Assembly: GCA_016199525.1 (NCBI GenBank)
Contig: JACQGL010000168.1
Span: forward strand, 1-34,891
Source: Armatimonadota bacterium
Lineage (GTDB): Bacteria > Armatimonadota > SYMT01 > JACQGL01
DNA length: 34,891 nt
Direction of reading: 5' to 3'
Positions within the stretch are counted from its first letter, which is position 1; each line of letters starts with the position of its first letter. The translations under genes were made by a program, and so were the position numbers. Shown one piece after another: positions 1-34,891 of the stretch. A model generated the notes under the pieces. The model was not told the DNA's origin. It saw only the letters and a list, made by a program, of their open reading frames with translations, and made no database searches.

Positions 1-13
1 GACCATAGGAAAG

Positions 14-87
14 TGAGCCGGCTGGGACTCGAACCCAGGACCCTCTGCTTAAAAGGCAGATGCTCTGCCTGGCTGAGCTACCGGCTC
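14..87 (-). tRNA. tRNA-Lys, anticodon TTT
   Basis: Read on the minus strand this folds as a complete cloverleaf. The acceptor arm GAGCCGG pairs with CCGGCTC and is followed by discriminator A. The D-stem is GCTC/GAGC. The anticodon stem TCTGC/GCAGA encloses loop CTTTTAA, which gives anticodon TTT (lysine). The T-arm is CTGGG-TTCGAGT-CCCAG. CCA is not encoded; the next bases on that strand are CTT. It lies downstream of the M48 protease gene on the same strand. Confidence 0.97.
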
Positions 88-158
88 TCGCGGAGACGTG
101 TTAATGGCACAGCGATTCGCCGTGCCAGCCGCATCATACCCCCTGGGACCGACGAAAG

Positions 159-1499
159 TCAACCACCTTGCACGGGTTCTGGTGTCTGTGGGGTTGTCGG
201 TAGGGGCGGGAACTGGTAGCGCTCCAGCTCCTCAGTAATGCCGCTGGCGGAGAAGTGGCGTTTCACCAGGCCCACGCCGCGCGCGTACCAGGAGGACGAA
301 ACTACTCCCTCCTGCGCGTCAAGCCGGTCCACGCGCAGGGCCTCGAACTCTCCCGCAGGCACCCGCACCTTCTCCGGGCCTGCCACCGCGAACCCGTCCG
401 TCTGGTTTTTCTGCCCATCGGGGGTAAATACGGCGTGCAGATACCACCGATCCGCCGCCGGGGGGCGTAGGTAGACGCGATCGCCCGCGGGCGCAGCCAG
501 CCAGTCCGCCTCCACGGAGCGGCCCAGACTCAGGCGCACACGCGCCCAGCCAGGGAGTCCCGAGGGGAGCTCATCCGGGCCCGTGGACCGACCGGACAGC
601 ACTTCGAGGATGCGCACCGAGGTATAGCCCTCGCCATCCTGCCCCCGCACGAGGTAGTGCCACTCCCCGCCGGCCACCAGGGGGAAGTAGTCACATTCGG
701 CCAGCCGGACCCCTTCCAGGCCTGCCAGCGCCCGTTCGGGGAGCACAGGCGGTGGAGGAGGGCCGACGTCCGTCGGCACAGCGCGACTGGCCTGCTCCGC
801 TGCACGGACTTCTGTCGCCAGCTGGTTCAGGCGCGCAATCCGGCTGTCGGGCGCGGGATGGCTGCGCAGGAAGGGCGGCAGGTCCTTCCCCTTCCCCGCC
901 GCCCGCCGGATGACGAGCATGGCTTCCGCGGCCGCGTTTGGATTGAACCCGGCGCGAGCCATGCTCCGCAGGCCGATGCGATCCGCCTCGTTCTCATCGT
1001 CCCGCGTGAATTTCAGGCCGATGATCAGGTCCGCCGCCTGGGCCGCGGCCGCGGTGCTGCCGCCCGATACAGCGCCCAGAAGCAGACTTACGGCGAGCGA
1101 TTTCTCCATCTGGTCGATGGAATGGTGGCGGGCGGCGTGGGTGATCTCGTGGCCAAGCACGAAGGCGAGCGCATCGTCGTTCGGCAGCAGCTGGAGGAGA
1201 CCACGGTGCACGTAAACAAACCCGCCGGGAAGCGCGAAGGCGTTGATCTCCGACGTCTCCACAACATGGAACTCGTACGGCAGATCAACGTCCTCGGCGA
1301 CGCTCACCAGCCGTCTCCCCAGCTGCTGCACGCGCGCCGTGGCAACTGCATCGCGGTCCACCGGCAGCATCTGTTCGATGCGCGATGCGATCTCGCGGCC
1401 GAGGCTTACTTCCGCGCTGCGGCCGATAATTCGCCCCTGCGCAGGAGCCACCGCCCCCACCAGGGCCAGCACGATCCAGATAGGCCATCGCCAACGCAT
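159..1499 (-). CDS. Exported M48-family zinc metalloprotease with C-terminal beta-rich domain
   Basis: The 446-residue product starts with a signal peptide (about residues 1-22, hydrophobic WIVLALVGAVAPAQG). The M48 signature HEITH is at 117-121 and the third zinc-ligand glutamate is in the ENEAD segment near 171. This matches the BepA/Oma1-like periplasmic proteases that handle misfolded envelope proteins. Residues about 270-435 form a separate domain (YFPLVAGGEWHY, later VRVPAGEFEALRV and WYARGVGLVK). That pattern resembles DUF3108-like lipoprotein domains rather than the usual TPR tail of BepA. The ATG is supported by an AAGGA ribosome site 7 nt upstream. The exported TPR gene lies 155 nt upstream on the same strand, so the two may work together at the envelope; that is inference. 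Confidence 0.9.
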   Translation of the reverse strand: MRWRWPIWIVLALVGAVAPAQGRIIGRSAEVSLGREIASRIEQMLPVDRDAVATARVQQLGRRLVSVAEDVDLPYEFHVVETSEINAFALPGGFVYVHRGLLQLLPNDDALAFVLGHEITHAARHHSIDQMEKSLAVSLLLGAVSGGSTAAAAQAADLIIGLKFTRDDENEADRIGLRSMARAGFNPNAAAEAMLVIRRAAGKGKDLPPFLRSHPAPDSRIARLNQLATEVRAAEQASRAVPTDVGPPPPPVLPERALAGLEGVRLAECDYFPLVAGGEWHYLVRGQDGEGYTSVRILEVLSGRSTGPDELPSGLPGWARVRLSLGRSVEADWLAAPAGDRVYLRPPAADRWYLHAVFTPDGQKNQTDGFAVAGPEKVRVPAGEFEALRVDRLDAQEGVVSSSWYARGVGLVKRHFSASGITEELERYQFPPLPTTPQTPEPVQGG

Positions 1500-1654
1500 C
1501 GATTGTTCCTTCGGTTCAGGGGCTCAGACTTGGTAATGTTCACGTGCCCGGCATTGAGCGTGAGGCGTTGGGGGTTCAGGGGAACCAGTTACTCTCGAAA
1601 TCCCCACACCTGAATGCCCAACACCCTCCCCATTCTGCAATCCGCGATCCTCTC

Positions 1655-3934
1655 CTACGGTTCCCGCTGCCGCGGGCGCTCGTGCGGATAGTTGCGCGCC
1701 TGCGCCAACACCTGCTGCTGCGCCTGCTCCACCTCGCCGAGGCGGAGGAGTACACCTGCCAGCTCCTGCCGCGCGTGCGGGTGGAGGGGATGCGCCGCGA
1801 TCACCGCCTCCAGTTCCCGCCGCGCCTCCGCCAGGCGGCCCTCCATCCGGTAGGCCAGCCCCAGCCCATAGCGCGCTTCCAGCAGGTCCCGATCCAATCC
1901 AGACGCGCGCTGCAGGGCAGGGATTGCCAGATCCGGCGTCCCCGCCTCCACCAGTGCCGTCCCGAGGTTCAGCCACGCAAGCGCGTAGTCGGGCTGCGTG
2001 GCCAGCGTTTCCAGCGCCTCCAGGATGACTGCGTCGGCGCGCCCCTCCGGGGTCGCAAACCCTTGAACCAAACGTCGCTTAGGACCGAAGTAGAGCGCCG
2101 TGAAGCCGAATGGGAGACCGTCGTCCTCCAACTCCCCCTTCGCGCGCGAGAGATTCAGCACTTCGAACAGTTCGCGTCGCGCGCCGTCCGTATCTCCGGC
2201 CTGGTAGAGAAGCAGCGCCAGGTAATGCCGGGCGCGCAGGTTCAAAGGCTGGCGGGCGACAACTTCGCGGTAAAGCGGCAGCGCATCGGCATAACGCCGC
2301 CGCCGGCGGTAGACATCCGCCAGCGCCTGACGGGCGACGAGGTTCTGCGGGGCTGCTTTCACTGCGTACTCCAGACAGGGGAGGGCCAGGTCATCCTGTT
2401 CCAGGTGGAGGTAGATCTCCGCCAGGTCCACGTGGGCCCACGGCTGGTTCGGATCCAGGTCCAGGGCGCAACGGGTCTGCTCCGCGGCCTGCGCCCAGCG
2501 ATCCGTTCCCCCGAGGATGCGGGCGTAGGCAAGTCGCAGGGCAGGATCATTCGGCTGCTTCTCCACGGCGGCGGCCATCCGGCGCAGGTTGATTTCCGCC
2601 GTCGTCTCAGGTGGGATAGGCATTCCGAGCGCCGCGCGGGTGAGGTTGCGGTCCGCCTCCTCGAAGTCGTTTCGGGCCGCGGCGATGCGCGCCCGCGCCA
2701 GGTAGACCGACGGCGGTACCGGCCGGGCCTTCTTTTCGGCCTCGGCCAGGCAGAGGGCCGCTCCCTCCATCCGGCCGCTGTGGAGAAGGGCGGTGGCGTA
2801 CCTCGGCCGCGCCACTTCGAAATCATCTGGCTGAAGTGTCACCAGACGCTCGAAGCTGGCAGCCGCCTCCGCAGGGCGATTCATCGCGAGGCACAGATCC
2901 CCGCGCAGGAGGAAGCTCAACGGGTAGTCCGGCGCTCGCTGCTGTGCTTCGCTGTAGGCGCGCAGAGCATCGTCCAGGTCTCCCTGTCGCGCCAGGCGGT
3001 AGCCCTCGGCCACCTGCTCGGCGGCGGCGCGCCCCGCATCCGACTGGACTACCTGAAGCAGGGCGCGCGTCTCCTGCTGGGTGAGCATCGTATCCCCGTT
3101 ACGAATCAGGGTGAAGCCGATCTCGCAGACGCGATCCTTTGACTTCTGCGGCAGGCGCACCTCGCGGGTGAACACCACCGGGTCCGTTGGGTTGGCGCTC
3201 TTCTGCTGCTCCAGCGGTAGAGAAGACTCGACCAGCTGCGGCTTGTCGCTGGTGAGGAAGGCCCGGTAGCGAAAGCCCCGCTCCATCGGGAGCCGCGCTA
3301 CCAGCACGACCCGCACCTTCTCGCCCGGCCGCGCCACCGGGGGCTCCACGCGCAGGTCTTCGATCGACTCCTGTTGGATGTTGTCAGGGACGAAGGAAAC
3401 GAGAGCGCTGGCTTCGGGAGCCAGCCAGACATCGTGGAGGGTCACCGAGAACGCGCCCGCGTCCGACTGCCACACGGGCGCCGGCCCGCGAAACGGCTTG
3501 TAGCCGGGCCTGGTCACCTCCAGGTTCAGCTGGGTGATGTTGAGCGCGCGCGTCTGCTTGGTAAGCGATTTGGGTCCGAAGATCAGGCTGAACGGGTGGG
3601 TAGTGAGCACGCGGCCCCAGTCCAGCCGGCTGCTGATGCGCCCCAGGGGGGCACGGGCCTGGTAGCGCCCGCGGGCATCCGAGGACGCCACGGCCCGGCC
3701 TTCGGTGGGGAAGCGACCCTCCACTTCCACGTGTACCACCGCATCTGCGAGCGGCCGACGCGTTTCGGCGTCCAGGACCCAGCCGATCACCCGGCCCCAG
3801 GAGCGGCGCGGCAAGCCCGGTGGTGGCTTCTCCTTCGCGTTCTCGTTCGCGAGGGTAGCCCCGAAGGCTCCCGGCGCGGGTAGGGCGGCCGCCAGGAGCA
3901 GCAGGCCGAAAAACATCCTTACTGCGCGGCCCAT
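1655..3934 (-). CDS. Exported tetratricopeptide-repeat protein with N-terminal carboxypeptidase-regulatory-like domain
   Basis: The start is set by a strong GGAGGAG ribosome site just upstream of the ATG at 3934 and by the signal peptide that follows it (MFFGLLLLAAALPAPGAFGA). The frame stays open another 170 codons upstream, but that part has no protein-like character. The 759-residue product has a beta-sandwich module at about 47-100 (GWVLDAETRRPLADAVVHV) of the carboxypeptidase-regulatory-like type. A less recognisable middle follows, and from about residue 308 to the end there is a long array of TPR units, such as GYRLARQGDLDDALRAYSEA. TPR arrays bind other proteins, so a scaffold role outside the cytoplasmic membrane is likely. 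No catalytic motif was seen. It precedes the M48 protease gene on the same strand. Confidence 0.85.
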   Translation of the reverse strand: MGRAVRMFFGLLLLAAALPAPGAFGATLANENAKEKPPPGLPRRSWGRVIGWVLDAETRRPLADAVVHVEVEGRFPTEGRAVASSDARGRYQARAPLGRISSRLDWGRVLTTHPFSLIFGPKSLTKQTRALNITQLNLEVTRPGYKPFRGPAPVWQSDAGAFSVTLHDVWLAPEASALVSFVPDNIQQESIEDLRVEPPVARPGEKVRVVLVARLPMERGFRYRAFLTSDKPQLVESSLPLEQQKSANPTDPVVFTREVRLPQKSKDRVCEIGFTLIRNGDTMLTQQETRALLQVVQSDAGRAAAEQVAEGYRLARQGDLDDALRAYSEAQQRAPDYPLSFLLRGDLCLAMNRPAEAAASFERLVTLQPDDFEVARPRYATALLHSGRMEGAALCLAEAEKKARPVPPSVYLARARIAAARNDFEEADRNLTRAALGMPIPPETTAEINLRRMAAAVEKQPNDPALRLAYARILGGTDRWAQAAEQTRCALDLDPNQPWAHVDLAEIYLHLEQDDLALPCLEYAVKAAPQNLVARQALADVYRRRRRYADALPLYREVVARQPLNLRARHYLALLLYQAGDTDGARRELFEVLNLSRAKGELEDDGLPFGFTALYFGPKRRLVQGFATPEGRADAVILEALETLATQPDYALAWLNLGTALVEAGTPDLAIPALQRASGLDRDLLEARYGLGLAYRMEGRLAEARRELEAVIAAHPLHPHARQELAGVLLRLGEVEQAQQQVLAQARNYPHERPRQREP

Positions 3935-4001
3935 CGTCTCCTCCTCACGCACCCAGGGGCGCGGCTCACCGGAATCTTCCCTGGCTGCGCGGCACGCCCC
4001 T

Positions 4002-4063
4002 CCAGTCGGGTCCATATCTGTATTAGACCATACCAGTCGGGCCCATACCTGAGTACACCATGG
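4002..4063. repeat. Two imperfect 31-bp direct repeats upstream of the TPR gene
   Basis: Unit 1 is 4002-4032 and unit 2 is 4033-4063. Both begin CCAGTCGGG and continue with CCATA and CTG, separated by single differences; similarity falls off in the last third. They lie about 70-130 nt upstream of the TPR gene start. They could be paired regulator sites or a decayed tandem duplication. Confidence 0.45.
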
Positions 4064-4205
4064 AGCTTGACGAATGAACCGGCCAACGCACGGCGTGGGA
4101 ACCCCTCCTCCAGGGGAACGGGGAGTGTTCGCTGGGCACCGGGCGGATGCCGATGCAATCGGGAGTGGAAGAGATCGTGGCGCGGATGGAGGCGCGGTAC
4201 GGCCG

Positions 4206-4223
4206 TCCCGAAAGCTTTCGGGA
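4206..4223. repeat. Dispersed palindrome, 6-nt-centre form, perfect copy
   Basis: TCCCGAAAGCTTTCGGGA is a perfect 18-bp palindrome with arms TCCCGA/TCGGGA around AAGCTT. It is identical to the core of copies inside the large fusion gene at 17881, 19112 and 20242. This copy is intergenic. Confidence 0.9.
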
Positions 4224-4600
4224 GAGGAGATCGCCCGGCTCCGGTTGGTAGACGTGGTGCTGCCGACGCGGATAGGGATCGAGCTGTGCAAGCGGTCCCT
4301 ACGCACCGCCCGTGGAGGGCGGTGCGTCACACGGCCCGAGAAGCACGAAGCGATCCGGTTACAGCGGCTCGGACTGCGCCTGCCGGAGAGGATAAGCATC
4401 CATTCGGTGTAGTGAAGAAGCCCGCCGGCCCCAGGCACGAACACTACCGTTCTTCGGGCCTAAGTGCGAAACTTGGGCTGAAGGCTGCAAATCGGGCGTT
4501 TGCCTGCACGTGCAGAGCGGCAATCATAGGAATGACTAAGGTTGATCTGGGCGCAATCTGCAAGCTGTGCGGGACGCGCTCGCAACTCGGGAGAAACCCC

Positions 4601-4753
4601 ATGGCAGAACAAGCTTATTGCGTAAAGTGCCGCACGATGCGCGACATCCAGAATCCGGCGCGCATCACCATGAAGACCGGTCGCCCTGCCGTTCAGGGAA
4701 CCTGCCCCGTGTGCAGCACGAAGATCGTTCGGATTCTGCCGGGCAAGGCGTAG
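4601..4753 (+). CDS. Small DUF5679-type zinc-ribbon protein
   Basis: The 50-residue product starts MAEQAYCVKCRTMRDIQNP and ends in TCPVCSTKIVRILPGKA. It has two CxxC pairs (YCVKC and TCPVC) around a central MKTGRPA segment, as in DUF5679 proteins of about this length. The two pairs should bind one zinc ion. Function is unknown; basic zinc ribbons of this size often contact nucleic acid, which is inference. The ATG at 4601 has a GGGAG ribosome site 7 nt upstream. An in-frame ATG at 4532 would add 23 residues with another CKLC pair, but its AGGA is directly abutted to the ATG, so I prefer 4601. Confidence 0.82.
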   Translation: MAEQAYCVKCRTMRDIQNPARITMKTGRPAVQGTCPVCSTKIVRILPGKA

Positions 4754-4870
4754 GGCTCCTCCAACAGGGGATCGTCGCCCGGTGAAGGTAGGAACCGGGC
4801 ATCCGACCCAGCCTGCCGCCGCTGCCGGTGACGCCCTCGTGGAGGGGGACAGGCATCCCTGGAGTCGCCC

Positions 4871-4890
4871 GCCCCGAAAGCTTTCGGGGC
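4871..4890. repeat. Dispersed palindrome, 6-nt-centre form with compensated end pair
   Basis: GCCCCGAAAGCTTTCGGGGC is a perfect 20-bp palindrome. Relative to the common copy the outer T/A pair of the arm is changed to C/G on both sides, so pairing is kept. Confidence 0.88.
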
Positions 4891-4961
4891 CCGGCTCGGG
4901 AGGAGCAGATCAGACGGGAGAACAGTCCCCCTAAGTTCCAGCGGGGGCGCGACAAGACGCG

Positions 4962-5105
4962 ATGCGCGACGGGGAGACTGGAGTCAGTTGCCAGGCCAGT
5001 GCAGGCAACCGAGGGCCGGCGCGTTGCCCGATCTGCGGCCGCGAGGCCGACCTCCGATGGGTGGGCAAGTGGCGCTGCGCCTTCTGCGGCTGGCTGGAAA
5101 GCTGA
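4962..5105 (+). CDS. Putative 47-residue zinc-ribbon protein
   Basis: A short open frame from ATG at 4962 encodes 47 residues. The second half is a tidy zinc ribbon: CPICG at residues 22-26 and CAFCG at 39-43, separated by READLRWVGKWR. Two CPxCG-like knuckles at this spacing are unlikely by chance. The N-terminal half is low in character, and no good ribosome site precedes the ATG, so the true start is uncertain. It lies about 210 nt after the DUF5679 gene on the same strand, giving two tiny zinc-ribbon genes in a row. No specific function can be assigned. Confidence 0.5.
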   Translation: MRDGETGVSCQASAGNRGPARCPICGREADLRWVGKWRCAFCGWLES

Positions 5106-5129
5106 AGCGATGGTGGCTGCGGTTCGCAG

Positions 5130-5147
5130 CCCTGAAAGCTTTCCGGG
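5130..5147. repeat. Dispersed palindrome, degenerate copy
   Basis: CCCTGAAAGCTTTCCGGG keeps the GAAAGCTTTC centre of the dispersed palindrome but has one changed base in each arm. Confidence 0.6.
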
Positions 5148-5594
5148 CCGGGAGCGAAACGGCCCCGTTGTCGCCTCGCCAGGCTTCCCGGCCTCTCAGG
5201 TCAGAACGCCCCGCGGGCGGGAAGCCTGTTGTCCCGCCCGGGGGCGTCCTGTCCACTGAAAGTCGTACCGCGGCTCGAAGCGCTTTACTTACGCTGCGCG
5301 TTGCCCGAGCTCCCAGGCCCGTAGCCACACCTGCCGATGCCGCGGCGGGGTGCGCATCCATCAGCCCGTGCGGGCCAACCGACCACTGCCCCTGCCGCCC
5401 ACGTCTCACCTTCGCTGCGCCGAGCAATGTGCCCGGGGCGAGGAGACGCCGGTGCGACCCCCAGGGGGAAGGATTGCTCCTTCCAGCCTGAGTTTACCCC
5501 ATTTCCGCCGATGTCACCAGTGTTTTTGGGAGCCGTTTGCTTCATCCCGCCGGTCGGTCTGCGGAGCCAACTCCTCGGTCCGATCGGCCTTCTG

Positions 5595-5625
5595 GCCGCC
5601 CCGGATGGCGAACTGACGGGGCGGC
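5595..5625. terminator. Hairpin in the convergent intergenic region
   Basis: GCCGCCCCG (5595-5603) pairs with CGGGGCGGC (5617-5625) across a 13-nt loop, about 75 nt beyond the uvrB stop. There is no U-run on either strand, so it is only a possible terminator. Confidence 0.3.
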
Positions 5626-5697
5626 GGTCAGAACCCTGGTAACGAATGATCTGATCTGGCGGTTGCTCTTTGACGGGCGGGATACGGCATCTTCTTT

Positions 5698-7806
5698 CTA
5701 CCTTCCCCGCCCCCGGCCGCCCCGCCGGCCGGCGCGGGCGACCGCGGTGCCCGCCGGCCGGGGCCGGGATCCCGTGCGGGCGATCCCCGGACGTACCGGA
5801 ATGGCCACCGCCTCCGCCAGACGCGCATCCGGGAGAAGCTTCTTGAGCCGCGTGATTTCGTCCCGCAGGATCGCCGCTTGCTCGAACTCCAGCGCCCGGG
5901 AGAGCCGCTTCATCTCCGCTTCCAGCTCCTGGATGGTCTCCAGCAGATCATCCAGCGGCATGCCCTCCGCATCCACATCCGGGGAGACACGGTAAGTCGC
6001 GCGGCTCTCTGCCACCCGCTCTGCCTGAAGGACATCACGGATCGCCTTCTGGACCGTCGCGGGCACCACCCCGTGCTTCTGGTTGTAGGCCAGCTGGACG
6101 GCACGGCGACGCTGCGTCTCCTCGATCGCCCGTTGCATAGAATGGGTGATCTCGTCTGCGTACATCAATACCTTTCCGCGGACGTTCCGCGCCGCGCGGC
6201 CAATGGTCTGGATCAGCGAGGTCTCCGACCGCAAGAACCCTTCCTTATCCGCGTCGAGGATCGCCACCAGCGAGACTTCCGGCAGATCGAGACCCTCCCG
6301 CAGCAGGTTGATCCCCACCACCACGTCGTGGACGCCCAAGCGCAGGTCGCGCAGGATCTCCAGCCGCTCCAGGGTGCTGATGTCCGAGTGCAGGTAATGG
6401 ACCTTAATGTTCAGGTTGGCCAGGTACTCGGACAGGTCTTCCGCCATCTTCTTGGTCAGCGTGGTGACCAGAACGCGCTCGCCGCTCGCCACCCGCTGGC
6501 GGATCTCGCCGATCAGGTCGTCTATCTGGCCCTGGGTAGGGCGAACCTCAACCTCCGGATCCACCAATCCTGTCGGGCGGACGATCTGCTCCACCATCTG
6601 CGTGCTAACCTGGCGTTCGTACGGCGACGGGGTGGCGGAGACGAAGACCACCTGCCCGACGCGCTCCTCGAACTCCTCCCAGCGCAGCGGGCGGTTGTCC
6701 ATAGCGCTGGGCAGGCGGAAACCGTAGTCCACCAGCGTTTGCTTGCGGCTCATATCGCCGCCGTACATCCCGTGGATCTGCGGGATTGTCTGGTGCGACT
6801 CGTCGATGAACAACAGGAAGTCTTTCGGGAAATAGTCCAGCAGCGTGTGCGGAGGCGTGCCCGGCGCGCGGCCATCCAGGTGGCGGCTATAGTTCTCGAT
6901 GCCGTTGCAGTAACCGACCTCGCGCATCATCTCCACGTCGTAAAGGGTGCGCTGCTCCAGCCGCTGCGCCTCCAGCAGCAGTCCCCGCGCGCGGAAGTAA
7001 TCAAGTCGTTCCTGCAGCTCCGCCAGAATGGACGCGATGGCTCGCTCTATCCGCTCCTTGCTGGTGATGAAGTGCGTGGCGGGGAAAACGGTATAGCGAT
7101 CCAGGGACCGGATCACCTCGCCGGTGGTGGGATCCAGGGCCTCGATCTTCTCGATCTCATCCCCCCAGAAATCCACCCGCAGGATGACCTCCTCGTCCGC
7201 AGGGCAGATCTCCAGCAGGTCCCCCTTGACGCGGAAAGTGCCGCGCACGGGCGCGACCTCATTCCGCATGAACTGCATATCCACCAGCTGGCGCAGCAGG
7301 TCGCGGCGGTTGTACTCCCCGCCACGCTGGAGGGCAAGGATAGTGCGCTGGTACTCCTCCGGCGATCCCAGGCCGTAGATGCAGGAGACGCTGGCCACCA
7401 CGATGACATCCCGCCGCTCCAGCACCGCCTGCGTGGAGGAGTGGCGCAGCCGGTCGATCTCGTCGTTGATCGAGGAATCCTTCTCGATGTAGGTATCCGT
7501 TTGCGGGATGTAGGCTTCCGGCTGGTAGTAGTCGTAGTAGGAGACGAAGTATTCGACCGCGTTATGGGAAAAAAACGCGCGAAACTCACTGCACAGCTGG
7601 GCGGCCAGCGTCTTATTGTGCGCGATGACCAGCGTGGGCTGCTGCAGTTCCTGGATAACCCCCGCCACGGTGAATGTCTTGCCCGAACCGGTGACGCCGA
7701 GGAGTGTCTGGAAGCGATCGCCGCGGCGCATACCCTCGGCGAGCTGCGCGATGGCTTGTGGCTGATCCCCCCGGGGGGTGTAGGCGGTGGTGAGTTCGAA
7801 GGGCAT
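5698..7806 (-). CDS. uvrB: Excinuclease ABC subunit B (UvrB)
   Basis: The 702-residue product is full-length UvrB, the damage-verifying helicase-like subunit of nucleotide excision repair. Walker A GVTGSGKT is at 37-44. The beta-hairpin region with [20 protein letters not shown] is near 91-115, and the LLFIDESHQ helicase motif is present. The UvrC/UvrA-contacting UVR coiled coil ([21 protein letters not shown]) is near 625-655. The last ~40 residues form a basic Arg/Pro/Gly tail beyond the family core. The start codon lies only 8 nt after the hicA stop, with a poor ribosome site (TAGG), which suggests coupling to the upstream toxin-antitoxin genes. Confidence 0.97.
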
Positions 7807-7814
7807 AATGGGGC

Positions 7815-8030
7815 CTACTTCAGCTCGTTGAACGTCTCAATGTCGATGCCCAGACCCTTGAGAAGCTGGAAGAAGAGCGATCCGGAGATCTCCTTGGACG
7901 GATGGACAGGGATGGTGGCTACACGACCCTCCGGGTGCTCCCAGTGCTGATGGCTGCCGCGCTGCCGAACAGGTACGAAACCGAGCTTGCGGGCGACCTG
8001 CTGGAAGTCGGACGCTCGCGCGCTAGGCAT
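7815..8030 (-). CDS. hicA: HicA-family toxin (mRNA interferase)
   Basis: The 71-residue product has the compact HicA fold signature: [10 protein letters not shown], then RQRGSHQHW with the catalytic histidine at residue 27, then a VHPSKEI strand and a C-terminal helix. HicA proteins are double-stranded-RNA-binding-domain ribonucleases that cut mRNA and stop translation. The start overlaps the end of the upstream antitoxin gene by 8 nt (ATGCCTAG), so the two are translationally coupled. Antitoxin-first order is less common than hicA-first but known. The next gene downstream is uvrB, 8 nt away. Confidence 0.88.
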
Positions 8031-8331
8031 CCTCTACCTCGATCTCGACGTCCTCCGGAAACGGCTCCCCCCGCTCGGTCAGGTACTCCGCCTCCATTTC
8101 GAACACCCGCTCCAGCTCCGACAGGGCTTCCTCCTTGGTGTTCATGACCGCGTAGCAGCTGGGGAGAGCGGGGGCCCACGCCACCCAGCTGCCATCGGTC
8201 TGGCGGTAGAGGATGATCTTGTAGTCCCAGACCCCCTTCGGGTGCTGCTGACTAGCAGACTGGGTTCCGCGGGCCTCCGCGGCTGCCTCCGCAGATGGTG
8301 GACGGAATCGAACCGAGCGCGCGCTGGTCAT
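8023..8331 (-). CDS. hicB: HicB-family antitoxin
   Basis: The core DYKIILYRQTDGSWVAWAPALPSCYAVMNTKEEAL is the HicB partial RNase-H-like fold that wraps HicA. Of possible starts, ATG at 8331 has a GGAG ribosome site 7 nt upstream and gives 102 residues. A further in-frame start at 8358 lacks such a site. About 36 residues ahead of the core look low-complexity (Ala/Ser/Arg), so a still shorter product is possible. No separate ribbon-helix-helix or HTH domain is visible at the C-terminus ([10 protein letters not shown]), so autoregulation, if any, may need another mechanism. Confidence 0.85.
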   Translation of the reverse strand: MTSARSVRFRPPSAEAAAEARGTQSASQQHPKGVWDYKIILYRQTDGSWVAWAPALPSCYAVMNTKEEALSELERVFEMEAEYLTERGEPFPEDVEIEVEDA

Positions 8332-8695
8332 GACGGATCTCCAGTTCGGGGCGGACACGCTGCCGCGATCGCTTCAACACGCCCGCGAGGTGTGCGCAGG
8401 CGGTGCCAAGCGGGACGCCGACATCGCCGCGCCCCTATTGTAATGACCGCGAAGGGGGGCGTCAACGCGCGCTACCTCAACCGGCGGAGGACGGGCCACG
8501 CTCCGCGCCGATTCCGCCGCTGTCAGTTTGCTGCTTGACGCAAATGCGAACCTTAGTTTACTATACCTATTATAGGGAGCCGCTTGTGTGCTCAGGCGGG
8601 GCTGCGTCGCCGGGTCCACACGGCGTCCCGCCGTAGACAGCGGGTGAACGACCTCGGCAGGTGGACGGCTGAGCCTGGGATTGGGGAGCACGCAT
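8332..8695. other. Divergent intergenic region between hicB and the TcmP-like gene
   Basis: No gene recognised. The stretch holds an unusually AT-rich block (about 8535-8575) in GC-rich DNA, with a promoter-like pair and a small inverted repeat. It sits between the minus-strand hicBA-uvrB unit and the plus-strand tcmP-DUF5131 unit and so should carry promoters for both. Confidence 0.5.
8535..8564 (+). promoter_or_regulatory. Putative sigma-70-type promoter for the tcmP-DUF5131 unit
   Basis: TTGACG at 8535-8540 is followed after 18 nt by TACTAT at 8559-8564. Just overlapping the -10 is an inverted repeat CTATA-N5-TATAG (8561-8575) that could be an operator. The leader to the ATG at 8696 would be about 125 nt. 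Confidence 0.45.
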
Positions 8696-9808
8696 ATGAG
8701 CACGGATTCATTCTTCGAGCGCCAACGCGAGCACTCGCGCATCAAGGCCGAGATCGTCTCGAAGTACCTGCCAGCATGGGCCAACGTGATGAAGGGGCGC
8801 GCGCGTGGACCGCTCAACTACCTTGACCTGTTCGCCGGGCCGGGCTACTACGAGGATCGTCGCCCCTCAACGCCAATCCTGGCGGTTCAGGCCATTGCTG
8901 CCAGAGACGACCTCGCCAGTCTGGTCCGCACCGTTTTCAATGAGAAGATACCGGCGCGTGCTCAAGCCCTGCGGCAAGCGCTGGATGCGTTGCCAGAGGC
9001 CGCTCGACTGCGCTACCGCCCTCAGGTCTTCCACGGCGAAACCAATGCAGAGCTGGCCGAGGTGCTCCGGAACACGGCTCTGGCCCCCACGCTCGCATTC
9101 ATCGATCCGTGTGGGTACAAGGGCCTCACGCGGGTTCTGGTCCTCGCCATCCTGAAGAACTGGGGATCAGAATGCATCTTCTTCCTCAACTTCGACGCCG
9201 TCCGCCGCGCGCTCCAGAACCTCACTGTCGAGCCGCACATGCAGGCCCTGTTCGGCACCGAGCGAGCGGCAAGGCTGCGCGAGCTGCTCCCTTGCCTATC
9301 CCCGCGCGAGCAGGAACCGACCGTGCTGCGCCACCTGGAAGCGGCGATGAAAGAGGTGGGCGCGCAATACGTGCTGCCGTTCCGGTTGCGGGTGACCGAA
9401 CCGCAGAGGCGTCTCTATCACGTTGTGTTTGTTACGAAGAACGCGCTCGGCCTCAAGATTATGAAAGGGGTAATGTGGAGTGTCAGCACGGACCTCGCAG
9501 CGGGTATCGGATCCTACGAGTACGCTGCCGAAGATGAACGCTGCCCGAGCTTGTTTGAGCCGATAACGCCGGTCGACGACCTGGCACCCGAGCTGCTTCG
9601 CTACTTCGCCGGTCAGACGATCTCCGTCGGGCAGGTGTTTCAGGAGCACCAGACCAGGAGCCCCTATATCGAAAAGCACTACAAGACGGCTCTCCTCGGG
9701 CTGGAGGCAGAGGGGAAGATCACCGTCATCGTTCCTGAGGGGAAGAGGCGTCGGGCCAACACCTTTCCCGATTGGCTGGTCGTCCAGTTCCCTCCCCAGG
9801 AGAGCTGA
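8696..9808 (+). CDS. tcmP: Three-Cys-motif partner protein, TcmP-like
   Basis: The 370-residue product matches TcmP, a family defined by its adjacency to three-cysteine-motif proteins. DLFAGPG at residues 44-50 resembles methyltransferase motif I, and FIDPCGYKG (DPCG at 137-140) resembles motif IV, so a Rossmann methyltransferase-like fold is likely; the reaction is unknown. The C-terminal part (about 285-360: [26 protein letters not shown]) looks like a winged-helix module. The start at 8696 has a GGGGAG ribosome site 7 nt upstream; an in-frame TTG at 8681 is less likely. The stop is 2 nt before the next gene, so the pair is an operon. Such genes often occur in mobile or defence-rich DNA. 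Confidence 0.8.
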
Positions 9809-9810
9809 CC

Positions 9811-10635
9811 GTGGCAGGACCGTCACGCATTGAGTGGACCGAAGCCACTTGGAACCCGGTTACTGGGTGCACAAAGGTGAGCCCGGGCTGCAAGCACTGC
9901 TACGCAGAGCAGCTCGCTCTCCGGTTGCAGGCGATGGGGAAGTGGAGCTACCGCAACGGGTTTGAGGTCACCCTCCAGCCCCAGGTCCTGGAGACACCAC
10001 TGCAGTGGCGCAAGCCGCGCACGATCTTCGTAAACTCGATGAGCGACCTGTTCCATGAACAGGTACCGATAGAGTACCTCTTGCGTGTCTTCGAGGTGAT
10101 GCGGCGCGCGCATTGGCACCGTTTCCAGGTGCTAACGAAACGCTCGGAGCGCCTGGTCGAGCTGAACCCCGTCTTGCCCTGGGAGTCGAACATCTGGATG
10201 GGTGTGAGCGTGGAGTCCGCTAGATACACCTTCCGGATCGACCACCTCCGCCAGACGCGAGCCGCGGTGAAGTTCCTGTCCCTGGAGCCCCTTCTGGAGC
10301 CGCTTCCCGATCTCAATCTATCTGGCATCGACTGGGTGATTGTAGGTGGTGAGTCCGGACCAGGGGCACGACCCATGGACGCCTCGTGGGTTCTGGACAT
10401 CAGGGATCAGTGTGAGAGGGCAGGCGTGCCCTTCTTCTTCAAGCAATGGGGCGGGCGCAACAAGAAGCAGACCGGCCGCCTGCTGGAAGGACGCACCTGG
10501 GATGGGATGCCGGCTGCCCCGAACGGTCGGCGGTGGAAGCCTGATACCCGGGTGTCACCGCCAGGTCAGGCACGGCCTGGCGCCTCTCAACCCGCGCCAG
10601 AGGTGCTCCCGCTGCTCGAATTCTCGCCCGGCTGA
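9811..10635 (+). CDS. DUF5131 / phage Gp37-Gp68-family three-cysteine protein
   Basis: The GTG start at 9811 has AGGAG 8 nt upstream and gives 274 residues. The N-terminal [14 protein letters not shown] is followed by the cysteine cluster C20-x6-C27-x2-C30 ([10 protein letters not shown]), the hallmark of this family. The cluster looks like the iron-sulfur loop of radical-SAM-like proteins. Further family blocks are [34 protein letters not shown] and [16 protein letters not shown], and a PFFFKQWGG end. Function is not established. With TcmP directly upstream this is the known two-gene pairing. No other phage gene is nearby, so this is not evidence of a prophage. Confidence 0.85.
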
Positions 10636-10649
10636 GACTACGCCAGCCA

Positions 10650-11288
10650 CTACGATCCATCCCGCAGATGCGCCGTGTCGTTCAGGTAGCGCAGGCGGGG
10701 GGTGCGTCGGTCCCGTTCCACGCAGCTGATGCTGGCGTTGTCCAGGTCCAGTCGGCAGTAGGCGGCCACCGGGACTCCCAGGCAGGCGCCCAGTACGGCG
10801 CGGATCGAGCCGCCGTGGGCGACTATCAGGACGGTCTGCCCCGTGTGGCGAGCCAGGAGGCGCTCCATCGCCCGGACGGCGCGCGCCTGAAGGGCCTCCA
10901 GCCGTTCCCCGCCCTCGGGTCGGTTCCGGATCGGATCCGCCTCATACGCGGCCCATTCCTCGGGGTAACGCGCGCGGGCTTCAACGAGGGTGAGGCCCTC
11001 CCAGCGGCCGAACGCCACTTCACGCAGCCCTGGCTCGGTAGCGATGGGTAGGGAGAGCGCCGCGGCGATCGGTTCTGCCGTCTGGACGGCACGCTGGAGG
11101 TCGCTGCTGTAGAGGGCGGCGGCGCCGCAGTTCGGCAGTCGGGCGGCCACGCGACGCGCCTGCTCGCGGCCCATTTCGGAGAGCGGCACATCCGTACATC
11201 CCTGGATGCGGCCCTCGCAGTTCCAGATGGACTCCCCGTGGCGCACGAGGAGGAGGCGGCTGCCGGGCGGGAGGTCGAGTTCAAGCAC
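10650..11288 (-). CDS. Histidine phosphatase family protein (phosphoglycerate-mutase-like)
   Basis: The 212-residue product has the RHG motif LLLVRHGESIWN, with catalytic His17, and the second-histidine block LIVAHGGSIRAVL. These define the histidine phosphatase superfamily, which includes cofactor-dependent phosphoglycerate mutase and alpha-ribazole phosphatase. The short form with GRIQGCTDVPLSEMGREQARRVA is common among broad-specificity phosphatases, so the substrate is open. The likely start is GTG at 11288, 4 nt after the stop of the upstream TPR gene, which points to translational coupling. It converges with the DUF5131 gene across 14 nt. Confidence 0.88.
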   Translation of the reverse strand: MLELDLPPGSRLLLVRHGESIWNCEGRIQGCTDVPLSEMGREQARRVAARLPNCGAAALYSSDLQRAVQTAEPIAAALSLPIATEPGLREVAFGRWEGLTLVEARARYPEEWAAYEADPIRNRPEGGERLEALQARAVRAMERLLARHTGQTVLIVAHGGSIRAVLGACLGVPVAAYCRLDLDNASISCVERDRRTPRLRYLNDTAHLRDGS

Positions 11289-11292
11289 AGGA

Positions 11293-11787
11293 TCAATTCA
11301 TCAGCGCCTGAAGGCGCCAGATGCGGCGCTGGGCGCTGGCGAAGTTGGTGTGGAGACGGAGCGCCTCGCGGTAGCACTCGATGGCGCGACGCCAGTCGCC
11401 CTGGCGCTCAAAGATGCGCCCCAGGTTGAAGTAGGGGAAGTAGCGGCACTCGTACCGTTCCGCGCGGAGCGCCTGCCGCAGGTACGGGATGGCCTCGTTC
11501 AGCCTCCCAAGGTCGATCAGGTAGGCGCCGATGTCGTTCCATGAATTGCCGTACGTGGGGTCCACCTCGATGGCGCGCTTGCACTCCCGGATGGCCTCCA
11601 GGGTTCGCCCCTGGGAATGGAACGCCCAGCCGAGGAACGTGTGCGCCTCCGCGGTCGGATGGGTCTCCAGGGAGCGGCGATAGAGGCGAATCGCCTCCTC
11701 GAGGTTACCCTCCGTCTGGCACTGGTATCCTTGCTGCCAAAAGCTCAGCGCCTCGTCGATGGCATTCTCAGCGTAGACCGTACTCAC
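11293..11787 (-). CDS. Small tetratricopeptide-repeat protein
   Basis: The 164-residue product consists almost wholly of TPR units: ALSFWQQGYQCQTEGNLEEAIRLYRRSL, AHTFLGWAFHSQGRTLEAIRECKRAI, SWNDIGAYLIDLGRLNEAIPYLRQAL, FNLGRIFERQGDWRRAIECYREAL. There is no signal peptide, so it should act in the cytoplasm as a protein-binding adaptor. The start is GTG at 11787, preceded by a good GGGGGTGA ribosome site. It sits between the MqnA/D-like gene (upstream, 89 nt) and the histidine phosphatase gene (4 nt downstream). The partner is unknown. Confidence 0.88.
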   Translation of the reverse strand: MSTVYAENAIDEALSFWQQGYQCQTEGNLEEAIRLYRRSLETHPTAEAHTFLGWAFHSQGRTLEAIRECKRAIEVDPTYGNSWNDIGAYLIDLGRLNEAIPYLRQALRAERYECRYFPYFNLGRIFERQGDWRRAIECYREALRLHTNFASAQRRIWRLQALMN

Positions 11788-11845
11788 ACGTGGTCACCCC
11801 CGGAGCAAGCGTTCCGCGACCAGCCCCCGCGTTCGCACGTTGGGA

Positions 11846-11863
11846 CGTGGGAACGTTTCCACG
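11846..11863. promoter_or_regulatory. Near-palindrome upstream of the small TPR gene
   Basis: CGTGGGAACGTTTCCACG is an 18-bp near-palindrome with one mismatched pair, centred on AACGTT. It lies between the MqnA/D-like stop and the TPR start and could be an operator. The surroundings contain several further GGGAACG-like words. Confidence 0.3.
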
Positions 11864-11876
11864 GACTCGGGAACGC

Positions 11877-12716
11877 TTACCCACCTGGTTTCGGGACAAA
11901 CTCTGCGTCTGGCAGAAATGGGAGCACACCCGCGGCGTGCCCCTCCCGCAGGAAGCGCCAGATGCTCTCCCGCCCGGCGTCGCCCATGTCCTGTGTCCAG
12001 TGGTTCACATACATGCCGACGAACCGGTCTGCCAGCGTTCGGTGGACGCCTCGACCGTATTCCAGGGCGTAATCCAGCGCCTGGCGGCGGTGAGCCAGGC
12101 CGTAGCGGATGCTCTCGTACAGGATATCAGAGACCCGCGCGATTGTGGTCGCGCCCAGGTCCTTGCGGATCACATTCACGCCCAGCGGCAGGGGCAGTCC
12201 GGTGCGCTCCTTCCACCAGGCGCCGAGATCCGCCACAGGGTGCAGACCGTGTTGGGCGTGCGTAAGCTGCCCCTCGTGGATGAGCAGGCCGGCGTCCACC
12301 TGGCCCGCTTCCACCGCGTCCATAATCTGGTCGAACGGCAGCACCTCGGCATCGAACTCGGGCAAGAAGAGCCGCAACGCCAGATAGGCGCTGGTGCGCA
12401 GGCCGGGCACGGCAATGCGCTTCGCCTGCAGCTCCGCTGCCTTGCAGGGCTGTGTGGCCACCAGGAGGGGACCGTAGCCATCTCCCATGCTGGCCCCGTG
12501 CGGCAGAATGGCGTAGCGATCCGCCACGTAGGCGTAGCCGTGCACGGAAATGGCGGTAACGTGGAGCTGCCCGGCGAGCGCCCACTGGTTCAGCGTCTCG
12601 ATATCCCGCAGCACGTGTTCGAACTCGAACCCGTGCGTAGGGATGCGCCCGTGGGCGAGGGCGTAGAACATAAAGGCGTCGTCCGCATCGGGACTGTGTC
12701 CCAGGGTCAGCTTCAC
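11877..12716 (-). CDS. MqnA/MqnD-family menaquinone biosynthesis protein (futalosine pathway)
   Basis: The product belongs to the periplasmic-binding-protein-like family that contains MqnA (chorismate dehydratase) and MqnD (1,4-dihydroxy-6-naphthoate synthase) of the futalosine route. The opening LTLGHSPDADDAFMFYALAHG is the family signature and looks closest to the MqnD side. Further blocks are VTAISVHGYAYV, GYGPLLVA and DAGLLIHEGQLTH. I chose GTG at 12716 (279 residues) because homologues begin at this motif; an in-frame GTG at 12788 would add 24 uncharacteristic residues. The ribosome site is weak. Whether it is MqnD proper or a relative cannot be settled by eye. Confidence 0.78.
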   Translation of the reverse strand: MKLTLGHSPDADDAFMFYALAHGRIPTHGFEFEHVLRDIETLNQWALAGQLHVTAISVHGYAYVADRYAILPHGASMGDGYGPLLVATQPCKAAELQAKRIAVPGLRTSAYLALRLFLPEFDAEVLPFDQIMDAVEAGQVDAGLLIHEGQLTHAQHGLHPVADLGAWWKERTGLPLPLGVNVIRKDLGATTIARVSDILYESIRYGLAHRRQALDYALEYGRGVHRTLADRFVGMYVNHWTQDMGDAGRESIWRFLREGHAAGVLPFLPDAEFVPKPGG

Positions 12717-12849
12717 GAGTCTAGTCTCGCAAGGATCGGAGCGCCCGGTGGCAGCACTGGCCCCCGGCGAGCAGAAAGGATAACGCACAAATGTAATTCG
12801 TAACGCTCACTACCCCAGCCCTTTGCCCGAACATCCAATACCTGAACGG

Positions 12850-13476
12850 CTATGGGGCCGCCAGCTGGCGGATCCAATCCTGCTCGGCGCCAATGGTGGT
12901 ACGCGGCCCGTGGCCCGGGTAGACGATCGTTTCCGGGGGCAGATCCGCCAGGCGGGCCAGGCTCCGGTAGAGCTGCAACGCGTCCGCCCCGGGCAGGTCC
13001 GTCCGGCCCATCCCCCCGGCGAACAGCACGTCCCCCGGAAACAGCACGCCCTCCCGCGGCGCATAAAGGCTGATACCGCCCGGGCTGTGCCCCGGCGTGT
13101 GCAGCACCTGCCAGGAGAGGGATCCCAGGAGCAGTTCGTCTCCCTCCGCCAGCTCGCGATCAATGGGCACGTGCGGCATCGCCAGCGGCAGGCCGAAGAG
13201 CGCCGGCTGGGGGAACGCCAGCAGCGGCCGATCGCCGGCGTGTGCCATCACCGGCACTCCCGCCGCTGCATAGGCCGGTATGTCCAGCAGATGATCGAAG
13301 TGCCCGTGTGTCAGCACCAAGCCCAGCAGGCGCAGATCGCGCCGGCAGGCCTCCGCCAGGATGGGCGCCGCGGTGTCGAGAGGCGCATCTACCACCAGGG
13401 CCTCACCGCTCGCCAGATCGAAGACCAGGTAGCCGTGGGTATCTACCGGCCCGCCGGTAAACTGCTGGATTTCCAT
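12850..13476 (-). CDS. Metallo-beta-lactamase-fold hydrolase (glyoxalase II-like)
   Basis: The 208-residue product has the metal-binding motif THGHFDH at 56-62. Later ligands are in VLHTPGHSPGG, LFPGDVLF and the C-terminal YPGHGPRT. This is the layout of small glyoxalase II-like thioester hydrolases: about 200 residues, without the helical C-terminal substrate domain of true GloB. Likely substrates are thioesters such as S-lactoylthiols, but this is by family only. The ATG at 13476 begins a normal family N-terminus (MEIQQFTGGPVDTHGYLV). Confidence 0.88.
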   Translation of the reverse strand: MEIQQFTGGPVDTHGYLVFDLASGEALVVDAPLDTAAPILAEACRRDLRLLGLVLTHGHFDHLLDIPAYAAAGVPVMAHAGDRPLLAFPQPALFGLPLAMPHVPIDRELAEGDELLLGSLSWQVLHTPGHSPGGISLYAPREGVLFPGDVLFAGGMGRTDLPGADALQLYRSLARLADLPPETIVYPGHGPRTTIGAEQDWIRQLAAP

Positions 13477-13614
13477 GTCCCTGTCCGGTGGCCGCCTCTA
13501 GCGAATTGTATCACGCACGGCCGAAGGCCCCGCGCCGGCGGTCGCCGCTCAAAGCCAGGTCAGCAGGGCACCGTTTCCCAGGGGCCGGAGGGAGCACCAC
13601 GGGGGCGCGGGGCG

Positions 13615-15357
13615 CTACGTGGTTTGCTCCGCGCCCGAGAGGTGCCCCATCTGCATCCGGTACATCTCCGCGTAAAGCCCCCCTCGTTCCAGCAGCTCCG
13701 CGTGCGTGCCCTGCTCCAGCACGCGTCCCGCCTCCAGCACGACAATGCGATCCGCGGTGCGGGCCATGCTCAGCCGGTGGGAGATGATGAACGTGGTGCG
13801 GCCCTGCATCAGCCGCTCCAGAGCCTGCTGGATGATCCACTCAGATTCCGGCTCCACGGCAGAAGTCGCCTCGTCCAGGATGAGGATTTCGGGGTCGGCA
13901 AGGAAGGCGCGGGCGATGGCGATCCGCTGCCGCTGGCCGCCGGACAGCTTCACACCCCGCTCGCCGATCTCCGTCTGCCAGCCCTCGGGCAGGCTCTCGA
14001 TGAACTCCAGCGCGTTGGCGGCGCGCGCCGCGTCCCGCACCTCGTCCATCGTCGCTTCGGGACGGGCATAGCGGACGTTATCCAGCACCGTGCCGTTGAA
14101 CAGGAACGTCTCCTGGAGGACCATAGCGATGTGGGTGCGCAGGCTGCACTGGGTGATCTGGCGCACGTCCAGACCATCCACCCGCACGCGACCCGCTTGC
14201 GGGTCCCAGAATCGGGGGATCAGAGAGAGGAGGGTGCTCTTGCCGCCGCCGCTGGGGCCCACCAGCGCCACGCTTTGCCCGGGGGCCACGTCCAGAGAGA
14301 CGTCGTGCAGGACCGGCGTCTCGCGATAGGCGAACGTGACCTGGTCGAAGGTAACCCGTCCGCGCACGTCCTTTAGCGCCTTGGCGTCGGGGGCGTCCGC
14401 CACAGCCTCAGGAGCGTCCAGGATCTCGAACAGGCGGTGGGCGGCGGCCACAGCGCGCTGGATCATATCATTGATCTGCGCCAGCTGCCGCACCGGTGAG
14501 AAGAGCTGCTGCCACCACCCCCGGTAGGCCACCAGTCCGCCGACCGTGAAGCTCCCCTGGACCACGAACCAGCCTCCCAGCCCGATGGCCACCACGTTGC
14601 CGAGGAAGCCCAGGGTCATCACGGAAGGGAAGAATACGGTGCGCGCGTTAATGGCGCGGTTCTGCACGCTGCGGTATTCCTCGGTGGCGGCGTGGAACCG
14701 GCGCGCCTCCTCGGGCTCCTTGGCGAACGCTTTGATGACCACCAGCCCCGTCAGGTTCTCCTGGAGCCGCGCGCCCACGTCCCCCAGGCGCTCCCGCGCG
14801 GTGCGGTACAGAGTCTTGATGCGGATGTTGAAGGTGCGGATGAGCAGGCCCACGCCGAGTACCGGCGTAATGGTGAGCAAGCCCAGCACCGGTTGGAGGG
14901 CGATCAGCGCCCCCGCGACGAGAACGAAGCTCAACGCATTGGAGAGGACGCTATCCGTGCCCTGGATCGCCACCTCCTGAAGCACATCGATATCGTTCAT
15001 CACCCGCGATTGCAGGTCGCCAATGCGGTTGTTGTAGAGATAACCGAGCGACTGACGCTGGAGCTTCTGGTAGGCGGCGTTGCGCAGGTCCTGCACGAAC
15101 CGCTGGCCCACCTTCTCCAGCAGGTTGGCGCGCAGCGCCCCGATCAGCACTCCGAAGATGTGCACCGCGAACATCACCCCCACCGCGGGCAGGAGCCATT
15201 GGAGGCGGCCGTGGGCGATCACCTCGTCCACGATGAACTTCCAGACAAGCGGATGGAAGAGGGACGCGGGCGTGGCCAGGAGCAGGCAGAACAGCCCGAC
15301 GGCGATGGTGGGCCAGTAGGGGACCAGGTAGCGCAGCAAACGAGCGAAGACGTGCAT
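13615..15357 (-). CDS. ABC exporter, fused transmembrane and ATPase domains (MsbA/LmrA type)
   Basis: The 580-residue half-transporter has an N-terminal membrane domain of about six helices (residues 1-310), beginning MHVFARLLRYLVPYWPTIAVG. The ATPase domain follows: Walker A GPSGGGKST at about 367-375, Q-loop VLQETFLFNGTV, signature LSGGQ at 471-475, Walker B ILILDEATS and the H-loop ISHRLSM. It should form a homodimer that flips lipids or drugs outward. The substrate is not indicated by neighbours. The next gene, on the opposite strand, starts about 240 nt away, leaving room for divergent promoters. Confidence 0.94.
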   Translation of the reverse strand: MHVFARLLRYLVPYWPTIAVGLFCLLLATPASLFHPLVWKFIVDEVIAHGRLQWLLPAVGVMFAVHIFGVLIGALRANLLEKVGQRFVQDLRNAAYQKLQRQSLGYLYNNRIGDLQSRVMNDIDVLQEVAIQGTDSVLSNALSFVLVAGALIALQPVLGLLTITPVLGVGLLIRTFNIRIKTLYRTARERLGDVGARLQENLTGLVVIKAFAKEPEEARRFHAATEEYRSVQNRAINARTVFFPSVMTLGFLGNVVAIGLGGWFVVQGSFTVGGLVAYRGWWQQLFSPVRQLAQINDMIQRAVAAAHRLFEILDAPEAVADAPDAKALKDVRGRVTFDQVTFAYRETPVLHDVSLDVAPGQSVALVGPSGGGKSTLLSLIPRFWDPQAGRVRVDGLDVRQITQCSLRTHIAMVLQETFLFNGTVLDNVRYARPEATMDEVRDAARAANALEFIESLPEGWQTEIGERGVKLSGGQRQRIAIARAFLADPEILILDEATSAVEPESEWIIQQALERLMQGRTTFIISHRLSMARTADRIVVLEAGRVLEQGTHAELLERGGLYAEMYRMQMGHLSGAEQTT

Positions 15358-15554
15358 AGCAGGTTGATGGACCTAATCGGGATGGTGTGTCGTTCTACGA
15401 TAAGTGTACGCCATCAGGGGCGCGCGCGCCTGTGCGGGCGGCAGGAGGCGCAACCTCTCCTGGGGAACGGCGTTGTGGGAATAGAAAAATGCTTAACTTA
15501 GAAGCACAACCCGCGGCCATAAGCGGATGATCCGTCCCCCGGATCGCCAGTGGG

Positions 15555-15588
15555 GTTGGTCGCGGCAGTAAGTTGGTCGCGGCAGTAA
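15555..15588. repeat. Perfect 17-bp tandem duplication
   Basis: GTTGGTCGCGGCAGTAA occurs twice back to back (15555-15571 and 15572-15588). It ends 7 nt before the putative GTG start of the next gene. It may be a recent slippage or a paired regulator site. Confidence 0.85.
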
Positions 15589-15595
15589 ATGGTAC

Positions 15596-16399
15596 GTGAG
15601 GACGATGCTGCACGCGCTGGGCAACGTGTGGCTGCTCTCCATCTGGGCCTGGGCCCCGGATGAAGGGCGCTGGCTCCGGGCCGTGCTGATCGCGCTGGCC
15701 ATGCTCGGCATTGGGTACCTCGTGCGCCGCTGGAGCCGTGGGTGCGTCTCGGAGGCCAGTGCACCCATTGAGGCGCCCAAGGACGTGACGGCCCACATCC
15801 GCGACCTCACTTCTGCCCTGGGCTGTCCCATCACCCACGTTGCGCTGCAGCGGACGCAGCCGCGCCGGGGACGGTTTATGCTGCTTGTACTGATCGCGGG
15901 TAAAGAATCCGCTCTCGTTCCGGCAGAGCTGGTGGACGCTCTCCGAGCAGACCAGGTTGCCATGCTGGTTGCTGCCCAGGCCCTAGCGCAGCCCTCGAGG
16001 ACGGTCAACACTGTGCTGGGTTCGGCGTTCATGTTACTGATGGCCGTTCCCCCGATCGCCCTGCTGGCCGCCGCGCTGGACGGAATCCTCGCCGGCGATC
16101 TGCAAGGCCTGCCGGGGCTCGTCCTCTGGCTGGGTTTGTGGGCGCTGATGGTCATCGCGGCGATTTTATCCCTGCTGCTCACCGCCCCCCGTGACGAGCA
16201 CCGCCAGGAAGAAGCGGATCTCCGCGTGGTGGAGGCGACCGGAGAGCCCGGCAAGTTCTTGGGGGCCCTGAATCTGCTGGAGGACCTCCACCTCCACAGG
16301 TACGCGATGTTCGCATCGCGGAACGCGGATCTGGACCGAGCAGAGACGGCGCTACGCCGCCGCCGCATTCGCCTCCGGCGCCGACTGGGGTTGGATTGA
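15596..16399 (+). CDS. Membrane protein resembling an M48/HtpX-type peptidase without the zinc motif
   Basis: The 267-residue product has hydrophobic segments at about 27-46, 138-165 and 173-196. The order of features follows M48 membrane peptidases: LVPAELVDALRADQVAMLVAAQALAQ occupies the place of the usual segment leading into HExxH. A later EEADLRVVEATGEPGKFLGAL (from about 205) resembles the EAD...TGdP...AL block with the third ligand. Here the HExxH position reads AAQAL, so both histidines and the glutamate are missing. I therefore call it a probable inactive homologue; similarity is by eye. The start may be GTG 15596 or ATG 15605. An Arg-rich end (RRRRIRLRRRLGLD) would be cytoplasmic. 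Confidence 0.6.
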   Translation: MRTMLHALGNVWLLSIWAWAPDEGRWLRAVLIALAMLGIGYLVRRWSRGCVSEASAPIEAPKDVTAHIRDLTSALGCPITHVALQRTQPRRGRFMLLVLIAGKESALVPAELVDALRADQVAMLVAAQALAQPSRTVNTVLGSAFMLLMAVPPIALLAAALDGILAGDLQGLPGLVLWLGLWALMVIAAILSLLLTAPRDEHRQEEADLRVVEATGEPGKFLGALNLLEDLHLHRYAMFASRNADLDRAETALRRRRIRLRRRLGLD

Positions 16400-16599
16400 C
16401 TCCCCGCTACATCCCCGTAAACCCAACCGCCCGCTATATCAGGCCCCTGGGGAGTTGGGTAAGTAATCTCTGCGCGCATGCGGGTGGCCGCTGATCCCTT
16501 CTGGCAGCCCACACGATCCTGGCTCGTCGCGCCGCAACCGGGTTGCGGTTAAGATAGAGCGGAGGATGCGCGGCAGGGTGTGGACCGTTGGGGACAGGA

Positions 16600-19500
16600 A
16601 TGCCTGATCGAGCACAGTACGATGTGATCGTGGTGGGGGCGGGGCCGGCGGGCTGCGCCGCCGCGCTCGGCCTGGCGCGGGCGGGGTTTGGCGTCCTGGT
16701 CCTGGAGGCGGGAGCGTTCCCGGGAGCAGAGAACTGGTCCGGGTGCGTCTACTTCACGGAAGCGCTCGCCGAGCCGGAGCTGCTCGGCCCGGAGGGAGTG
16801 GCAGCGCTCGCCTGGGAGCGGCGCCTGGTGGAGCGCGGCTTCTTCCTCTACGACGGGCGCTCCCTGGCGGGGTTTACCTACCGCAGCCCCCAGGCCTTCC
16901 GGCAGTGCTACACCGTGCTGCGGCCGGTATTCGATCACTCCCTCGCCCGGGCGGCGCAGGCGCACGGCGCCACCCTCCTGTGCGACACCACCGTCGAAGG
17001 GCTGATCCGCGAGGGGGAGCGCGTCATCGGCGTGAGCACCACGCGCGGGCCGTTCTACGCCGACCTGGTGTTCCTGGCCGAGGGCGACGCCGCGCACCTG
17101 GTGGCGAAGGAGGGTTACGAGGCGCCCACCCCGGAGGCACGGCGCTTCCTGCAGGGAATCAAGGAGGTCATCCCGCTCCCTGCGACGGAGATCCAGGCAC
17201 GCTTCCGCCTGGCTCCGGACGAGGGCGCGGCCTATGAAATCCTGCTGCGCAACGCCCGCCTGGGCGGCCGCGAGGCGCGCCTGAATATGGGCGCCTTCCT
17301 CTACACTAATGCGGACACGATCTCGCTGGGCGTCGTCCTGCCTCTGGAGAACCTGGCGGCAGAGCTTTCCGGCGATCCCGACCCGTCGGGACTGATGGAG
17401 TGGCTCAAGAGTCTGCCCGAAGTCCGCGCCTGGGTGGGCGATGCCCCGGCGGCGACCTACGGCGCGAAGATCATCCAGGCGGGCGGCCCACGGCGGGTGC
17501 GGACCTGGGTGGACCACGGCCTGGCCATCGGCGGCGCCGCGGCGGGATTGGGGATCGACTTCCCCTTCCCCAACTACACTGGCCCTGCGTGCGCCTCGGG
17601 GTTGCTCCTGGCGCGGGCCGCGCGTACGATCCGCGCCGCGGCGCGCACATTTACCGGCGAGGAACTGGAGCGCCACTACGCCGCGCCTCTGCGTGAGACC
17701 CATTACTGCCGCGACACCGGGTGGCTCGCACGCTGGCCGGAATACGTGGCGCAGACCCGCTTCTTCTTCGGACCGCTGATCGATTTTGCCACCGAAGCGC
17801 TGGACGTCTGGCAGCGGCCGGACCTCGCGGAAGGCCAGAAAGCGCGCAAGACGGGCGATCTGCTCGCGGGCCTGGCGGCCGTCCCGAAAGCTTTCGGGAC
17901 CGCTGGGACGCTGCGTCAGGAGTTAGGCAGGTTGGGAGCAGCGCTGCCGGTGCGTGAGGCCGTGTTGTACCGGCTGAGACATTACCACCCCTGGGCGCGA
18001 CCCGTGGCGAGGCCGCCGGACGGCCGGCTGGCGTTCCACTACCGCGTGGAGGGCCGCGAAGCGACGGCTCAGGCCCCGGAGGCGCTCCGGCGCGCGCTGC
18101 CGCGCCTCCTCCCAGGGCTCGAGGCCGCCGCCGGCCACGTCTACGCGAACGATCCCGACCGGTCGGGACTGGAGGAGAAGTTCCGCCACGCCGTGGACGC
18201 GGTCTTCGATCGCCTTCGGCCCGGCGACTGGTGGTCTCTGGGGAAGCTGGCGCTGCGAGTAGGTATCGGCGCGCTGGGTGCCCGCGTAATTGGGATCCCG
18301 ACTGCGTCGGGACCCGCGGAGTCCCGAACGCTTTCGGGACGCGGGCCCCGCGATCCGCTCGACCTGGACGCCGCTCCGCAGGCGCAGTCGATCGACGTCA
18401 AGCTGAGTGCCATCCGCTACCAGCCCGCAGCGCCCCACATCAAGCTCTTCTGGCCGCAGGACCTGGCGCACCGGGACCAGATCGCCGCATCGCCCCTGTG
18501 GCACGTCTGCCCTGCGGCGGTCTACCAGCTTCAGAGGGATCCCCAGGCGCTGCTGCGGCCGGTGGTCCACCCTGAGAACTGCGTGAAGTGCGAGTGCTGC
18601 TGGCGCGCCACGGAGGGCGTGGACTGGGGCCGGCCCGGCCGCCACGGGCTGGCTTATCTGCCGCCCACCGCTGCCCGCGAGAAGCTCTGGCGGCAGTCCC
18701 GGCAGTCGCTTCCACCGCCCCCTCCACCCCGCTACGTCGGCGACGGGTGGAAGGACCTGGCGCCGCTGCCCGACGCACCCCCGGAACTCCCGACGTGGTC
18801 GGTACTCCTGGCGGTCCTGGAGGCTGCTCTGCGGCGGGTAGAGGCGACGGTAGCCGCCGAGGAGCGTCCCGACGTAGTCGGGATGGCCCGCGCCGCCTGG
18901 CTGCGCCAGATGGCCCGCTACCCGCAGCGGGTGGCGGAGGAGCTGGAACGGCGGCTGTCCCGATACCCCGAAAGCTTTCGGGGCGCGTTGCCCCTCTGGG
19001 TTGGCCTCTGCCGCTGCCTGGCCTCCGTGGCACGCCACGCCGAGAACGGGAAGTTCTTCTGGGCCGAGGCGGACGCCCGACAGGCACGGCTGCACTTCCT
19101 CCCGGGTCTGCAGTCCCGAAAGCTTTCGGGACTCGGCGCGCCCGCTTCCCCCGAGGACCCCTGGCTGGCAGCGGATTCCCGACCCGCGGAGGAAGCGGCG
19201 TTCCGCCAGGAGTGGCGGACGCGCCTGGACGCCCTCTTCGACCGCCGCGTCTGCCTGGCCCTGGACGCGGGCGAGCCCCCCTCGTGCGAGCAGCGCGCCG
19301 CTCTGCGGGATGCCTGCCGCGCCGCCCCCCTTCCCCCAAAGGGAGAGGAGGGAAAGGGGATATGGCAACGCGCCGCCATCCTGCGCGAACTCGGTCGCGC
19401 CGATCCTGCTCTCGCCTGGGCCGTGGTCGAGCACCTGCGCGCCGCCGACCGTCTGGCGGCTTCTCCAGATCCCACGGCGCGCGCGTGGGCTGCGCGGCTC

Positions 19501-22500
19501 CGCGACGGCGAAGCGATCGCCACTATAGCGGATGGGGACCTCTCCCCCGGCCCCTCCCCCTTCCCGGTGAGGGAAGGGGGAGGGGATGCTAGGTGCTGCG
19601 CCCGCGTGCACCGCGCGCTGGCGGAGGTGGTCCTGATCCCTGGAGAAGAGCAGGACGTGCTGCTGCGCGAGGACGGCCCCGGCGTCCACTGGGAGCCTGT
19701 ACGGACGACCGGCCTGCGGGCCGCCGGCCCCGCGCGCCTCCATCTGAACGGCGCTAAGCCGGAAGCGACGTTCGTTGCCCCACCCGCGGAGGCTACCACT
19801 CTGCCGCTGGCGGCAGTGCGCGACTTCATCGCCGTGGCACTGGGGCTGACGGATCGCCTCTACGAGCGCGCCGTGGAGCAGGTCCAGAGCCGCGTACAGT
19901 TCCCGGGGCTGTTCCAGGATGAAGAGGGCCGCGACGCCATCGCCAAGTTCGGTGCGATGAAGCAGCTCATTGGCGAGATCGATGCCCATCGCATGCTCCT
20001 GGAGACGCTCCTTTACGTGCCCGACGCGGTGGCGACCGCCCCCGACCCTGCCGCGGCGGCTAAAGTCCTCGCTTCGGATGCCCTGGCGACGGACATGGGC
20101 ACGGTGGCCTACAACGCCTGGCAGGTGTTCGGCGGCATGGCCTATACCGCGCAGGACCTGATTGGGAAGTACTACCGCGATGCGAGTGAGTTCCGTTTCC
20201 TGCTCGCGCCGGACCGGTCCCTGAAAGCCTTGCTGGGGGCGGTCCCGAAAGCTTTCGGGACTACGGGGGGCGCCGGTCTGCTTTCCATTGACGACCAGGA
20301 GCGGCTGCTCCGCGCCATACAGCGGGGGCCGCTGGCGTCCGCCGTCCAGGATCTTCAGGCGGCGGCGGACCGTCTGGCGCAGACGGCGACCTCCGACCCG
20401 CAGGCGGTCCTGGACAAGGCGGACACCGCGCTCCTTATCCTGCGCGCGCGGGCGGCGATCCTGCGCGCGGACGCGCGGCTGGAAGCGGGGTGGGATGCGG
20501 AACAGGAAACGGCAGTGGCGCGTGTGGCGGCGGCGGCGGCGCTCCGCCACGCCCTGGGACGCACCAACCGGCGGGCCCGCGAACGGATCGCCGCGGAGCT
20601 GGGCGCGCTGCTCGCGGCGCGTCCCGCTTGCGCAGACGAGCCGTTCGTCCTCGGGATGCCGCCCTCTTTCCCGAGCGATCACCCCTACGAATCGTTCCTG
20701 GAAGCGGCGTGGAGCTACCGTTTCGGCGATTTCCTGGTGCGTCCCTTCGACCGCCAGGCGCCCGCGCTGGTGCCAGAGATGGCGCTGGCAGATGGCCGCC
20801 TTCGCGCCCTCTGGGAGCGCTGGCTGCCGGAGTTCCGCCACCGCTACCGCGAGCAACTCTGGGACGGTCTTCCTTACCCTCGCCTCCTGGCGCGCACGCA
20901 CCGTATTCCCCCGGCAGACCTGGAGTGGCTGCGCGACCAGGGCTTCTTCCGCGTCACCATCCCGCGGGATCTGGATGGGCTGGGGTGGCGGCGCGCCGAG
21001 TACTATCTCCTGTGCCACATCTCGGGCCGGCAGGCGGACATGGCGCAGATGCTCACCCTCCAGGTGAACGATACCCTGGGCACGGTGCCCATCCTCATCG
21101 GCCTGCAGCAGTTGTCGGGCGCCCGGCGGGAGCTGGAGGAATGGCCTGCGGAACCGCCCCGCGCTCTGAACGCGGCTGTGGCCGCGGGCAGATGGGAGAA
21201 GGCGCGGCGCCAGGCAGAAGCGTGGGTGGGGTCGTCGCCGGCGCGGCAAATGGTGGCGGCGCCCCTGCTGGCTGCCCTGCAGTCCCGACACGTCGGGATT
21301 CGGGGGGGCGATGGAGCGGCGAGCGATCTGGTGCGGGCCGCCCTGGCCGCCATCCCCGATCCCGAAAGCCTTCGGGACGCCCTCCTGGCCGAGCTGGACC
21401 GCCGCGAACGCGCCCACCGGCTCTACCTGCGGCTTATCGCCCACGGGTTCATGACTGCCTTCGGCCTTACCGAGCCCGGGGCTGGATCGGATACCGCCCG
21501 TATCACCACTCGCGGCACGCTACGCCGCGTGGAGGTGCTTACCGACGCGGACGGGGTCCGCTACTTCCTCTGGAATAGCGAGCGCCGCCACCTGCTCGAT
21601 GCGGAGCGGCTGGAGTTCGTGGGGGATACGCTCTGTTACCGCTACGCCGACGACGCGCCCTCCGCCCCCATCGACTTCAGCGGCTATGACTACGAAACTG
21701 ATACCGGCGGGCGCGCTTACCAGCACGGGAGCCACCGCGTGGCGTTCCACGACATCGCCCAGATCCGGCGTGAGAACGGCAGCGAGTTCTACGAGTTCTA
21801 CGAACTCTCTGGTGCAAAGCTATGGATCACCAACGCGCGCTGGTCGCGGGTGATGTGCCTCTATGCCCGCACGGAGGAGGGCCTGACGGCGTTTATGGTG
21901 GACCGCCACGCCGAGGGGCTGATCGTCAACCGGGATGAGCCGAAGGTCGGACAGTTTGGCTCGGTGACGAACCCGCTGACCCTGGATCGCGTGCGTGTGC
22001 CGCGGGAGAACGTTATCGGCCTGGAAGGTCGCGGCCAGAACAACGCGCTGGAGACGCTCAACCAGGGGCGCGCGGGCCTGGCGCTGGCGTGCGTGACGCT
22101 GATGGAGGAGATCCTGGAAGAGGCGCGTCAGCAAATCGCGGGCCATCCCGAAAGCCTCCGAGACGGCGGAGCGGCGCTCCTGGGCGAAGCCGCCGCGCTT
22201 GCCTTCGCCTCGGAGGCGATCACCTGGGAGCTGATCGGTCTTCTGGACCACCCCGGCTGCGGGGCGGCGCGGATGGAGAGCGCCATCGGCAAATACTTCG
22301 CCTCGGAGGCTCTCCAGGAGGTGCTTACCGCCGCAGAGACGCTCGTCGGCCCCACCGCCCACCTGGCTCCCAACGATCTAGAGCGGAAGCGCGCCGACTG
22401 CCGCATCATCCCCGTCTACGAGGGAACCAACCAGGTACAGCGGTTCGCCATCCTGCGTGACCTACTGGGCGAGGTGCTCCCCCGCTGGGAGGCGGCCCCG

Positions 22501-24915
22501 ACTGCGTCGGAAGAGGATCTGACTCCGCTGGGCCGTCTGAAGCGGGAGCTAATGCTGCGCGCGCGGCGCGCTCGGGAGGCGTTCGGTGAGGAAGCGTGGC
22601 GCAACGGCAACCTGCAAACCGTTTTCTTCCCCCTGGCGGAGGTCGCTGCATACGTGAAGGTGGCGGAGGCCGCGCTCCGGCGGGCCACGTGGGTGGAGAA
22701 CCACTGCGGTTCCGATCCCGACTGCCGCTGGGGCCGCCGGGCACGGCTGGCGGCGGATCTGTTTGCGGAGCGCGCCCTGGCAGCGGGCCAGGAGAGGCTG
22801 ACGCAGCACGACGCCACTTTCCAGCAGGCGCGGGACGGCTTCTATCCCGATGAAATCGGAATCGGCGACCTGGCGCTGAAGGCGTGGGAGCACAGGCGTG
22901 CCCCCGAGAGGACGCGCCCGCTCGTATCTGCCGAGCGGCGCGTCCCGATCCCGATTACATCGGGAGGACCGGCGTTCACCGTCGCCGTGGTCGCATGGCC
23001 GGCGCCGGTTCTGTCCGCCGCTCCAGTTCTCCACGAGGGCACCCTGCACGAGCCATTCTACGACTGGCCTGCGGGAGACCGCGGCGCACTGGCCGCTGTG
23101 GCGGCGGTGAAGCAGGCCGCGCCCGTCCGGGCGCGGATCGTCCTGTTGCTGCCCGCTGTCGGTCCGTGGGAAGAGGCTGCCCGCCAGGCGCGTGCCCTGG
23201 GGGTGGACGAGGTGGTGCCGCTTGGGACGACGGGAGAACCACCCGCGCCAGAAGCTCTGGCCGCACGGGCGGCGGCGGAGGCGCGCGGGCGAGGCGCTGC
23301 GCTCATCCTCTGCGGCGCCGGCCGGCCCGAACTGGGGGATACCTCGTTCCCGTTCCTGCTTGCCGGGCACCTGGACGCCGTGTGCGTGGCCGGGGTCAGC
23401 GAGTGCGCCGTGGAAGCCGACGAGACCGGCCTGCGGATCCAGGCGCGCATTGCCGGAGGGATTGTCCAGCCGGCGGCGCCTGCGGTCCTGGCGTTCGCCG
23501 AGCGGGAAGCGTCGCTGGCCACCACCGCTCGCGGATGGCTGGCCGCGCTGGCAGAGCCGCTTCCGGAGCCGGCAGCGCCCCTCCTGCCCGGGGACGGCGT
23601 ATACGCGTTCCCGGCGGGAGTCGCTGGTCCACAAACGCGCGGCGTTCTGCCTGCGGATCCCGACGCAGTTGGGACCCCCGAGCGGGCCGCCGCCCTGGTG
23701 ATGGACCTGCTCGGTCTCGGGAACGGCCACGGCCCGCCGGGAGGGGAGCGCTCGCCAAGACGCCAAGACGCCAAGACACAGGCAGAGGGAGGCCTGCCAT
23801 CTGGGACGGTAACGCGGGTGGATCGCTGGCCTGAGGGGCCGGCGGTGGTCTTCGTGGCCGCCGCGGTCCTCCCGATTTCATCGGGATCGGGACGCCGCGT
23901 GGAGATGGAGGCAGCCACCGCCGCCGCGGAGCTGGCAACGGCGCTCGGGCTGCCGTTCCAGGCCCTGATCTTCGGCCCCGGGGAGACGGGACGACTGGTA
24001 GCCCCACTGGCGGACCTGGGAGCGGTACTGGTGGTCCGCGCCTGGTCCCAGGGGCTGTCCGGGCGCGTGGATCCGGAAAGCGCGCCGGAGAGCCTGGCGG
24101 CGGCGCTCTGCGCTGTGTTTGGGAATCCCGACTGCGTCGGGACGCCCCGGTGGCTGGTCGCTCCCCTGGAACTCACGCCGGCGCTCGCCAGGGCGGTCCC
24201 GACTGTGTCGGGACCGGGCTACCGCATCGCCGCCGACGTAACCGGGCTGGCGGTGCAGGGAGATGCGGTCACCGTCGCAACACGCGCCTTCGACGGCCGC
24301 CTCCGCTACCACCGCACGCTGGAGAAAGTGGGCGGCTGGCGGCTCATCACCGTCGCGCCCGGGGTGGTTGTGAGCAACGGCGCCCCCCTCCCGCTGCGAG
24401 CAGGCACGGCGCCCGTGGTCGGCGAGATTGACCTGCCGCTGCTCTCGGGGGATGGCGCCCGCGCCGTTCCGGCTTCATCGAGACCCGCCGACCTCGCCCA
24501 GGCGGAGTGCATCATCGACGTAGGCTACGCTGTGCGCAGCCGCGACGACATAGAACGGATCGTTCGGCCGCTGGAGGAGCAACTGCGCGCGCTGGGGGCA
24601 CGTGAGGTGCGGATTGGCGGCACGCGGAAGGTGACGGAAGAACTGCGACTGCTACCTGTGGAGTGCCAGATCGGCCAGACAGGGGTGCGTGTCAATCCCG
24701 TGGTGCTGATCGCGCTGGGCGTATCCGGGGCGCCGCAGCACCTAGGTTATATTGGGGAGCGCGCGACCATCATCGCGTTCAACCGCGATCCCGAGGCGCC
24801 TCTCCTCACCCTCAACCAGCGCCAGCCCACACCGCGCGTCTACCCTGTGGTCGGGGATCTGTTCGAGACCGTGCCGCGGTTTGTGGAAGCGCTGAAGAAA
24901 GACGCGGGGCGTTAG
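16600..24915 (+). CDS. Giant fusion: ETF-quinone oxidoreductase, two acyl-CoA dehydrogenase domains, ETF-beta and ETF-alpha
   Basis: A single frame of 2771 residues. Residues 1-690 are ETF:quinone oxidoreductase: FAD motif GAGPAG at 13-18 and the 4Fe-4S cysteines C637, C661, C664, C667 (CPAAV...CVKCECC). Residues about 730-1212 resemble acyl-CoA dehydrogenase (VFGGMAY 1176-1182, YYRDA) but lack the YEGT glutamate. A helical linker runs 1216-1345. Residues about 1372-2115 are a full acyl-CoA dehydrogenase: TEPGAGSD 1624-1631, KLWITN 1740-1745, YEGTNQ with catalytic E1941. About 2124-2370 is ETF-beta-like. About 2410-2771 is ETF-alpha with the FAD-domain motifs QIGQTG 2690-2695, GVSGAPQHLG 2707-2716 and NRDPEAP 2728-2734. 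The parts would carry electrons from acyl-CoA to quinone at the membrane. The ATG at 16600 follows GGGGACAGGA; an in-frame TTG at 16588 is less likely. About 20 short palindromes interrupt it in frame. Confidence 0.9.
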   Translation: MPDRAQYDVIVVGAGPAGCAAALGLARAGFGVLVLEAGAFPGAENWSGCVYFTEALAEPELLGPEGVAALAWERRLVERGFFLYDGRSLAGFTYRSPQAFRQCYTVLRPVFDHSLARAAQAHGATLLCDTTVEGLIREGERVIGVSTTRGPFYADLVFLAEGDAAHLVAKEGYEAPTPEARRFLQGIKEVIPLPATEIQARFRLAPDEGAAYEILLRNARLGGREARLNMGAFLYTNADTISLGVVLPLENLAAELSGDPDPSGLMEWLKSLPEVRAWVGDAPAATYGAKIIQAGGPRRVRTWVDHGLAIGGAAAGLGIDFPFPNYTGPACASGLLLARAARTIRAAARTFTGEELERHYAAPLRETHYCRDTGWLARWPEYVAQTRFFFGPLIDFATEALDVWQRPDLAEGQKARKTGDLLAGLAAVPKAFGTAGTLRQELGRLGAALPVREAVLYRLRHYHPWARPVARPPDGRLAFHYRVEGREATAQAPEALRRALPRLLPGLEAAAGHVYANDPDRSGLEEKFRHAVDAVFDRLRPGDWWSLGKLALRVGIGALGARVIGIPTASGPAESRTLSGRGPRDPLDLDAAPQAQSIDVKLSAIRYQPAAPHIKLFWPQDLAHRDQIAASPLWHVCPAAVYQLQRDPQALLRPVVHPENCVKCECCWRATEGVDWGRPGRHGLAYLPPTAAREKLWRQSRQSLPPPPPPRYVGDGWKDLAPLPDAPPELPTWSVLLAVLEAALRRVEATVAAEERPDVVGMARAAWLRQMARYPQRVAEELERRLSRYPESFRGALPLWVGLCRCLASVARHAENGKFFWAEADARQARLHFLPGLQSRKLSGLGAPASPEDPWLAADSRPAEEAAFRQEWRTRLDALFDRRVCLALDAGEPPSCEQRAALRDACRAAPLPPKGEEGKGIWQRAAILRELGRADPALAWAVVEHLRAADRLAASPDPTARAWAARLRDGEAIATIADGDLSPGPSPFPVREGGGDARCCARVHRALAEVVLIPGEEQDVLLREDGPGVHWEPVRTTGLRAAGPARLHLNGAKPEATFVAPPAEATTLPLAAVRDFIAVALGLTDRLYERAVEQVQSRVQFPGLFQDEEGRDAIAKFGAMKQLIGEIDAHRMLLETLLYVPDAVATAPDPAAAAKVLASDALATDMGTVAYNAWQVFGGMAYTAQDLIGKYYRDASEFRFLLAPDRSLKALLGAVPKAFGTTGGAGLLSIDDQERLLRAIQRGPLASAVQDLQAAADRLAQTATSDPQAVLDKADTALLILRARAAILRADARLEAGWDAEQETAVARVAAAAALRHALGRTNRRARERIAAELGALLAARPACADEPFVLGMPPSFPSDHPYESFLEAAWSYRFGDFLVRPFDRQAPALVPEMALADGRLRALWERWLPEFRHRYREQLWDGLPYPRLLARTHRIPPADLEWLRDQGFFRVTIPRDLDGLGWRRAEYYLLCHISGRQADMAQMLTLQVNDTLGTVPILIGLQQLSGARRELEEWPAEPPRALNAAVAAGRWEKARRQAEAWVGSSPARQMVAAPLLAALQSRHVGIRGGDGAASDLVRAALAAIPDPESLRDALLAELDRRERAHRLYLRLIAHGFMTAFGLTEPGAGSDTARITTRGTLRRVEVLTDADGVRYFLWNSERRHLLDAERLEFVGDTLCYRYADDAPSAPIDFSGYDYETDTGGRAYQHGSHRVAFHDIAQIRRENGSEFYEFYELSGAKLWITNARWSRVMCLYARTEEGLTAFMVDRHAEGLIVNRDEPKVGQFGSVTNPLTLDRVRVPRENVIGLEGRGQNNALETLNQGRAGLALACVTLMEEILEEARQQIAGHPESLRDGGAALLGEAAALAFASEAITWELIGLLDHPGCGAARMESAIGKYFASEALQEVLTAAETLVGPTAHLAPNDLERKRADCRIIPVYEGTNQVQRFAILRDLLGEVLPRWEAAPTASEEDLTPLGRLKRELMLRARRAREAFGEEAWRNGNLQTVFFPLAEVAAYVKVAEAALRRATWVENHCGSDPDCRWGRRARLAADLFAERALAAGQERLTQHDATFQQARDGFYPDEIGIGDLALKAWEHRRAPERTRPLVSAERRVPIPITSGGPAFTVAVVAWPAPVLSAAPVLHEGTLHEPFYDWPAGDRGALAAVAAVKQAAPVRARIVLLLPAVGPWEEAARQARALGVDEVVPLGTTGEPPAPEALAARAAAEARGRGAALILCGAGRPELGDTSFPFLLAGHLDAVCVAGVSECAVEADETGLRIQARIAGGIVQPAAPAVLAFAEREASLATTARGWLAALAEPLPEPAAPLLPGDGVYAFPAGVAGPQTRGVLPADPDAVGTPERAAALVMDLLGLGNGHGPPGGERSPRRQDAKTQAEGGLPSGTVTRVDRWPEGPAVVFVAAAVLPISSGSGRRVEMEAATAAAELATALGLPFQALIFGPGETGRLVAPLADLGAVLVVRAWSQGLSGRVDPESAPESLAAALCAVFGNPDCVGTPRWLVAPLELTPALARAVPTVSGPGYRIAADVTGLAVQGDAVTVATRAFDGRLRYHRTLEKVGGWRLITVAPGVVVSNGAPLPLRAGTAPVVGEIDLPLLSGDGARAVPASSRPADLAQAECIIDVGYAVRSRDDIERIVRPLEEQLRALGAREVRIGGTRKVTEELRLLPVECQIGQTGVRVNPVVLIALGVSGAPQHLGYIGERATIIAFNRDPEAPLLTLNQRQPTPRVYPVVGDLFETVPRFVEALKKDAGR
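17376..17391. repeat. Dispersed palindrome, 4-nt-centre form, in coding sequence
   Basis: TCCCGA-CCCG-TCGGGA with exact arms. Read in frame it gives DPDPSGL (residues 259-265 of the fusion protein). Confidence 0.8.
17881..17900. repeat. Dispersed palindrome, 6-nt-centre form, in coding sequence
   Basis: Perfect 20-bp palindrome GTCCCGAAAGCTTTCGGGAC. In frame it encodes VPKAFGT (residues 428-434) in the ETF-quinone oxidoreductase part. Confidence 0.92.
18153..18168. repeat. Dispersed palindrome, 4-nt-centre form, in coding sequence
   Basis: TCCCGACCGGTCGGGA is a perfect 16-bp palindrome. In frame it encodes DPDRSGL (residues 518-524). Confidence 0.88.
18296..18312. repeat. Dispersed palindrome, 5-nt-centre form, in coding sequence
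   Basis: TCCCGA-CTGCG-TCGGGA with exact arms. In frame it encodes IPTASGP (residues 566-572). The next copy begins only 9 nt later, giving a composite of two elements. Confidence 0.88.
18322..18339. repeat. Dispersed palindrome, 6-nt-centre form, in coding sequence
   Basis: TCCCGA-ACGCTT-TCGGGA: exact arms, one changed centre base. In frame it encodes SRTLSGR (residues 575-581). Confidence 0.88.
18788..18804. repeat. Dispersed palindrome, 5-nt-centre form, one arm mismatch
   Basis: TCCCGA-CGTGG-TCGGTA. In frame it encodes LPTWSVL (residues 730-736), at the junction between the oxidoreductase part and the first dehydrogenase-like domain. Confidence 0.65.
18867..18883. repeat. Dispersed palindrome, 5-nt-centre form, in coding sequence
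   Basis: TCCCGA-CGTAG-TCGGGA with exact arms. In frame it encodes RPDVVGM (residues 756-762). Confidence 0.87.
18966..18983. repeat. Dispersed palindrome, 6-nt-centre form with compensated end pair
   Basis: CCCCGAAAGCTTTCGGGG, a perfect 18-bp palindrome in which the outer arm pair is C/G rather than T/A. In frame it encodes YPESFRGA (residues 789-796). Confidence 0.9.
19112..19133. repeat. Dispersed palindrome, 6-nt-centre form, longest perfect copy
   Basis: A perfect 22-bp palindrome with the AAGCTT centre. In frame it encodes SRKLSGL (residues 839-845), a different phase from the copies at 17881 and 18966. Confidence 0.93.
19326..19359. repeat. Imperfect C-rich/G-rich hairpin in coding sequence
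   Basis: A CCCCTTCCC-type run pairs imperfectly with a downstream GGGAAAGGGG run. In frame the segment reads PLPPKGEEGKG, a low-complexity insert in the first dehydrogenase-like domain. It resembles the longer hairpin at 19551. Confidence 0.55.
19551..19585. repeat. Perfect 15-bp-stem GC-rich hairpin inside coding sequence
   Basis: CCCCTCCCCCTTCCC (19551-19565) pairs perfectly with GGGAAGGGGGAGGGG (19571-19585) around a GGTGA loop. In frame the region reads LSPGPSPFPVREGGG. Peptides of the LSPGPSP type are a familiar by-product of a widespread GC-rich hairpin repeat read through in many genomes. Confidence 0.88.
20242..20261. repeat. Dispersed palindrome, 6-nt-centre form, in coding sequence
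   Basis: Perfect 20-bp palindrome GTCCCGAAAGCTTTCGGGAC, identical to the copy at 17881. In frame it encodes VPKAFGT (residues 1215-1221), between the first dehydrogenase-like domain and the helical linker. Confidence 0.93.
21283..21298. repeat. Dispersed palindrome, 4-nt-centre form, in coding sequence
   Basis: TCCCGA-CACG-TCGGGA with exact arms. In frame it encodes SRHVGI (residues 1562-1567). Confidence 0.82.
21360..21377. repeat. Dispersed palindrome, 6-nt-centre form, in coding sequence
   Basis: TCCCGA-AAGCCT-TCGGGA: exact arms, one centre change. In frame it encodes DPESLRDA (residues 1587-1594), shortly before the TEPGAGSD motif. Confidence 0.85.
22146..22163. repeat. Dispersed palindrome, decayed 6-nt-centre copy
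   Basis: TCCCGA-AAGCCT-CCGAGA: the right arm has two changes. In frame it encodes HPESLRDG (residues 1849-1856), in the C-terminal helical part of the active dehydrogenase. It shares the AAGCCT centre with the copy at 21360. Confidence 0.65.
22496..22512. repeat. Dispersed palindrome, decayed 5-nt-centre copy
   Basis: CCCCGA-CTGCG-TCGGAA: one change per arm, but the centre CTGCG is identical to the copies at 18296 and 24126. In frame it encodes APTASEE (residues 1966-1972). Confidence 0.6.
22845..22861. repeat. Dispersed palindrome, 5-nt-centre form, one arm mismatch
   Basis: TCCCGA-TGAAA-TCGGAA. In frame it encodes YPDEIGI (residues 2082-2088). Confidence 0.5.
22949..22965. repeat. Dispersed palindrome, 5-nt-centre form, at a domain junction
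   Basis: TCCCGA-TTACA-TCGGGA with exact arms. In frame it encodes IPITSGG (residues 2117-2123), exactly at the seam between the active dehydrogenase and ETF-beta. Confidence 0.87.
23658..23674. repeat. Dispersed palindrome, 5-nt-centre form, inverted orientation
   Basis: TCCCGA-CGCAG-TTGGGA, one arm mismatch. The centre CGCAG is the reverse complement of CTGCG, so this copy appears inserted in the opposite orientation. In frame it encodes DPDAVGT (residues 2353-2359). Confidence 0.7.
23753..23776. repeat. Three tandem copies of CGCCAAGA in the ETF-beta/ETF-alpha linker
   Basis: CGCCAAGA occurs three times head to tail. The 24 bp keep the frame and encode a basic stretch (RRQDAKTQ) in the linker between ETF-beta and ETF-alpha. 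Confidence 0.85.
23870..23886. repeat. Dispersed palindrome, 5-nt-centre form, in coding sequence
   Basis: TCCCGA-TTTCA-TCGGGA with exact arms. In frame it encodes LPISSGSG (residues 2424-2431), near the start of the ETF-alpha part. Confidence 0.87.
24126..24142. repeat. Dispersed palindrome, 5-nt-centre form, in coding sequence
   Basis: TCCCGA-CTGCG-TCGGGA, identical to the copy at 18296 but in another phase. In frame it encodes NPDCVGT (residues 2509-2515). Confidence 0.9.
24197..24213. repeat. Dispersed palindrome, 5-nt-centre form, in coding sequence
   Basis: TCCCGA-CTGTG-TCGGGA with exact arms. In frame it encodes VPTVSGP (residues 2533-2539). Confidence 0.88.
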
Positions 24916-25059
24916 GCGCTGGATCTTCGGAACGCAGAAGGCTCTCGCACAGTCGACAGGCAAAACCAGAAACCACAAACGGGAAACGGGAAATTGCCCA
25001 CGGAGCGGCCGGGGGGCGGTTCTGTGACCCGGTCCACGGCGCGGTCAGGCTGCTTCCCC

Positions 25060-25087
25060 TTTACACCGGATCGTGAGGAATGATAAC
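25060..25087 (+). promoter_or_regulatory. Putative promoter upstream of tig
   Basis: TTTACA (25060-25065) is followed after 16 nt by GATAAC (25082-25087). The -35 matches the consensus at five positions and the -10 at four. The leader to the tig ATG would be about 155 nt. Confidence 0.35.
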
Positions 25088-25106
25088 CTATGTGTGGACA
25101 TAGCCG

Positions 25107-25128
25107 GGTGCGGGACGAGCGCCTTTTT
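25107..25128 (+). terminator. Short stem with T-run in the tig leader
   Basis: GGTGC pairs with GCGCC (one G-T pair) over a 7-nt loop and is followed by TTTTT. It is the only hairpin with a T-run that I noticed in the intergenic regions. The 5-bp stem is weak. Confidence 0.3.
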
Positions 25129-25247
25129 AGAGATCCGACGGGGTCCGGCTGGTCCACTACGGCAGCCATCCCGCACTTTACTTGCCTCGTCCGAGGTCGC
25201 TCCGTCGGCCCGGACGGGGTTCTTTGCGTACCGGAGAGGAAGCGTTG

Positions 25248-26546
25248 ATGAGCGTGCAGGTGGCACGAAGAGAGCTAGATCACTGCAGCGTGGAGCTGAA
25301 GATTGAGGTGCCTGCCGAGCAGGTGCAGCAGGCGATTGAACGTGAAACGCAGCGCGCTCTCAAGCGGGTATCCGTCCCCGGATTCCGGCGAGGAAAGGCG
25401 CCCCGCCAGATGGCCCAGCGCTACATCGATGCGGAGCGAGTGCGGGAGCGCGCCATCGAGCAGACGGCAATTGATGCCTACACGGAAGCCGTGCGGGAGT
25501 CCGGGCTCGTGCCATTTGGTTCCAAGGTGGACCTTGATCCTGGTCAATACCGGGCGGGGGAAGCGCTGAGCTTCACGGCGACCGTGTCTCTCCCACCGCA
25601 CGTGCACCTGGGCCAGTACGAGGGCCTGGAAGTCATCCGCATCGTGCCCGAGATAACCGAGGCGGATGTGGAGCGCGAGATCAACCGCATCCGTGAGGTC
25701 CTCGCCCAGTGGCGGCCGAAGGAGGGTCCATCCGCCCACGGCGACCGCGTGCGCGCGACGGTCATCACCACCATCGACGGGGAGCCGATCCCTACCGCCA
25801 GTGTGGAGAATGCCTGGCTGGAGATCGGGTCAGGTATCCCTGCCCTCGATCAGGGGCTCATCGGCCTGGCTGTCGGTGAGGAGCGGGACTACACGTTCAC
25901 CTTTCCGGGGGACGACTCCCACCCGGAGTGGCGGAGCAGGGAAGCCCACGCGCACATCACCATCCACGAGGTGAGCCAGCGGGCGCTGCCGGAGGTGGAC
26001 GATGCGCTGGCGAAGCAGCTGGGCGTGGAGGATCCGGTCGCGCTGCGGCAACGCATCCGCACGAGCATGGAAGCCCAGGCTCGAAGCCTGGCCGATGCGG
26101 AACTGCGCGAGGAGCTGCTGCGGCGGGCAGTAAGCAACGCCACCGTGCACCTCCCGGAGGAGATGGTCACCCGGCGCGTCGCGGAGCGCACGGCAGACCT
26201 TGTCAAACAGTTGGAGCGCCACGGACTAACCCTGGATGATTACCTGGTCCGGCAGCAGATAACCCTGCACGAGATGGACTCCCGGCTGGCGGAGGAAACC
26301 CGCCGGGGGATCCAGCAGACGCTGGTACTGCTGGAGATTGCGCGCGCGGCGCAGATTACCGTGGAGGACGCGGCAATCGACGCGGCCATCCGCGACGAGG
26401 CGACGCAGCGGGGTCTGGATGAGAAGCAGACACGCCGACTGCTCCAGGATGAAGAGGAGCGCGATCGCACACGGACGTCCCTGCTCATCCGCAACGTGTT
26501 GGAACATCTGCAGAGCACGGCTAAAATCGAAGAGAAGACGGCGTGA
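25248..26546 (+). CDS. tig: Trigger factor, ribosome-associated chaperone
   Basis: The 432-residue product has the ribosome-docking signature GFRRGKAP at 45-52. A central FKBP-like domain (RVRATVITTIDGEPI...FTFPGDDSHPEW) and a long helical C-terminal cradle follow. It binds nascent chains at the ribosome exit tunnel. The ATG at 25248 is chosen because of the AGAGGA site 7 nt upstream; the open frame extends 22 codons further without support. It heads the order tig-clpP-clpX-lon, a well-known bacterial proteostasis arrangement, with 83 nt before clpP. Confidence 0.95.
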   Translation: MSVQVARRELDHCSVELKIEVPAEQVQQAIERETQRALKRVSVPGFRRGKAPRQMAQRYIDAERVRERAIEQTAIDAYTEAVRESGLVPFGSKVDLDPGQYRAGEALSFTATVSLPPHVHLGQYEGLEVIRIVPEITEADVEREINRIREVLAQWRPKEGPSAHGDRVRATVITTIDGEPIPTASVENAWLEIGSGIPALDQGLIGLAVGEERDYTFTFPGDDSHPEWRSREAHAHITIHEVSQRALPEVDDALAKQLGVEDPVALRQRIRTSMEAQARSLADAELREELLRRAVSNATVHLPEEMVTRRVAERTADLVKQLERHGLTLDDYLVRQQITLHEMDSRLAEETRRGIQQTLVLLEIARAAQITVEDAAIDAAIRDEATQRGLDEKQTRRLLQDEEERDRTRTSLLIRNVLEHLQSTAKIEEKTA

Positions 26547-26550
26547 AACC

Positions 26551-26571
26551 CGGGGCCGCCTGGTGGCCCCG
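26551..26571. terminator. Hairpin between tig and clpP
   Basis: CGGGGCC (26551-26557) pairs with GGCCCCG (26565-26571) over a 7-nt loop, 4 nt past the tig stop. There is no T-run. It could attenuate read-through or protect the tig mRNA end. Confidence 0.35.
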
Positions 26572-26629
26572 AACGCGTCCGGGCCGCCCTCCCCGGCGCG
26601 GCGACAGAATAAGGAAAGGTGTGAGCTAG

Positions 26630-27310
26630 ATGTACTGGGGCATTCCGCCGGAAGAGTGGAGGAAAAATCAGATTTTGGCCCCCGACGCCGCCCTGGGGGC
26701 GCGGGGCCACCTCGTCCCTATGGTCGTGGAGCAAACCGCGCGCGGCGAACGGGCTTACGATATCTACTCGCGGCTGCTGAAGAGCCGGATCGTGTTCCTG
26801 AGCGGGCCAGTGGAGGATACGCTGGCCGATCTGATCATCGCCCAGCTGCTCTTCCTGGAAGCGGACGATCCGGACGGGGATATCGACCTTTATATCCATT
26901 CCCCGGGCGGGGCCGTGGACGCCGGGCTGGCGATCTACGATACGATGCAGTTCATCAAGCCGGATGTGTCGACTATCTGCATGGGGATCGCCGCGTCGAT
27001 GGGCGCGCTGCTTCTGGCGGCAGGCAGCTCGGGAAAGCGATACTGCCTTCCCAACGCGCGGGTGATGATTCACCAGATCAGCGGGAATATCCCTTACTCC
27101 CAAGGCACGGACATTGAGATTCGCGCGCGCGAACTCCTGCGCTACAAGTCCCTCCTCAACGAGATTGTGGCGCGACACACTGGCCAGCCGCTGGAGCGCG
27201 TGGAGCGGGATACGGAGCGCGACTACTTTATGTCTGCCGAGGAGGCGAAAGGCTACGGCCTGGTGGACCACGTAATGAGCCGGGAGGTGCATCAACGGCA
27301 GGAGTCCTGA
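26630..27310 (+). CDS. clpP: ATP-dependent Clp protease proteolytic subunit
   Basis: The 226-residue serine peptidase has the catalytic triad Ser123 (GIAASMGAL), His148 (VMIHQ) and Asp198 (ERDTERD). The oxyanion segment [17 protein letters not shown] is intact. It would form the tetradecameric chamber fed by ClpX. The N-terminus is about 25 residues longer than in E. coli ([23 protein letters not shown]), so a longer propeptide or a later start is possible. An AAGGTGTGAG ribosome site precedes the ATG. The clpX gene follows after 327 nt, an unusually wide gap for this pair. Confidence 0.96.
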
Positions 27311-27637
27311 TGGAACACCGCCCCTCGCTACCCGTTTGCGGCCGGCACGCCTGCGGGCGACAGAACGAGGTCCGATAGCGCCAGCATCCTGCGCTACTGC
27401 TGGGGGCGGCGGCGCAATTTAGACAGGTGGAAAGGGCGGCCGCGCGCCGATATGCGTAAGGGTGGCTTTCGGCCGCCCCCCTGCTCGCCGGGGGGCGTCT
27501 CGCCCTCCCTGCCCGAAGGGAACGTATGGTATCCCGGCGAACGATTGGGTGTCCCCCGAACGGCGATCTGTGCCTGGCGCCCGGCGCCAGATCGTCGCGG
27601 GAATACAAGCGACCTACCCGGAAGCTGGAGTACGAGC
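27311..27637. other. Intergenic region between clpP and clpX
   Basis: No gene recognised. It contains an inverted repeat GGGCGGCCG (27434-27442)/CGGCCGCCC (27470-27478) and a tight hairpin at 27574-27590. The clpX frame is open back to 27452, but the residues there are proline- and arginine-rich and unlike ClpX. A separate promoter for clpX-lon is likely but not identified. Confidence 0.45.
27574..27590. promoter_or_regulatory. Tight hairpin in the clpX leader
   Basis: CTGGCGC-CCG-GCGCCAG: a perfect 7-bp stem with a 3-nt loop, about 48 nt before the clpX start. It could influence clpX translation or stability. Confidence 0.35.
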
Positions 27638-28906
27638 GTGCCCACACGTAACTCGATTGACTCCGAAGAGATGCGACGCTGCGTGCTGTGCGGCAAGTCT
27701 CGGGAACAGGTTTCAAAACTGATCCTGGGTCTGCACGGCGGCATCTGCGTCGAGTGCGTGGACCTGTGCAACGATGTCATCCGCGGGCAGGTCTTCCCGG
27801 AAGGCTACGACACGCTCCGGGACTCCATCCCCAAGCCCAAGGACATCTACAAGGTCCTAAGCCAGCATGTAGTGGGACAGGAACGCGCCAAGCGGGCGCT
27901 ATCCGTGGCCGTGTACAACCATTTCAAGCGGGTGCACCTGACCCACCACGACGTGGAGCTGCAGAAGAGCAACATCGTCCTCATCGGCCCCACTGGCTCG
28001 GGCAAGACCCTCCTGGCGCAGACCCTGGCGCGTATCCTCAACGTACCGTTTACCATTGTGGACGCCACCGCCCTGACGGAAGCCGGCTACGTGGGCGAAG
28101 ACGTGGAGAACATCCTGCTGCGGCTGATCCAGGCTGCGGAGGGGAGCAACCTGCAGGCTGCCATCCAGAACGCCCAACGAGGCATCATTTACATTGATGA
28201 GATCGACAAGATCGCGCGGAAGAGTGATAACCCATCCATCACCCGGGACGTGTCTGGCGAGGGTGTGCAACAGGCCCTGCTGAAGATCCTGGAGGGAACG
28301 ATTGCCAATGTCCCCCCTCAAGGAGGGCGTAAACACCCGCAGCAGGAGTACATGCAGATTGATACGACCAACATCCTGTTCGTCTGCGGGGGCACATTCG
28401 AGGGGCTGGTGGAGATCATTAACCGCCGTCTGGCGCGGCAGACGCTGGGGTTTCGCGCCAGCCAGCACCAGGTCAAGATGTCAGAGAGCGAAATCCGGCA
28501 GCGCATTCTGCCGGAGGACCTGCTGAAGTTCGGCCTGATCCCCGAGTTTGTCGGGCGGCTGCCGGTAATCGCCATCCTGGATCCGCTCGACGCGCAGATG
28601 CTCGTCCGGATTCTGGTAGAACCGAGGAACGCCCTGGTTAAGCAGTACGAGCGGCTGCTCGCCATCGACGGCGGGGTGGATCTGGAATTCAGCTCCGAAG
28701 CGCTTCAGGCGATCGCCGCCGAAGCGCTCCGCCGTGGGACAGGAGCGCGCGCCCTGCGCTCGATCATCGAAGAGGTGATGCAGGATATCATGTTCGAGGT
28801 TCCCAGCCGGCGAGACGTGAAAAAAGTGCGGGTCACCCGAGATACAATCGTTAACAAGACGCCGCCGGAGCTCGTAACATTGAACCAGATGAAGATCGCC
28901 TCCTGA
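27638..28906 (+). CDS. clpX: ATP-dependent Clp protease ATP-binding subunit ClpX
   Basis: The 422-residue AAA+ unfoldase has the N-terminal zinc-binding domain with Cys15, Cys18, Cys37 and Cys40 (CVLC...CVEC). Walker A GPTGSGKT is at 117-124, Walker B is [10 protein letters not shown], and the sensor-2 region is [14 protein letters not shown]. It recognises tagged substrates and threads them into ClpP. GTG at 27638 is the best start: a GGAG site lies 7 nt upstream and the length is normal. Lon follows 125 nt downstream on the same strand. Confidence 0.95.
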
Positions 28907-29006
28907 GCGGCGCGGGGGAACGGAAGACCTCGCCATCAGGCAAATGCTAGGCCAGTAACGCCGCTCATAACCCGGACCTCCGCACCACACCGGGCGGCGT
29001 AGCGGC

Positions 29007-29029
29007 GCCCGACGCCAATGAAGTCGGGC
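29007..29029. repeat. Stem-loop GCCCGAC/GTCGGGC just upstream of the lon start
   Basis: GCCCGAC (29007-29013) pairs with GTCGGGC (29023-29029) over 9 nt, ending 2 nt before the ATG at 29032. The arms are close to those of the dispersed palindrome (CCCGA/TCGGG) but the centre is longer. It occupies the place where the ribosome site of that ATG should be. Confidence 0.55.
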
Positions 29030-29031
29030 AG

Positions 29032-31482
29032 ATGGCCGAAAGGGGCTTACTGCACGTGTCGGAAAAGATCGAAACTGGGGTGGCCGAACCGGAGAACGAG
29101 CCCGCGGAGGAAACGCCGCGGCCGGAAATCCTGCCGCTGCTCCCTATCCGCGACACGGTCTATTTCCCGCATAACGTTATCCCGCTGTTCGTCGGGCGCG
29201 ATAAATCCCTGCGGGCGCTGGAAGAAGCCCGCTCGCAGGACCGCTACATCCTCCTGGTGGCCCAGAAGCAGCTCTCGGTGGAGGATCCCCAGCCAGAAGA
29301 CATCTACTCGATGGGGACGATCGCCGAGGTGATGCAGGTCCTTCCCCTGCCCGACGGGACCGTGCGGGTAATGCTGGACGGACAGGCCCGCGCGCGGATC
29401 GTGGAGTACCTGCAGACCGAGTCATTCTTCCGCGTCCTCGTGGAGCCGGTCGAAGAGAGCGACGAACGCGGGGTGGAAGTAGAAGCGCTCATGCGCAGCA
29501 CCGTGGCCCAGTTCCAACAGGTGCTGGAACTGGGTAGGGAGATTCCTCCTGAAGCGCTCGTCCAGGTAGCCAACATCGAAGAGCCCGGCCGTCTGGCAGA
29601 CACCGTCGCTCACTACCTGCGCGTGAAGGTGGATGAGCGGCAGAAGCTGCTGGAAACCCTCTCCCCCCGTGACCGGCTGGAGAAGCTCAACCTGATCCTG
29701 AAGCGAGAGATCGAGATCCTTGAGGTTCAGCGCAACATCAGGAGCAAGGTCGAGAAAGAGATGGGGGATACCCAGCGGGAGTTCATCCTGCGGGAGCAGC
29801 TCAAAGCGATCCAGCAGGAGCTGGGCGAGCGGGATGAGCGCACTTCCGAGATCGAGGAGTACCGCGAGAAGATCGAAGCCGCGGGCATGCCGGACGAGGT
29901 GAAGGAGCGGTCCCTCAAGGAGCTGGAACGGCTGGAGAAGATGCCGTTCGTCGCTCCCGAGGGAGTGGTGGTCCGTACCTACCTGGACTGGCTCACCAGC
30001 CTGCCGTGGTCCAAGGAATCGGAAGAAACGCTGGATATCCCTGCCGCGCAGGCGGTTCTGGATGAGGATCATTACGGCCTGAAGAAAGTCAAGGAGCGGG
30101 TCCTAGAATTCCTGGCGGTGCGGAAGTTGAGCGCGCAGATGCGCGGGCCGATCCTGTGCTTCGTTGGCCCGCCGGGCGTGGGCAAGACCAGCATCGGTAA
30201 GAGCATCGCGCGGGCCCTGGGGCGCAAGTTTATCCGGATTTCCCTGGGCGGCGTGCGCGACGAGGCGGAGATTCGCGGCCATCGCCGCACCTATATCGGC
30301 GCCCTCCCCGGGCGAGTGATCCAGGGCATGAAGACGGCGGGCACGCGCAACCCGGTGTTCATGCTGGACGAAATTGACAAGCTGGGGATAGATTTCCGCG
30401 GCGACCCCTCGGCGGCGCTTCTCGAAGCGCTCGACCCGGAACAGAACAACTCGTTCAGCGATCACTACCTGGAGGTGTCGTTCGACCTCTCGAATGTGAT
30501 GTTCATCACCACGGCCAACATCCTGGACCCGGTGCCGCCCGCGCTGAAGGACCGGATGGAGGTCATCCCCTTCCCCGGTTACACGGAAGAGGAGAAGCTG
30601 GAGATCGCCAAGGGCTTCCTGGTATCCAAGCAGCTCAAGGAGAACGGGATTACCGGGGAGCACCTGGCCTTCACAGATGAGGCGATCCGCCGGATCATCC
30701 GCGAGTACACGCGGGAGGCGGGGGTGAGGAACCTGGAGCGGGAGATCGCCACCGTGTGCCGCAAGGTCGCCAAGGAGGTGGCCTCGGGGAAGATGGGTCT
30801 GGTGCAGGTGGGCGAGGAGGGTGTGAAGAGCTTCCTTGGCCCGCGCCGGTTCCACTACGGCCGCGCGGAGGAGAAGGATGAGGTGGGCGTGGCTACGGGG
30901 CTCGTGTACACGGAGTTTGGGGGCGATATCGTAACGGTGGAGGCCACCTTGCTGAAGCACCACGAACCCAAGCTCACCCTCACCGGCCAGCTGGGCGATG
31001 TGATGAAGGAGTCCGGCATGGCGGCCCTGAGTTACGTTCGCTCGCGGGCGCGGACGCTGATCTTCGATGAGGACCTGTTCGACCGCATCGAAGTCCACAT
31101 CCATGTGCCCGCAGGAGCGGTACCGAAGGACGGCCCCTCGGCGGGCATCACCCTGGGCACGGCACTGGCCTCAGCGGCTACGGGGCGTGCGGTGCGCAAA
31201 GACGTGGCGATGACGGGTGAGATTACCCTGCGCGGGCGGGTGCTCCCCGTGGGGGGTGTGAAGGAGAAGGTGCTTGCTGCCCACCGCGCCGGCCTGCGGA
31301 TGGTGATTCTACCCGCCGAAAACGAGCGCGATTTGGAAGAGATCCCGGAGAAGGTGCGCAGCCAGCTGGAGTTCCAGTTTGTGAACCATATGGATGAGGT
31401 GCTGGCGTTCGCGCTGGCGGAGCCGGCGCCGCGCGTGCCCACTGCCTATCCAGCCACAGTGAGGCCGGTGGGAACCGCGTAG
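29032..31482 (+). CDS. lon: ATP-dependent protease Lon
   Basis: The 816-residue LonA protease has an N-terminal substrate-binding domain ([24 protein letters not shown] from about 34). A long coiled coil follows around 225-300, then the AAA+ domain with Walker A GPPGVGKT at 379-386. The protease domain has catalytic Ser703 (PKDGPSAG) and Lys746 (GGVKEKV). It degrades damaged and short-lived regulatory proteins. The ATG at 29032 has no good ribosome site and abuts a stem-loop. An in-frame GTG at 29056 with AAAGGGG 10 nt upstream is a real alternative and would remove 8 residues. Confidence 0.95.
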
Positions 31483-31513
31483 TGGCAACGGCCATACTGC
31501 GTTGATAACACAC

Positions 31514-31544
31514 GGAGGCGGATGCCGGATCGGTATCCGCCTCC
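31514..31544 (+). terminator. Hairpin downstream of lon
   Basis: GGAGGCGGAT (31514-31523) pairs perfectly with ATCCGCCTCC (31535-31544) over an 11-nt loop, 31 nt past the lon stop. It is followed by GCCGCTTCTTG rather than a clean T-run. Position and strength favour a terminator. Confidence 0.55.
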
Positions 31545-31740
31545 GCCGCTTCTTGCGCTGCTGGTCCAGCCGCTACAGCGGGCGTATTCGACGCTACGCC
31601 CGGCTGGTGCTGAGGAAAGCCGGAATCTCTAGCAACTGCGGAACACCCCGAGGCAGCACTGCGCCGGGTGCGGGCGCGGTCCCGCCGGAGCCGTGTTGCC
31701 GAGCATCCCAATGGCAAGTCTGCGGTAGGGTATGCTCAAG

Positions 31741-31769
31741 AGGGGGGCCAATTGCCAGGTGGCCCCCCT
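31741..31769. terminator. Second hairpin between lon and the haem-binding gene
   Basis: AGGGGGGCCA (31741-31750) pairs perfectly with TGGCCCCCCT (31760-31769) over a 9-nt loop. There is no long T-run. It may be a terminator or a leader structure of the next gene. Confidence 0.45.
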
Positions 31770-31861
31770 TACTGCCGGCCCAATTCCGCCTGGCCGCCGG
31801 GATCCCGCTGACGGTAAACAGGCTCCCTCTATTGGCTCTCTGTGTCAGGAGGCATCCCTCG

Positions 31862-32326
31862 ATGTGGAAAGCGCGCGCGCGGCGGGGATTGATCGCCGTC
31901 GCCATCCTCCTGGTCGCCATTCAGGCCGTACCCTACGGGCGCCGTCACACGAACCTACCGGTGCGGATGGAGCCGCGCTGGGATAGCCCGCAGACACGCG
32001 CACTAGTTGTTCGAGCCTGTTACGACTGCCACAGCAATCAGACTATCTGGCCGTGGTACAGCCACGTTGCGCCTGTCTCCTGGTTCATCCAGGGCGACGT
32101 TGACCAGGGACGCGCGGCGATGAACCTGTCGGAGTGGGACCGGCCCCAACGGGAGGCACACGAATCGGCAAAGAAAGTGCAGGAGGGCGAAATGCCGCCG
32201 TGGGCCTACCCTCTGGTCCACCCGGAAGCCAGGTTTTCTCCCGCCGAGCGTCAGGCGCTCATTCGAGGGCTCACGGCCACGCTTGGGCAGGAGAAAGAAC
32301 GGGAGGGCGAGCCGGAAGAGGATTGA
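31862..32326 (+). CDS. Haem-binding domain protein, membrane-anchored
   Basis: The 154-residue product has an N-terminal hydrophobic anchor or signal (about 9-23, LIAVAILLVAIQAV). The haem-attachment motif CYDCH is at 53-57, in the context CYDCHSNQTIWPWYSHVAPVSW. That long pattern is the hallmark of the small Haem_bd family of exported c-type-like proteins. The segment EMPPWAYPLVHPEARFSPAERQAL contains a likely distal ligand region. It should be a periplasmic mono-haem protein of unknown electron partner. The ATG has AGGAGG 9 nt upstream. The extreme C-terminus is very acidic (KEREGEPEED). Confidence 0.9.
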   Translation: MWKARARRGLIAVAILLVAIQAVPYGRRHTNLPVRMEPRWDSPQTRALVVRACYDCHSNQTIWPWYSHVAPVSWFIQGDVDQGRAAMNLSEWDRPQREAHESAKKVQEGEMPPWAYPLVHPEARFSPAERQALIRGLTATLGQEKEREGEPEED

Positions 32327-32473
32327 AGGAGCCCCCCGCTGCAGGGAGAGCTCGCCCGCGCGTGGCGCTCCTGGACAGGCAGGCGAATACCAGCACGCTC
32401 CGCTGCTCCCGCTCCTGATTCGGAGAGGATGAGCAGAATGTGGGTACGGTCTGTCACGCCGAGAGCCGTTCTT

Positions 32474-32510
32474 CCGCCCACCCCTCCCCCAGTGGGGGAG
32501 GGGTGGGCGG
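32474..32510. terminator. Very strong GC-rich hairpin between convergent genes
   Basis: A 17-bp perfect stem (32474-32490 with 32494-32510) closes on the 3-nt loop AGT. The arms are C-rich and G-rich, like the hairpin at 19551 inside the fusion gene. Lying between the convergent haem-binding and pseudopilin genes it could end transcription both ways, though neither side has a T-run. It may equally be a copy of a dispersed GC-rich repeat. Confidence 0.6.
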
Positions 32511-32560
32511 TCAAAGCGGGACCGCAGGGCGGCGTCCTACCCGGAGCAACAGGAGGGCGT

Positions 32561-33262
32561 CTACGGAAAGTCCGGATTGTCCGGCGGGGTGGTGAAGTTT
32601 GGGTTGTAGGGGCCGGACATGTGAAGGTACGTCTCGTTCGCGCGCGCCGGTTTCATCAGCTTGACGTGCTGATCCACGAACCCGTAGGTGAAGTCCACCT
32701 GCCATCGGTAATCCACGTTTGCGCCCGGCGGCCGGTCGTTCCGGCAGCAATAGCGGATCAGGAAGCTCGGGTCGTGGAACGAATAGGCTTCCTGGAACAG
32801 CACTTTAGAGCTGGGGAATTTGACGCGCGAGATGGGGCCGAGATACTGCGACGAGGTGAAGTAGCTGACCCCCTCGAAAAACGGCAGCTTCTCCTGGTTC
32901 GGGCACCAGACGACGGCGTTGTTGTTGATGTAAGGCATCAACAGGGGCACCCAGCCGCCCTGCCAGGTATCAACATAGGCCACGGATGCCAGCCCGGGGC
33001 CGACGAGCGGCGCATAGACCTGCCAGCCATACTCGGGGGTTTGGCTGCGCACGCAGCAGGGCGGAAAGCGCTCGTCGTTGTCTTGCACGTACGAGGCCGT
33101 CGCCTTCAGGATCTGCTGCATGTTGCTGATGCAGACGGTCCGCTTTGCGGCTTCGCGCGCGCGGGCGAGAACCGGGAACAGAATACTCGCCAAGACAGCA
33201 ATAATAGCTATCACTACCAGAAGTTCGATGATCGTGAATCCTGGCCGGTTACGGCAACGCAT
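32561..33262 (-). CDS. Type II secretion/type IV pilin-like pseudopilin with prepilin N-terminus
   Basis: The 233-residue product has a prepilin leader MRCRNRPG cut before Phe9, with Glu at +5 ([24 protein letters not shown]). The helix continues [22 protein letters not shown], a pattern seen in very many Armatimonadota pseudopilins and in DUF1559 proteins. The remaining ~190 residues form a beta-rich exported domain with several cysteines and many Tyr/Trp/Pro residues. ATG at 33262 has AGGAG 7 nt upstream; starts further upstream would put uncharacteristic residues ahead of the leader. It is probably one of a large paralogous set of surface or secretion-related proteins. Confidence 0.9.
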
Positions 33263-33404
33263 AGCCGTTCTCCTGTTCGCGATCAGGTCCCGCGGTCTCG
33301 CACGGCCGCGGAGAGCGCTCCGGGCGATAGACGCTTCGAGACAGGGATATGCTGGTTCATTCACCGCCTGAGCTTGATTCTCCTCTGCTAATCAAGCCCT
33401 GGGC

Positions 33405-34163
33405 TCACAACGATAATCCGCCGTCGATGACCGTGGCGCTGCCGGTCATGTAGGCCGACTCTTCGGCGGCGAGATAGACGGCCAGGGCGGCGATCTCTTC
33501 GGGCGTGCCCAGCCGGCCCATCGGTTGGCGCGCCAGAAATGCGATGCGAGCCGCCTCCGGGTCTTCCGCCTGAGCGATGCGCTGGCGAAGTGAGGGGGTA
33601 TCGACTGTGCCGGGGCAAATGGCGTTGGCGCGGATGTTGTCCTGGATGTAGTCGATGGCGATGCTGCGCGTCAGCCCCACGATGCCCATCTTGGACGCCG
33701 AGTAGCTCGCTCGATTCCGCACGCCCACCAGCCCCGCAACGCTGGCAGTGTTGATGATCACCCCACCGCCGCGGCGCCGCATTTCCGGAATGGCATACTT
33801 GCACCCCAGAAAGACGCTCCGGAGGTTGATCGCCATCGTCTGCTCCCATTCGTCTTCCGGAGTTTCTGTCACTGTGCCATTCTGGACGATGCCCGCATTG
33901 TTGAACAGGATATCCAGGCCGCCGTAGCGCTCCACGGCGAAGCGGATCATCGCCTGGACCTCTGCCGACCGAGAGACGTCCGCTCGAAAGACGACCGCCT
34001 CACCTGCCGAGCCTCGCGCCAGAGCGACGGTCTCGGCGGCGGTCGATTCATTGACATCCACGGCGACAACGTGCGCGCCTTCCCTGGTGAACGCCATTAC
34101 CGAGGCGCGCCCGATTCCTGCACCCGCCCCCGTAATCAACGCGATTCGATCCTTCAACCGCAT
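33405..34163 (-). CDS. Short-chain dehydrogenase/reductase (SDR family)
   Basis: The 252-residue product is a classical SDR. The cofactor motif TGAGAGIG is at 11-18, NNAG at 88-91, and the catalytic Ser141, Tyr154 and Lys158 are in SVAGL and YSASK. Asp at the end of the second strand (VVAVDVNES) favours NAD(H). The C-terminal PGTVDTP and GRLGTPEEIAALAVYLAA blocks are normal. Substrate cannot be told from the sequence. ATG at 34163 has GGGAG 8 nt upstream; an in-frame start 7 codons upstream is less supported. Confidence 0.93.
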   Translation of the reverse strand: MRLKDRIALITGAGAGIGRASVMAFTREGAHVVAVDVNESTAAETVALARGSAGEAVVFRADVSRSAEVQAMIRFAVERYGGLDILFNNAGIVQNGTVTETPEDEWEQTMAINLRSVFLGCKYAIPEMRRRGGGVIINTASVAGLVGVRNRASYSASKMGIVGLTRSIAIDYIQDNIRANAICPGTVDTPSLRQRIAQAEDPEAARIAFLARQPMGRLGTPEEIAALAVYLAAEESAYMTGSATVIDGGLSL

Positions 34164-34578
34164 TATCCGTGCTCCCTGGCTCACGTCCCTATTGTCGGTC
34201 CCGCACTGGAATCCCTTCTCAGGCGGCCTGCACCCGTCGGTAGAATATGAGCGGCGGTCACCCTAGGCGGACACCTCCTCCGGCGCCGACTTGGCGCCGG
34301 GCGCCGGGATGCGGTAAACTCTCCAAGAGCATACACGAACCATAAGCGGACGAACGTCTGCCAAGCCATCTCCTCACCGGCAGGCGAATCGTCCGGCCCC
34401 CAGGGTCCCCCCTGGGAGTAATGCAGCGGATTGCTGCGGCCCCACCCAATCCTGCACAGAGAGCCCGCGCGCTGGCTGCCGGCGCCTCTCTCACGATTGC
34501 CGCAGCGCCACAACGCTGGCGCGCCATAAGAACGCGTCCGCGCGAATGGCTGGCTATCCGCCGCAGGAGGGTCATACA
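34164..34578. other. Divergent intergenic region between the SDR gene and the RlpA-like gene
   Basis: No gene recognised. It contains a 7-bp-stem hairpin CCCAGGG-TCCC-CCCTGGG at 34399-34416 and a GGCGCC-rich segment near 34290-34310. Promoters for both neighbours should lie here, but no convincing -35/-10 pair was found. An AGGAGG ribosome site for the RlpA-like gene is at 34564-34569. Confidence 0.45.
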
Positions 34579-34891
34579 ATGCCACTGTCCCGCTCCGGGC
34601 GGGTCATGCTGGTGCTGCTGGCAGTGGGCGCCCTGCTCACCACCGTGGGCGGGGCACCAAACGCTTTCGGGGCCCGCCAGTCCCGGCGCCGTCGGGAAGC
34701 CCGTCATGTCTACATCGGCACCGCCACGTGGTACGGAGGGCGCTTCCACGGCTGTCGCACCGCCAGCGGCGAGCGCTTCAACCGCTTCGCCAGCACCCTC
34801 GCCAGTCGTCACCTGCCGTTCGGCACCCGCGTGCGCGTCACTAACCTCCGCAACGGCAAGTCACAGGTTGCGCGCGTGAACGACCGCGGCC
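34579..34891 (+). CDS. RlpA-like septal-ring lytic transglycosylase family protein, 3' end outside the window
   Basis: The first 104 residues are present. A signal peptide (about 1-26, VMLVLLAVGALLTTVGGA) precedes a basic segment RQSRRRREAR. The RlpA double-psi beta-barrel follows: IGTATWYGGRFHGCRTASGE, then LASRHLPFGTRVRVTNL and RVNDRG with the catalytic aspartate. RlpA proteins cleave naked glycan strands of peptidoglycan. The ATG has AGGAGG 9 nt upstream. Two relics of the dispersed palindrome lie in the segment just after the signal peptide (34654-34697) and supply part of it (APNAFGA and QSRRRREA). The C-terminus, including any SPOR domain, is not visible. Confidence 0.88.
   Translation, partial: MPLSRSGRVMLVLLAVGALLTTVGGAPNAFGARQSRRRREARHVYIGTATWYGGRFHGCRTASGERFNRFASTLASRHLPFGTRVRVTNLRNGKSQVARVNDRG
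34654..34673. repeat. Dispersed palindrome, decayed 6-nt-centre copy in the RlpA-like gene
   Basis: GCACCAAACGCTTTCGGGGC keeps the centre ACGCTT (as in the copy at 18322) and the right arm TCGGGG; the left arm is decayed. In frame it encodes APNAFGA at the end of the signal peptide. Confidence 0.6.
34681..34697. repeat. Dispersed palindrome, 5-nt-centre form, one arm mismatch
   Basis: TCCCGG-CGCCG-TCGGGA. It lies 7 nt after the previous relic, a pairing like that at 18296-18339. In frame it contributes the SRRRRE segment. Confidence 0.55.

Follow-up and report, generated by a model that had tools for sequence, protein, structure and literature searches.

Background

ETF is the textbook mobile carrier that links dehydrogenases to the respiratory chain. 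In the classical chain, as described in the available text of PMC11153573, acyl-CoA dehydrogenase, ETF and ETF:quinone oxidoreductase (ETF-QO) are separate proteins, ETF is diffusible, and the dehydrogenases are homotetramers or homodimers. The same part of that source also describes alpha2beta2 dehydrogenases, in which the active site is divided between the partners. In the FixABCX/EtfABCX systems (PDB 7koe; Azotobacter, PMC5861303, in part), the subunits are separate and NADH-driven bifurcation takes place in EtfB, the ETF-beta subunit, which carries the bifurcating flavin. The nearest fusion that we met in the literature is the butyryl-CoA reductase (BCR) of Fusobacterium nucleatum, according to the accessible part of PMC12288474.

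In the present study, we analyzed a stretch of 34,891 nucleotides from an Armatimonadota metagenome assembly (GCA_016199525.1, contig JACQGL010000168.1), hereafter the window. A preliminary description had proposed that one polypeptide encoded in the window carries acyl-CoA dehydrogenase, ETF-beta, ETF-alpha and ETF-QO, an arrangement for which it knew of no described protein. Our literature search agrees with the latter statement within its limits: no fusion of this type was found in the openly available full-text papers searched, and the available parts of PMC5861303, PMC12288474, PMC2700814 and PMC2702500 do not describe such a chain.

A single reading frame

Translation of the window confirmed the uninterrupted frame of 2771 codons at positions 16600-24915 of the plus strand (coding region 16600-24912, stop codon 24913-24915); the sequence upstream of the ATG at 16600 is 'gacagga'. 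The probability of 2771 stop-free codons, calculated from the base composition of the ORF itself, is about 1e-22. When the ORF was divided into nine blocks of 300 codons and a last, shorter one, the GC content of codon positions 1, 2 and 3 showed a high-low-high pattern in all 10 blocks. Furthermore, in four pairs of relatives the third codon positions were the most variable in 40 of 40 comparisons of a module or a linker, which argues for translation across every seam. A chance ORF is ruled out by the above probability and by the single frame found in 15 of 20 other genomes (see below). An antisense ORF at 17923-21444 is taken as a shadow of the GC-rich coding DNA.

The source of the window is a metagenome assembly, the ORF contains 15 palindromic elements, and one relative shows a frame change; the gene might thus be an assembly artefact or a decaying pseudogene. 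However, 15 of 20 independent genomes have the gene likewise in one frame, an open frame of this length is expected by chance at only about 1e-22, and the cofactor motifs are undamaged. At the level of the family, the frames of the relatives and the codon-position pattern contradict such an origin, which we consider extremely improbable.

Misbinning of the contig is also unlikely, as judged from Lon of the window compared with 14 genomes (two of them without a match). Its identity to same-phylum copies is 66% (G003) and 61% (G014), with 74% across a 325-residue piece in same-phylum G001 and 46-58% for the remaining same-phylum copies. Copies from elsewhere have 49-57% identity over nearly the full length, and a piece of 509 residues in a Verrucomicrobia genome (G153) has 60%. 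Elsewhere in the window (8681-10635, plus strand), adjoining genes encode domains of the GMT-like wHTH and DUF5131 types and are unrelated to the fused gene.

Modules of the fused protein

The modules of the protein, all encoded on the plus strand, are arranged from the N- to the C-terminus as follows: an FAD/quinone oxidoreductase of the FixC type (residues 1-400, 16600-17799), a linker (residues 401-600, 17800-18399), a FixX-like 4Fe-4S module (residues 601-690, 18400-18669), acyl-CoA dehydrogenase-like domain 1 (residues 690-1215, 18667-20244), acyl-CoA dehydrogenase domain 2 (residues 1395-1965, 20782-22494), a diverged ETF-beta (about residues 2120-2345, 22957-23634), and ETF-alpha (residues 2380-2771, 23737-24912). 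The proposal of four components on one polypeptide is thus supported, and this order is shared as one frame in four other groups named below. The motifs listed in the preliminary description, namely GAGPAG (residues 13-18), Cys 637, 661, 664 and 667, QIGQTG, GVSGAPQHLG and NRDPEAP, were all found in the translation.

Pfam models of FAD oxidoreductases matched the N-terminus of the window protein, which is nearest to the PRK10015/FixC subfamilies of NCBIfam (matches below the curated cut-offs) and has FixC of EtfABCX as its best PDB match (7koe_C, 6.2e-28). The Gly residues 13, 15 and 18 are conserved in all 15 members with letters there; Cys 661, 664 and 667 of the FixX-like module are found in 16 of 16 full-length members, and Cys 637 in 15, with one unknown letter in the sixteenth. 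An FAD-binding FixC domain and a 4Fe-4S Cys cluster, as expected of an ETF-QO or FixCX module, are therefore both present, and the FAD/4Fe-4S oxidoreductase proposed previously can be specified as one of the FixC plus FixX type. In domain 2, the middle (1709-1798) and C-terminal (1810-1955) models of acyl-CoA dehydrogenase matched above the cut-off. For domain 1 of the window copy the match of PF00441 was modest (9.1e-8), and the model matched 14 of 16 members. At the C-terminal end, the ETF-alpha FAD domain was found at residues 2631-2715; PF00766 matched the ETF-alpha region of 16/16 members, Gln2690, Ser2709 and His2714 are conserved in all of them, and the profile of this region gave 2.1e-29. 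No ETF model of Pfam matched the ETF-beta region of the window protein alone; PF01012 matched this region in 13 of 16 members.

Both ETF-beta and domain 1 are diverged, and profiles of the 16 members identify both: the ETF-beta profile matched EtfB structures at 1.1e-24 and that of domain 1 matched acyl-CoA dehydrogenase structures at 1.5e-8. The ETF pair is accordingly represented by an ETF-alpha FAD domain with its motifs and by an ETF-beta recognized through the family profile. An AlphaFold model of the ETF part (mean pLDDT 75.0, pTM 0.66) led by Foldseek to EtfA and EtfB, and one of the tandem dehydrogenase (mean pLDDT 78.5, pTM 0.76) to acyl-CoA dehydrogenases, these being matches of the tandem as a whole, not assignable to one dehydrogenase domain.

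For the linker between FixC and FixX, ten of the 16 members have a Kyte-Doolittle maximum of 1.8 or higher, compared with 1.36 in the window copy, where a possible membrane segment is weak. The linkers of the relatives L109, L108, L110, L107 and L114 contain strongly hydrophobic stretches of 19 residues. Such a stretch is a possible transmembrane anchor, and the hydrophobicity of the linker is only suggestive of quinone reduction at the membrane.

Two complementary dehydrogenase domains

The motifs of the two dehydrogenase domains were counted as alignment columns in the 16 full-length members beside four canonical dehydrogenases, all four of which have every motif. In domain 1, R, Q and F of RxQF (R1098-x-Q1100-F1101 in the window copy) and Q, G and G of Q-x-x-G-G (Q1175-x-x-G1178-G1179) are found in 16/16 members, whereas the Glu of YEGT is found at the aligned column in none. 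Conversely, in domain 2 all 16 members have Y, E, G and T, with the catalytic-type Glu1941 in YEGTN, as well as W-I-T, but none has the full RxQF; of the Q-x-x-G-G columns, Gln is found in one member, the first Gly in 16 and the second Gly in none. A regular-expression search for Q-x-x-G-G in domain 2 gave 2/16, off the aligned column, and the column counts were used instead. Domain 2 therefore has the fold and the catalytic Glu of an acyl-CoA dehydrogenase and lacks RxQF and Q-x-x-G-G, and domain 1 lacks the catalytic Glu despite the match of PF00441 in 14/16 members. The preliminary description had counted two dehydrogenase-type domains. The catalytic Glu is found in one of them only, and the other looks like a partner half.

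In canonical acyl-CoA dehydrogenases, RxQF and Q-x-x-G-G are presumably the partner-subunit contacts that bind FAD in trans. Given the reciprocal loss of motifs, the simplest reading is that the pair forms a pseudo-heterodimer within one chain, with a single composite FAD site. Domain 2 would bind the substrate and the flavin ring and provide the catalytic Glu, and domain 1, in place of a partner subunit, would contribute the residues that bind this FAD at its ADP end. The complementary motif pattern of the two domains is the new point of the present analysis. The distribution of motifs resembles the division of labour between alpha and beta in heterotetrameric steroid dehydrogenases: as far as can be judged by sequence alone, partners with complementary active and ADP-binding sites, as in alpha2beta2 enzymes, are found in 16 of 16 members, although the two halves lie in a single frame and not in two separate subunits.

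Occurrence in other genomes

Relatives from the same phylum have separate genes without the fusion; no fused frame was listed for 40 relatives, and an earlier pattern search gave 24 stretches, none of which is a relative. The possibility that the fusion is common in its own phylum was rejected, since one of 291 genomes matched at E 1e-35, namely the window genome itself. The 40 relatives and the 24 stretches had first suggested that the fusion is private to this genome. This was overturned by a scan of 84,980 species genomes with a degenerate DNA pattern for the domain 2 motif F-x-V-D-R-H-A-E-G, which gave 41 stretches, 20 of them encoding the fused family; the other 21 either had no match or weakly matched dehydrogenases or ETF encoded as separate proteins. 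According to their record titles, the 20 other carriers comprise nine Planctomycetota, five Nitrospirae, four Acidobacteria and two Verrucomicrobia, so that the chain is no peculiarity of a single assembly.

The domain order recurs in a single open frame in 15 of these 20 genomes (2504-2921 codons, measured from stop to stop or from the contig end). In the other five, the contig ends (G155, G160 and G167), a run of N stands at the break (G157) or the frame changes (G166). As for the apparent split into two genes in two Nitrospirae, the break in L115 contains a run of N, and L116 shifts the frame. Among 372 genomes around a Planctomycetota carrier (G170, itself included), eight match domain 2 at E 1e-35; six are new, four of these lying in frames of more than 2600 codons, as judged from domain 2 only. 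Among plasmids, none of the 1298 matching records contained a site at which 80% of the query was covered.

In a tree of the 16 full-length members, the window copy forms a long branch between a clade of seven Planctomycetota (support 100) and the rest, and midpoint rooting places it beside this clade; one Planctomycetota copy (G169) clusters with Acidobacteria. Gene neighbours, compared as raw open frames, are shared mainly among close relatives. An ABC-transporter-like frame near the gene is common to the window, L103 and L106, and a pilin-like frame to the window and L108. Taken together, these sequence comparisons support an architecture reading in which the fused chain represents a cross-phylum family with a putative composite dehydrogenase.

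Palindromic elements in the gene

Stop-free palindromes of the form CCCGA-N(0-9)-TCGGG occur 15 times in the ORF (window 17377-24212) and three times in the other 26.6 kb (4207, 4873 and 28541), the Markov expectation being 0.5 and 0.94, respectively. Genome-wide there are 553 such elements against 42 for a reversed control, and their density in the ORF is about 12 times that of the genome. Seven of the 15 overlap residues that are absent from at least 80% of 15 relatives and the other eight do not, compared with 6.2% of random 6-residue windows as a control. Since these seven fall in parts of the protein that are missing from most relatives, some of the short elements seem to have entered the gene in frame. 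In-frame insertion of palindromic elements into genes has been reported for Rickettsia (PMC3733652, in the part available). Further clusters were observed at 1869-2789 of L125 (G000:C7), where four of four palindromes lie within one 779-codon open frame of the minus strand, and at 2408-4754 of L124 (G000:C23). Two stretches of the PLPPKGEEGKG and LSPGPSPFPVREGGG types, which resemble in-frame inserts of longer repeats, are found at about 19546-19590 and about 19786-19830 of the window (residues near 983 and 1063; positions approximate).

Possible function

The most probable reading, to which we assign a probability of roughly 0.7, is that the protein is a single-chain acyl-CoA:quinone oxidoreductase with paired dehydrogenase domains and a tethered ETF-alpha that acts as a relay to quinone. 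The FAD that domain 2 binds with the help of domain 1 would receive electrons from an acyl-CoA and hand them on to the FAD of ETF-alpha. This tethered domain would shuttle back and forth, linking the dehydrogenase with FixC/FixX, whose FAD and 4Fe-4S cluster would deliver the electrons to membrane quinone, probably menaquinone. In agreement with this reading, the window genome has one thiolase and one enoyl-CoA hydratase above the cut-off, and a menaquinone-biosynthesis gene (PF02621) is located 3.8 kb upstream of the fused gene in the window. Points against it are the poor conservation of ETF-beta, which has no Pfam ETF match in the window copy, the weak hydrophobic linker of that copy (1.36), the separate genes of the same-phylum relatives, and the separate dehydrogenase matches of other carriers (see below). 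The wider proposal of a cross-phylum group of approximately 300-kDa single-chain acyl-CoA:menaquinone oxidoreductases, each with a one-flavin pseudo-heterodimer, a mobile tethered ETF-alpha head and a membrane quinone reductase, appears somewhat better than an even bet.

An alternative possibility is a polyprotein, a single translation product whose cleavage would release individual proteins with the classical mode of action. The linkers are long and variable and the modules look like whole classical proteins. However, the dehydrogenase site is apparently split over two domains, in a sequence pattern that needs no free partner, and coding constraint extends over the linkers; we regard cleavage as unlikely and expect that the chain would stay whole. 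Slightly less likely still is a bifurcating complex similar to FixABCX/EtfABCX, or a chain that runs in reverse, as an enoyl-CoA reductase driven by quinol or NADH, a direction with which the sequence is compatible. The FixC/FixX-type quinone module, with FixC of EtfABCX as the best PDB match of the N-terminal part, is consistent with such a function. On the other hand, ETF-beta has no invariant column in the 16 members, and its consensus, compared at that level, lacks the motif stretch of solved EtfB, which speaks against bifurcation but is not proof. Instead of an ordinary fatty acyl-CoA, the substrate may also be an unusual one, such as an acyl group that is branched-chain, steroid-like or bound to a carrier. 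In line with this, long insertions distinguish domain 2 from the canonical enzymes (alignment judged by eye), and the thiolase of the window genome adjoins a 2-oxoacid dehydrogenase E2. We consider an unusual substrate improbable.

When the whole protein was searched against its own genome (88% complete) at E 1e-3, no other dehydrogenase or ETF was found, and the only two FAD-oxidoreductase matches were to the N-terminal part. If the single-chain reading is correct, the chain would operate in this genome with no pool of free ETF. In the other carriers, a separate dehydrogenase match was found in 17/20 and a separate ETF-alpha match in 2/20 (E 1e-12), and the fusion is therefore one route among others in these genomes. 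Channelling in place of diffusion and a 1:1:1 stoichiometry are predicted consequences of the architecture. With substrate oxidation and quinone reduction joined in a natural covalent chain that has a single copy of each centre, the motion of ETF could be measured intramolecularly. Such a chain would furthermore show a route from a homo-oligomeric enzyme to an intramolecular pseudo-heterodimer and provide a natural design for tethered electron transfer between flavoenzymes.

Comparison with known systems

The fused protein shares its module families with the classical system of acyl-CoA dehydrogenase, ETF and ETF-QO, and probably the overall redox route; it differs from this system in having two unlike dehydrogenase domains in one chain. 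With FixABCX/EtfABCX it shares a FixC/FixX-type quinone module together with ETF subunits (PMC5861303, in part), but it has an acyl-CoA dehydrogenase pair in the chain and an eroded ETF-beta. In ChsE4-ChsE5 of Mycobacterium tuberculosis (PDB 4x28), as described in the available part of PMC11153573, the Glu with the flavin-ring site and the ADP-ribose contacts are on different partners, as proposed here for the two domains of the fused protein; this enzyme is, however, encoded by two genes and comes without an ETF or quinone module. The accessible text of PMC12288474 describes BCR as having one dehydrogenase domain and a rubredoxin at the end, without ETF-beta, FixC or FixX, and as working with a flavodiiron protein; as in the fused protein, its dehydrogenase is covalently linked to the C-terminal part of EtfA.
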